A stretch of DNA of 64,000 nt from Ochromonas danica. Taxonomy: Eukaryota > Sar > Chrysophyceae > Chromulinales > Chromulinaceae. The stretch spans positions 62,001 through 126,000 of the forward strand of contig VKHL01000002.1 of NCBI GenBank assembly GCA_015146655.1, written 5' to 3'. The stretch's first letter is position 1; each line of letters begins with the position of its first letter. A program made the position numbers and the translations under genes. Under the pieces are notes generated by a model. It was not told the DNA's origin. It saw nothing but the letters and a program-made list of their open reading frames with translations, and made no database searches. This document shows positions 1 to 64,000 of the stretch, in pieces.

Positions 1-1010
1 AGGAGGAAGCCAAACGTAAGGCCGAGGAAGAAGCAAAGGCTCTCGCCAAGCGAAAGGCCGAGGAGGAAGCCAAGCGTAAGGCCGAGGAGGAAGCAAAGGC
101 TCTCGCCAAGCGCAAGGCCGAGGAGGAAGCCAAGCGTAAGGCCGAGGAAGAAGCAAAGGCTCTCGCCAAGCGCAAGGCTGAAGAAGAAGAAGCTAAACGC
201 AAGGCTGAAGAGGAAGCCAAGGCTCTCGCCAAGCGCAAAGCTGAAGAAGAGGCTAAACGCAAGGCTGAAGAGGAAGCCAAGGCTCTCGCCAAGCGCAAGG
301 CTGAGGAGGAAGCCAAGCGTAAGGCCGAGGAAGAAGCCAAGCGCAAGGCTGAAGAAGAAGAAGCTAAACGCAAGGCTGAGGAGGAAGCCAAGCGCAAGGC
401 TGAGGAGGAAGAAGCTAAACGCAAGGCTGAGGAGGAAGCCAAGCGCAAGGCTGAGGAAGAAGCTAAGCGCAAGGCTGAGGAAGAAGCTAAGCGCAAGGCT
501 GAAGAAGAGGCCAAGCGCAAGGCTGAAGAAGAAGCCAAGGCTCTCGCCAAGCGCAAGGCCGAGGAAGAAGAAGCCAAGCGCAAGGCTGAAGAAGAAGCCA
601 AGGCTCTCGCCAAGCGAAAGGCTGAGGAGGAAGCCAAGCGTAAGGCCGAGGAAGAAGCCAAGCGCAAGGCTGAAGAAGAAGCTAAGCGCAAGGCTGAGGA
701 AGAAGAAGCCAAGCGCAAGGCTGAAGAAGAAGCCAAGGCTCTCGCCAAGCGTAAGGCCGAGGAAGAAGCTAAGCGCAAGGCTGAAGAAGAAGCCAAGGCT
801 CTCGCCAAGCGCAAGGCTGAGGAGGAAGCCAAGCGCAAGGCCGAGGAAGAAGAAGCCAAGCGTAAGGCCGAAGAGGAAGCTAAACATAAGGCTGAAGAAG
901 AGGCCAAGCGTAAGGCCGAGGAAGAGGCTGCACGAAAGGCTGAAGAAGAGGCCAAGCGTAAGGCCGAGGAAGAGGCTGCACGAAAGGCTGAAGAAGAGGC
1001 CAAGCTTAAA
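1..1010 (+). repeat. In-frame coding minisatellite (KRKAEEEA units)
   Basis: This is about 1 kb of tandem units of 24 to 57 bases, all multiples of three, coding for variations on KRKAEEEA with KALAKRKAEEE spacers. Neighbouring units differ mainly at synonymous sites (gcc/gct, cgt/cgc, gag/gaa). This suggests repeated unequal exchange with selection for the encoded helix. It runs off the left edge, so the full length is unknown. Confidence 0.9.
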
Positions 1011-2079
1011 GTTGATGAACGAAAGATGTCAGCGAAGGAAGTGAAACCCAAAAAGCCGCCTGTTCAAGATTCGAAGAAGTCATCCAAGAAAAGCGCCACA
1101 GCAAGCATTGATGTTAATCAACCATCTCAACTTGACATCGCCATCGAAGCAACAATCCGAGAGATGGAAAATGCTGCTGAGGAAAACATTCCCAGTGGCA
1201 AAGATGATTTCCAGAGTGGTAAAGTATTGAATCAAATAGTGACAGGGTTTTCGAAGGTTCCACTGGAGATGTAAGCCACTGTCATGAGTGTTTTTATTTC
1301 ATTGGTAAATGGCTTGTTTGATAGATTAAGGAGAGTTGCTGATAAGCATGGCGATGGATTGTCTATAGCTCAGGGTCTGAGTCCCAAGGACAGCCTTGAA
1401 ATCCACATGCAAAAAGCATTGATAGCAACTTGGACTGCAAGTGGTCGTAACTGGAACAAATTTAACTCTTTATATGCTCAAGATATTGAACCTGTGGTAA
1501 GTGACACTTTTCGATATATACTGTCACCAATGCTTCACGTTAAGCATTTCTGTCAATATCTTCGCAGGCTGATGAAAATGGCAAATATATGGGTGCCGCC
1601 ATTGCTGCAACTGAAGATATAAGTGATGCTAAGTATGTCTTCATGTAGACTCTCAACAATTTCTTACTGATCCCTTGATTGCTTACAGGTTGAAGGAGCT
1701 TATCAAGAAGTATGGCTCTTCTTCGGCTGTTCCAAAGAACAAGAAGAAAGACAGCAAGGAAGACGATCAAACCGATGCCTTCGACTCAAAAGATCGTATT
1801 AAGTATGTATCCAATCTGTTGGACGTCTTGAGAACCAAGTTCCAGAACGATTACAAACCGGTTAGTGATATTGTTGCCAAGGAGGCCAAAGAAATCAAAA
1901 GTATGAAAACAAAGGGATTCGGAGCGGCGCTAAAGAAGGCAGCGTCATTGAAGTCATCAGCCGGAGGGGCAGATGCCACTGATTCTGCAAGTGTCATAGT
2001 AGAGGAGGCTGGAGAAGCAACAAACGCCCCAGCTAAAGCTGCCGAAAAGAAAACTCGCCGTAAAGCCAAGGATGTGTGA
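3..2079 (+). CDS. K/R/E/A-repeat helical protein, 3' part (5' end outside window)
   Basis: The reading frame is already open at base 3 and has no start inside the window, so only the C-terminal ~631 residues are seen. Exons: 3-1270, 1325-1496, 1568-1632, 1689-2079. The introns are 54, 71 and 56 nt, all GT-AG, and the frame is continuous across each. About the first 335 residues are a nearly perfect repeat built from KRKAEEEA and KALAKRKAEEE units, a charge pattern typical of long single alpha-helices or coiled coils. The non-repetitive C-terminal part (about 290 residues) has a Lys/Glu/Ala-rich tail ending in KKTRRKAKDV. I recognise no domain. The repeat resembles TolA or caldesmon helices only in composition. 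A structural or cytoskeletal role is inference. Confidence 0.75.
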
Positions 2080-2230
2080 GTCGTCCCACCATAAGCAAGT
2101 GCATGCATCGATGCTATTTTCATTTTTGTATGCGACGTAAATTAGCTGCATTTACCTTCGTATAATGTTTTAAATTGAAGAATGCTACAAACCTTCATAT
2201 GCTACCGAGTATGTTTTCGCTTATTTACGA

Positions 2231-3366
2231 TTAGAGTTGAATGTAACGAGAGTGAATGCTTGTTTCGCTACTGAGCACGCTCAGTTGAGCTCCTCTGAAG
2301 GGAGTCTCTTCTTTGAATCGTTCAAAAGGGCGAAATCCATTCCGCACAAACCATCTGTTCCTCCCTTGTTGACCAGCAACATCAGCATATCCGTGGCAGG
2401 CAAGCAAGTCAACAATGGCATCGCTGTGACCCGATGGTCGAAAAGCAGGATCAGTCTCCACACAAATAACATCAAAAGTGGTTTCTTCAAATTCGATTGA
2501 TTCAAGCACATTTAACTCCGCCCCCTAAACATGATTTATTATGAGGTTAGCAAACATTATTCAACAAATTCTTAATAACTAACCGCAACATCCACCATCA
2601 AAAATTGAGCATGAGTAATATCCATAGCAGAAAGGATAAATGCCATTGAATAACATTGCATGGGAAGGACATAAGGGAACAGTGACCAATCATTAATGGA
2701 CGAAATATTTCCTGGAGGGAAAGAGCTCTCAAAAATATCAAAATAAAACGATCGAATAAAATCAAGATTCATGAATTCTATTATCCCAGCAGTGTGATCT
2801 GATCGATTTGCATAGTGAATTAATTGGTTTATTCGACATATAGGAGATATTACTATATCAGCATCATCAGCTTGATGCCTAAGAATATGCCAATATTTAG
2901 GATCTCCTTCCACCAATACCCTTCTCCACCCAAGTCGACCTAAAGGATGAATCATACTCCTACCAACATTTCTTACACCAATTTCAATAGCTAATCCATT
3001 TTTGAAACCCCAAAAGAAATGTTCTAGCATGTCTACAATCTCAAGATCTGTGGTATCATTTGGCTTTGACAATGCAATATCCACCACTTCTTCGAAATCC
3101 GTAATATTGATAGAAGTTCTCAAATGTTGTCTTTCCCTTCTTGTTCCTTTCTTACGTTGAAGCTGACTGCTTTCTTTGAACGCATTTTGTGCTCTATATC
3201 TTGAGGATAAATAAATAGGGATTGACGACTGTATTAACTCGTCACTTGCTCCAGTAAATGATTGCTTGCTCTGTATAGAAGGTCGCCTAAAGGTCAATAA
3301 AGCAAGCCAGATTATGAATAATAGTAATCCATAGATGAGAACTCTCTCTATAAACTGTGATTTCAT
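2231..3366 (-). CDS. FkbM-type methyltransferase-like type II membrane protein
   Basis: Two exons, 3366-2584 and 2524-2231, joined over a 59-nt intron (2583-2525) with a GTTAGT donor; 358 residues. The N-terminus has a short cytosolic stretch and one hydrophobic segment (about residues 8-26, VLIYGLLLFIIWLALLTF), so a Golgi/ER type II membrane protein is likely. The rest matches the FkbM SAM-dependent methyltransferase fold: NGLAIEIGVRNVGRSM (motif I region), VLVEGDP, and across the splice junction VDVAGAELNVLESI, which corresponds to the family's D-V-E-G-A-E-x-x-V-L motif. This reconstruction of the motif supports the intron. FkbM enzymes O-methylate sugars or other small substrates; the substrate here is unknown. 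The N-terminal core glycine motif is weakly conserved, so activity is not certain. Confidence 0.7.
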
Positions 3367-3876
3367 CTGAAGGATTGACTGTTGGACAGATGAACTTCCA
3401 AACAGAGAAATGAATAGGAAATGGAACTGATTTAGAGAAATGAGACGCGGACAAGAAATAGCAAGTTTCCTCTTGGACTAAACAAGATATAGATTCTAAT
3501 CCACACTCACCCTTTCTATCCATCCCTCACATCCTCTTACCACAGCCACCAGAGCAGAACCATCAGACAGGGACAGAAAGAGAGAGAGAGATGGATACGA
3601 TTTGTGAAAACCAAAGAAAGTAACTAAAAACGATATGAAGAATTTCATTTGTGCCAAGGAAAGGGATTAAGAAGGAAGGAGATCTGATTTAACTTACTGC
3701 ACACAGCTTTCACTCTTTCCCTGCCAGAGTCTACAACTGCCTCATAGTCTAATTGAAATCAGAGTAATGATATCATCATGAAAACATACAATAAAGAAGA
3801 AGAAGAAGAAGAAGAAGAAGAAGAAGATGATGATGATGATGATGAAGAAGATGAGCTTGATTTGAATGACTCCTAA
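3367..3876. other. Non-coding gap with a GAA/GAT microsatellite
   Basis: No supportable gene. On the minus strand it is upstream of the methyltransferase gene and downstream of the TPR gene. It holds a (GAA)n(GAT)n tract at about 3795-3853 and a short GA run near 3580. Confidence 0.6.
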
Positions 3877-4629
3877 CTACTTCTCTGTCTTTTGTGCACG
3901 TTCAAAAATATTACGAAAAGCCTTTTTCTGATCTGCTGCTTCTTGTTTTGCACCTTCCACAGCCTTTTTACGAGCATTCATTATAGAAATTCGATTACTT
4001 TCATCAGGATGATTAAGTAAAGCTTCGTCCAAAGCTCTTAACGCTTCTTGATAGTTTTTCAACATTGTCAGTGCTTCACCTTTCCTAAGCAATGCTTTCC
4101 AAGATTGTGGTTTCTGAGCTATTGCTTGTTTTGCATACTCTAAGGCATCCGCTGGTCTGTTCAAACGTAAGAAACAAACAGCAATATTGGTCTTCAAGAC
4201 AGATTCAATTTCTATGATATCATTGAGTTGCTCTTCTGAGAGGGAAGCCTCAGCAGGTCGATTTTGTAGAAGATAGCTTGTCATGGGGTCAGATGCGTTA
4301 TCTTTCCGTCCTGGTAATCCCTTTGTATAAGCCAAGGCTCTAGAATATCGTACTTTAGCTTTCATGAATTCACTTTGCTTGAAGAAGTTGTTTCCTTCAT
4401 CTTTCAAGGCTTGTGCTGCTTCAATCTTCTCGGAAAGAGTTTGAGGAAGTGCATGTCGTGGACCTTTTCCTTCTTGTGTCTCTTTGATAGCATCAGATGA
4501 ATCCATTGCTCTTCCAAATCTTCCAGAGGATAAGTGTTTCGATTGGAACAATATGACAGACTGGATAGAGAGACTGCCGGCAGAAACGCGATTGAATCCA
4601 TAAACACCATCAGCCCACGTGGAATCCAT
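3877..4629 (-). CDS. TPR-repeat protein (TTC9/FKBP-type TPR)
   Basis: Single exon, 250 residues. Three TPR units fill about residues 68-215: EAAQALKDEGNNFFKQSEF begins the first helix pair, followed by NIAVCFLRLNRPADALEYAK and ALLRKGEALTMLKNYQEALR. This is the arrangement found in Hsp90/Hsp70-binding TPR domains, and a co-chaperone role is an inference from that. The C-terminus is a Lys/Gln-rich helix. The first in-frame ATG gives a 41-residue leader rich in Ser; a second ATG at 4506 (MDSSDAIKETQEG) would give a more typical cytosolic start. I kept the longer form because it is open. No peptidyl-prolyl isomerase domain is present. Confidence 0.75.
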   Translation of the reverse strand: MDSTWADGVYGFNRVSAGSLSIQSVILFQSKHLSSGRFGRAMDSSDAIKETQEGKGPRHALPQTLSEKIEAAQALKDEGNNFFKQSEFMKAKVRYSRALAYTKGLPGRKDNASDPMTSYLLQNRPAEASLSEEQLNDIIEIESVLKTNIAVCFLRLNRPADALEYAKQAIAQKPQSWKALLRKGEALTMLKNYQEALRALDEALLNHPDESNRISIMNARKKAVEGAKQEAADQKKAFRNIFERAQKTEK

Positions 4630-4778
4630 CCAAGCAATGGTCTAGCACAACAATTTAATTCTGGATTCTAGGAAACTTCTTTTAACTTTTAACTCTAGGA
4701 ACTTTTGAGTGAGTAAGAACTACAATAACGCTAAAATAGGAGTATGAATTCTAAAAGATCTAAATGTTAACTAGGACG

Positions 4779-5717
4779 TCACACGATTCCCGTTCGATTC
4801 TTCCAAGCATCACGAGCTGAAGATAGAGCATTGGCTAACCGTAGGGCTGTTCCTCTTCTTAATCCATTCTGCAAGTTAACCAAGCAACAGGGCAACGGCT
4901 GGCCACTCTCCACCCCCATCAATCCACAGCAATTGAAATACTCATTTGACTGCGCAGGCAAGCAGAAGCACCAGGTCTCATAGGGTAGCACAGTTACTCT
5001 CTCACCACAAAGAGAAGTCCCGTAACAATTAAGGCAGTCATTCAGACCATCAAAACAACGACTTCCACAACAAATAAAGTTGACTATTAAAGCATCATAT
5101 GGTAGATCATCATTAAGTCCTTCACTCTCTCATAGATCCATTGGGTAACAATAGATTGGTCATTCTCTTACCATTATTAGCGTAAACTAAAGGTCTTCCT
5201 TCCACGCAGTGTATTTGACGAAGACAAGTGTCATTGAAGAAGACCCCTTGATCAAAGAAATACTTCCGAGAGCTTGCCAAGGGATCACTACAACAAGATA
5301 ATCCTGTGCAACAGAGTGGTTCACTTAATTCATATCCATTCTCATGAATATGAAAATATTTTCGTCTTTTATCAGAAAAACATTTTTCTGATCCTGTTGT
5401 TAATAAGGTTAGACAATGATGTTCGAACTCTGCTTTATATCTAATAGACAACAGCAGGAGTAGAGAACAGTCGAGTAGATGGTAAGGATAGTCCGATCAG
5501 CAGTGAGTCAGTGATATTATGCAACAAAAAAGAACAGAAACAATGAAGGAAGGAAGGACGGTAGGATCACCACTTACACGACTCTAATAGCATCAGAACT
5601 AACAGTTTGTATGGCAGGATGATTGCCATATTGGTCATCAGTATTACTACTAGAATAGAGTAATGAAGTTCCTTCAGGACCTTCATTAATTACATTCAGT
5701 TCATCTTCAAAAAGCAT
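4779..5717 (-). CDS. Cys-rich protein of unknown function, three exons
   Basis: Exons 5717-5578, 5440-5172 and 5119-4779 give 249 residues with a continuous frame. The first intron has a clean GTAAGT donor and a CTATTAG acceptor after a pyrimidine tract. The second is about 52 nt (5171-5120); an acceptor 9 nt upstream is also in frame. The start is an ATG preceded by an in-frame stop. The middle and C-terminal parts carry many Cys residues, often as CC pairs (PLCCTGLSCC, FICCGSRCFDGLNDCLNC, WCFCLP, FNCCGL, LPCCLVN), followed by a helical tail. There is no obvious signal peptide. Regular CC pairs suggest metal binding or membrane-associated palmitoylation, but I recognise no family. Confidence 0.6.
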
Positions 5718-5893
5718 ATCGGATATCTTTCAATTTTTCACAAGCGAATGCCAAAAGGTGTGGGAGGATCGATCGTTCCATGGAACCTGAGAGAGTGAGG
5801 CAGTCATTCCATGGAAGTATTTCTCTGTGTCCATTCCATTCACAACAATCAAGTCAATTGATTTGATATTATAATTCCCGCACTGACTAGTCT
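5718..5893. promoter_or_regulatory. Short divergent intergenic region
   Basis: There are 176 bases between the start of the Cys-rich gene (minus) and the start of the RsgA-like gene (plus). Both promoters must lie here or inside the genes. No TATA box is obvious. Confidence 0.4.
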
Positions 5894-7333
5894 ATGAAGT
5901 GCAAGGAAAGAGCCATCTTGGCAATTATAATGATCTTATCAATTGGATATCTTTCTTTTCATTCTGCTTTTCAATTTATTGGAAGACCACGACATATCTT
6001 TCAGTTTGCTTCCCAATTACTGAAGAAGACTCCTTCTTCTTCTTCATCTTCATCTTCAACTTCTGTCAGACACCCTCCTGTTGGTCTTCTTAGTCATCGC
6101 TTCTATGCCACATCATCATCATCGTCATCATCTTCCTCCTCCTATGGACAATCTTCTAGAAGGAAAGGCAAAGATCAATTCACTGATAATAATAATCATA
6201 AAAAGAAGAAAGAACGAATGAAAGGAGAAAGAGAAATAGAAGAAGTTAAAGGAGAAATTGAGGAAGATAGTCAAGAGATAGATGGGAAGTCTTATCCTAA
6301 TCTTGGATTAGTTCTTGAAAGATTGGGAGATCGATTAGTTGTCAAGCATTTACAATCGGATGATCTAGTTATGGGGAGTAATGAGAGTGGCAGTGATGAG
6401 AGGAAGAATGATGAGACGATTGCTAAAGAGGGAGTATTCCAATGTGTTCAACGTTCTCATCTTTCCTCTGTCACAATTGTTCCTGGTGATCGAGTTCGAT
6501 TTGCTGTAAGTAATACTAATATTAATACTACCACGACAAGCAGTAGTGGTGCAGGAGGAGAAGTTAGGCAAGGTATAGTCAATGAGCTTCTTCCTCGTAC
6601 AAACCTTCTTGAACGACCTGCTGCAAGCACTGGTGATCTTAGAAAGAAGACTACTTTTAAAGCTATTTGTAGTAATATTGATCAATTGATAATTGTATTA
6701 GCTGCCCAACCTTATGTTCCTTTACATACAGCAGATCGCTATCTTGTCACAGCAGAGGCAGCTGCTATTCCTCACACCATTCTGTTAGTAAATAAGATTG
6801 ATTTGCCTGAAAGCGAAGCCTTTCTAAAGACTGTGAAGGATTATTTTCGTGGGTTAAATGTCACCTTGCTAACAGCTTCTTCAACAGTATCCTCTGAAAG
6901 AGGCCTAGATGAGCTGAAAGAGGTATTAAAAGGAAAAACTTCAATATTTGTGGGGCAATCTGGTGTGGGGAAATCTTCGTTAATCAACCGTCTTATTCCT
7001 TCTATTGCAGCGAAAGTGGGTCCACTGTCCAAAGACAGTCAATACGGTAGTCACACCACCTCAAACACCCGTCTTTATGAATTGGAGGGGGTAGATGGTG
7101 GGCATTTGCTGGATAGCCCCGGTGTTCGTGAGATGGCTGTGTGGCATTATTCTCCAGAGCAAATTGAAGCTGGATATGCTGAAATCGCTCATTATGCTAA
7201 AGAGTGTAAGTTTCGGGACTGCTTGCATGTGGGACAAAGTGAACAGGTCTGTGGAGTTCAGAGAGCATTGCAACGAGGAGATATCCATCCTTTGCGATAT
7301 CGCTCCTATTATGATCTTATTCGTAGCTCTTGA
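5894..7333 (+). CDS. rsgA: Plastid-targeted RsgA/YjeQ-type ribosome-assembly GTPase
   Basis: Single exon, 479 residues. RsgA-family enzymes are circularly permuted GTPases that help late maturation of the bacterial-type 30S subunit. The permuted order is visible: NKIDLP (G4, about residue 300) comes before GQSGVGKSS (G1, about 355) and DSPG (G3, about 408). The C-terminal zinc knuckle is Cx4CxHx7C at about 438-453. An N-terminal OB-like region lies at about 150-260, interrupted by a low-complexity insert. The first ~25 residues are a signal peptide (AILAIIMILSIGYLSF) followed by HSAFQF, with Phe at the predicted cleavage site, then a basic, Ser-rich transit-like region. This fits import into a complex red plastid and action on plastid ribosomes. 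The ~130-residue N-terminal extension is absent from bacterial members. Confidence 0.9.
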   Translation: MKCKERAILAIIMILSIGYLSFHSAFQFIGRPRHIFQFASQLLKKTPSSSSSSSSTSVRHPPVGLLSHRFYATSSSSSSSSSSYGQSSRRKGKDQFTDNNNHKKKKERMKGEREIEEVKGEIEEDSQEIDGKSYPNLGLVLERLGDRLVVKHLQSDDLVMGSNESGSDERKNDETIAKEGVFQCVQRSHLSSVTIVPGDRVRFAVSNTNINTTTTSSSGAGGEVRQGIVNELLPRTNLLERPAASTGDLRKKTTFKAICSNIDQLIIVLAAQPYVPLHTADRYLVTAEAAAIPHTILLVNKIDLPESEAFLKTVKDYFRGLNVTLLTASSTVSSERGLDELKEVLKGKTSIFVGQSGVGKSSLINRLIPSIAAKVGPLSKDSQYGSHTTSNTRLYELEGVDGGHLLDSPGVREMAVWHYSPEQIEAGYAEIAHYAKECKFRDCLHVGQSEQVCGVQRALQRGDIHPLRYRSYYDLIRSS

Positions 7334-7504
7334 TCATTCATTGACAGATAGTGTTATTAGAGAAGAGGATTAATCGGTTATATACTTTCTTTTACTAAAT
7401 GTAGCGTTTGCTTGCTTTTCTTATATTTGTTCACTGTAGCAAAAAGTCAAGTTATTGTGCAATTTTATCAACGTGCATTGGTTTCGAGAAGGGAGCCCTC
7501 ATGG

Positions 7505-9958
7505 TCAAATGAGCTCGTCAAGGAGGGTCATAAGTTCAACCCTCCAATTTATTGGACCATTCCATGCTTTCAAATCTTGTGCTGTAGACTTCAGAAGCAG
7601 TTGTCCTGCTTCAACCAATGGTCCCTTTAATGCTGCTGCCAGTGCTGGAGATATTCCCAAGGAATGCAAAGCGGGTGACATGCCAAGAGCATCAGGACCT
7701 ATCAATCCGCTCCACACCACTTCTTCTCCACACATAGCTTGAATATTTTCTTTGTGTTTGTCACTGTTTACTGCAGCATTTGGACTCAGTAATGCACCCA
7801 AACCTCTCATAGGCTGACGGAAAATCTGTAGACGAATGGGTGCTTTCTTCAAAGAGCGACCAAACTTTTTACGCGAAGACGATGATGTTTGATCACTAAG
7901 ATTGGATGCAATCTCGACAGCTTTCCAAAGGCCTCCTATTTGATCAACTAGACCACGATCCAAGGCCTGTCGACCAGTCCATACTCTTCCTTGGGCAACT
8001 TCTTGCATTGCCTCCACCGTCATATTTCGAGATGCTGCAGCTTTTGAGACAAAAGAAAGATAAGCCTTTCTTGCCAACTCCTCGAAATATTTCGCCTCTT
8101 CTTCTGTAAAAGAGCGACTAGACGATAGCACTTCGGCATATTTTCCAATGGAAAGGGTTTCACTCTTCAAACCAAGACGCTCATTCAGCCCTCCAATATT
8201 GAACTTCGCCAAAACTACACCAATGCTACCTGTTAGAGTTAGTTGATCAGCAACAATAACATCACAAGCCATTGATAAATAATAGCCACCACTTGCAGCT
8301 AAATCCACCATGCATGCAACTACTGGTTTAGCTTTACTTAACATGCGAAGCTCTCGCCATATTAAATCAGATGCGAGAGCTGAACCCCCAGGAGAATCCA
8401 CACGTAATACCACGGCTCGAATACGATCATCATCACGAGCCTCACGAATTTGACTAATGATCGAGTCTGATCCAATTGATTGACCTGACAATGGGCTATT
8501 GCCACGACTATCACCGGTATTGATTGCTCCTGCAGCATTGATTACTGCAATTCGAGGACCAAAGGACGTCTCGATATAAGGTAAATGTTTTAGAATTCGA
8601 GGAGCTTTACGCATCTTGCGCAAATAAGAAGCAGCTGGGAAGATATTTGGTTGATCATAGTTTAATGGAAACATACGCTGTAAAAATGTGGAGCTGTGTT
8701 CTTCACCAGAATCACCAGCACGAGTATTTGAACTAGATGGGGTATTCAAGTTTCTGCGAGGAATGGCTTCAAAGTGATAAGTCATATTGAAATCGCTTAT
8801 ATTGGCTTTAGGGAAATGACTTGTCTCTAAACTTGCATCTGGATGAATCCATGAGGTAAACAGATTCTTTCGTACTTTACGCAAACGATACTTCAGATAT
8901 GTCTCAACTTGATCTTCATACAATACGGCTGTAATAAGACCTCTTCGACTACATTCATAAGGATCATGTTCATTAGCTTCTTCAACCCATAATCGAAGTA
9001 CTTCATCGCTTGTTAGATTGCGTGCTTCAGCAATCGTTTTACACCAAGTTTTAGCTGTCTCACTTAATAAAGATGAGATTACTTCTCGTTGAGCATCTGA
9101 AATCTGTTCACGATTTAATTGATCACCAGCAGATTTATATTTACCAATTCGTTGAACTTGTGGTTCAATACCAACTTTTTCTAATGCACCACGTACAAAG
9201 GATGCAGTTGAAGATAAACCACGTAAATCTAATGTTCCTTCAGGTGGAATATAAAACTCTGTAAATGAGGATGCAATGAAATATTCCTTTTCAGAAGCTC
9301 CATTACTAAACCCTATAACAGGTTTACCTGATTGTTTAAAATAGTTAATATATTGACGTAATTCTTGTAATTTAGCATATCCACAACTTAATCCTCCAAG
9401 ATCTATTAGAATACCTTCAACACGTGGATCATGTGCACCATAAATGAATAAATTCATTAGATCATGTAAAGAAGGAATAACTTCCAAGACTTTTGGAGAA
9501 GATTTTGAAAATAATGGATTTGGTAATTGTCCAGGTTCAATAGATAAAGACCCTGAAATAGTAGCTTTTAAAATAACTTTACCTTTAATCTTCTTCCATG
9601 GTAATTGTTTCCATAGATTCCATCTTGTAGAGAAGAGAGAAGTTGAAGTATGAGGTAGAAAATTGATAAAGGAATCATTGGAATAGGAGGCAGTAATATC
9701 AGTATAAGGGATTGATCCAATATAGTCAATGAGACCATTTGTTGGGATTGGTGTAGTGGTAACACTTTCATCAAATATGGTAGATTGTATGATAGTAGAA
9801 GCCTTTCTTCGTAGAATAGAAGAAGAAGATGATGATGATGATGATGATGACAAACTTCTTCTACCAAAGAAAGAGGAAACTTGTGGGATAGATTGGAATA
9901 ATAGAATTGATCCTATTATTACTATGAACAAGTTTGAAGAATACAGTTTGCTTCTCAT
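7505..9958 (-). CDS. sppA: Plastid-targeted protease IV (SppA, S49 family)
   Basis: Single exon, 817 residues, matching the long form of SppA with two tandem S49 domains. SppA is a membrane-associated serine protease with a Ser/Lys dyad that degrades signal peptides in bacteria; in plants it is a light-induced thylakoid protease. Here the Lys lies in the N-terminal half (RIGKYKSAGDQL, about residue 273) and the Ser in the C-terminal half (DLAASGGYYLSMACDVI, about residue 553), with the helper motif RVDSPGGSA just before it. The N-terminus is a signal peptide (LFIVIIGSILLFQSI) followed by VSSFFGRR and a poly-Ser stretch, a bipartite plastid pre-sequence with Phe at +1. It lies tail to tail with the RsgA-like gene (171 bp between stops). 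The C-terminal ~100 residues extend past the protease domain. Confidence 0.92.
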   Translation of the reverse strand: MRSKLYSSNLFIVIIGSILLFQSIPQVSSFFGRRSLSSSSSSSSSSSILRRKASTIIQSTIFDESVTTTPIPTNGLIDYIGSIPYTDITASYSNDSFINFLPHTSTSLFSTRWNLWKQLPWKKIKGKVILKATISGSLSIEPGQLPNPLFSKSSPKVLEVIPSLHDLMNLFIYGAHDPRVEGILIDLGGLSCGYAKLQELRQYINYFKQSGKPVIGFSNGASEKEYFIASSFTEFYIPPEGTLDLRGLSSTASFVRGALEKVGIEPQVQRIGKYKSAGDQLNREQISDAQREVISSLLSETAKTWCKTIAEARNLTSDEVLRLWVEEANEHDPYECSRRGLITAVLYEDQVETYLKYRLRKVRKNLFTSWIHPDASLETSHFPKANISDFNMTYHFEAIPRRNLNTPSSSNTRAGDSGEEHSSTFLQRMFPLNYDQPNIFPAASYLRKMRKAPRILKHLPYIETSFGPRIAVINAAGAINTGDSRGNSPLSGQSIGSDSIISQIREARDDDRIRAVVLRVDSPGGSALASDLIWRELRMLSKAKPVVACMVDLAASGGYYLSMACDVIVADQLTLTGSIGVVLAKFNIGGLNERLGLKSETLSIGKYAEVLSSSRSFTEEEAKYFEELARKAYLSFVSKAAASRNMTVEAMQEVAQGRVWTGRQALDRGLVDQIGGLWKAVEIASNLSDQTSSSSRKKFGRSLKKAPIRLQIFRQPMRGLGALLSPNAAVNSDKHKENIQAMCGEEVVWSGLIGPDALGMSPALHSLGISPALAAALKGPLVEAGQLLLKSTAQDLKAWNGPINWRVELMTLLDELI

Positions 9959-10311
9959 AATTAGATGATTGCGATTGAAAAAAAGACAATAGACTGAACT
10001 ACTAGGTCAAGCAAGAGTTCAAGAGTGATATGATTTCTTCTTCTACAGTAGACTAGATGGAGACTGACTGCTGGGGTGGAAGTTGCAGGAGGATGATTTG
10101 TTCTGACCTGTTCTTCTTCTCTCACACGTTGCGATGACAAGACAGAGACAGAAGACAGCAACCCACCCTGTCACCTTGCGAAGTCGTAAATTTCAAGTTA
10201 TAACTTACAATTTGGGTGAGTGTGTTTTGTTTTATAGAATGAATGTTAAAGAAACTTAACAAAATTAACCGCCATAATGGATGTGTTTTGAAGAAAAGCA
10301 CAAGGATTACG
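9959..10311. other. Upstream region of the SppA-like gene
   Basis: 353 bases with no supportable gene. It lies 5' of the protease gene and 3' of the next minus-strand gene. No RNA gene or repeat was seen. Confidence 0.5.
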
Positions 10312-11241
10312 CTAAATACACAAAGGACGATCTATGGCTGGTTGGAACTGGTTATCACTATTCGTAAATTCAACACACTTGTCATCTGTAGTTTCAGCAT
10401 TAGGAACAGGCTGAATTTCTACATGACGACGCTTGTATGCTCTCGGTTGATCATTACTGCTCTCGGGACGACCCAAAGAATCAATCAAATGCCTAGTTGT
10501 AGCAGTTTGGATGCGATCAGCAGTCATGATTGATAACAAATTCGATTCCGAACCAAGGTTATTGTAGTAGGGCGTGTCTGGTTTTCCGTGGACACTTCGT
10601 ACATCTACACCACACAACAACTTGCGTATCACCGATTTTATGATATGAGAAAGATTTAGTTCACTACCCATAATAGTTGTTAGACGTTCGGTGAGCATAT
10701 CAATCATTTGAGAATACTTCTTGGTCGATTTGGAAGGAGGGCATTGAAGCAGAATGTCTCTCACAAACTCAAGACTATTCCAAGGATGTTCAATAGGTTG
10801 GACGTTAACATAAACAATAGCATTCTCAAGAGGAATAGGCGTGGAAGATTCATCATCTAAATTGTTCAAAACTCGGTTCATTTCTCTCAGAAGGCAATCG
10901 GCCAAAACTCTTTGTTGATTAAATTCCCTTCGTACAGCAATCTTGAAGGCCTCATTCTCGTAGAAATAAACTAAAGCATCCAGCAATAATGGAATACTCC
11001 ATTTGCACCGTGCACCGTCAACAAGAGCATAAGGGGATGGCACGCAGTCAAAATGTGCCTGCAAAACAACACCGTCTTAAGACAAAAAAAATTAAAAAAG
11101 AAGGGAAGAGGAGATACTAACCTTTTTATCTTTCTGATAACGCTGATTAAAGGAATTATGAAAATCGGTCACAATATTTTGCCAAACAATATGGATCTCA
11201 AAAGCCGCTGGAGGATTATATTTATCTTCTTCAGTTGACAT
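10312..11241 (-). CDS. Conserved-looking protein of unknown function, two exons
   Basis: Exons 11241-11122 and 11058-10312 (288 residues). The 63-nt intron has a GTTAGT donor and a TTTTGCAG acceptor, and KDKK joins to AHFDCVPSPYALVDG in frame. The start ATG gives MSTEEDKYNPPAAFEIHIVW; an open upstream stretch carries no Met of better quality. The protein looks globular and alpha-helical (LLLDALVYFYENEAFKIAVRR, VLADCLLREMNRVLNNL), with a polar, probably disordered tail from about residue 215 that includes a basic patch AYKRRHVE. There is no signal peptide or membrane segment. I do not recognise the family. Confidence 0.65.
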
Positions 11242-11967
11242 TATTAAAGTAATTTTATATTGAATGGTACGAAAAAAGGAAAACAGCAACTTATATTTAT
11301 TGAAAGATATGATATTAAAAGTTGTTAAGAACAAAGTTCAAAACAGAAGCAGCATTTAATCCAAGGAGATCAAATGTGAGGAATGGAGCAATCAATCCGC
11401 ATCTCAATCAAGGGCGGGTTTCTGCTCCGCTCGTGTGCTGCGGGTGGAGATGAGAGGTGGGTGTGTTGTGTGGGAGGTTGGCGATGTGCTGGGGCGTGTT
11501 AAAACTCAAAAACATGAGGTTTAAAATCAATTTTTGAAAGGCGGAGAAAAGGCTGTGAAATCTCTCACCCTACAGTACTGCACATACATACTCAACTCCC
11601 TGCCTGAAGATGCTATATAGCTGAAAGACGAAGGTCACAAGAATTATTTAATCCGATTAGGCGATCTCCAGATCTCATGGTTAGTTAGGCCATGTAGCAA
11701 GATCAGGGGTCCAGGTGTAAGTCAACTTTTCCTGCAAGTTTTATTAAGTTACGACTTCCGAGGTTAGAAAATGGGATCTTTTCTGTGTTGGTGTTGTTTC
11801 TCTTTTCTCTAATATCCTTTATTTCCTAAGCTGAAATGAGTACACATACATTACCTAGTTAAGCTGTTTAATTAATTTTTACGTTCTATTCTAAAACATA
11901 CTGTGGGATCTCACAGCTCACGTTCAATGTTTGCCGAGCAAGTAGCCAAAGGGTTTCAAAGCAGAGC
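11242..11967. other. Intergenic region without a recognised feature
   Basis: 726 bases between the starts and ends of two minus-strand genes. It includes a G/T-rich block at about 11405-11500. No open frame, tRNA or repeat is convincing. Confidence 0.5.
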
Positions 11968-13020
11968 TTAAACATCAACATTTGAGATTATCTGTATTGA
12001 CTCTTGTTGATTATGATTCATATCGTCCTCCACGATAACAAAATGAGAAGTTGGAGAAAGCACATCTTGACACTTTAGATAGTCCACACTCCAGTGAATC
12101 AACAGGGTTATAGTTCGAGTTCCAAACAGTTCCGACTGAGGACAACCATCAAGAGGACAAAGAAGGGGATCACCCATCTGGAAACAAGAGACAAGTTCTT
12201 CATAATTGCTTGGAGAATCTTTCTTGAGAATGAGAGTTGGCATGGAGAATATGGCAGCCAATCGACTTAATGCTTCAAAATTTACGCCAAAGGTTGGGTC
12301 AGCTAAAGGTTTGCTATCTTGCATGACAGTAATCAATTGCTGTAGATAGTCTCTGACATGTTGATGCTGCTCATTATTATTATTCAGATGTTTGACGTCT
12401 TTTACCACTTCAACATCTTCTCTTCTCTTCAACGACTTACACAATAAGTTCAACTTCTCTTCGCTTGTGAGATTAGTCAGAGAATCTAGACCTGATCGAA
12501 CTTTCTCCCAGGTAGCTTCCATATAGCCATTGCTAATCCCATACAATCTCCCAGACAACAGTTGACGAGGACCATCTTGTGCAGTGGAGCTTGACACATA
12601 ATAACTACCATGCTTATCACTAAGAATAAGATTGAAAGGACGATACTTCTCTCTAGACTGGAAGATCATATTCGCATAGTTATGAGAAGGAAGATTGCCT
12701 TCAATGAATTCTCGCACAAGATTGCCACGAGAGAGAAGATGAGAGAACTCTCGCTCTGCTTTCAAGAGACACTCATCATCTCTCCAGGCATGATAGTTTA
12801 AGACAATAGCAAAGCGTAGATCACCATCATCTTTAACTAGCCTATCAAACATTAACCAGGATCCACCTCCTTCCAAATCCATGGGAGAGTAGCGAAGATC
12901 ATCATCATTGGTAGGAAAGAGTTGACCACGAGCAGTTGGACGGATAAAATATTCATCACGATTATTACAGATAATGGTTGGATGATTTACATCTCCTATA
13001 ATGAAAAAGAGCAAACACAT
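11968..13020 (-). CDS. TANGO2: TANGO2-like NRDE-domain protein
   Basis: 350 residues from the ATG at 13020. The family hallmarks are an N-terminal Met-Cys and the NRDE motif: here MCLLFFII... followed by IICNNRDEYFIRPTARG, then GGGSWLMFDR and FAIVLNYH. TANGO2 (transport and Golgi organisation 2) proteins are found in mitochondria and cytosol and are linked to lipid and haem handling; the exact biochemical role is debated. The N-terminal Cys is thought to act as an N-terminal nucleophile. The frame stays open 49 codons further upstream, but that part would overlap the tRNA gene, lacks homology, and would bury the essential Cys, so I chose the internal start. The C-terminal region includes FGVNFEALSRLAAIFSMPT and SELFGTRTITLLIHW, both typical of the family. 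Confidence 0.88.
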   Translation of the reverse strand: MCLLFFIIGDVNHPTIICNNRDEYFIRPTARGQLFPTNDDDLRYSPMDLEGGGSWLMFDRLVKDDGDLRFAIVLNYHAWRDDECLLKAEREFSHLLSRGNLVREFIEGNLPSHNYANMIFQSREKYRPFNLILSDKHGSYYVSSSTAQDGPRQLLSGRLYGISNGYMEATWEKVRSGLDSLTNLTSEEKLNLLCKSLKRREDVEVVKDVKHLNNNNEQHQHVRDYLQQLITVMQDSKPLADPTFGVNFEALSRLAAIFSMPTLILKKDSPSNYEELVSCFQMGDPLLCPLDGCPQSELFGTRTITLLIHWSVDYLKCQDVLSPTSHFVIVEDDMNHNQQESIQIISNVDV

Positions 13021-13129
13021 CACTCTTCCAATTCTAGAATTCTCTGGGAAGTGATCACATCTTGGGAAAAAGACAATATTCTCGTTTCTTTCGTTATATT
13101 GACTACTTGTGGAGGAGCACATATCGAAA

Positions 13130-13227
13130 TCTCCGATAGTATAGTGGTCAGTATACCCGCCTGTCAAAAGGCGATCTTCGCTCCTTACCGAGCGCGGGAG
13201 ATCTGGGTTCGATTCCCAGTCGGAGAG
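13130..13227 (+). tRNA. tRNA-Asp (GTC) with a ~26-nt intron
   Basis: The acceptor stem TCTCCGA pairs perfectly with TCGGAGA (13220-13226), with discriminator G at 13227. The D arm is TAGTATAGTGGTCAGTATA. The anticodon stem CCCGC/GCGGG flanks a loop reading CTGTCA-C, giving anticodon GTC. The T arm is CTGGGTTCGATTCCCAG, a good B box. Between A37 and the 3' loop C lies an insertion of about 26 nt (near 13161-13186), the canonical place for a tRNA intron, so the mature tRNA is 72 nt plus CCA. No CCA is encoded, as expected in nuclear genes. It lies 109 bp upstream of the TANGO2-like start, on the opposite strand. Confidence 0.93.
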
Positions 13228-13729
13228 AAATCCTTTTTAACTTTTTACATTGCGCTTTTGGCATTATGGATGGGTGACATCTTCTGTAGGTGTTCTTGTA
13301 TTTTTTCTTGTATAACTCGGAGCTCTATTGTGTTTATAATCGGAGTTCTTGCAGCATTTTAGCGTGTCACAATCCATTTTCGAGTTGATGAATTTCCTCA
13401 TAGATCCTTTTTGTTTTCTGATTGAAAGGACACACGAGAGGATTCTACTACTTTTGAGAATGCAAGTTAGCAAAGGAAAGCATTTGCGGATAAACGGACA
13501 GGTTAAGTTACTGCAGTGTTAATATAGAGAAACGGGAGCAGCGAGTTATAAAACAAACGGAAACACACTGTAGTTGTAGGCTATGCAATATATGCTGATA
13601 CTGAAGAGACAGACACTGCTTTCAAAAACCTTTTAACACGACAACCAATTAATCTGTAATGAAAGAAAATCAGGGGAAGGGACAGGCCATTGTGTTAGGA
13701 AAGATAATGGAAGATCTACCCGATCAGTC
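13228..13729. other. Intergenic region after tRNA-Asp
   Basis: 502 bases. The plus strand just after the tRNA holds short T runs (ttttt near 13235), compatible with an RNA polymerase III terminator. No convincing gene is present. Confidence 0.5.
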
Positions 13730-15097
13730 TCAAGAGACGGTGCGAGAGGAGTTATTTAAACCAGAGTGGCTGGGAGGCTTCCAGTCGGTCTTAACCTCCA
13801 CGTTAGATGTATCCAGCCCAAGAGCACGCATCAATCCAAGTGACATCCCACCAGAGGGAACAAAGTTCTTATCATAGCCATTGTCATCAAGAATATCGCC
13901 ATCGTTATCATCATCATCTTCATCGTCGTCTTCTTCTTCTTCTTCCTCATCTTCTTCAGGCTTAACACGCTGTGGCGAATTCGAGACGATGGGAACAGAA
14001 TTCTTCAAACCTGCTTTCTCGGGAGGACGCCAATCAGTTTCAACATTGGCCACCGGCAAGCCCAAAGCGCGCAAAAGATCGGGAGACATTGCCGTGTTCA
14101 ACAAATAGCTTTCATCATAATCTGTATCGTCCTCTTCATCTTCATCTTCATCTTCGTCTTCTGCACGATAGTCTGCCAGGGGTACGGAACGGGATACGAT
14201 AGGTACGGAATTGTTCAACCCAGGTTTAGAGGGCGGACGCCAATCAGTCACCAGCTCTTCAGCATCTAGACCTAACAAAATCGCAAGGTCAGGGGACAAT
14301 CCAGCGTCTAATAAACCTGTGCCCAAGTCATCATCGTCTTCCTCGTCATCACTTTCCTCTTCTTCTTCCTCATCATAATCTACTACCACACTAGCTGGCT
14401 GCAATCTTTCAATCTTGTACGGTGAATTGCCCAATCCAGATTTCAAAGGAGGTTTCCGATCCATTGGTACCTTGGCCCCACGCCCTTCAACAACTGGAGA
14501 GACAGCTTCATTTTGCAGAGCATTTAAGACTGCTCTCTCAATATCATGTGAAGTAATCGGCTTGTTAGGCGAATGACCATGTTTATTGAGAGCATGGTTG
14601 TTGATCATCTTCGGACTATTGCTAAGGCCATGACTTTGAGGTGGACGCCAGTCACTCATGGGAACATCTTTATATTTCACATTATAGACTTCTTTCTTTT
14701 GACCAAATAATGATGCCATATTAGAAGACATATTCTCAGGAATGACTTCTATATCTTTCTTTCTATTTAATAAGATAGCAATTGATTTCTCTACATCTTC
14801 TAAAATATCATCAATTTGTTCTTCATCTTCTGCTGTTATGACATCTTTATTATCAAACATATTACCATAAATATCAGAGTCTCTTTCTTCTTTACTAATA
14901 TGAGTTTGCCATTCTGATTCATAATTTGAAATACTATGTAAGAGATCTTGAAGTAAGTCATGTTTACGTTCTTTACTCTCCTTTGCTGATAAACGAATTA
15001 CTTCATGAGCTGTCGCCAGACTAATAACAGGATTTACAGAGACTTTAGGTAAGGAATTATCTTTTGGCTTAGATCTTGATCGACGACGGTTTTTCAT
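13730..15097 (-). CDS. Acidic protein with five DWRPP-type repeats
   Basis: Single exon, 455 residues. It begins with a basic tail (MKNRRRSRSKPK) and a helical region (about 25-140). It then carries five copies of a short motif of the form T-D-W-R/K-P-P-x-x-x-G-L-x-N-S: SDWRPPQSHGLSNS, DRKPPLKSGLGNS, TDWRPPSKPGLNNS, TDWRPPEKAGLKNS, TDWKPPSHSGLNNS. The last three are each preceded by S-P-D-L-x-x-x-L-G-L helices and separated by runs of Asp/Glu. No membrane segment, signal peptide or catalytic motif is visible. The regular motifs on acidic linkers look like docking peptides for a partner protein, which is inference. No family recognised. Confidence 0.75.
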   Translation of the reverse strand: MKNRRRSRSKPKDNSLPKVSVNPVISLATAHEVIRLSAKESKERKHDLLQDLLHSISNYESEWQTHISKEERDSDIYGNMFDNKDVITAEDEEQIDDILEDVEKSIAILLNRKKDIEVIPENMSSNMASLFGQKKEVYNVKYKDVPMSDWRPPQSHGLSNSPKMINNHALNKHGHSPNKPITSHDIERAVLNALQNEAVSPVVEGRGAKVPMDRKPPLKSGLGNSPYKIERLQPASVVVDYDEEEEEESDDEEDDDDLGTGLLDAGLSPDLAILLGLDAEELVTDWRPPSKPGLNNSVPIVSRSVPLADYRAEDEDEDEDEEDDTDYDESYLLNTAMSPDLLRALGLPVANVETDWRPPEKAGLKNSVPIVSNSPQRVKPEEDEEEEEEDDDEDDDDNDGDILDDNGYDKNFVPSGGMSLGLMRALGLDTSNVEVKTDWKPPSHSGLNNSSRTVS

Positions 15098-15569
15098 TTA
15101 TCTATAAATTGTTCACCTCTTTAACCTTCCTATCCTATCCTTTCCCTTTTGGTTGTGATTTGTCATCAAATCAATCCCATCCTCTGTCAGGTCATTCTCG
15201 CTCCCTGCAGCGAAACTCACAATTTCGCACTTCAAACCCTTCCAACTCAAAAAGCTCAACGGAATCCAAGTACGTCACCCACAAACCGTTTTGCATTGGG
15301 GTTGTGTGGACCTTGGGACCACATGGGATAGAGTAATTGGCAAAGACGTTAGAAGTGGAAAGATGCCCCAGAACCCTATATTGTTATGGGACTGGGAGTA
15401 GAGGTGAAAGCAAACGCCAAATGCAAGGCTAGGCAAAGCAAGCAGAGTGGGAACGATCGCTGGTATTGCTTAATAGATTAACTAGACACAAAAGTACAAA
15501 AAGGTTAACCCAAGGATGAGTAAAGCATGGGTCAAGACAGCAATGATCTATGATGACAATGATCACAAA
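15098..15569. other. Upstream region of the DWRPP-repeat gene
   Basis: 472 bases with no supportable gene; it must contain the promoter of the DWRPP-repeat gene and the 3' end of the next minus-strand transcript. Confidence 0.5.
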
Positions 15570-16808
15570 TCAAAATATACCAACTTGAACCACATCCTCT
15601 GCTTCATCAGGTCCATTTATCAATCGCGAAGTTGCACTGGAGTTGCTTGATTGAAAAAGACAGGAAGAAGAATCACCATAAGCAGACAGAAAGGTAGTAG
15701 TAGTGCGGAAACTACTTGATTGACTGGAGTTGCTACTTGTTCCTGTTTGAACATTGGAAGAAACATTAAAGTACTTGTCATCACTGCACATTTCCATTGT
15801 ATGCGACCGCTCTTCTTCACTTTCCATCGAGCTTATTGATGGTGAATCACATATACTTGGGTGATAATCATCACAACATGCCATATCACTCTCTTCAGTA
15901 GCATCACTCATGTCAGCACTACTAGAGCAGCTTGGACTTCCCAATTCAGATGGCAGTGGTGCTGCTGGTCTGTCACTTCCGGGATCAGAAATTTCTTCAA
16001 TCTCCCAGTCACCATGAGTGACGTTTCCACTATAAAGATGAGTCGGACGATGTTGTTTATGGTTTTCACCATCTTGATTGCGGCCATGCATATCCAAGCC
16101 AGCACCTGCTTGACTTTGCTCAATTGATTGGAAGTCACAAGGTGGCAACGGTGGTAATAACAATGAAAGCGCATGATCGACTGCAGGGTGTGGTCCAATT
16201 ACATTAGGTATTGAACATTCTTCTTGTCCAAGCGAATTGGGTTGCTGCTGTAAAGTACGACGAGTTTTCCGAATCAATTCGTCAACAAGATAGTCTACTT
16301 TACGAACATATTGTTTCCTACCACCTTTAAAAGTAGCAATAAAAGTAGTTGGATCAGCAATTCCATCTCCCTCAGCAATCCCTCCAGACATGTATTGTTG
16401 TTGCTGTTGCTGCTGTGGTTGATGATAATGATGATGTTGTGAACGATGAGAACGAGATCGTTCATCTTCAGATTCTTCTTCTGAAATAATGGTATTGACT
16501 GTTTCTAAACTATTTAATCGACTAAATTCACTATTACTGCAAACACTTTGATCATCATTGATTGTGTTGACATCTGCTGCTATATTATTATCAGATAGCA
16601 CAACAGAGGAAGAAGTGCCGACAGTCCCTGCTGCATTAGCAAGAGAAGAGGGTTTCTCTCGTTGTTCAGCGAGTGTCATGACTTTTAAGCTTTCTCGTAG
16701 AAGACGTTTATTTCGGATATAATCTTCATCTTGTACTGTGACAACACCACTCTCGATGGCACTGCGTTCTCGTTTACGACGATATCCAACAATAGGTGCG
16801 GCTGCCAT
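15570..16808 (-). CDS. Low-complexity Ser/Gln-rich protein, unknown function
   Basis: Single exon, 412 residues. The N-terminus is basic (MAAAPIVGYRRKRERSA) with a helical segment RNKRLLRESLKVMTLAEQ. A more ordered stretch lies at about 150-200 (TTFIATFKGGRKQYVRKVDYLVDELIRKTRR) after a poly-Gln run. The rest is Ser- and Asp/Glu-rich, with many potential phosphorylation sites (CDDYHPSICDSPSISSMESEEE). It looks like a largely disordered regulatory or nuclear protein. No known domain was recognised. Confidence 0.65.
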   Translation of the reverse strand: MAAAPIVGYRRKRERSAIESGVVTVQDEDYIRNKRLLRESLKVMTLAEQREKPSSLANAAGTVGTSSSVVLSDNNIAADVNTINDDQSVCSNSEFSRLNSLETVNTIISEEESEDERSRSHRSQHHHYHQPQQQQQQQYMSGGIAEGDGIADPTTFIATFKGGRKQYVRKVDYLVDELIRKTRRTLQQQPNSLGQEECSIPNVIGPHPAVDHALSLLLPPLPPCDFQSIEQSQAGAGLDMHGRNQDGENHKQHRPTHLYSGNVTHGDWEIEEISDPGSDRPAAPLPSELGSPSCSSSADMSDATEESDMACCDDYHPSICDSPSISSMESEEERSHTMEMCSDDKYFNVSSNVQTGTSSNSSQSSSFRTTTTFLSAYGDSSSCLFQSSNSSATSRLINGPDEAEDVVQVGIF

Positions 16809-17919
16809 TTGCTATTTAAAGCAAGACAATAAATCTCTTTCTCACTTCGTTAATTTGAATAACAATAAGAAGGACAATAATAATACAGAAGAAGAATATT
16901 TCTTGCAGTAAATTTAATTATTTTCTTTTCTTTTCGCTTGCTTCTTCTTCGTTCATGTGGCTTTGCTTTCTGGAGAGCAGTCGATAGAAAAACTGTTTTT
17001 ATTGCTGTGGGTTGGGGGTCAAATAACGCGTTTTACCACTGACCCATCCACCTTGTCATCGCGCACATCGCGATGTTCTATTCTGTTCTAGATTCTATCA
17101 GAATCGTTGTCAAATGGATCGATCATATGCCATGGAGACTACAGGAAGGGGTATATAGGAAGGGTTTTTCTATAGGATAACAGGGAAGGCAGGTTGAGAG
17201 CTTTTCTATTATGAGATTGATTATGAGATAGTAGTGGGCAGGGAAGGGGGTGTGAACAGTATGTTAGTTGTTCTTTCTGATGGTGTAGTGTGTTGCCAGT
17301 ATGCTAGTCCAGTATGCAGTCTAGCTGATGACTTTCGCCCTGGCTAGGCATTGCAAACCACTTCCCAACTATTGCAGGTGAAAAGGACTACCCTCTCCCT
17401 CCAGCTGTATTCTTGGTGAAAACAGACTTGATCATTGTAAAGGAAAACAAGGACTAGGGTACAGATAGCTTTAAGCATGGAAACTAACTCTGCTCAAGTC
17501 CCATTCTGTATGCTCATGCACTGTGGAGAGTTTGTATTCTTTCTGGGTATATGTGTTCCATGTGGAGGAATGACAGGAAGGAGACTTACCGAAGCCTATT
17601 GTTTCTGTCTCTCCTAGAAACCTGTTGTTCCTAGGCGATACATACATTTCCATGATATTCGGAAATTGCGTTCAGGGTACTGTCTGAAAGCCTTGTTGAA
17701 CTTCAGACCTTTCAAGAAAATCTGTCCTGAATTTGGAGTTGTGGCTCTGTGCGGCAAGGATCTGTTGGGGTTGAGTGAGGGAGAATGTGCATGCTATGAA
17801 TCCTGCACAGCAATCTCTGAGCACGATGCACTGCGCGATAGTCTGGGTAAGTAGTAATTGGGTAGTGAGTATTAGACTACGGCATAAAGACAGCATGATT
17901 TGTGTACGTATGTGTGTGA
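16809..17919. other. Gene-poor intergenic region
   Basis: About 1.1 kb. Short open frames on both strands near 17470-17850 lack composition, homology or splice signals that would support them. It probably includes the promoter of the preceding minus-strand gene. Confidence 0.5.
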
Positions 17920-18330
17920 TATGATACTAGATGGAAGAGAGAGTTGAGTCGACTATTGAATACTTCTCCTTGGACGAAGAAAGAAGATTATAATCTCCTT
18001 GCGCAGTAAAGGGCTTTATTATGACGAATTATTTTATCGTCTTAAGAATAGAACTTGTGCTGCTATAGCTAAGCGATGTGAACAGCTTGGAGTGGTAGCG
18101 TCAAAGGTAGTGCGATGGAAAAAGGAAGAGGTTGCATTGTTGTTGAAGCTGGTAAATGAGCATAAAGAAGGTGGTGGTCGAGTTAATTGGAAGTGGATTG
18201 CAAAACAAATGCCATCGGAGAGAACAGCCGGTGCTTGTCGTGATTATTATAATTAGTATTATGTAGAGAAGGAGAGTAAAGAAGGTAAAGCCGAAGAAGA
18301 GTCAGAGGAAGAAAAGTCTAAGAAGAGGTA
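17920..18330 (+). pseudogene. Broken tandem SANT/Myb-domain fragment
   Basis: One frame reads SPWTKKEDYNLLAQ (from 17965), the start of a SANT/Myb helix, then stops. From 17999 a second frame continues LRSKGLYYDELFYRLKNRT and AAIAKRCEQLG, exactly what should follow. A second repeat follows (VRWKKEEVALLLKLV, VNWKWIAKQMPSERTAGACRDYY) and then an in-frame stop after CRDYYN, with a charged tail (YYVEKES) beyond it. The frame change falls in the sequence cttgcgcagtaaa near 18000 and amounts to one extra base. No plausible intron explains it. It looks like a decayed copy of a two-repeat SANT/Myb gene; a sequencing error at one base is an alternative for the first break but not the second. Confidence 0.5.
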
Positions 18331-19116
18331 AAGCACTGTATGTCCTCTGAGAAAGAAGACGACCAGTTGGTTAGACAGTGTGTGGAATGAAGAGTAGATG
18401 ATGTAGAGAAAGTGAGTGCTTTCGTTGTTGTTAGTTGTAATAGCAAAATACGGTGATATATATTGCACTCCTTCTCTTTTTGAAGCACAGTGAAACGAGC
18501 AACTGTTTGGCCTTTGTATTAACTATTAGATCTGCATCATGACAGAAGTTCAACCAGATAATCCTCTTGTCTTAATCCAGTATCCAATCTCTTTCTGCCT
18601 TGAAGAATACAAGAATCTCTTTACCTGTAAAACCCCGATCCTCTTTACATTGACACACACATAAAGCACACACTTGAATGGTACTTTAGATACCAACCAA
18701 TTTGAAGTACAACGCAGAATGTTTTCGTTGTTTAACGTTTCTGTCGTATTAGATCAGGAGTATATGACATAATTTGCTTTTCATGACAGCTCATTATGAT
18801 TCTATTTCTTAGCTAACAGTATCGATCTATCATCTACTGGTCTTGCAAGAAGGGGCATAGCATGTATTATGGAATTGCATGGAATCCACCCATCCCATCC
18901 ACGGTTATGGAAGTAGTCTAAATATCCAGAGTTTAGCTCTTTGGCCTCCTTCACTTCCACCTCTTGCAGGGAAAGCAAAGCACTTGTTAGACTGGTTGAC
19001 ATCCTCAGACAGGATCAACTTCATCTTCATCTTAACCCCCCCCCAGCAGTATCTAATAGACTAACTAGTTAGCTCTACTACTATCACTACCAAGACACTA
19101 GCAAATAAACAACAAC
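18331..19116. other. Intergenic region with little visible structure
   Basis: 786 bases. It contains a C9 homopolymer near 19028 and the presumed promoter of the lumen-protein gene. A small minus-strand open frame at 18802-19002 is not supported by anything else. Confidence 0.5.
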
Positions 19117-20001
19117 ATGGCCAAGATTCTCTCTTTTGCATTTTTCCTGTTTGTCTTCATTTTACAAATACTAGAACAAGTAGATGGCTTTACCTCCTCA
19201 CTCAGTCATCATCATCATCATCATCTTCTTCTCAAGCAAAGTCTTTATCGAGGTCGTCATTCTCCTCGTCATTATCTCTCCTATGGCAGCAATCATAACA
19301 ACCAAAAACAACAACAACAACAACAACAACACTGGGACAGTCTCCATGATGATGAGAATGCATTACGATCTCCTAAAGACATGGTGACAATAAGAGTACG
19401 TAAATTCATTCATCGTGCTCTCTCTCTTGCTGTTCTCACCACTGCCATCACCACCAACACTAACACTAACAATAACAACAATCAAGCACAAGCCAAGGTC
19501 TTCACTGAAGATGACTACTTAGACAGTCTGGCTACTGTCATCCTTGCTAAGAAAGTCATGGAACCAGCTAATCAATATGTTGAACTTCAAGCTTATGATA
19601 ATGCACGTACTAATATAAAATATATTTTAAATGATTTACAATTACAAAAGAAAGTTACAAACTTAGTACAAAGTTCCATTGACTTTGCTGAAGATGTTGA
19701 AGCAGTTGATGCTGCAGGTGAAGCAGCTGGACGTATTGCTAATACAGCAATGCAATATGATTCAACTGTATATACTTGTGTCTTTATTCCATCTGAAGAT
19801 GGTAGTATTCCACCAAATGCAATGAAATATCGTAAACAAGCAAAAGAATTCTATGAAGCTTTCAATCAAGATGCTGATATCTTAATTAAAGTAGCAACAA
19901 CAGAACAATTAACAAAAGCTCAACGATTAGCATCTGATCGTATTAGTAAACTACCTGTAGTGTTGTTTAAGAATGAGAATCTAAAGCAAACTGGTATTTA
20001 A
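19117..20001 (+). CDS. Plastid thylakoid-lumen protein, PsbQ-like helical bundle
   Basis: Single exon, 294 residues. Three targeting layers are visible: a signal peptide (ILSFAFFLFVFILQIL), then VDGFTSS with Phe at the predicted cleavage site, then a His/Gln/Ser-rich transit region, and finally a second hydrophobic segment (ALSLAVLTTAITT) ending AQAKVF, an A-x-A thylakoid cleavage site. The mature part (~175 residues) is helical: AYDNARTNIKYILNDLQLQKKVTNLVQSSIDF and further helices. Helix pattern and size suggest a PsbQ-like four-helix protein of photosystem II or NDH-type complexes, but identity is weak, so it could be another lumen protein. The poly-His and poly-Gln runs lie in the pre-sequence and would be removed. 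Confidence 0.75.
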   Translation: MAKILSFAFFLFVFILQILEQVDGFTSSLSHHHHHHLLLKQSLYRGRHSPRHYLSYGSNHNNQKQQQQQQQHWDSLHDDENALRSPKDMVTIRVRKFIHRALSLAVLTTAITTNTNTNNNNNQAQAKVFTEDDYLDSLATVILAKKVMEPANQYVELQAYDNARTNIKYILNDLQLQKKVTNLVQSSIDFAEDVEAVDAAGEAAGRIANTAMQYDSTVYTCVFIPSEDGSIPPNAMKYRKQAKEFYEAFNQDADILIKVATTEQLTKAQRLASDRISKLPVVLFKNENLKQTGI

Positions 20002-20305
20002 TAACAATAACAATGAATGAATGATCAATAGATTGATCAGCTAAGATAATGTAAAACTAATCGTGTATTTGATTTAAAATGAATCTTTGTTAGTTTCTAC
20101 AGTAGGTTGATTGTATCATAATAACTTATGTTACAACAGTTACTATATATATATATTACTATTACATGTATTACTACTGTTATAGTTATAGTTATTGTTA
20201 TTATTATCGTCCATCATCACGCGAAATCGATGTCAAGAGACATTATACTACTGTACTGTATATACATTAGATACAATGTAGACTACAGCTAAGACTTTTC
20301 AATCT
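20002..20305. other. Convergent 3' region
   Basis: 304 A/T-rich bases between two convergent genes, with TATATATA and TTATTATTG tracts. It must hold both polyadenylation sites. Nothing else is visible. Confidence 0.5.
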
Positions 20306-23300
20306 TTAGCGTCGACGACGAGCTGTGAGAGAAGAAGTAGTACTACTACTAACACTACCATTACTACCACCACCTCCACTACCACCGTTGACTTGATTTG
20401 GACGACCATATAGAGTGGTATTAGCAGCAAAGATAGATTGAGAAGGTGCAGCAGGGAGACTGCCAATAGTACCCGATGGTCGTAACTGTTGCATAAGAGA
20501 TTTCTCTGCAGCTGCAAGATATACTTCTCGTTTTGAACCAAGACTATTAATTGAACCTTCTTCTAGTCCATTACCTCCCACTAATGAATTACCAGCAGCA
20601 GTCATCATTACATTATTGTTATTGTTATTACTATCACCATTAGGTTTGGATTGTAGTTGTAGTTGTAGTTGTGGTTGTAATTGTAATGCTTTTGCTGGAC
20701 TAGCAAAAGCAAAAAGATGTCTTAACATCTTCTCTGGTAAGGCATTACAAACTGTTCGTTCATAACTTTCAATATGTTCATGTAGATCTTTTATACGACT
20801 TTCACGTAATAGACGAACTTCTTGTGCACGTTGTTGTTGTGCATTTGCTAAATTACGTAAAGTAATAATACGATGTCGTAATGCACGATGTTCTTTCTCT
20901 TCTAATCCTCCTCCACCTTGATGTTGATGTTGTTGATGTTGTTGCTTCTCAATATCAACTGCTTGTTGTTTAGCAATTAAAGCAGAGAAAAGTAATTGTT
21001 TTTCACGTTGACTTAGATTTGTAATATCTTCTACCATTCTTTCAATTGTTTTTGTTGTTTCAGAAAATTTGTCTAAATTCAAACGTTCTAATTTATTTTC
21101 TAATAACCAAACTTTCTCTCTTAATCCCATTAGATTATCTGTACCATAAGAAGCTGTAGCTCCTGTAGCTGTTCCTGTAGGGAGGATATCTAATAGAGAA
21201 GAGGATGATGGTAATTGTTGTCTTGCTTCTACTAACATGGTTAAATACATTCGTTGTTGTGATGTTAAACTTTGTGTTGTCATATGAAGATGTTGTAATT
21301 CACATTCAGATAGTTTCAATAGATTAACATAATGTGTACGTTGAATAGATAACGCTTGTTGAATAAGTCCAGCAAGATGATTCATTAAATTAGTTAAACT
21401 TCGTTGTGCTTCTTGTGCTTGTTCTTCTAATTGTTCATCTTGTCTTCCTATATGATGTTGACTTATAGGAGTTAATGCTTCTTTAGGATTAAAGAATAAC
21501 CATTGATATAAGGATGAGATAGCAGCTGAGAGAGAAGCTTGTGTATTGTTAAGAAGTCCTTCTAACTGTTGTACAATGACTTCATCTTTACCAAGTTGTT
21601 CTAATCCCATAGCAAATGATGATTCTCCTCCTCTTTCATTAGCATGACCAATAGCTGCTGCTGCTGCTGCTGCTGCTGACGATGATGATACTATATCAGA
21701 GCTAAGAGGTCTCTTTTGTATGAAAGATGATAATAACTGTTGACCTGCTCCTCCTCCTCCTCCTGCTAGTGGTGCTGTAGAGGAGAATGAAGCAGATATA
21801 GCAGATGTTGTTGTTGTTGTTGGTAGAGCAGGTAAGCGTTGACCTGCTCGTGTTAATCGTGAAGTTGTTGCAGTTGTTACTACTCCAGGTAGACGTTTCT
21901 TCTTCTTTGATAAGATACTCTCCACTGACTTGGTTAGTAATGGATTATGAGGTTGAAGGAGAGAGTCTAGACTATGAGATGATGTCAGTAATGACACATT
22001 ATCACTATTATTACTGTTATTGTAGTTATCTGATGCAATAAGGTTAGATTTTAATGCTAATATGCGATTTTTAGAAGAAGAAGTAATAGCAGAGTTACCA
22101 GGTGGAATCATTTCTAATGGAGCTTTTTGAATAAAGTTCATAAAGATAGTATTGTTGTTGTTGTTGTTGTTGTTATTAGAAGAAGAATGACTTATAATAG
22201 AACTACTACTATTAGATAGAGATGATCTCATATCAGCTGGTAGTAGTAGTTGTAGTAGTAGTTGTTGTTGTTGTAGTGAGGATGGTTTGGGTAAGAAGCT
22301 AATAGAAGAGGAAACACTATTATTACTACCATTAACATCACCAACACCACCACCACCAGTAGCAGTAACAGCAGCTATATGAGGTGATGGTATTAGTGCT
22401 TGAGTGTTATTAGTGTTGTTATTGTCTTGAAGGAGAGTTTGATTGACAAAAGAATTGACTTGATCACTATTAAAAGAATTCACAGAATGAACACTTGAAG
22501 CATCATTTTCTAAACTACTTCCATAATCTAATCCTTCCCTATTACCAATAATACCATCAATATTACCAATATTGCCAATATTGCCATCACTATCACCAAT
22601 AATACCAATATTACCACTTTTACCACCTGCCATGTCTACTGTGGGCTGTAGTTGCTGTTGTTGTAAGAGATGTTGTTGTTGTTGTTGTTGGTCTTTATTG
22701 ATAGTGATAAAGGGATTGTTATAATAATAATTATTATTATTCTGTCGATTATCTCTTCCAATACTAGCAATCTGAAGTGATAATTGATGAAATAATGTAT
22801 TAGTTGGTAAAGTACAAGATTGCATCACATCAGATTGAATTGTTTTCAATAATTTGGAAAATTCTTCTTGAAACACTTCCAAGATTTTCATCATAACTAC
22901 CTTGTTGGAATCTCCACCACCACCACCACCACCACCACCACCACCACCACCACCATCACCTCCTCCTTCAGGACCAGCATCTTCTTCTTCTAATTCATTC
23001 TTATTGTTATTAGTTAATACTAATTGATTAACACGATATTGTAAATTTTTATTTTCTTCTTCATAAGATACAATTTCTTCAATTAATTGATTAATTTGAC
23101 TTTGTAATCGTATTGTATTATCTTCTTTTTCAACTGATAATTGATTATTTTTATCTTGTAATTCATCAATTTTATCTTTTAATCGTTCAATAATTGCTTT
23201 TAAATCACTTTCTTTTTGCATTTCCTTTTGTAAAACATGAAATTGTTGACTTAAAACTTGATATTTTGATTCAAATTTTTGGTTTTGATAAACTAAATTT

Positions 23301-26300
23301 TGATTTTCTTCTAAAATTTGATCTTTTTCAACTGCTAGATGATCATTTGCTGTTAATAAACGACGTGTTGCTTGATCCATTATATGGAAATGTTGAATTT
23401 TCTCTTTTTGTTCTTTGATTATAGTTTGTGTTGAAAGATATTTTTCAAAAGTAAAAAGAGAAATTTCAGATAGAAATTGATTTAATACAATTGATAAATC
23501 AGTTGAAAGACGATGAAATCGTTTAATAATGGGATGAAATGTTACTTGATAGTCTTGATGATAGATTGCTGACACATTCTTCATCCCTCCTCCTCCTCCT
23601 CCTCCACCACCACCACTACCTCCTCCTACTGTAATAAGTGACGTATCTCTAATAGTAGTAGTAGTGGTAGTAGAGGTAGTGGCGGTAGAGGTAGTGGTAG
23701 TGGTAGTAGTAGTTGGAATGAGACGTCGATAACGGTCACTTGGATTAGGAAAACCATTTGAAATACGAACAATTTTCACTATCGAGGTAATAGGTAGACT
23801 AGTCACATCATCTGAACTACCACTACTTCCACTACTACCACTGCTAGTAGTAGTAGTAGTAGTAGCACTGGTATTCATTAATAAATGAGAAGGTTGTCTT
23901 TGTAATGTCTTTCTTCTACGTGGAGAAAGAGGATTATGTAAAATATCTAAAATACGTGAAGCAAAGAGAAGATTCACCATTTCATCACTATTTGGATGAA
24001 TTTCCATATTTTCAGGTAACATTGAAATAATATCATTTAATCCATTATTATCATTATTACCATTATTATGATGATGAGGATGATCGAACCAAACAAGGGT
24101 ATAAGCTTCTTTAAATAATTGTGATTCAATAATTAATAAATCATTTAAACAATAAGTTAATTCTCTTGGCCATGGTAAACATTTAACAGTTGATGAAATA
24201 TGTTCATAACATGATAATTGAGGTATCCAATAAGGTTCAAATGTTTTCTTATTATAAGAAAGATTATTATTACTACTTGTTGTATACATGATACCAATAT
24301 TATTATTATAAAGATGTCTTGATAATGCTTGTGTATTAATAATATTTATACTATATGGTAAATAATAACATGGTTTAATATGTATAATTTCAATATGAGG
24401 TGGTAATTGTCGTATATATAGATTTTTATATTGTTGACTTAAACCTAATTGAAAAGTTGATGGTAAATCTAATTGAGAAGTTGTACGTGAACGTTCAATA
24501 AAGAAATGATGTGGTGGTAGACTAATCATTTTCAATTGTTCTACTGTATTGGTAGTAGTGTTACTAGAACTCTCTGTTGATAGTAACTGTCCTTCTTTCT
24601 CATCATTCTCATAGGTGTTATTGTCATTATTAGTGTTGGCTTGATGATGATGATGATGATGTACACTAACAGCTTGTATACCAGGTAATACACTACCCCA
24701 TGAATATACTTCATAAGTTAACGGTAACGTTACAACAATTAAATTAGATGGAAGTGATAGATAATCTTTCTTCAAGGTTGTTGTAAATCCATCTAATCCA
24801 ATCTCATATATACCTTGTATAGCTAATTGTTCTAATACTTGATTAATATCATCTTCATATAGATGTAAACAGACTGTTCCTGTAGGTAGATTACGTAATG
24901 TTAAAGGAGGTTGACAAACAACAGCACCAGGAACTAAAATAACACCTTCTGGTAAACTATAATGTCCTGGTAGATTAATCACTTCAACATTCATCTCTGT
25001 CTTAACATGATTACTACTGCTACTACTGTTATTAACATTTCTTAAAACTTGACTAAGTTTAGGATGTAATAAATGATTTGGTATAACTTCTATACCAGGA
25101 GGAAAAGGTAAATGTTTTGAAGCACGTGATACTAACATTTGCCCTTCACCTAATGGACGATTATATTGATTATATTGTTCTATCATATTTTCTAAACCTA
25201 TTGAAACATTTGATGCTAATTGTCTTTCACAATAGATATGTAATGAAGCTGGTAATCGAACTAACATTGTATCAGGATGTAATGCTCCTTTGGTTGGTCT
25301 TAACATAGTATATTCAAATGGTAAACATGCTTCTGGTAATCGTTTCACTAATTCTGTACCAGGTTCTAATGTAACATAAGCTGGCCATTCAACAACTTCT
25401 AAACATTCTGCCATTTTACCTGGATCAGTAGATACAAGAGGAGGATGCATATGATTAGTTGTAGATAATACAGTGCCTGGAGAAAGTTGTGTACATAAAC
25501 CTAAACGTACACCATAATCTAAAGTAACTCCACGAGGTAATTCAAAACGAACTTTCAAACGTAATACTTCCATACCATCTTGAAGTAAAACTTTAGGTGG
25601 TAATTCTGCTACAGAAGCACGATAAACATGAGGTGGAAGTGGTACACCTGGTTGACGTCGAACTAATACTAAATTAACAGGAAGTGATGGTAAACTAACT
25701 CGTTCATTCTCTGGGAAGAGATATCGAGGATGTAGAACAGTTACTCCTGGTGATAGAATAGCTCCTTCAGGTAGAGGACAAGCTAATGGTGTATGATGAC
25801 TATTTAATAACTCAACACAGATTAATTTTCTTGGATAACATGATTTTGATATTTCTAATCCTTTAGGAATAGGACAAGGTATAACATAATTGGGAAGTGG
25901 TGGAATTTGTGATTCTGATAATGTAGGATCAGGATAAATTAGAATCTGTGTTGGTGTTAAATAGATACTATGAATACGAGGATAAATTAGATAGAAATTA
26001 TTTAATCTTGTTCCAGGAGGATAATCAAATTTTGGCATTAATTGTATTAAAACACAACCTGGTGTTAATGATAATCCTTTTGGATGATCTTTACGTGGAA
26101 CAAATGTCATTCCAGGTGGTAAACTATGTCCAGGTGATAGTTTAATAATTTCTTGTCCTAATCCAAGAGAAATATCTTTTGGTCGTTGAATAACTTTACA
26201 TCCACGATATAAACATTCTTGTACTTCCATAGCATTATTATCTTTATTCATTGCAAATGATTGTATTAATAATAAATTTGATGGTAATGGTTTTTGTTCA

Positions 26301-29300
26301 GGATTACGAATAATTTTCACATTATATGGTAATGTAATTTGTGGTGGAATAGATGCAATAAAGATATTATCAGCAATTTCTAATCCAACTGGAAGATTAA
26401 TTGTTGTATCATCCATTACTTGTACTAGTTGATGACCAGATGGTAAAACTAATTCTTTATCATCTGTTAATGTCACTTGGTGTTCCATTTGTTGACGTTG
26501 TTTCATTGTTAGTTTTGCACCTTCCACAAAAGGTAATAATTCATTATTATGTATCTTGGTTGCATCACTTTCATAACGAATATGTATACTATCATCTAAT
26601 ACAAGTTGTTTAGAAAGGTTAACTTGAAATAATCCACGTGGTAGATCAAGTGGACTTCTTGCTTTAACTATCAAGAGATCATATGGTAAAGCTACCATAT
26701 TCTCAGTTGCAGCTGAACCATGAAAAGCATTCCAACATGTAAAACGATAATCATGACCTTGATTTATATAATGATAACCAGAAATCAATAGAGTTTTACT
26801 TGATAAATGAAAATGCATTGGGAAAACAACAGCTATACATCCTGTAACTTTAGGTAATTCTATATAGTTTGGTGCTTGTCGTATAGATGATGGTAGTTTA
26901 TGAAAGTCTCCTTGTATCTTACTTCCTTCTTCATTAACAGTATTATTCGTCTTTTTAAAGAATACATAACGGATGTTATTCATTAGATTGTCTAAGATCT
27001 TTGGTAATAATACTGTTTTACCATCCGATTGTTCAACAACAAGTCCATGACAGATTCGTTGATAAGATGCTAAATGTACACCAGGTGCAATTTCTAATTC
27101 ATCTTCTAAGAATGAAGCAAAGAAATATCCTTCAGGTAACATGCCTTCAAGCTTATCCATACTACCACTATTATCACTGTTTCGACTTAAAGATGATTCA
27201 GTACTGTTGATGTTGTCTACAGAAGATTGCAACGTATCTATTGTCTGAGTGGCCATTTCGGTACAATTCAATCGTCCTGGAAGTATTGATGGTGCTACCA
27301 TATCATCATCTTCATCATCCATTGACAATTCTCTTGTCTCTAATACAACAACTTCTAACTTTTGCTTTTCTTTCTCTGAAGGATTTTCATTATTAAATTG
27401 TAGAACAGTTGGAATAATGATTTCCTCTACAGCTTTGGGAGATTCTTTTTTGATAGAAAGAGATGGACTATTAGAAGTCATCGCAGCTGCTGTTGTTGTG
27501 GTAGTATTAATAGTCATATTAGCTGTAGCAGTCTGAATAGCATTGTTAATTTCTGCTTGATGGTAGTTATGAATATAGTCAAGTATAGAATTCAATTTAT
27601 CTTGAACCTCTACACCTTCATATGACATGTAATGATGACTTGTCATAGCAACTAATCGACTTGTCAATAAGTGGAATGGAAGATACATACTTTGTCTCAT
27701 AACATGGTCTAAAATAGCCAATGCTGATGAATGTTGACCTTCCTTCCATAGTCTCAATATCGTCTCAACATTCTCCAAGTAACGTACCGCTTCAATTTGT
27801 CCACGTAAGGCTATTTGAATGGCACGATCAATCCAAAAATGAAGACTTGGTCCTTGAGGTTCTTTAGAACTTGGAGTAGTAGCAGAAACAAAGTCAGCCT
27901 CTGTATTTGCTAGATGACTCAAGATCTGTGCATTTTCAAAGGATGGAGTCTCTTGAAGATCAAACTTGCCTGTATTCTTTTTCGTAGTAGCTTTACCAGA
28001 TGGCTTCGTTCCAGACTTTGCTACACCTTGTTTGGGTGGAAGCTTTTCATCATTATCATGATTTAAATTGAGGTTAGCAGAAGTAGTCTGTAAAGCAGTC
28101 CAAGTACCTTGACGCCGAACAGGTCCTCTATTGCTGTAATAAACAGGAACAGCCTCATTTGTCTGTGGAACATCAGGTTTCAGATTTCGAGCTGAATTCA
28201 TGTAGGAAGATGCTCGAGAAAGATTAACAGAGCCGTCTGAACCTTTAACATCTCCTTCCTCCAATCCATTAGATAGAGACATTTGTTGTTGACTTTGCTG
28301 CTGTTGAAATTTAGGCAATTGTGATTGCTGTGCGGAAGGAAAGTTACTGTAATTAACAGGTGCGCTTGGGTTGGAGTTGGGGTTATAGATCAAGGAACCA
28401 GGATTGTGGTTAATGTTTGGGTTTCTTGCAGCAACATTACCGTTGTAGCCCATTTGCTGAATTGGGAGTGCTACATAGCCTGCTGCGATTGGAATAGGAC
28501 CAAGAAGATTGCCTTGACTACCCATACCTTGGAATTGCTGGACACCTGGTTGCAAAGCAAACGGCAGTTGATTCATATTGCCCGCAGGGTAAGATAAATT
28601 TACTCTCGGGTCATTTTGTTGATTAGGGACGTTGATTTGTAAGCCAGCAGAAAATGACTGTTGGGGTTGTTGTGGGTTTTGCGACTGCCACTGTCCTGAT
28701 GATTGGGTGAGATTTAGATTTTGCACTGGAGGTTGTTCATTACCTTGTGGATGCTGATATTGAGAAACCGGCTGCGATTGTGCTTGCAATAATTGACGTT
28801 GCTGCTGTATTGGTAGCTGAAATTGTGACTGTACTAACCACTCTGGTGGTTGCTGCTGGACCCCTTGTTGCAATTGCAAAGACCCTTGCTGTTGCTGACC
28901 TTGCTGCTGCTGTTGAAATACTTGTTGCTGCACTTGTGGTTGCTGCGATAGTTGTTGCATCTGTTGGAAAGGTTGCACAAGTTGTTGCTGCTGCATTTGT
29001 TGCTGTGATGAGAAAGGTTGCGACAATGGCTGCATTTGTTGAAACGATTGCATGAGTTGTTGCGACGGTGTTTGTTGTTGTGATGGTAAAGGCAGCGATA
29101 GTTGCTGCATCTGTTGGAGCGGTTGCACGATTTGTTGTTGTTGCTGCTGCTGTTGCTGAAGCGCAAGTATCGGCTGTGGCATGGTGCCACTGCTAACGCC
29201 CATATTCATATTGGCCAAACTGTTAGTTGAGCCCAAGCCTCCAGATGTTCCACCATTTGCACTGATGTTTGCTTGAGAAAAGGTGTTTGCAGGCAATATG

Positions 29301-32300
29301 TTTTGTGCTTGGTTATTGCTCCCCAACGGCAATTGAGGAGAAAAGGTGCCAGCAATATTGGGCATATTGTTCCCCATATACATAGGCATAGGATTAGGCC
29401 CAACATTGACGCTTCCATTTGGACCAGTAGCAACTACACTACCACCTGCGTTATTATTCATAACAGGAAGCGCATTTTGAGATTGAACAGGATAAGCAGT
29501 GGAAGTGTATGGAGAACTCATGATGGGAAGAGGATTGTTGTATCCAAAGTTTGGAGCTGAGGAATACGCACTCGGGATAACAGACTGAGTGCCTATTTGA
29601 CCAGCATTATTAGCAACAGGTTGTTGTTGCTTGTTATCACTACCATGACTAATAGTACCCACTGGATTGGTTTGATTGGTTTCAACCGGAGTGGAAGGTT
29701 TTGATATTTTCATTGCTTTTTGAGCTACCTGCAATAAAGTCTCCCTGTTTCGTCTATAATTGTCTTCACCACTACCCATGGAATCATCAAATGGAAGTTT
29801 CTGTATCTTATCTAATATATTGTCAACATTATTTTGCTGCATTACTTTAGCCATTAAGCCTACTAACTTGTGTTTATTATCTGATTCTCGCATTAGTTCA
29901 CGTCGAAAGATTTCTAATGCTTTGGTACGAATCTCGAGAGGTAAGTTAGAGACATCTGTATCTAGAGGAAGAAGTAATAAAGCTTTATTAATCGCTTTCA
30001 TACCACCTGCTTTTTGAATACAAAGCTTGATAACATCAATATGAACATTTAAAATATCTCTAAAAATACCACCATTTTGATAATATAACAATTGTTTCCA
30101 TGTTGCCATAAAGGACAATTTTGTTAAATGATCTTCTGTAGCACGTAGATAACCAACAAGTTCTAAGATAGGTGTATTAGCAATCACATTATTAAGAAGC
30201 ATATTACGTTTAATTTCCATTGTTTTAAGTTGCATACGATATTGTCTGTTTTTAGCATCTTCTGCTGCTGTATTACGTTTCATACTTTTCTCATCTTTTG
30301 GTTGTAACACATCATATGGATTCTCTTCACTATTGACATTATATCTCATATGATATTCAATCGTAGTTAATGCAATAATATCATCTGTACCAAAAATCTT
30401 ATTTCTTAATCGATCAAAATTTTCATTTCTTACTTCACCAATATAAGTAAGATCACCAAAATCAACAACTTTATTATCATCAATTCCTTCTGATAATGCT
30501 CTAGAACCATCATCGCTACCTGATCCACTAATATGAAATAATAATTGTTCTAATTGTTTTGCATCTTTATCATCTAATTCAGACGCATTTAGAAATTTCT
30601 CATATGATTTTTCTTTTTCTAAAATCTCATGATAAATTTGTTGTTTTAATTCTTCTTCAATTTCTGTACGTATTTGTAAACGTATTGCTTCTGTTACAAG
30701 TGTACCATTCCCTGCTGCTTTACTATTTCGTATACTTGTTCTTCGTTTCCCTTCATATTCTGTAGTACCACCTCCAGCTGTTGAAGGTTTTACAAGTGCA
30801 TTGGCTGAAGTTGGAGGTAAAGTAGTATTGTTTGTTCCAAAGTTATCATACAATTCTTGTTCTTCTTCAGCAACTTCTTCCATAGCTGCTTCAAATTCAT
30901 CTCGTAACTTCTTCATTTCTACTTCATGATCTAGTTTTAATCGTTCAGCTTCTTCACGATGTAATACTTCAAGATCATGAATACGAATTGTCATTTTACT
31001 AACTTTTATATCACAATCTCTTTCAATCGTTGCTTTTTCCTTTGTATGCTCTTCATTTAATTCATAAATAGTATGATTATGTTGTGTAGTCAGTTGATCA
31101 ATTGTTTCTTGTACTTTCTCTGTCATTTGATCAACATGTTCAGCTCTTAATCGATTCACAAGATCTTCTTTTGATTTTTCTAATTTAATCACTAAATCTT
31201 GTGCTGTTGTTAATAGAAAACTTTCAATAGCAGCAGGAATATTATTTTCTTCTTTATTTTGTTTTAAAATATCTGCATCATTTGTTAAACCTGCTGCTGT
31301 ATTATATCCAAGTTTCCTAGCAGTTTGTACAAGTGTTGTCACACTACTAGACATCGTATAGAAAGCACGAATTAGATCACGTAAGAACCCTTCTTCTACA
31401 GGATAGGAATTAGAAAAATCACCAGTTCCTTTATCAAAAAAGTAATTATTTGTCACAATCGACTGTCGTACAATATCTTCAACTCGATTGAGTGAAAGAT
31501 CTAATGGAAGTTCACGTAATGGAGTAGAAGGACCACGAGTTGTTGTTTCAGGTACAGGATCTGTTTGTGCACCAAAAGAACGAGTACTGATAGGAACCAT
31601 AGACATTGATCGAGATGCTAATCTCATAGGCTCTTCTACAACCACAACAGGTGTAGGTTCTGGCTCAGGTTCTGGCTCACCATCAAGATATCGTTGTACA
31701 GGAGGAAATCTATCTCTTAAATCAAGAATACAATTTCGTTCATTAGACAAACTAACTTCTGTCTGACTAAGTGATTCATTCAAATCATGAATAGTAGTAG
31801 ATAATTCTTCTTTTTCATGTTCAAATTTCTTTTGATTTTGAATCGCTTCATTCACAATATTCATTCGATCATCTTCCACTAACATACAGATATTCTCATA
31901 TGATTTATTTAATTGAAAAATTTGTTCCATTTTTTGTTTTCGTTCTTCTTCCATCTGCTTGATAATATCATCTCGTTCTCTTCTCATACTACGAAAATCA
32001 ATCTGACTATTAACAAGTTGATCTTTAATTCGATCTAATTCACTACGAACTGCTTCATCTTCTTTACGCATTTGTGTAATCTTCTCCATCCAAATTTCTT
32101 TCTCTTGTTCTCTTGCTTTTTGTAAATCTTCTTCATTATATTTCCCTTGTGTTGATAAAGCATCTGCTAATTCTTTCTTTAATTCACGTATTCTTTCACG
32201 ATCTCTTTCAGCATCTTGTTGTAACGAAATTCGTTCTCTTGTCAATTCTGCTATATGTGCAGTCTGTTCATTCATCATTCGTTGTAATCGTTCAACTTCT

Positions 32301-33872
32301 TGCTGAATAGAAGATAATTCTTCAGCATGCTTTTGTGCAACTTCTTCAGCTAATTTCCTTTGATCTTTAAGTCGTTGTTCAGATGCTTTCAATTTCGCTT
32401 CAGCATCTACAATAATCTTATGGATACTATTAGCAACAACTCTCAGTTCACCAGAGATCCAACTTGCTTCTTTCTCAACTTTCCCGATACGACTAAGAGT
32501 TCGTTTTTCTTCTTCTTCACTAGCATGAATTAAATCTTGAATAGCTTGTGCTGAATTTTGTAAAGCATGTAAAAGATGTTCTTTATCACGATTGCTTTGT
32601 TCTTTCTCTGTTAAAGCACGTTCATAATCTCGAAGAAGAGTTGTAACTTTCTTTTGACTTTCTACTAATACAGTTTCTTTCTCTTGTAATGTCTTTTGAA
32701 CAACTTTACGCATATCATCAAGTCTTGTATTCAAAATATCTATTTTACTTTCATATTCCTTCTTATCAGATTGATATTGACTTTTCAAGTCTTTATAATT
32801 CTCTCTTTCTTGACTTAACGAACCTGTCAAATCAACTACTTCTTCTTCTAACTCACGAATTCTTCGATTACTATCCATACCATCTCTTTCTAACTGATCC
32901 AATTGGTCACTGAGTTGATCTTCTGACTTGACTAACTCTTCAATACGTCTGGACATAATATCAATCTTACTTGATGCATGATTAAGTTCTGTTTTTACTT
33001 CAGACAATTCAGCAGAAAGTGCGGAGATAGTTTGCCTCTTCTCGACTAGCTCTGTTTCCTTCAATTCGAGGGTAGTTCGTGCAAGTTCCAACTCTTGAAG
33101 ATCTAGATTAGGAACTTGATTCATATCTCTTCGTTGTTGCTCAGCAATACGTAGCTTTTTCTCTAATTGTTGAAGCTTAGCAAGCATTTCTTCCATAGTT
33201 CGTTTATTATTTTGTACTTCGTGTCGAAATGTCGTTTTGTCTGATGTCCTAATACACAAAGAAGAGATTTAACCCCCAAGAGATTTAAGCAACCAAGCAA
33301 ATACATAGAAAAACCTCTTACCATTGCATGGTAACAGATCGAGCTTTCTGTTCAGCTAACTCGAGTTGTTTCCTCATATTTGACATCTTCTTTTGCATCA
33401 TAACAATAGCAAGACTTTCAGCCTTGGCGATTGCATCCGTTGTGGGCTTAGGAGGGCTTAAAGCAGGATCAAGACTTGTCTTCTTATCATCAATTTTCCC
33501 AAAAGATGTAATAGCAGGAAATTCAAACTTATCCATAGCTTCACGTGGTGAATTGGTTGCGGCAACTTGTGCAACACGTTTAACAGCTTCTACAATCTTC
33601 TTTCGCATTTGAGTCTTGAAATTCTCAGCAATATTTTGTTGATCAATATTATCTAATAAATCAGCAATCTCTTTTTCAATTAGTTCTTCTTCTAACCAAT
33701 TGACTTCTATGGTAGGACTTTTCGTTTGGAAAGCTAATGCTTCATTCAGTACTTGAGATAGTTCTCGATTAGTAAAGTTAGCTGGTGAAGGTTGTTTTGA
33801 CTCATGACCAATAGTAGAAATTCTTAAACTACTACCACTTGGTTTATCATAACTTTCATCTTCTTCCATCAT
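20306..33872 (-). CDS. Giant coiled-coil protein with LPxG repeat block
   Basis: Two exons, 33872-33322 and 33248-20306, with a 73-nt GT-AG intron; about 4,497 residues. Order of parts (approximate residues): acidic N-terminus; long coiled coils ~150-650 and ~860-980 rich in E/K/R/Q heptads; a PEPEPEP linker near 710; a Gln/Asn/Pro-rich, prion-like segment ~1540-1700; a helical domain near 2000; a repeat block ~2225-3050 with at least 20 copies of L-P-x-G/N-hydrophobic-x-hydrophobic (LPSGHQLV, LPPGMTFV, LPEGAILS, LPRGVTLDYG, LPEGVILVPG); then low-complexity Gly/Ser/Thr runs; a third coiled coil ~3490-3600; and a C-terminal coil ~4110-4350. There is no signal peptide, membrane segment or motor domain. 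A scaffold of cytoskeleton, basal body or cell covering is possible but unproven. Confidence 0.8.
28700..29170 (-). repeat. CAG/CAA-rich tract coding a Gln-rich segment
   Basis: A stretch of mixed CAA/CAG codons inside the giant gene encodes runs such as QQLVQPFQQMQQLSQQ. The units SQQQMQ and QPFQQMQ recur about every 20-25 residues, so it is a degenerate repeat rather than a pure microsatellite. Confidence 0.8.
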
Positions 33873-34016
33873 TGCTTGTTTTGATTGATTTTACAAGCAA
33901 ACGACATGATAACCGAAGGAAACGGTCCATTGGCAAACTGGTATTTTATGGATTATAACTCCAACTTCTCTCATTCCAGCGAAGAATGACAACAAAATAA
34001 AAATAAAAACAAGAAA
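33873..34016. promoter_or_regulatory. Divergent promoter region, 144 bp
   Basis: It separates the start of the giant gene (minus) from the start of the PIH1-domain gene (plus), so the two promoters are at most 144 bp apart. This arrangement suggests a shared bidirectional promoter. Confidence 0.45.
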
Positions 34017-35830
34017 ATGGCATCATTTCCAAAGAATCTACCAAGTGATGCCATTAAATTTGCTAAGAAGTTAGGTGTAGATATTGCAGGTTTAGAGCCA
34101 GAAGCAGCAGAAATCTGGTCTCATTTGGAGAAATTGAGTTCTTCCGATCCATTGGAATATGATCGCTTCGTTGCTGACCAGATGCAACTAGCCAAAGAAG
34201 AAGAAGAAGAAAGAAAGACAAACAAAGAAGATAAGAAAGACCGGTCTTTTCGACCTGAAGGTATTGATTTATAGTATTGATATGTTTACTTTATTATAAC
34301 TTACTAATGACTTGTCTTAATGGTTCTATTTTGTTAACTTCATCTGATTTATGTGAACTGCTATTAGTTGGTTATGTCTTTCGTGTTGCTACACAAGGTG
34401 GGGATGGATTAAAAGTACGTGAACTGTCAACAAAGAAAATGCTATATATCAATGTATGTAGTAGTAAAGTATTAGAACCACCTATTGACTCTCAAGGAAA
34501 GAAAATTGAAAAAGATCTCATCTATATTTCCAGTCCACAGATTCCTTTATTGGTTGGTCCAGTACGTACACTAGATGAGTCTAGTAATGCTGTGGATATT
34601 GTAGTACACCCTTCTGTTATAGAATGTTGTACAAAACATAATTCTTTCCGTCAAGAGTTTGCACAACTGGCAAGAGAATGGGTCACTGAAGAGACTGGAT
34701 TGGTGATTGATTCACAATCCTATGAGGAGATTGAATCAACAAAGGCCAATGGTAAGTATATGGGAGGATTAGGCGAGAAAAAGGATATTCCCGTACTCTT
34801 TCATGTGACGGCAGCAATGCTGGAAGGAAAGCAACAACCAAGTCAAAAAGACATGAAAGGAAAGAATTCTTCTTCTAATGCTCTTTCTTCAACTTCTTCC
34901 CTTCTCAATCATCTAAATGACTCTCCTTCAAATGAGATTCCTGATATTACCTTGCAAAGCACAACTTCAAAAACTACAACCATGATTGAGGAGATTGGAT
35001 TACCAGCAAAGAAGGAAGTGACACAAGAAAAGAAAGAGAACAAACCAAAAGCTCCTACCAGTGGAATGGCTAAAGGATTTCTTAATAAGAAAGCAAATGC
35101 TACTTATGAGGCGAAAGCTCCCACTAAAGCAGAATACCAGGAACTTGTCAATCTGCTTGAGAAACAAGACGAAGAGTTTGCAGGAGATACACCAGTCTTT
35201 GATGAGATCAATGATGATCCATCAACTGATCTATTAGATAAAATGGCTCGTATGTTAGCTGGTAATGATCATCTATCGGGGGGCTTATCAACAGAGAAGA
35301 TAAAGACCGAAGAGAAGGCAGCATCCCAACAAGGAAAATCTGCTGTAACTTCACAATATGATGGTGGCAACATACCCAATATAGCAGAAGGTGTGAAGAA
35401 ACCCCAATCTGCTTTGCTTAGAGTGAAGAATCCCTGGCCAGAGATCTGTAAAGCTGTCATCGAGTCTAAGGATAATCAAGTGATGATTAGTTTACAAGAT
35501 CTACGAGATGGTGCTAATGTACAGTTAATTGACATTCAGGTGAGCCAATTGATTTTATATGTTTTGGCAGTGTGTTTTCCTGATGGATGCATGCCTTAAT
35601 GTGAATGACAGGCTTCTGAGAAGTTGATCCGCGTCTACTACTATCTCAACCTCTTCACTAATTCCACTCAAGATTCTCCTTCTGACCGCCAACTGCTCTC
35701 CGTTGCCTGTGCGGATAACAGTGCGATTGATAAATCTCCTTATTCCTTCGATGTTAGTTGTGTGAAAGCCAAGTTTAGCAAAAAGGCTCGAAAGTTAGAC
35801 GTGACGGTTGGATTGATTACACGACTTTGA
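34017..35830 (+). CDS. PIH1-domain protein (Kintoun/PIH1D-type)
   Basis: Exons 34017-34260, 34368-35539 and 35612-35830 give 544 residues. The first intron (107 nt, GTATTG donor) joins RPE to VGYVFRVAT in frame; the second is 72 nt. The PIH1 domain spans about residues 75-240: RPEVGYVFRVATQ, KKMLYINVCSS, PLLVGPVRTLDESSNAVDIVVHPSV and REWVTEETGLVID. A Lys/Glu-rich linker follows, and the C-terminal region (about 440-544) has the beta-rich pattern of the CS-like PIH1 C-terminal domain. PIH1 proteins are Hsp90 co-factors in R2TP-like complexes and, in flagellates, pre-assemble axonemal dyneins in the cytoplasm. Length and the C-terminal CS region fit a Kintoun/DNAAF2-type role better than PIH1D1, but this is not decisive. 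Confidence 0.82.
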
Positions 35831-36256
35831 TAGTTAAAGTAATGTTTTACCTTGAGGCTGTCTTCTTCCTGTTTTGTTGATTGCTGTACGGATAATTTAC
35901 ATCAATTAGCAAGAAACTTATTATTATAAAATCTTATTAGCTTCGCCGATAAATACATTTACATTTAAGCTAACGAATATAAATATATGTCTGCATTTAG
36001 ACTTAGACTGTTTGATATTTGCATGAACAGTCCCAGGAACACATGAATAGTCCAAAATTTGGTTCGGAACACATGAACCCCGCGCAATAGTACTAAAGTT
36101 CCGAAGGGCAAGCGGGTCGTGCCTCCAGAATTCCACTTCTCTTCCTGTTGTTGCCCTCTTGATCATATCGTCACCATCATTGTTGATCACACAACCACTC
36201 GAGACTATCATAGTCTAGCATTACATTACCTTATCTTATAACCACATGTTCTCTCG
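35831..36256. other. Intergenic region without a recognised feature
   Basis: 426 bases between two plus-strand genes. It contains a short direct repeat of acacatgaa (about 36039-36075) but no RNA gene that I can fold. Confidence 0.45.
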
Positions 36257-37300
36257 ATGAAGTCCACTTGGAGTCTTTTAATGAAGAACAAAGTTATACA
36301 TCTTCCCAGTCATCTTTGTAGAAAGTGCCACTATGCCACTTCTATGGTGATTCAACCATCTCCCGTGGTGCCATCCAAACCAACCACTTCTTTTCATAAA
36401 CGACCTCTACCAAAAGAGTTAATTGCCATGAGTTCTCTTGAAGGGAGAAAGATTTTCCGTGAAGCTTTGGATGCTGGTGGAATGGAATGCTATTTCCCTT
36501 TAGCCGAGCAGTTCATCACACAATCTGATCCCTCTTTCTGCTCTGTTTCCACATTAGCCATGGTAATGAATGCCTTAAATTTTGATTTAAAACGTATTTG
36601 GAAAGGCCCTTGGAGATGGGTATCAGAAGAAATGCTTCAATGTGAGTCTCAGTCTGTTTGTGGTCATAGTATTAATCGAGTCAAAGAACAAGGCATGAGC
36701 TTCAAAGAATTTGAGTCACTAGCAAGATGTCATGGTGTGAAAATAAAGGCTTTTCCAGTTTGTGCTTGTGTTTCAGATAAAGGTCCTTGTGATGAACATG
36801 CGTATGAAGCATTTCGAAAGAGTATTACAGAGATTTGCAGTCGAGATGCTGGAGATCGTTTCCTTGTGGTGAATTTCTCTCGCAAAGCTATCGGGCAAAC
36901 AGGAGATGGACATTATAGTCCAATAGGTGGTTTTCATAGAGAGCGTGATTTGGTATTAGTACTTGATGTTGCTCGATTTAAGTATCCTCCTTTCTGGGTT
37001 TCTGTGCGTGCTCTCTGGGAATCCATGTCTGTCATTGACAAGGCGACAGGTCGACCTAGAGGCTATTTTGTAGTTTCAGGATGGGATCAAGACCAACGAG
37101 ATAAAGAGAGTCTTTCTAGTGCTGGAGAGAAATGTCCATCAGGCATTCGCAGCTGGGTGGAAGCCAAACCTGTGAATGAGAAATGTAGTCGCAGCCATAA
37201 CCATAGCCATCATCATCATGACCATAGTCATGCTAATTGTGGGTCTCACGATTCATGCTCTGCTTCGCATGACATGGCAAAGCAGCAACCTGTACATTAA
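36257..37300 (+). CDS. PCS: Phytochelatin synthase
   Basis: Single exon, 347 residues. Phytochelatin synthase joins gamma-Glu-Cys units from glutathione into heavy-metal-binding phytochelatins; it belongs to peptidase clan CA. The catalytic triad is visible: Cys95 in SDPSFCSVSTL, His219 in GDGHYSPIGGF and Asp237 in LVLDVARFKYPPFWV. The 18-residue His-Asp spacing equals that of the Arabidopsis enzyme. PLAEQFITQSDPSFC and MVMNALNFD also match the family. The N-terminus (first ~45 residues) is basic and Ser-rich and could be a mitochondrial or plastid leader. The C-terminus lacks the long Cys-rich plant domain but ends in a His/Cys-rich tail (SHHHHDHSHANCGSHDSC), which may bind metal directly. 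Confidence 0.95.
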   Translation: MKSTWSLLMKNKVIHLPSHLCRKCHYATSMVIQPSPVVPSKPTTSFHKRPLPKELIAMSSLEGRKIFREALDAGGMECYFPLAEQFITQSDPSFCSVSTLAMVMNALNFDLKRIWKGPWRWVSEEMLQCESQSVCGHSINRVKEQGMSFKEFESLARCHGVKIKAFPVCACVSDKGPCDEHAYEAFRKSITEICSRDAGDRFLVVNFSRKAIGQTGDGHYSPIGGFHRERDLVLVLDVARFKYPPFWVSVRALWESMSVIDKATGRPRGYFVVSGWDQDQRDKESLSSAGEKCPSGIRSWVEAKPVNEKCSRSHNHSHHHHDHSHANCGSHDSCSASHDMAKQQPVH

Positions 37301-37497
37301 CAGCGTATTGTAAGTAATGATGATTATTTGTTGATCACTTCAGATTTACAATGCCACACTTCTCCAACTCCAACAAACAATAATTCTCATGGACACCTAG
37401 CATCTAGAATCCAGTCATTCCTATCATTTGATATTGATTTCAAAGCAAACAAAGCAGAATCTGATTTAATCTAACAAACAGTCATCCTCCTGGAGAT

Positions 37498-38112
37498 CTA
37501 CGCAGGAAACAATCCATGCTGCCGCAAAGCTGATTGAAGATCTTCTACTGAAGGAAACCTTCCTGTAGCTATCTTACTGAAGATCAAGACATCATCAAGA
37601 TAAATCTCAAAGGCTCCAGTGGCTAACATAGAATTGGCCACATTATTTAAGACAAATAAGACAAGAAAGGCACTGCCTTTATTCTCCGTAATAACTTTTA
37701 CATATTCAGGTTCTGGAATGTTTAAGATTTTAAAGATTTGTGATCCTGCAACAATAAGAACAATTCCAATTGTCCAGAGATAACCTACAAATCGAGCAAA
37801 ATATTGTGCAAATAAAGGAGGAGGATAGAGATCACCAGAGATATTTCCATAAAGTTCAGGATAAAGTCTGTCTAAGAACTTCTTTGCTTCACGGAAATAT
37901 CTCTCCATACCTCATGAAGTACAATAGAGAATACGTAAATGACGTTGTTGGACAGTGGAAGAAGATGATGGAGAATAATGACCATTCTTCTGATCATCTT
38001 CTACACCATCCATTACTTCAGCAACTTTATTCATAGAGTTAGCAAAAGGAAAAGAAAACATTGTTATTAGCAGAAGGAAAAATAAGATCTTCCAATAGGA
38101 GAGTATCACCAT
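37498..38112 (-). CDS. SELENOT: Selenoprotein T with in-frame TGA for selenocysteine
   Basis: One exon from ATG 38112 to TAG 37498-37500, interrupted only by a TGA at 37914-37912. Read as selenocysteine (U), the protein is 204 residues and the redox motif is C-T-S-U-G, matching the CxxU motif of selenoprotein T (CVSU in animals). Upstream is a signal peptide (SYWKILFFLLLITMFSFPF). Downstream, YFREAKKFLDRLYPEL, a membrane-associated helix pair and LVLFVLNNVANSMLATGAFEIYLDDVLIFSK match the family closely. SelT is an ER thioredoxin-like oxidoreductase. The strong homology on both sides of the TGA, in the same frame, makes simple truncation very unlikely. It is convergent with the phytochelatin synthase gene. 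Confidence 0.92.
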
Positions 38113-38293
38113 CTCCAATCCCAGTCACAGATTCGGCCAAATGACGGGCCAATGCGATGCGATTGATGACCAAAAGCCAACGCCAGCAGAAAATCATACA
38201 GCAGAGTGGTTCTTATTGTTGCCTTGCGGGGGAACTACCCAATCCATCTCCACCTATTCCATATACTCAGCAAAAGGACAGTCGGTCACCAAA
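38113..38293. promoter_or_regulatory. Divergent promoter region between SelT and F-box/LRR genes
   Basis: 181 bases separate the SelT start (minus) from the preferred F-box/LRR start (plus). The plus frame is open upstream to 38141, but the paralogous gene at 58.4 kb shows no similarity before the ATG at 38294, which favours non-coding. Confidence 0.4.
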
Positions 38294-39892
38294 ATGAGTA
38301 TTATCTGGCAGTTACCTAGAGATATTCTTCATAGTGTATATTCGGAATGGTTGGGATGGAAAGATTTGTCAAGGCTGGATATAGCCTGTATGAAGAAGAA
38401 TGAACGAGAAGTATGGTTAACTTCTTTGACTGACCTTAGAATAACTCAAAGATGGTCTTTGCATCGGAATAAAATGAAGATATTTTATAGGTGGCTGGCA
38501 GACCGCAAGGTGTTCTGTGTGGATGGGTTTATTGTGATTGTGAGTATTGTAGAGGATCTTGCGGCAGTGTTAGACATGGAGTCCTACTGTCCAGCTCTTC
38601 GATCTATAGAGATAGCGAACTGGGGTGGTGATTTGATTTCTAATATTAGTCAGGTAGAGAAAAATCTCTCCTTCTTCTTGAGTCATTGTCACAATCTACT
38701 GGAAGTGACAACAAACATGCTAGACTTCAGTTCTAATTCAAAGCAGGTTTGTGATATTGTTTTGCCAATCTTAACGGAGAACTTGAGAGAGAATTCTCTC
38801 GTCAAGATCTCTCTTTCAGGTGTGTTCAGAAGTCATGAAAGTCGTGTAATGTTAGCAAACTTTATCAAAAAGCATGCCTCCAGTTTACGAGATCTCAAAC
38901 TTTTCACTGCAAAAGATGGATTTGATACGATCATATCCACCCTCATTGAGAATCAGATTCTTCTGAGAGTGTTGAATACTTCTCCAGAAGTATCTTTGCT
39001 GTCTTATTTGACATCAGCAGGAGACTTGTTGGAAGTGTTGGAAGTTAGGTACCGTGATGAGGTGCCTATCAGCATGGATGATCTAATAGTGTCCGTGGCA
39101 ACATCTTGTCCCAAGTTAACTCGCTTAAAAATCTCCAATGATAATAGTAGCAGTACAGAGATAGAGAACCTCCTTCGCCTATACGAACAGTGTTCACATC
39201 TCCAGGATGTGGATATTAGCGGAGCTATTCGTGTGGATAACAAGCAAGGATCTGTTTCTAGTGCTGCGAAAGGATCCAGTGAAGCTTGGGCTACTTTTCT
39301 ATCTCATGTATTGAGAAGACGACAGTACAAGGAAGTATGGTTATATCTGGGAGAAGCCTACCATCATCATCCAGTGGGGAATCTGAAGTCTATGCTGAAA
39401 CCTTACGAGATAGGTCTAGAGGCTTGCGTACCAGAATCCTCCTTGATGCTTATGTTGCAGGACCTTCCTCATTTGAACCGATTGCGCCTGCATCAAGGCA
39501 ATAGCTACACTGATGCTGCATTAGCTATTATCATAGAACATGCAAAGAGCTTGACAGACTTGGCTGTGCTATCGAATCATGTGGACTTGGTTGGTCTGTG
39601 TTTTACTGATAAGCAGCTGAGTGAATTGATCAAGGCATGTCAGTTGCTGCAGATAATAATCATCTCAAATTGTGAAATGGAGAGTCTTGTGGCTATATCG
39701 AAACACTCTACTGTAAAAGTGGTTAACATCACTGTGGCTGAGAGTGTTTCTGTAGAGATGTTGGATGGATTGTTGCTCGATGAGAAGGTGGAATGGCCAC
39801 CTACTCTGGAAGCAGGATCTATCCAATGGAGTAATCGCAATTTCGGCTATGAGTTCAATGGAGAATCTCGTCACTGGTTACTGTCTCTGTAG
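38294..39892 (+). CDS. F-box/leucine-rich-repeat protein
   Basis: 532 residues from the ATG at 38294. The N-terminus reads MSIIWQLPRDILHSVYSEWLGWKDLSRLDIAC, an F-box pattern (LP..I...I....W.DL..L...C), so it probably binds Skp1 in an SCF ubiquitin ligase. The rest is made of irregular LRR units (CPALRSIEIANW, CPKLTRLKISND, CSHLQDVDISG, LPHLNRLRLHQ), which would hold the substrate. An upstream extension to 38141 is open but not shared with the related copy at 58.4 kb, so I chose the later start. No introns. The two copies in one window point to a family that expands locally. Confidence 0.75.
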   Translation: MSIIWQLPRDILHSVYSEWLGWKDLSRLDIACMKKNEREVWLTSLTDLRITQRWSLHRNKMKIFYRWLADRKVFCVDGFIVIVSIVEDLAAVLDMESYCPALRSIEIANWGGDLISNISQVEKNLSFFLSHCHNLLEVTTNMLDFSSNSKQVCDIVLPILTENLRENSLVKISLSGVFRSHESRVMLANFIKKHASSLRDLKLFTAKDGFDTIISTLIENQILLRVLNTSPEVSLLSYLTSAGDLLEVLEVRYRDEVPISMDDLIVSVATSCPKLTRLKISNDNSSSTEIENLLRLYEQCSHLQDVDISGAIRVDNKQGSVSSAAKGSSEAWATFLSHVLRRRQYKEVWLYLGEAYHHHPVGNLKSMLKPYEIGLEACVPESSLMLMLQDLPHLNRLRLHQGNSYTDAALAIIIEHAKSLTDLAVLSNHVDLVGLCFTDKQLSELIKACQLLQIIIISNCEMESLVAISKHSTVKVVNITVAESVSVEMLDGLLLDEKVEWPPTLEAGSIQWSNRNFGYEFNGESRHWLLSL

Positions 39893-40633
39893 CCACAACT
39901 GAATGCCTGAGCATGCGTAAATTCTGCAAACATGTGATTCTTCTAAATAGAGAACTGGTGGATTCTTCTATGCTGAAGTGCTGCTGAAGGCTGATGTCGT
40001 CACTTGGTTGTTTCTTGTTGGGTAATAAATGTAAGACACTTCCTGAACCTCTCATTTTTGCTAAAGTACAGTAGTTATTGAATAACTCTCTGCTGTTCTT
40101 GTTATACACGAACGAACTATTCATTAACTATTGTATTAAAAGGAATATATGATCTAATATATATAACTATTGTTTCCACCATTTGCAGCCACTCTGTATT
40201 TACCCTCATTGGCATTAGTCTGAGTCTACATAGTTTACACATGCTCCGGTGCTCTCCATATTCTGCTTTTCGGTCCAACTTCTTCAATTTTGCTCTTGTC
40301 CAAGTGGCAGACAGCCTTTTATCTGTTTGTTATAGGTATGACTCCCATAAATATGTGCTTGTGATCGTCATACGATCAAGTACTTCCCTTGCTTTTGCCT
40401 TGTCTCTGTGAACTAACAACGTTCAAACGCAAAGTTTGGTCTTCTTTGGCATGGAGAAAAACCGAAAAACGTGGAAGGTATATTGGGAAGGCCAGAAAAT
40501 AGACTTTAAAACCATGAAATTAGACTTTGAAATCACTGTGGTCTTCGTTGCGTTTGGTTTGCTTTCCTATTTGCAAGAATGAGAAGTGATTATCTCATTT
40601 AAGAGATATAATTATTGCATTGGTTCTTTAACT
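39893..40633. other. Intergenic region with a short hairpin
   Basis: 741 bases. A near-perfect inverted repeat, cttgtgatcgt/acgatcaag, lies at about 40359-40381. No convincing RNA gene or open frame. Confidence 0.45.
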
Positions 40634-42475
40634 ATGGTCTATCTACTTGGTCTATTCATAAATAGCTTACGACTTTCTCCTTATTCAAGGCATCCATCTT
40701 CCTCCTCAACCATCAAAACCTTTCCCTGCAATAGAGGTGCTGGTCATTTCGATCATGTGGAAAACCATGTGAACCATGTGAGTCCAGCAGATGATTCCTT
40801 CCCTGACGAAGTGCAAGGATGGTCATCTTCTTTCTTCCCTACCTTCTTGCAGCACTATTGGCAGCAACGTCCACTTCTCATTCGTCAAGCTTGTCCTAAT
40901 ATTGACTCACGACTCCACCTCACTGAAGAAGATGTCTTTGCTCTGGTTGAAGATGACGATGTTGAAAGTCGACTTGTTCAACATCGTCTTCCTCGTCGTC
41001 GTCATTCCTCACGCAGCCGTCAGAGTAGTGGTAGTGGTAACAGTGGTAGTGGTAGTCAGAGGGGTAGTAGTGTTAGTAGCAGGTTAGAGTGGAGCAGAGA
41101 TTATGGTCCCTTCACACATGATGATCTTCTCCATCTCCCTTCTGCTAATTGGACTTTACTCGTCCAAGAACTAGATCGTCATCTACCTATCATAGCTTCT
41201 CTATGGGAAGACATCTTACCTTTCATTCCTCATTGGAGAAAGGATGATATCATGGCAACCTATTCATCACTTGGTGGTACTATAGGTGGACATGTTGATA
41301 ACTATGATGTCTTTCTCTTACAATGTCGTGGTAGAAGGAGATGGGCAATTGAGAAAGACATTCTATCACCTCTTGAAGAAACTAGACGTGAACTACCTAA
41401 TTCAGCTATTCGTTTATTGAAAGACTTTCATAATGATCGGGAATGGGTTCTAGAAGAAGGAGATATGCTCTATCTTCCTCCTCGACTACCTCATTGTGGG
41501 GAGACATTAAGTGATGAGAGGGCATTGTCACTATCATTTGGTCTCCGTGCACCTTCTCTTGCTTCATTAATGGCGTCTATGACCGCTGAGATGACATCTC
41601 CAAACAGTCCCTATCACACTGTCTTCTATCAAGATGGAAGTGATCTGAAGGGAGAGGAAGTGCTTGCTTCACCTTCTGTCTTGTCTTCTGCTGCAAGTCA
41701 TTCTCTGACTTCCATGCTCTATCAGACAGTAGAGCAATGGACTGGACGAGGAGATGCCATGGAGAAATGGCTGGGCATCTATTTGACTTCTCCTTTACGC
41801 TTCCATCAAAGAAATCCACACCCTTTCTTCTTGACATCCTCTTTACAAGAGGAAGAGGCAGTCGATCAGGAAAAGGAGAATGATGATGACGATGAAGAAG
41901 AAGAACATGATGAGGATGATGAAGATGAGGAAGGGAGTGTTAGTGGGGAATGGTGGCCTTTGCGTGCAAGACATCGTGTTGCTTCTATGAAAATGTTTGA
42001 CACCACAGAGCAATTATGGCAGACAGTGTTGAATCCCGCTGGTGGGTTGCTTTGATCATCATCTCTTTTGCTTCGACTCATGCACTATTTTTGTGTTTGT
42101 GTGTGTTTCTATTCTCAGAGAGACTTGGACTGCGACGAGCTGAAGGACTGCGAGTTGCATGGATTGGACATCGAGCATTCATCGACGGAGAGGTAGTCAA
42201 CTGCTATTACTAACATTTATCATACTAGAGCACTCTAATCAGTCATTTATTGTTCGTATCTCTACTTCAATGTTTGTTTCAAGGCATACGATCTACCGCA
42301 GTGTGAAGGCCTTTCATCTGCTAGTCTGGCTGCTCTGCTGTTTGATCGTACACAAGTTGATATGAATACTTTACGTCTTTCATGGTCCATCTTGAACAAG
42401 AATGAACAAGAGAAGATTAATCAGTTAGTACAAGGATGGCTGAGGAAAGGTTATTTCTATCCTGTTGACCAATAG
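40634..42475 (+). CDS. YcfD/RoxA-type ribosomal oxygenase (JmjC, uL16 arginine hydroxylase-like)
   Basis: Exons 40634-42041, 42119-42192 and 42284-42475 (557 residues). Bacterial YcfD/RoxA hydroxylates an arginine of ribosomal protein uL16; the closest eukaryotic kin are MINA53/NO66. Motif order matches YcfD: FLQHYWQQRPLLIRQ, ESRLVQHR, WTLLVQELDRH, WRKDDIMATYSSLGGTIGGHVDNYDVFLLQ, GRRRWAIEK, EGDMLYLPPRLPHCGE. Iron ligands are His220 and Asp222 (HxD) and His287. Exon 2 (RAEGLRVAWIGHRAFIDGE) and exon 3 (INQLVQGWLRKGYFYPV) reproduce the winged-helix C-terminal part of YcfD, which confirms the introns. The N-terminus is hydrophobic (MVYLLGLFINSL), so organelle import is possible, with plastid or mitochondrial uL16 as the likely substrate. 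A Ser-rich insert and an acidic insert are new. Confidence 0.88.
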
Positions 42476-42665
42476 TCTAGGACGAGACAGATTGTGTTTG
42501 CTTTGCATTCGGTTGTTGTTGTTTTTAAAAGGAGTAGCTATTAACTAGGCCGAATTAAATGGTATTATGATATTTCATTTATTCATCTCATGTAACTTCC
42601 GTACACCAAACCTAACCTAGCGAGAAAAGAAGAGAAAGTCATTATCATATGACTTGCATATTATT

Positions 42666-45600
42666 TCAACCAAATAGGATGGAGGTAGGTCTGTTACTGC
42701 TATTGCTACCATTGTTAGTGGCGGTGGTATTATTGGCTTGGAAAATAGACGTTGATCCTTGTCCCAATGGGGCTGACTGTGCCAGTTGTTGTTGTTGACT
42801 ATTCGCAGAGTTGATCGGAGCTTGATTACCGCCTGCCGTGAGATTGGTTGACTGCCTGCGTTGTGCTGTATTTCTCCAATTGGTAAATCGAGCACCAATA
42901 TCTTTCCAGAAGTCACGCACTTTGAGCACAGAAGCATGTCCACTAGCAGAGCTTATTCCCAATCGATGGAGAAGTTTGGTAGCCGAGTAGACAAACTCTG
43001 CATCACCCGCACTGTTTCGTTGTGACAGATGGAATGCTTTGTTTGCAAGTTTGTTGATTACTCCTTGATGAATAGAAACATCATCACTCCCCAATAATAT
43101 CTCTGATAAGACGCGGAAATAGGCACGATAGAATGGATGTGTGCCAGATGGTTGAGAAGTTAAATCACCCACTTTATCGAACACAAACTCAATGATTCGT
43201 TGACCATCTTTAGCAGGCAGTACAAGACAAAGCTATACAATGCAATGGAACAAAAAACTTATTTAACCAAAATACCACAAATAGAGAGAAATAGCACAAC
43301 TTACATGCTGCAATGCCATAGACATTTCCAGTGAACAGAGGAGAATAGCCTTTTCCAGAAATACACGATTAAGAAAAGTTTGCAAATCATCTGATGACAA
43401 AGAAGCCTTCCGATCATTCACCATGATCACCTCTTCAGACGGGCTATAACGAATAAAACAATTAAGTGCACATTAAGCTATCATCATCTTCTTAAATGAA
43501 TAAATCAAAGGAATGGAAATGTACCTGATAGCAGGAGCAGCAGCAGACTTGACAATCCCACAGATTAATTCTAAAACATTAGATTGATTGATTATATCAA
43601 TATTGATTAGATCAACAATGATAACTCATTGAAATAGTAGTAAGATAATTCATACCAATACAAGGGATGCGGATAGCATCAGGTAACGTGGTATTTACAA
43701 GTGATTCAAGGCGAAGAAATACATCCACAACTCGTTGAATTGTTCCTAAACGCAACAAGAAATACTTTTCTTCATCACCCAGACCAGCAACATTGGTCAA
43801 AACGGAGCAGCACATTTTAAACCCTTTGAGACATCATCATCATCGTCATAGAAGCAAAATTAAGTCTTTATTATCGGAATATAGCAGATCAGTTGAGATC
43901 AACTTACCATCTTTGCGTAGAATGTCCTCTATTGAAGATGTTTCCAAGACCAACAACAACATATGAAGAACTTTACAAACAGTCATTAGCACAGGAGATT
44001 CTTCTAATGCTGTGAAAACTTGTTGAGGTAATTGTTGAAGCATTTGTTGTCGAGCTGATGGTTCAGCTAAGGACTTATTCGTTGGACTTATCGCACACTG
44101 CGTGATAATTATTGGCAGAGGAGATTGGATTAAATGTGTATGAGAGGCTTTAAATGCCATAATTAAGAGACGAGAGAAAGAATGAACAGTAGCAGGATGT
44201 GGACAGTATTGGAAGAGAGAGACCAACCAGGAATGAATCGTGACATTATTAGATGATGTAGAGGCTAACTCATTGAGAATAGTCAATGCCACCTGCCCTG
44301 TTGTATCTTCCTTGACAATCTCTTCTAGTTTGCTGAAGAAAACTGGGATACAAGCTCTAGCTCTTGCTCGAATTAGAACATCAATTAGGAAACGTAGTGT
44401 CACTAGAGTCCATGATGGTACAGTAGAATCTTGTTGATGTATTTGAAGCATCTTCCAATAAAACAATACATGCTTTACATGGAAAAGAAAACGATCTTCT
44501 TGGAATTCTGTATTTTCTGTCCAAACAGCTTCTTCCACACGCTTAGCAATGGTAGTAGGAGAAACATCAGTTGCCATCGAAGATAATGCTATGGAACTCC
44601 CAGGATTCGGTGCTAACTTAGCTGATGATCCGCCAACAAAGACTGGACCCTCTTTTCGTTCATAGATAAGCAAGTATGCGTTGTTCTCTCGTACTCGACT
44701 AATGGTAGCACCAGATGCGTTGATCACTTCCTCCGAACCACCAAAGCATTCCTTGGCGATATTGTCTGGATTGAAAGGAAGAACAAGGCGGTCATTGAAC
44801 TCAAACCATTGATTGGAGCGTCGATCTTTGACAAAAGAGTAATAATGACCGCGATCAATTGCTCCCACATGAGCTACGATACCTTTCAATGTATAATGAT
44901 AATAGGTATCAGGTTTCTTCTCTAACTGTTTCGCAGATGATGATGGTGCGGAGGAAACAGAGGATTCCTTTGGTGAAGCATCACCATCTCCTTCAGATGG
45001 TTCTAATGGTTGTTGCTGAGGTACCTCTCTTGTAGCAACACCTTCTTCTGTATAAGGAAACATATCCAATTCATGTGGGAAAGAGATGAAATCATTCACT
45101 TTCTTACGATTCATTGTTTCAAGATCAAACTCAAATCGTTTCAAATGAATAATAAGAGTAGGAGGAAGACTACGAATTGCACAACGTCGAGTAGCATCAA
45201 CTTTCCGTCCAGCATCTGAATCTTCAATCTTATTATCTCCTGTGAATAACTCTTCTGCTACATTCAATTCAAGCGATTCATGTAAAGTTCGTTTGTCTTT
45301 AACTTCAGCGGAAATCATAAAGAAACTCTCTTCTCGTTCACTACGATAAGGAGTTTCTAAAGATCTTGTCTGCCATACTAAAGTACCTTGAATAGTTCTC
45401 TTCAATAAATCTGCACATGCAGGATTTCTTTCTAATTTATCAAACAACATACCAGCAAATTCATTAATATCCTTCTGTTCCACAAGACTTAAAGGTTGTC
45501 CATCATAATCAATCAGAGAACGACAAAAAGGTAAAGTATCATAATAACGCTTTTGACCTAAGCGAAGATATCCAAACATAACTTGCATTTGAAAGAGAAC

Positions 45601-48600
45601 ATTTAAAAATTCATTTTCTGTAGCATATTCAGAGATACTTAATAACCCATCTGTAAATGATTGGATATGGAAGAGTTGTTGTATGAAAGAGTTCATATAA
45701 CAAGTTCCTCCTTGATTACACAAGCCAATATAGTCATCTTTGAGACGTAATAAAGCACTTGGATCATAATCCCATAACCATGACCTCTTATTTGCAATTA
45801 AAGAATGATCATTATTTTCCTCCTCTGTTGTAGATGAGGTAATCTTTTCAACCAATTGTGATGGTAAAGGGTGGGCCTTATTGACAGCTGCAGCCAGGTG
45901 TGATAGATTCTCATTGCAACCATCACATAAAACAGACAATAAGACGTACGCTAGACTACGACTTTCTGCAGTTTGACAAAGTGCCACTTTCTTGGCCTCA
46001 TCACTTTCATTTCCATGTAAGAGATACACAAGTGGATAAAGACAGTTAAGATAGAGGAATTCAATCAGTGTAGTATCTACTGTTTCTCCTGACAGATACC
46101 CTCCAATATATTCTTTATTCTCTTCTTCCAGTGATAAAACAAGTAAAACACGAAGGATTCCAATTAATTCTCCATCTGTTTGCCCAGAATGGAACGTTTC
46201 TCTGGAAGAGTGATTACGTAATCTCTTCACGAAAGTTTGAATTAAAGGTCTTCGTTCTTCAGCAGACTCAGTCGAGGTCATGCCAGCTTCAGTGGGGGAA
46301 AGATTATCACCACCCACTGATGCAAAGCTAGCTGAGTTTCCAATCAATGACAATCGAACATCATTGAAAAGGGATAAGCCAGTAAATGCCTTCTCTGGTG
46401 CTATACGAATACATTCTAATGCAGCAAGTAAAGTATAAAAGCTTTCAAGTTTTTCAGGATTTTGAGCACTTTCCAATATATCCACATCCTTTAGAGCTGT
46501 AGAAATGACCGAACCAACCAAAGCATCATATAATCGGACACGAGCAGGTTTCTTTTCTTGTGCAAGAGATGGATCAGCACATTTAATGTAGATACAAGCA
46601 CAACCTTCGAAGCAGCGACGAGCAATAGCCAATTGAATGGCATGATTGCATTCACACTCAAAGCAAGTTCGAAAGAGCATTTCAACGAAGCGAGTTTGTT
46701 GAATCAGAGTTAGCCCATCCTCTCTGGCAGCAGTTAAACCAAAGCTTAAACCTAATGCATGATCAATGAATGACTCCAAAACCCACAAAGAAATCTTTCC
46801 ATCTTCAGACAATTCACAACCACGAGAGCATGCCACTAAAATGGTCGAAACTAGTTTAAATGCATCCATGCAAGTTAATACAACCGCCGGCGCGATATTA
46901 TCAGAAGAATTATCTCCCGTGGGTTTACTGATAAGAGAACGATTACATTGCCACATACGATAAACGGGATCTTGAGCAAGTAAATATGAAGATATGCGAA
47001 TGAGAATAATGCTTGTCAAGAGATATAAATCGCAACGATGAACTTGATAGTCAAATGCTCCACACTCCTGTGGTCTCCATGGGAATGGTTGAGCAGAAGA
47101 TTTGACTAGATTATGATTTAATAGCTCACTAACAAATTCAGAACCACCGAGATGGAAGAACTTCATTGCCCAATCAGCAGGGGAGGAGGAGCTTGAAGGG
47201 ATGGACAACATTTGTACTTCATTGTCATTTTGGTTTGCACCAAGAAGAGAGTCCACCATTTGTAGTGTATAGAGTAGGCGATAGGGACAGCTGGCATCAA
47301 ACAAGGCACGTAGCTTCAAACCGTCTCCTTCCATAATATTATTCTTTATGTCTAAATAGAGTGAGACTTGAAATGGCAAAGACTGAATAATATCCCAAAC
47401 AACACTGGACAGGCCGATAAGATTTTCGTCTTCCTCACTCTTCATGCTTAAATACCCATCTAGCATTTCAAGAAGTTGATCAATATAATGAGGATTAGCT
47501 TTAATGATAGGCACCAGCTGCTCACTGACAACTTCAAGTCGATCCGATGGAATGCTCTTCTCCGGTTGAGTAGAATCTGAAGTGAAGTATTGTTTCAATG
47601 AGCTTCTCAATGGGAATGGCGGCATATTGAAAATATTGCCAGACTTGTGTGAGCCAGCACCGAATCCAAGCCATCCCAAAGGATCCAATTCATCAAGTAA
47701 CTCATGTTCCAACTCCTTCTCAGTGATCACATCCGAAATAACAAAAGGATTGTCACCACTCTTTTCACTGGATGTCGGAAGAGGAGAATCTTTCTTTCTA
47801 GCGTAGAGACTATCGAAAAACCCAAACTTGGCATTGCGAATAGTGATATCATCCTTCTCTAACTTATCCGCTGCTGAATTGGAGGTTTGTAACAGAATGA
47901 TGGAAGGGTCTTCTTTAAAGTGCTGAGCAACCTTTAGTCGAACATTACCAATAGTATCTGTAGATTTGCAGGATAACTTTAATGTGGTTGAATCATCATT
48001 ACCAGCGATAACCTTGATAGTATGAAAATGTACTGGGAAAAAATACCATCGATGAATGAACATCTGAAGAGTAGTCACCAAACGAGCAATACGAACGGAT
48101 AGGACATGGGCAGGAGAAATCTTATTTGCATCCTCAAACCATTCTTCTGCTTTACCATTGGCATCAAAGTGTGTTGAAACCACTCTACTTTTCTCTTTCT
48201 CAATTCCCATTGAACCTTCTGCACCAAGTGGTTTGTCAACATCATCGACTGCATTCGATTCCTCACTATGAAGGGCTTGCATGGAATGATATAAATGCTT
48301 GAAACACAATTTTAAAAAACCAGCTTTCAAACCTTCTATTCCTTTTCCACTTTTAGGAATTCGATGATGAAGTTCGACTAACAGCTTCATAGCCGCTAAA
48401 GGAACACCTCCATGATCAGCGTCTAATGCCAATCTCCAAAGCAAAGGAATACCAATTAGATAACCTGATCGATTCCATTGACCATCATTGTCAAAACGTA
48501 AGGTCTTATTGTTTAGGTTCACTAGAAGAAACATCTTCATAGCCAAACTTGCCACAGCAGGTCGAGATAAGGCACGTGCACCATCATTAGAATATGCTAA

Positions 48601-51600
48601 TTTCAATATACAGTCTTCAAAAATGCGACTAACCACATTTTCTTCTAAGACTGTGAAAACTTCTGTTCCAGATTTACCATTGCCATTCTTTGGTTCTAAG
48701 TCCCCCAAAAAAGACAACTGTGAATTGAGATCAGGACGAAGTGGATCATTTTCATAGACTATGGAAGCCATTATCGAGCTTAAGAGAGGATGCTCATTAA
48801 CAACTAAACCATCCAGCCAAATGCACAGCTTATCGAGAGCTTCTTCAGAAGTCGAGTCTTCGCCAAAAACCTGCCAAACAATCAGGGCCTGTGCCTCAGA
48901 CAACTTGAAGCAAGACTTTGACAAAACAAATTGCAGAAAATCGAGTCTTTCTACAATTCCTTTTAATTTGCTAACTTCCGCAACTCTGCTTTTGGGTCGA
49001 GGACGACCAGCTATTCCATTATCACCAGTTACAGCCTTCCCCACCTGATTATGGATGCGTTCTAATTCTGCAAAGAAGATCTCCATTAAGCGGGACTGTT
49101 TCAACAATTTCTCTATTTGTTGGGCAATACTTGTGCCCTTGGGCATACTTTGACGAGACAAGATGAACCACCCTTTATTTCCAGATGGATACAAACAAAG
49201 TGTCCTTCTCAAAAGTTGTAATGAAATTGGAACATTCCTACCCAGTTGCACATTGTCAATACACTTCTGCATGACTGCCTCTCGTTCCTCCACAAACTCT
49301 TCTTGCAACAATTCGACGAGTAGATCGACTGCAAGGCCAATGAGAATCGGATCCGCATTTGCGTCTTCTGAAGAATCTTGGATAAACTTCCACAGCAAAC
49401 CAAATCCCATCCACTGTCGATTGGATCCGTTAACCACCTGCACCTTGCGATTGAGAGTTGTAGGCATGGAAACTACTCTGTTGTGATTAGTATTGCTATT
49501 ATCTTCTACGTGAAGAGCATTATCACTGAGAGCGAAGATATCTCCATGCTTTCCCTTTTCCTCTCGAGCAACTCGAAGATATTCCAAGGTGAAATTCTGA
49601 ATTAATCGCAGTACCTGCTCATTGTATTCTTTATAGCTCATTGAAGATAGCAAGTTGAAAAGAAATTGTCGCAAAGAGTTGTCCATTGCTGGTAGCAATA
49701 CAAGTAACAAATGGAACGTTACACGCACAATGGCTTCATGAGCTCCTTTGGTAGCTTGCCAAATCAATTGAATATGCTTCTCTTCAAGTAAATGACGATA
49801 AGCCATATAGACAAGAACATTATCAGCCTTGGAGATCATATCTTGGTGAAGTGAATCTCCAAAGAGAACATCAACTATATTAGACTGCTTCAACCACTTA
49901 TCGAATTTAGCCTCTGAGATAACGATTTTGAGATTATACATGGAATTACCATAGGGTCGTGGAGCAGGCGTCGTGGATGCGACCCCTCTCTTCAGAGTCT
50001 GTCGTCTTTTCTGAAGAAAAGGTCCCAATTTTGGCAACAGGCTGTCTATCACTTCCTTGACAATGGACAGCCCTTGATAACGCTTTTGAAGCTTTGCAGA
50101 AGATAGCAGCTTTTGAGCCATACTGAGGCGAAGTAGATCTAAACTCTCTTGAACATCTGGTTTTCTACTTTCTTTTAGATCAGCTGATGCTAAATTGAGC
50201 AAATCTCTGATGGTCAAGAGCAAGTCATTGAACTCTCTCATATTGAACTCTCGGATTAGTTGTTCATCATAGCGCAATAATGTCATAGGTATTATTTCTT
50301 TGAGATCCCAAGTAAAATCACGGAATCGCTTAGCTCCAATATGCTGACGAAGGTTATATACGAGTTGCAAATGAAGCAACATGATTCTACATGAAGGAGG
50401 AGGAGAAGACTCAATGAGAGACTGAAACATGTTTTCTGCTCCGTTCGCTTGAAAGTACTCATTAATTGCTTCAAGCTGATAGCTTGATAGGTTGAGAACA
50501 GTTGAGGCACCTGGCCTAGGAATAGTAGTGATTGCCTTCTCTGTCACACTGTCAGACCGATCATCTCTACTTTGTGAACTAATATCTAAGTTATTCGAAA
50601 CATTGTTACGATAAGATCGATGCCATTCAGCTATGATCTTCGATGCTTGAGCATCAGACAATCCAGATGTGCTTCGCAGCACATCTAGAGGAGCATCAAT
50701 CAACTCATATTCCTTCGTGGTCATATCATAGATACGGCTATCTGCATCTTCATAGACTATCGTATGTTGCTTACCATATGGATCATACGCTATCACACGA
50801 CCATAGTAAAACCGTTGATAACGAGACCACCAGATCCGAATGAATTTACTCACATCAACTGTGGAGAACTTTAAACGATTTGCATTACTAACTAAATGCT
50901 GTTGATTTTGCAAATCTACCCATAAATGAGGGCGTTGCTGCAAATCCGCTTTAATAATCATTTCTTCGGTCATATCAGATGAAGATTCTTGATCTGGATT
51001 GATATATCGCTTGGCATGGATTGTATGCATTCCAGTCGAAGGATCATAACTCTCAATATTTCCTTCCACCCATAGACCATTTTCTAATTGATATTGTATA
51101 AAATGACCTACCGCTTTTTGCTCTCCTAAAATTCTCTGCCATTCATCTGGCCAGAAAGAGACGGTCTTTCCTCCTATTAGTGCATGTACTGGACGACCAA
51201 ATTCTCCATAAAATCCTCCATAACCAGAGTATGGAGCTAACATCGGAGTTGGAACATTTCCTAGTTGTTGTGTGGCCAAGAATTGAAAGCATTGATTACC
51301 ATTACCAAGAAGAATAAGATTTCGTAATTCCATTAGTTCCACAATATCATGGGAAGCAGGTTGAGCCAACAACTGCGAGACTTTGAGTAAGATTGAAGCA
51401 ATTTGCTTTTCTTGATCTCTATAAGAGTTTCCATTCAAACACAAAAACAAAGAGAGTACACCATAAGAACAAACCCCCCAACGCACAAGTATGACAAAGA
51501 ATGTTAAAGAAACAAAAACGAAAACAAAAACAAGTACAACAACATGTATGATGTCAATTACTTTACCTTCTTGACTTTTTCCGGAGAAGTAATTCCATTA

Positions 51601-51802
51601 AAATTGGCAAAGAAGAATGTAGGAAAAGAGAAGTATTACTTTGTGTTAAATCTAAAGTAGTCGTAGGATCCAAGAGCATATTGATCGCTTCAATCAGATC
51701 TTGTAAGACATGCTCTACTTCCACAGGAGAACAAACTCCTAAATAGAAATCTGACAAATCTGCTGATCCTGCTAAAGTATTTAATCGATCGAAGACTTCC
51801 AT
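42666..51802 (-). CDS. Giant ubiquitin carboxyl-terminal hydrolase (USP9X/USP34-like)
   Basis: Six exons: 51802-51567, 51418-43908, 43823-43656, 43570-43525, 43443-43305 and 43232-42666. The frame closes exactly over 2,889 codons. The USP catalytic domain lies at about 1970-2330: Cys box LCNQGGTCYMNSFIQQLF (Cys near 1983), and His box VGAIDRGHYYSFVKD (near 2270), with the blocking LKRFEFD and NDRLV motifs. The flanks are long alpha-helical repeats, as in USP9X, USP24 and USP34. A ubiquitin-like fold may lie near 1218 (STDTIGNVRLKVAQHF). Near 225-300 there are two Tudor/SH3-like stretches (LWVEGNIESYDP, FYYGRVIAYDP). These enzymes remove ubiquitin from signalling and trafficking proteins. The C-terminal tail is Ser/Asn/Gln-rich. 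Confidence 0.92.
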
Positions 51803-52132
51803 GAAGGTCAGAAAGGTTGAAGAAGGAAAGAGGGAAAGGAGAGTGAAGCTTCGTGATTTTCTTTCTCTTTCTCTCTCTCTGACCTGAGAGCTGCACACTG
51901 CCGCATAAAAACACGTTGAGAGGGAAAATTGCATTGGAAAAACGCGATCTCCCTCCCAGCACCTCTGTTCAAAATTTCATTTGGAAAGTCCTTCTTAGCC
52001 CATCAAAAACTCTTCTTTTGCGACTTTAATCAATCTACACTTCAAATTTACTTCTTAACCTTCCACTGGTGCTGGACTAAAGAAGTTATCATTCAGCCGT
52101 GTATTACCATACATTCTTAACAACGATTATAC

Positions 52133-53154
52133 TCATTTTCTGGAACTATAACTAAAGGAGACCATACTTCGCTTACTTGAAGCCCTTGATAAAGAAGGTC
52201 TGGAAGATATTAACAATCGCTCATCTTCTAGCTGTTTTAGCTCTTGTTCTTCTTTCATTCTCGACCTTTCCATATCTGCGATATCTAATACAGCTTGTTC
52301 TATATCATCATCTCGATGCTTGTTTTGCAATAATCTACCACACAAAAATCAAAGACTTAATTGCAAGATAGGATAGCAGTAGCGAAGAAATTCCTCTTAC
52401 CTCATGATTGGTGTGCATCCATTGTTATCCTGTTCAAATAAAGCGCGAGGATATAGATCACATAATAAAAACACAACTTCCACATCTGGATTCTCTCTGC
52501 TCAATGCACAATGCAAAGGTGTGAACCTATCTCCACGCAAAAGCAATTAATCATTCAACCATGTGCTGTAGAGATAAGAGAGCATAAAAATTCTTACCCC
52601 TTGTTATCCTTGCAAGAGAGAGCAGAGCGGAAGTTGTCATAGAGCAGTTCGAGGATCGAAGTGGTCATTCGCCTCTTGCCTGCAGCCAAATGGAAGGGCA
52701 ACTGACCATAGCGATCTGCTTGTCGCACTGCTTCCACACCTCTTTGAACCAATAAATTAATTAAATCACCATAACACTCCTTTGGATAGGCAATAGCCAG
52801 ATGTAAAGGTGTTTGACCATCTTTAGTAGTGGCCAAGAGACCCTCTGGGAAACAATCAATTAAATAGGCGATAGCTGGGAGATGCTCCTGTTTGGATGCT
52901 ACGCATACAGCTTTATGAATAGGAAGTTGACCAACTTTGTTTCTTGTTGAAGTTGCTGTAGGGTAGCTTTCAGTCAAGAGACGAAGAAGAGGAAGGTTCG
53001 ACAAAATAGTGGCATTGAATGAGGCCAGATGAAGTGGCAGACTACCATCCTCACGAGGCTGTTGGATTTCTCTTGGATTACTGATTAAAATACCTTGTAT
53101 CAAGTCATCAGAAGGATCAGCTTGTTTCAATAGTTGTTGGAGTGATGAGCTCAT
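52133..53154 (-). CDS. Ankyrin-repeat protein
   Basis: Exons 53154-52598, 52526-52401 and 52334-52133 (294 residues). About six ankyrin units: DGSLPLHLASFNA, VGQLPIHKAVCVASK, DGQTPLHLAIAYP, YGQLPFHLAAGKRR, then KGFTPLHCALSRENPDVE, which is rebuilt across the first intron, and NNGCTPIMRLLQNKH across the second. Rebuilding repeats at both junctions confirms the splice sites. The tail (from about 220) is a charged helix and a Ser/Arg-rich end (PSLSRASSKRS). The start ATG was chosen because the longer open frame above it adds no homology. Function is protein binding; partner unknown. Confidence 0.85.
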
Positions 53155-53279
53155 CTCATCGTTGAAAACTGAAAAAGGACCAAAAACTCGTTTTCGGGTT
53201 TCCGGAATTTGGTGTTGTACATCATAAAAACAAAATGGAAAATGCAACAAAATCTCTTTCTTTTTTAAACATATGATAA

Positions 53280-54800
53280 TTAAGCAGAAGCAACTTGCAA
53301 AGAGGATAGTACCTCCTTATTCGAGGCAACAGAAACATTGGCCGTCAACTCACCAGACACAGCAATGCTCAAATCCAAGAGCAGATCCACAGGGCTATCA
53401 CTATTATTTTCTGGGAGATTGACAACCAACTCTCCCAGAACAAGAGCAGGATCAGCTGCAACCGCAGGTGCCAAAGCAAGCTGAAGAAAGCCAGCAGATC
53501 CGCTCAACTGCAAAGGGACTTGGACCTTGACAGGGAGAGCGGATTGAGCAGGCACCACTTCCAAGGTTGCATCCGAAGCAGTGGAGGAAAGCACAACAGC
53601 TCTTTGCAAGGATGAAGCCTTGGGAGAGTCATGAGGAACATTATCCAATAAACCCTACAAAAAGAAAACAACAATGTTGAGTACAGAGAACAGATACAAC
53701 TAGTCACTCTTCCGACTGACCTGCTCAATGAGATGCTTTCCATGGAGAACTGCTCCAACACACTGCACTTCATAGGTCTCAAATCTAACTTTAGGGAACA
53801 CTGCATTGGTAAACTGAGCCTTCAACAAAGCTTGAATACGAGGAACAGAGGAAGGACCGCCACAGAGACAGATGTTGGTAACAGCTTCAGCGCCCACCTG
53901 AGCTGCGGTGAGAACAGCAGTGATGGTGTTCTTGAAGTGAATCAAAGGAATAGACATGAGATCCTCGAAGCGAGCTCTGGAAATCTTAGTAGAGTAATCA
54001 ATACCCTCGCAAAGAGAGTCGATATCGATAGTTGCCTCGGCGCCAGTGGAGAGGGTGCGAATAGCATTCTCACACTCACGAGACAAACGAATCATGGCAC
54101 GATGATTATCTTGGCAAGGGACCTTGTGCTTTCTGGCAAATTCCTTAGCACAGAACTCAGACAACTGCTTGACCATGATGCTACCGCAGATGTTCTCAGT
54201 GGCTTGAGAAGCAAGAGGAACAAAGAGACCTCCACTAATGGAGAAGAGGCTCACAGTGCAACGAGACCAACCCAAATCAACAACCAAGGTCTTTGAAGGG
54301 GCAAGAGAAGCATCATCAAGACCATAAGCTAACAAAGCAGCGGAGGCATCATCAAGAAAGCTCTTGATGCGGATACCACCATGTTGAGCAGCCTCAATAT
54401 ACCTTTGCTTGGTTGCCTCATCCAACACCTGAGGAGTGGTGATCACAGCTTCTCTAATCGCCTTACCAACTTGTTGCTTAACTTGATTGTGTATATTTCT
54501 GAAGAAGAGAGTGTTAATCTCTTGGACAGTGAGGTCTCGCTCCAAAAGCGGAACATGGACGTGGCTCTTGTCTTCTTTCAACAGTAAATTACGCACACCA
54601 ACAAAAGTATTGTGGGTATTTTTATGTTGTTGAGTAATGGCAGAGTGTCCCACGACATTCTCTTCACCTCTAAATGCCACGGCACAAGGAATGGCACGGA
54701 AACCGAGATCATCAGCTAACACTTCCCAGAATCCCTTATCTTCATACCAAACGGCGATAGAAGCCGAATGAGAACCAAAATCTAAACCAATAATACTCAT
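53280..54800 (-). CDS. HSPA14: HSPA14-like Hsp70 (ribosome-associated type)
   Basis: Exons 54800-53721 and 53654-53280 (484 residues). The ATPase domain begins MSIIGLDFGSHSASIAVW, with AVITTPQVLDE, TLVVDLGWSRCTVSLFSISGG and ICLCGGPSSVPRIQALL as phosphate- and adenosine-binding loops. The substrate-binding part is short (about 120 residues) and lacks the helical lid, as in HSPA14/Hsp70L1, the Hsp70 member of the mammalian ribosome-associated complex. Total length fits HSPA14 (about 509), not canonical Hsp70 (about 640). LDFGS replaces the usual LGTT, so ATP hydrolysis may be weak, which is also true of the family. The intron is 66 nt with a GTCAGT donor. Confidence 0.85.
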
Positions 54801-55035
54801 TTTATTTAAAGCTTTGTACACAGGGAGAAAACCTGGACAAGAATGACGTGATAGATGGAATGGTTGTGACGGCTGGCTGGCCGGAATCTTCCCCCAACAC
54901 TTTCAAAACTCCACTTTTCGTGGTTTAAAGTAGACCAAAGTTCTTGGTGGCTTGGTTTGGTTGTTGTTTGTGTTATTATGATCATTTCAAAGAAATAGTA
55001 AATCGTTTCTAGAGAATCAATTAGTTAAAAAGACA
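54801..55035. promoter_or_regulatory. Divergent promoter region between HSPA14-like and RCC1 genes
   Basis: 235 bases between two start codons facing away from each other. No clear TATA box. Both flanking genes are housekeeping in type, consistent with a bidirectional promoter. Confidence 0.4.
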
Positions 55036-56955
55036 ATGAAGAGAGGTCGTACTGATGGTCATTTAAATAAAGAAGAGCTTGCTGCAATAGAAGAAGAAGA
55101 AGAGGCCTATCATCGTGAAATTACTGCAGTGAGTCTATTTCTGTATAACTTTTTGTCTGTGAACAACAATTTTCCTTATTTTCTTGTTTCCTCTCTCTTA
55201 TAGAAGAATGAGTTTGTGCGAGCAACACCCAATACGCTTGCTTCTAGAAGAATAGTCACCGCACAAAGAAAAGACAAGAAGGAACAGTTTGCAAAACATC
55301 TTGTATCATTGAATAAGAACTTCTATAGTTGGCTACGGGAACAAATTGCGGCTGATGCTTGTGTGGACTTGTCTGATGGGTTTCAGGTATGAATATTCAT
55401 GTCTCTTACCTTTGACTTCGATTCACCACTTGTTATCTATTAGGACTATGTCGATTATGTATCAAGTTTGGAAGACAGATATTTGCGTACTTACGGAGAG
55501 GTACTAACCTTTGGTTCTGGAGATTGTGGGCAATTAGCACATGGTATAGACGAGGAGGAAGATTTGTCGGTCAAGTTTCCTCGTATTGTTTATTCCTTAC
55601 GAGACAAGAAAGTATGTGGTATAGCTTGTGGTGGCATTCATAATGCCGTCTATACAGAAAGTGGACAAGTCTATACCTGGGGTTGTGCAGACGATGGTTC
55701 TTTAGGTCGTCCTGGTGAAGAGAGTATGCCTTTACTCGTCGATGTAGGTTTTTGATAGTTATCACAATGAGTTCGATGCTCTCATAGCGCAATAAACAAC
55801 TGTTATTTTTAGAGTTTAGTAGGAGAGACCATTATTGGCCTGGCCTGTGGAGATGGTCAAACGATTGCTGTCAGCACTTCAGGTGATGTTTGGGGTTGGG
55901 GCTGCTATAAGGATAAAGAAGGAAAGAAGTGGTTTAATCCATCAGCAGGTTTGACTTTCTTTCCATGATGTAGATAATTAACAACAATTATTATTAACCA
56001 CTTGCTTGTAATATACTAGACGCTGCAGTGCCCATGAAAGATATTAAGAAACAGCAGAATACCCCCATTAAAATATCTGGTTTAAAGAATATTGTTGAAG
56101 TTGCTTGTGGTGCTTCATTCAACTTGGTTAGTTGATTGTTATAATCTATTACCTGTTCGAACTGAGCTGATGTTAATACGTTCTTCTCAGGCAAAAACTG
56201 CTGATGGTGTTCTCTATTCTTGGGGAATTGGCGAATGTGGTGAGTTGGGTAGAGATTCCCCTGCTTTGAAAGTCAGGAAGCCTGATGGTGAAGAAGACTA
56301 TGACCTTCCTTCCATTCTGAAGCATCACATTACCCCCAGTCAAATGATCTTAGACAAGTCAGTTGTCGGATTGAAAACTTCTTTTGTATGCGATGTGAAA
56401 GCCTTCGGATGTGGTGCTTACCATTCACTCATCGCTTTAGTTGGCGATCGTGTCTTTGCCTGTGGTTTGAATAACTATGGCCAGTTGGGTACCGGTGACA
56501 CAAAGAACCAAACTTTGGTTTTTGAGATTGCTGCATTACAGGACAAAGGTATTGTCTCTTTGAAGGGAGGCATGCACCATTCCTTGGTCCTAAGTTCTTC
56601 AGGTGAATTATATGCTTTTGGAAGAGGAGATTCGGGTCAACTTGGTTCCAATGAAGGAAACGTGAAATCTGCTGGAGATTTCTGTGCTCTCCCTGTTAAA
56701 CCCCTCCTCCCACCTAATACTCTTGTAGCATCTATCGATTGTGGTGGCAACCATAACCTTGCCTTAACACGAGCTGGTGATGTCTATTCCTGGGGATATG
56801 GAGATATGCTTGCCTTGGGTCATGGTGAAGATAAGGACGAGTTCTTACCCAAGAAACTCAATTTCCAAAAGGCTGGACTAAAGAACATAACTGTAACTCA
56901 GGTAGCTGGAGGTGGACAACACTCTGCAATTATTGGAAAAGTCGTGAGCGTATAA
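55036..56955 (+). CDS. RCC1: RCC1-family protein (Ran guanine-nucleotide exchange factor)
   Basis: Six exons: 55036-55128, 55204-55386, 55444-55743, 55813-55948, 56020-56126 and 56191-56955 (527 residues). RCC1 repeats build a seven-bladed propeller: GEVLTFGSGDCGQLAHG, GQVYTWGCADDGSLGR, GDVWGWGCYKD, GVLYSWGIGECGELGR, DRVFACGLNNYGQLGTG, GELYAFGRGDSGQLG and GDVYSWGYGDMLALGHG. RCC1 loads Ran with GTP on chromatin and sets the nuclear-transport gradient. A basic N-terminal region (KRGRTDGH, ASRRIVTAQRKDKK) of about 110 residues precedes the propeller and could bind DNA or act as a nuclear signal. Another RCC1-like protein is possible, since the Ran-contact residues cannot be judged by eye. Introns are 54-76 nt. 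Confidence 0.85.
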
Positions 56956-57038
56956 TAGAAATGGAATAGTCGAACAGAGTGTAATCCGATAAGACTACTT
57001 TACATACAAACTATATTACAACGAGGTGATGACACATT

Positions 57039-58153
57039 TCAATGGTAGAATGCATATGCTTGATTAATAAGACGACGATCCACACGGGCAGAAGGTGGTT
57101 GATTAGAAAGAACTTGGCCTGGTCGTTCAGGTTGAGGAAGAGGAGGACGACTCTCACCACTGATAATGTTATATCCCACTCTACAAAGTACATTTGACAC
57201 ATAGCAACACCATAGATTAAGATAGAGGAATTAACTACACGAGAGAAATGTACCTGGTATCTCCTTTCGTTACTAGAGCATTTGATCTTAATCCAGCACG
57301 ATATCGAACTATTGCATAACATTAACAAACGTGTGACATAACTCCACCAAATCTAATAACATACGTATGCTATGTAACTCACCCATATCATCATGAAATC
57401 TCTGATGTTCACCATCTTGTGATTGTGCATATTGTAAAGTCAGAATATCATAAGCTGTATTTGATTGATTCTTCTTTGCTTTTAGACCTTCTTCACGGAA
57501 TTTAGCAACTCGTTCTTCTTCTAAACGAGCTTTTGTTTCAGCTTGACTCCATCGATCTTCTTCACGCTTTACCGTCTATATACACATATATGAGGATGGG
57601 TTAGAGAAGAAGAAGAGTGCTGGATATGAGCAATCATCGTCATCAACATCATCATTATCGATAAACTATAATCTATTTATTTACCATATTTCTTCGGAAT
57701 TCATCTGCTGCTTGTTTCTTTCTATTTTGTTCTTGTCTCTGAAGGTATTCTTCTCCTACAGTGTCTGTATGAAATCGATCAGCATTAGAGAGATAACCTG
57801 CCCCTCCTACTGGACAAGATGTTAACATAGAAGATGTCTCTGGTGCATTGGCTTGATGAAGACGTGCTTGCCAACCAACACGTTGATTAATACGATTTCG
57901 TTCTAAGGCAACTTTATCTTTCATATTTAATCTTTCTAAACGTGTCCGTGGACGTATACTTCTCTAGAGAATGAAAGCAACAGAGAAGAGAGAAGAGAGA
58001 AGAGAATGAGAGAGGTATACAGAGAGAGAGAGAGAGAGAGAGTTTGTGTGTGTGTGCGGGTGTGGGAGGAGATATGCAATGTCAAGTGATAGTAGTGCGA
58101 TTACTTACAAAACCAAAAGCGGATGGTGGAATGTCCGTTGTATTTTGCTGCAT
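57039..58153 (-). CDS. Small five-exon protein, possibly flagellar
   Basis: Exons 58153-58109, 57963-57685, 57575-57383, 57308-57254 and 57180-57039 give 237 residues with exact frame closure. The protein is basic and helical: RSIRPRTRLERLNMKDKVALERNRINQRVGW, an Arg/Lys/Glu-rich middle (TVKREEDRWSQAETKARLEEER), AYDILTLQYAQSQDGE, and a C-terminal VGYNIISGESRPPLPQPE. The Y-N-x-I-x-G box near the end resembles short motifs in several flagellar microtubule-associated proteins, so an axonemal role is possible; this is weak inference. No known domain recognised. The first intron carries GA and GT microsatellites. Confidence 0.7.
58018..58056 (+). repeat. GA/GT microsatellite inside an intron
   Basis: An (AG)n run followed by a (TG)n run within the first intron of the small five-exon gene. 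Confidence 0.85.
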
Positions 58154-58425
58154 AATTACTAAACAATAGGAATTCTCTCGCTTATGGAATAAAATAGTGT
58201 CTTGTTACTGTGTTTTATCCAGGTATCAAGCTAATTAGTCTCTAGATAGGAGAAGTGTGTTTCTCTGAGTAATTTGAAACAAACTCAAAACTGACGCGAT
58301 CAATTCAATTCCTGGAATTCATTTCCCACATCATCCAAATGGAAAACCGTCAATACCAGATAGCCAGATGGCCAGAGTTTAGGTCCTGCCAGTAGTCTAC
58401 ATTTTTGGGAAAAGTTAAAGAAGTG

Positions 58426-60046
58426 ATGAGTATTATCTTGCAGTTGCCTAGTTCATAGTATATATTCAGAATGGTTAAGATGGAAGGATTTGTCAAGGTT
58501 AGATATAGCCTGTGTGGAGAAGAATGAACGAGAAGTGTGGTTGACTTCTTTGACTGACTTGAGATTATCAACACTTGATATCTATATTTCTCATAAGAAC
58601 ATAAGGATATTTATTAAATGGGTGGTAAATCGTAAGATATTCTGTATGGAAGACTTTCGTATTGGTGTGGATGCTATAGAAGATCTTATGGCAGTATTGG
58701 ACATGGAATCCTACTGTCCTGCTCTTCAGTCTGTTTCTGTTGAAAGATGGGGTTACAATGGAAACACCTTTGATGTTGCTCATGTAGAGAATAATCTCTC
58801 TATCTTTTTGAGTCATTGTCATAATCTACAGGGATTGACAGTAAGAATGGATAAAATTGATGGATATTGTAATAATAATCTTACTGATATTGTCTTAGGA
58901 GTATTGCTAGAGAAATTGAGAGAGAATTCTCTTGTCAAGATCTCTGTTAAAACTATGGATATGAGTAGAAATCATGAAATTAATCTGATGATAACAAACC
59001 TCCTCACAAAACATGCCTCTAGCCTACAAGTTCTCAATATTCCCCCTTTCGATAAAGAGGGCATGGATTGTATTGTATCTACCCTAATTAAGAATCAGAT
59101 ATGTCTTAAGGAGTTGAGTATCTTCATGGGGGGCAATCCTATGCAGATGATGCCTTCTTTGATATCCTATGTCTCATCATCAGGAGGCTTGTTGGAGGTT
59201 CTAGAGGTTAGTAGCAAACAGGTGTCTTCGAATGCAGAGGATCTTCTGGCCTCCATTGCTACATCTTGTCCAAAGTTAACTCACTTAGTAACGGTTCATG
59301 GTGAACAATCTCGTATGGAGACTCTGCGACAACTCTATGAACAGTGTCCACATCTCGAGGAGGTGTCTATCGGAAGTTTTAATAAAGTTATTGAGACAGA
59401 TGAAAAGAGAAAGTATGTGTCAATGGAGGTGAAAGGCCACAATGAAGATTGGGCTATTTGTTTATCTCATGCATTGAGAAGAAGACAATACAAGAAAGTG
59501 ACTTTAAGACTGAGAGAAGGCTACAATCATCGAGTGGAGAATCTGAAGTCAATGTTGCAGCCTTACCAGATTGATCTAATTGCTTCCACCACATCAGGGG
59601 CTTCCTTGATCTCTTTACTGCTGGATCTTCCCCATTTGAGTAGTTTACGACTGTTCCCAGAAGTCAATAATCAGCACACTAATGCGACTTTGGCAGCCAT
59701 CTCAGAGCATGCCAATAGTCTGACGGAGTTGATATTTTATAGCAACGACTTTTCTGATAGGTTGTGGAGTGAGTTGATAAAGACATGTCAGTTGTTGAAG
59801 AGGTTAACGGTCTATGATTGTGGATGGGAGAGTCTTGTAGCAATATCGAAGCTTTCTGATCTAAACATGGTTTACCTCAGGAGGGCTGAGAGTGTTTCCG
59901 AAGAAATGCTGGATGGATTGCTGCTGAGTGAGAAGGTGAAGTGGTCTTCTACTCTGGAAGAAGGATTGATCAGAACATTTGAAGGCGAATTCTGTTACAA
60001 TTTCCATAATAGATCTCGTAGCTGGATTAAACATGTAAGCGATTAG
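58426..60046 (+). CDS. Second F-box/LRR copy, start region shifted by an 8-bp deletion
   Basis: Close relative of the gene at 38294-39892. Its ATG and first codons are at 58426 (MSIILQLP), but compared with the first copy it lacks 8 bases (agatattc) after cctag near 58456, which breaks the F-box frame. From 58490 the frame is open for 518 codons to 60046 and aligns along its whole length: ERWGYNG, CPALQSVSV, CPKLTHLVT, CPHLEEVSIG, LPHLSSLRLF. The first in-frame Met in this open part is at 58646, so a truncated LRR protein of 467 residues without F-box could be made. It may be a recent pseudogene or a truncated functional copy. The long intact frame favours recent damage or continued use. Confidence 0.65.
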
Positions 60047-60411
60047 ATGAATGGACTGGAGCTCCCCTTAGTATGTCTAGATGCTGCATCTACAATGGGA
60101 TTCATAATAGCAATTGTAATCGAAGAATGTTCTCATTGCTACAGTCTAATCTCGTTCCCAGGGTTGTTTGTTGATTAGTCTCTGCAGATCTATGAAGGTA
60201 GCTATAATTTCGGACAGGTAATATCAACTTTTGGGTTGGAAGAATTGTCGGTAAGGTAGCGATTGAGCAATTGGAAGGGTTAAGCAATAGAGAAAGCGTT
60301 AACTTAAGGAATCACAGAGTTAACTTAATCAAGGAATCCCATAGATCGATAAAATTAATGTTTCAATTTCGATTTCTTAGATTTCAACTATCAAGAGAGA
60401 AATAATAGATC
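60047..60411. other. Intergenic region without a recognised feature
   Basis: 365 bases containing a near direct repeat of ggaatcacag / ggaatcccat and gttaactta motifs around 60300-60340. No gene is visible. Confidence 0.45.
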
Positions 60412-61995
60412 ATGGCTACCATAAATCCTGAAGATATTGAATGGGATGATAGTATAGATCCTAATGGTTATTCTGGTACATTTCGTTGGAAGAAATCAAA
60501 AGTTCTTCCTCAGATGCCATCTTTCTCCATGACAATACCATCCTCAAACAACCAAAACAACAAGCAGCACACTCTACCCTTCCTCTTCCAAGAAGGAAAA
60601 GGAGGATGGAAAGACTACTTTATTTCTCGTGCTTCTTCTAGTTCTATGAATACTCTATCTATGTTAAATTATGCACATTCTGATCTTTCTCTGATTGATT
60701 GTTTATCTTTCCCATTAAGTATTGTTCATTTCTTGTCAAGTGTTGACTTAGGGTTAAAATATGATATTGATAATCAATATGAGAAGATTCGAATTGTTTG
60801 TATTGGTTGTTCAGAGAAAGCAGAAGAACGTGTTCTTCGTGAGACGAATTGTTTTCATGAGTTAGTTTGGTGTTTACCACATTTCCTTGAGATTGAATTA
60901 TGGCTTGTTGGACCTGAGATATCTACCACCACAACAACCACCACCACCACCAGTGGGTCTAGTACTACTTCCTCTAATGACTTCTTATCAGACTATGAGA
61001 TAAAAGATGAAGAAGGGATATCACATAAAATGTCTAATCATCTCTTCCAAGGAAATGTCACATCCTTTATAAGAACACATCCAGAATGTTTACAAGGATC
61101 AACAGTAATGATTGGATTTAATTGTGGATTTGGTAATTTTGAAAACCCTTTACCTCGAAAATATGATCTCTTTCTATCTTGGTTACGTGATTTAATCTTC
61201 TTAACAGGAAGTCAATTACCTCTTGGTTTCTTTTGTGCTAATGATTATGCTGATCTAAAAGGGGAGGTAGCAATCATGCATAACTTACTAGGTGCTCAAT
61301 TTATTAATCATCCTAGTGAAAATCCTTATTCATTTGCTAGTACATTAATTCCACCAGGAGCAAAGGTAGAAACACAATATTCCCGAGGCAATTCATTCTT
61401 TTATGCTGTACAAGGATCTGTTAGTAATCGTAGATCTCCACTTCTTCGTCGATCTGATCTAGGACCAAGTCTAATTCCTTTATTACTATCTTGTCTTTCT
61501 GGAGATGATCAAACATCGTCTATCAATGTTCAACGTGGTAGCCTTACTTTACAGGTCCATGCCCATCCAGTAGATAACACTGCAGCTACTATTGCCGCTA
61601 TTACTATCGACCCAGAAAGAAAGCAACAAGACGTGTTTCCAGTGGAAGAAATAAGGAAAAACAATGAGGATGTTCGTGCCACTACCACGGCAGAGTCAGC
61701 AGAGAGTCATATCTCTCACCTGGTGGAGAAAGAGACTCTAAACGTCGACCAACATTTGGATGGCAACACACTTATTGTTCAAATTAGCCTTGCACATAGT
61801 GAGTATAACAAGACCAGCCTTCGACAAGCTTCACTTGATTTGCATTCCTCTGGAACTTTCTTACGTTTAAATCATGCAGGGCATGTCCATACAATAAACT
61901 TGCATCAACCTGTAATAGCCAGTACCGCTTTATCATTGACAGCAAGTTATATGAAGAAATCTAATAAGCTCAAGCTGAAGCTAGTAATTGCATAA
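60412..61995 (+). CDS. MSS51-C-domain protein with an added beta-rich C-terminus
   Basis: Single exon, 527 residues. Residues about 95-345 match the MSS51/ZMYND15-17 C-terminal domain: VCIGCSEKAEE, HELVWCLPHFLEIELWLVGPEI, STVMIGFNCGFGNF, PLGFFCANDYADLKGEV and INHPSENPYSF are its landmark segments. There is no MYND zinc finger before it, unlike ZMYND17. A poly-Thr run interrupts the domain. The C-terminal ~80 residues (LIVQISLAHSEYNKTSLRQASLDL, LTASYMKKSNKLKLKLVIA) look like the beta-sandwich of a CS or PIH1-C domain. MSS51 acts in mitochondrial gene expression in yeast; related animal proteins are muscle or testis factors. The role here is unknown, and the combination is unusual. Confidence 0.7.
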   Translation: MATINPEDIEWDDSIDPNGYSGTFRWKKSKVLPQMPSFSMTIPSSNNQNNKQHTLPFLFQEGKGGWKDYFISRASSSSMNTLSMLNYAHSDLSLIDCLSFPLSIVHFLSSVDLGLKYDIDNQYEKIRIVCIGCSEKAEERVLRETNCFHELVWCLPHFLEIELWLVGPEISTTTTTTTTTSGSSTTSSNDFLSDYEIKDEEGISHKMSNHLFQGNVTSFIRTHPECLQGSTVMIGFNCGFGNFENPLPRKYDLFLSWLRDLIFLTGSQLPLGFFCANDYADLKGEVAIMHNLLGAQFINHPSENPYSFASTLIPPGAKVETQYSRGNSFFYAVQGSVSNRRSPLLRRSDLGPSLIPLLLSCLSGDDQTSSINVQRGSLTLQVHAHPVDNTAATIAAITIDPERKQQDVFPVEEIRKNNEDVRATTTAESAESHISHLVEKETLNVDQHLDGNTLIVQISLAHSEYNKTSLRQASLDLHSSGTFLRLNHAGHVHTINLHQPVIASTALSLTASYMKKSNKLKLKLVIA

Positions 61996-62169
61996 GAAAG
62001 CTCTGAGACAAAACATGTATATTTCTCTTAGGATTTACGGTCAACAAAAATATGCCTAAAGCTCTTCAGCAAAAGTATAGTCATAAATACAGCATTTCTA
62101 AGGGAAAGCACAACTCTAGACGACGTTCTTATTGCGCTGATGTAACAAGAAAAATATTCTTTGTGGATA

Positions 62170-63782
62170 TTACCCTCTCTTTTTGCTTCGTTTTATTTTG
62201 TTCTCCAGCAGCTTTTTCTGACCTGACGCTTGTCCAAATTCTTTATTAAGAATGGCTCGTTCTTGTTTTGCCCGCTGATTGAAGCTGAGAGAATGCGAGC
62301 GATAATCATTGTCATCGCGATCACTGCCATGGTCAACCTCGTTGGACATCGTGGATAAGGCAGTTTGCAATCGCACTGAAGATGCTGGGGTAGTCGCATT
62401 GCGAAAATTGATATTATCTTCTCTTTTGTCATTTAATCGCTCATTGGACAGCGCAATCGATGTTTCTTCTTGTTTGAGAGGACTGGCGACTAGGTCCGCT
62501 TTGGGGAGATGGTTGACTGGCTGGACATTACGCATTATTAGATGATTTGGGGGACAGACAAAATACGCAGGATAAGGACTAAAAATCAACGGACAGACTC
62601 CTGGAGGTGTATCAGGTTGGTAAACACTCTGAGCAAGGTTCAAATCAATAGGTTGCCAGTTGTTAGGGGGAACACCATACGTGGGTTGAAAAAACAAGCC
62701 ATGCTGATTCATCATGCCTGTGCGCTCTATTCCCTGTGTAGTAGTTGACGTCACCATCATGGGCGGAATACCAACGGGAGAATAAAGTGGGATTCCCCAA
62801 GGCCATGCTCCAGTTGGTGGAGGCGGAGGGTAGTCAGATGGAAGATGTCTATCCTTCAGCAATGCTTCCAACTTATGACTCACACTGCATTTGAAGTGAA
62901 TATTGTCGATTACGACATCATTCATCGAGTGCACGCATGACAATGCCGACTGAACACCAGAGGGTGTGGCGTCGTAATGAATGAAAGCATAGCCTCGTTG
63001 CCAACCATTGACCTAAACATACAAAGAAAGCGGCAAGCAACTGATGAGATCCACAGTACAGACAATGTTGGACAATACGTGTAGCATACTCACCTCATCG
63101 ATTTCGTACCTCTTGATAATAGTATCAATCACAATGCCATGTTGAGAGAAGATAGGATGAAGCCTCTCTTCAGTTATGATATCTACCACCTGGTTATTGT
63201 TATATTCAAGTTGTAATAATAATGGTAAAATAGCAATGAAATCAGATATTCTATCACACGTACATAATTGCTTGAGTAGACAACATGAATACTTGCAGTG
63301 GGTGCCTTTTCTTCATCTTTATCTTGCTCCGTTGGACAGGTCGTACTTGTGGAAGATGGTGATAATTCTTGTTGTTGTGATGGTTTATGAGCTGCCCAAC
63401 GAATTCTATCAAAACAAACAATAATAGATTTGACCTTTGCCTCCATCATGGATGCATACGATTATCGGATTCCTTACCTTAGAGGACGACCACACAAAAG
63501 CTTTCCATTGAGTTCAGTCATGGCAGAAGCAGCTGCTTGACCTTCAACCAATCGTACAAATCCATAACAAAGGTTTTTATGAGTATTCTCACATCGTATG
63601 ATCTTGACTTCTTCAATCACACCATATTGACCAAAGACAAGACGTAGATGCTCTTCAGAACAAAAGATTGAAAGATCACCGACAAAGAGTGTAGCAGCAG
63701 TAGAAGAAGAAGAAGATAGAGCACTTTCTCCTGATGATGATGAGATCAAAGGGTCTTCACTTTCACTTGAATAAGACATCAT
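62170..63782 (-). CDS. RNA-binding protein with two RRM domains
   Basis: Exons 63782-63478, 63405-63264, 63189-63094 and 63012-62170 (461 residues). The first RRM is at about 30-110: ATLFVGDLSIFCSEEHL (RNP2) and KNLCYGFVRLVEGQAAASAM (RNP1). The second starts near 150: ASIHVVYSSNYVVDIITEERLHPIF, where RNP2 is rebuilt across an intron, with GYAFIHYDA as RNP1. After it follow a Pro-rich stretch (PSDYPPPPPTGAWPWG) and a Met/Asn/Pro-rich segment, ending in a basic tail (KNKIKRSKKRG type). The layout resembles PTBP/hnRNP-L or TIA/Nab-type splicing factors; which one is undecided. Single-stranded RNA binding is well supported. Confidence 0.85.
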
Positions 63783-64000
63783 AGTGTGTTAGAAATAGAT
63801 ATGTCACTAAGAAGAAGTCAAATTAATAATGACTCTAACAGAGAATTGAAGACAATGATGAAGAGAGGATATGTTGAATGATGTGTCTGTGTCTGTGTGA
63901 TGATGATGACCCAATCCTCGTCGGAATCAGTCAACTTTTCTTTAAGACATAGGATTAGAAAATGAAGTAGGAATCCTATCTAGAAGGAAGTCAAAACCTA

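Follow-up and report, generated by a model that had tools for sequence, protein, structure and literature searches.

The giant protein encoded on the minus strand of the window (the whole stretch of 64,000 nucleotides of Ochromonas danica DNA analysed here) carries a real internal repeat built on the motif LPxG. The repeat block (24719..27139, minus strand, residues 2041-2847 of reading frame P0001) holds 33 sites of a degenerate profile and, judging from its sequence, appears to be an old, strongly diverged tandem array with a unit of about 15 residues (about 15-18). It is likely an uncatalogued beta-repeat. The explanation that we favour, and to which we give an even chance, is that the diverged array of ~15-residue units stacks into a solenoid-like beta-rod, a spacer placed between the oligomerising coiled coils of a giant soluble protein.

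Evidence for the repeat and character of its unit

Over the 793 residues of the interval 24750-27130, in which a repeat had originally been predicted, we counted eight strict LPxG motifs (0.59 on average and at most 5 in 2000 shuffles). LPx[GNH] is found 13 times in the same interval (shuffle mean 1.57, maximum 8), and a near-full form of the pattern first described, in which this core is followed by hydrophobic-x-hydrophobic-hydrophobic, 12 times (shuffle mean 0.47, maximum 3). Run without a spacing model, a motif search recovered the 13-residue motif xxxLPxGLELVxL at 24 sites, with a score of 405.2. Taking the composition of the block itself as background, this score of 405 compares with a mean of 223 in 12 shuffles (z 10.6), and 30 shuffles searched as thoroughly as the block reached a maximum of 267.8. 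Likewise set against their own composition and 12 shuffles, six control stretches of 817-830 residues from window proteins outside the giant gene, two of them made of two proteins joined, gave z between -0.4 and 1.8, confirming the predicted internal repeat signal, while three other parts of the giant protein gave 4.3 (a coiled coil), -0.1 and 0.5. When the composition of the block served as background, four further stretches of the giant protein scored 397-564 versus 405 for the block, and these scores are due to that choice.

A profile that slightly favours 14-18-residue gaps placed 33 sites in the block. Their mean leave-one-out score was 6.3 bits, versus 1.8-3.5 in eight shuffles, a generous margin, as each shuffle was run from 12 random starts and the data from chosen sites. 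Since 24 of the 33 sites score above 4 bits when left out and two are negative, the secure units would number roughly 24-30. Above 8 bits, the profile finds the 33 sites of the block (by construction), a single one elsewhere in the giant protein (residue 2914), and two in the 8,012 residues of the 12 other reading frames of the window. The block may continue to about residue 2960, as two further possible units lie at residues 2914 and 2952 (24371..24520, minus strand; 13.1 and 7.1 bits). In a self-comparison, low-complexity pairs were among the top scores.

The coordinates and strand originally given for the block are correct, its stated ends being straddled by the first and last of the 33 profile sites, and so are the units quoted as examples (LPVGLEIA at residue 2289, LPPGMTFVP at 2380, LPEGAILSPG at 2496 and LPEGVILVPG at 2769). 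The count of at least 20 units fails for the pattern as it was written (eight LPxG, 13 LPx[GNH]) and holds for the degenerate profile, with its 33 sites over residues 2041-2847. The spacing of 18-30 residues, in turn, was wrong: five of the 23 gaps between the 24 unconstrained sites are exactly 15 residues (0.95 expected, P 0.0013), and this excess sets the unit at about 15-18, the proposed 18-30 thus corresponding to one to two units. Gaps of 14-18 residues number nine of 23 (4.5 expected, P 0.012). The long gaps of 29-33 and 66-67 look like two or four units with degenerate ones between them, those of 21, 25, 35, 43, 72 and 101 do not resemble multiples of the unit, and the gaps between the 33 profile sites range from 11 to 66.

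The consensus of the unit reads P-E-L-P-L-P-P-G-L-E-L-V, plus about three residues. In the average of all 33 sites, hydrophobic residues occupy -2 and 0, proline stands at +1 in 66% and glycine at +3 in 63%, and hydrophobic beta-formers follow the P-x-G turn at +4, +6 and +7; positions -9 and -8 still echo the preceding unit. This pattern supports the strand-turn-strand character attributed to the unit. The dominant hydropathy period is 7.6 residues, or half of 15.2 (P 0.04 for the whole block, 0.006 and 0.24 in two sub-stretches), and the block has no hydropathy peak at 15.2 itself. Mean pairwise identity among the 33 sites is 18% over 15 residues versus 6.7% at random places, a figure inflated by the picking of sites by motif. 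With such an identity, and with no array detected by Tandem Repeats Finder between 24750 and 27130, the block would represent an old array rather than a recent expansion.

The giant gene and the layout of its protein

The frame P0001 (20306-33259 unspliced, minus strand) stays open over 4,317 codons, a length for which a chance origin is very unlikely at a G+C content of about 35%. It is predicted to be preceded by a probable exon 1 (33322..33872, minus strand; 183 codons plus two bases, with an ATG at 33872 and an in-frame splice) and a probable intron (33249..33321, minus strand; 73 bases, GTAAG...TTAG), the open frame of exon 2 spanning 20306..33248 on the same strand. Excising the predicted 73-base intron fuses both frames without internal stop into approximately 4,497 codons followed by a stop. 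Third-position G+C is low in the giant gene (0.171 over 20306-33872, minus strand; 0.095 in the repeat block) and lies below that of ten neighbouring reading frames (0.24-0.43).

The protein alternates charged, proline-poor stretches, Q/N-rich linkers and the LPxG block. A putative N-terminal coiled coil (32666..33238, minus strand, P0001 residues 8-198) was assigned on a weak SMC match, composition and 3.5-residue power; the match (E 8e-5, 20.5 bits versus a cut-off of 567) is best taken as reflecting a coiled coil, and the region had no match among PDB sequences at E <= 0.01. A similar charged and proline-poor composition extends beyond P0001 residue 198, and the 3.5-residue periodicity peaks between residues 201 and 340 (numbering after splicing). 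A second coiled coil (22982..23368, minus strand, residues 3298-3426) is suggested by a weak SMC-related match (E 1e-4, 20.8 bits versus a cut-off of 300). Tandem Repeats Finder rows and composition delimit a Q/N/P-rich low-complexity linker at 28400..29299 (minus strand). No 19-residue window exceeds a hydropathy of 1.6 across the 4,497 residues, the protein thus lacking a hydrophobic stretch of membrane-spanning length, and the first residues, judged by eye, read as lacking a signal peptide.

Structure models and the fold of the block

We propose that each LPxG unit most likely folds as two strands, the first of them short, joined by a P-x-G turn, and that neighbouring units probably stack via the strands after the glycine, yielding an elongated solenoid-like beta-rod. 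This rod would act as a rigid spacer and a binding surface between the coiled coils, which would in turn oligomerise the giant protein. A soluble scaffold is the most economical reading of this arrangement, and the giant protein probably forms such a scaffold.

The structure prediction suggested along with the original prediction was uninformative for the whole block and partly successful for a portion of it. AlphaFold2 applied to the whole block alone (831 residues, single sequence) gave a pLDDT of 31, with all residues below 50. We then modelled the 90 residues 2519-2608 in an alignment with eight further segments of the block (nine rows), a self-alignment chosen after inspecting several. 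Overlapping repeat windows could not be aligned, as MAFFT chains the overlaps, and the register of non-overlapping parts varies with settings and query, from 5 to 22 of 22 row sites for short rows and from 10 to 18 of 24 for long ones (16 of 24 in the set used for modelling). The resulting model has a mean pLDDT of 63.5 and a pTM of 0.52 (means of the five models 60.6-63.5). Its confident part is a stretch of 40 residues (25556..25675, minus strand, residues 2529-2568, model positions 11-50) with a pLDDT of 83-85, and its last 28 residues fall below 50. Strands are modelled at positions 12-16, 27-29 and 45-50, 15-18 residues apart and one per unit, each directly following a profile site (LPVN at 2526, LPPH at 2541 and LQDG at 2559). 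Three strands spaced in this way would be compatible with a fold that has one strand in each coil. A tendency of AlphaFold2 to over-predict beta-solenoids when given perfect repeats has been reported, although the authors suggest that near-perfect repeats may be the only ones affected (PMC11795689).

Foldseek returned 43 matches for the 90-residue model in the PDB at E <= 10 and 21 among viral models, with a best E of 2.2 in both cases; none of them was convincing, and the model thus has no match to a solved fold. The C-terminal domain D3 of DRB4 and the DRB7.2 complex (PDB 8z4a, 8igd) occupy ranks 1, 4 and 6, with a resemblance to DRB4 D3 that is weak (E 2.2-4.9, probability 0.09-0.11, TM by query 0.24-0.30) and constitutes a lead, not a match; our literature search found no structural paper on DRB4 D3. 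Beta structure in the block is supported, and a beta-solenoid fold is plausible.

A possible though less probable alternative is that the units are hairpins in several small globular beta domains, arranged as beads on a string. Groups of units are separated by uneven gaps (51, 54, 65 and 66 residues), the block contains an S- and N-rich break, and a few units extend by eye as LPxG....PG with a hairpin-like spacing. All this would fit such an arrangement, as would chance-level hits on beta proteins, with FLO1 at E 0.38, RNA polymerase beta' at E 0.47 and 0.79, and Dscam at E 0.08. Yet no domain family matches the block, and the runs of sites spaced by 15, 15, 18 and 15 residues (2350-2413) and by 15, 18, 15 and 18 (2526-2592) are too closely spaced to accommodate linkers, the sites at 2541 and 2592 in these runs scoring just 1.6 and -3.2 when left out.

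It seems unlikely that the block is largely disordered, with units serving as repeated short motifs that bind a partner protein. Its proline content (10.8%), the pLDDT of 31 from the single sequence and the long low-complexity linkers of the giant protein would agree with disorder, but VILMFY residues make up 37% of the block with patterned beta-formers, its residue entropy is above that of the Q-rich linkers, and the self-alignment model is confident over 40 residues.

Relatives, known systems and genomic surroundings

The absence of a described family with this signature, assumed in the original prediction, was borne out in the collections that we searched. Inside the block, no profile passed its cut-off in Pfam (best KHA, E 0.17, 12.4 bits versus 29.6) or in PHROGs (best E 0.45), and NCBIfam gave no match at E <= 0.01, so that by sequence comparison the block appears to belong to no catalogued family in these three. 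The Pfam profile Sod_Fe_N aligns just past it, at residues 2862-2898 (E 0.035, 15 bits versus a cut-off of 27). Sequence searches of the PDB with the block gave no match (best E 0.08), and among the papers listed for the motif, for giant coiled-coil proteins and for algal solenoids none apparently describes the repeat. Scans with the block and with the repeat consensus yielded 2 and 30 pattern-matching stretches in viral contigs, and 11 and 592 in bacterial and archaeal genomes, none of them confirmed; these contig scans begin with short peptide patterns and therefore reach only close relatives. No relative of the block was found in phages, and plasmids searched with the consensus gave one chance-level match (E 0.2) to an unannotated stretch of a Peribacillus plasmid. 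Within its own assembly (31.2 Mb, 337 contigs), the block matched only itself, and the consensus five places, all in the giant gene, from six candidates (the best candidates being scored).

Elongated beta-solenoid tandem repeats are placed in class III, with repeats of 5-40 residues (PMC11795689). The LPxG block also consists of tandem units within this range, and resembles the class as described there in its unit of ~15-18 residues and its short beta-type patches between turns. In contrast to catalogued solenoids, its L-P-x-G-h-x-h-h signature has no Pfam match over cut-off and no PDB sequence match. We tentatively consider, as a possibility weaker than the stacked rod itself, that the LPxG 15-mer defines a new family of structured beta-repeats, folded as a solenoid in which each coil has one P-x-G corner and forming a long intracellular rod in algal giant scaffolds, a family that escaped repeat catalogues because its copies are less than 20% identical. 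Algal giant proteins can contain long stretches without any family model, and a repeat this diverged is detectable only by looking within one protein. Should the block prove to be a rod that is also present in other algae, it would represent a new repeat class and help explain shape-keeping in giant proteins; confined to one protein, it would be a curiosity.

We regard as very improbable that the giant protein is a cortical membrane-skeleton protein of the epiplastin or articulin kind, even though the layout is similar. Epiplastins have a medial domain of beta type that contains proline and valine and is flanked by coiled-coil and Q-rich regions (PMC6212826), as the giant protein does around its own proline/valine beta-type block. 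However, the same paper describes glycine as near-excluded from epiplastins (mean 0.4%), leucine as uncommon in them, and more than three VPV as required in articulins (PMC6212826), whereas glycine reaches 5.5% and VPV is absent in residues 2181-2866 (with one VPV in all 4,317 residues), and leucine makes up 14.7% of the block. The LPxG repeat is moreover defined by a motif and that of epiplastins and articulins by composition, that survey recovered none from stramenopiles or haptophytes (PMC6212826), and no Pfam family reaching E 1 points in this direction. Finally, although the block is rich in leucine and proline, the idea that the repeat reflects chance or composition has practically no standing and is ruled out by the composition-keeping shuffles (peak 267.8 versus 405.2, n=30; z 10.6).

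The host is a photosynthetic alga with a red-lineage plastid. In its assembly, 47 matches fall in the light-harvesting family, in some cases as single exons, and the best PDB matches of a Rubisco encoded there include entries that we take to be red-type. Two clearly different rbcL genes lie on contigs C193 and C289, each behind a frame that looks rps4-like by eye, and the assembly may therefore hold two plastid genomes, perhaps of two algae. 5S rRNA genes occur in 34 places over many contigs, mostly singly; 32 score 86.6-91.7 bits, and two divergent ones 61.5 and 57.8 bits (C336 and C329). A universal primer pattern was found in one place, a bacterial-type small-subunit rRNA gene on contig C214, which is probably mitochondrial, as its flanking frames look by eye like nad4L and cox1.

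Elsewhere in the window, a frame entering from the edge (1-1274, plus strand) carries 15 overlapping Tandem Repeats Finder rows within 1-1009, with a 24-base unit (by eye AKRKAEEE) that looks like a long charged helix. A phytochelatin synthase is encoded at 36257-37300 on the plus strand (Pfam E 4.6e-80), and a ubiquitin hydrolase of 2,546 residues with a USP9X/USP24-type ARM region at 43846-51486 on the minus strand.
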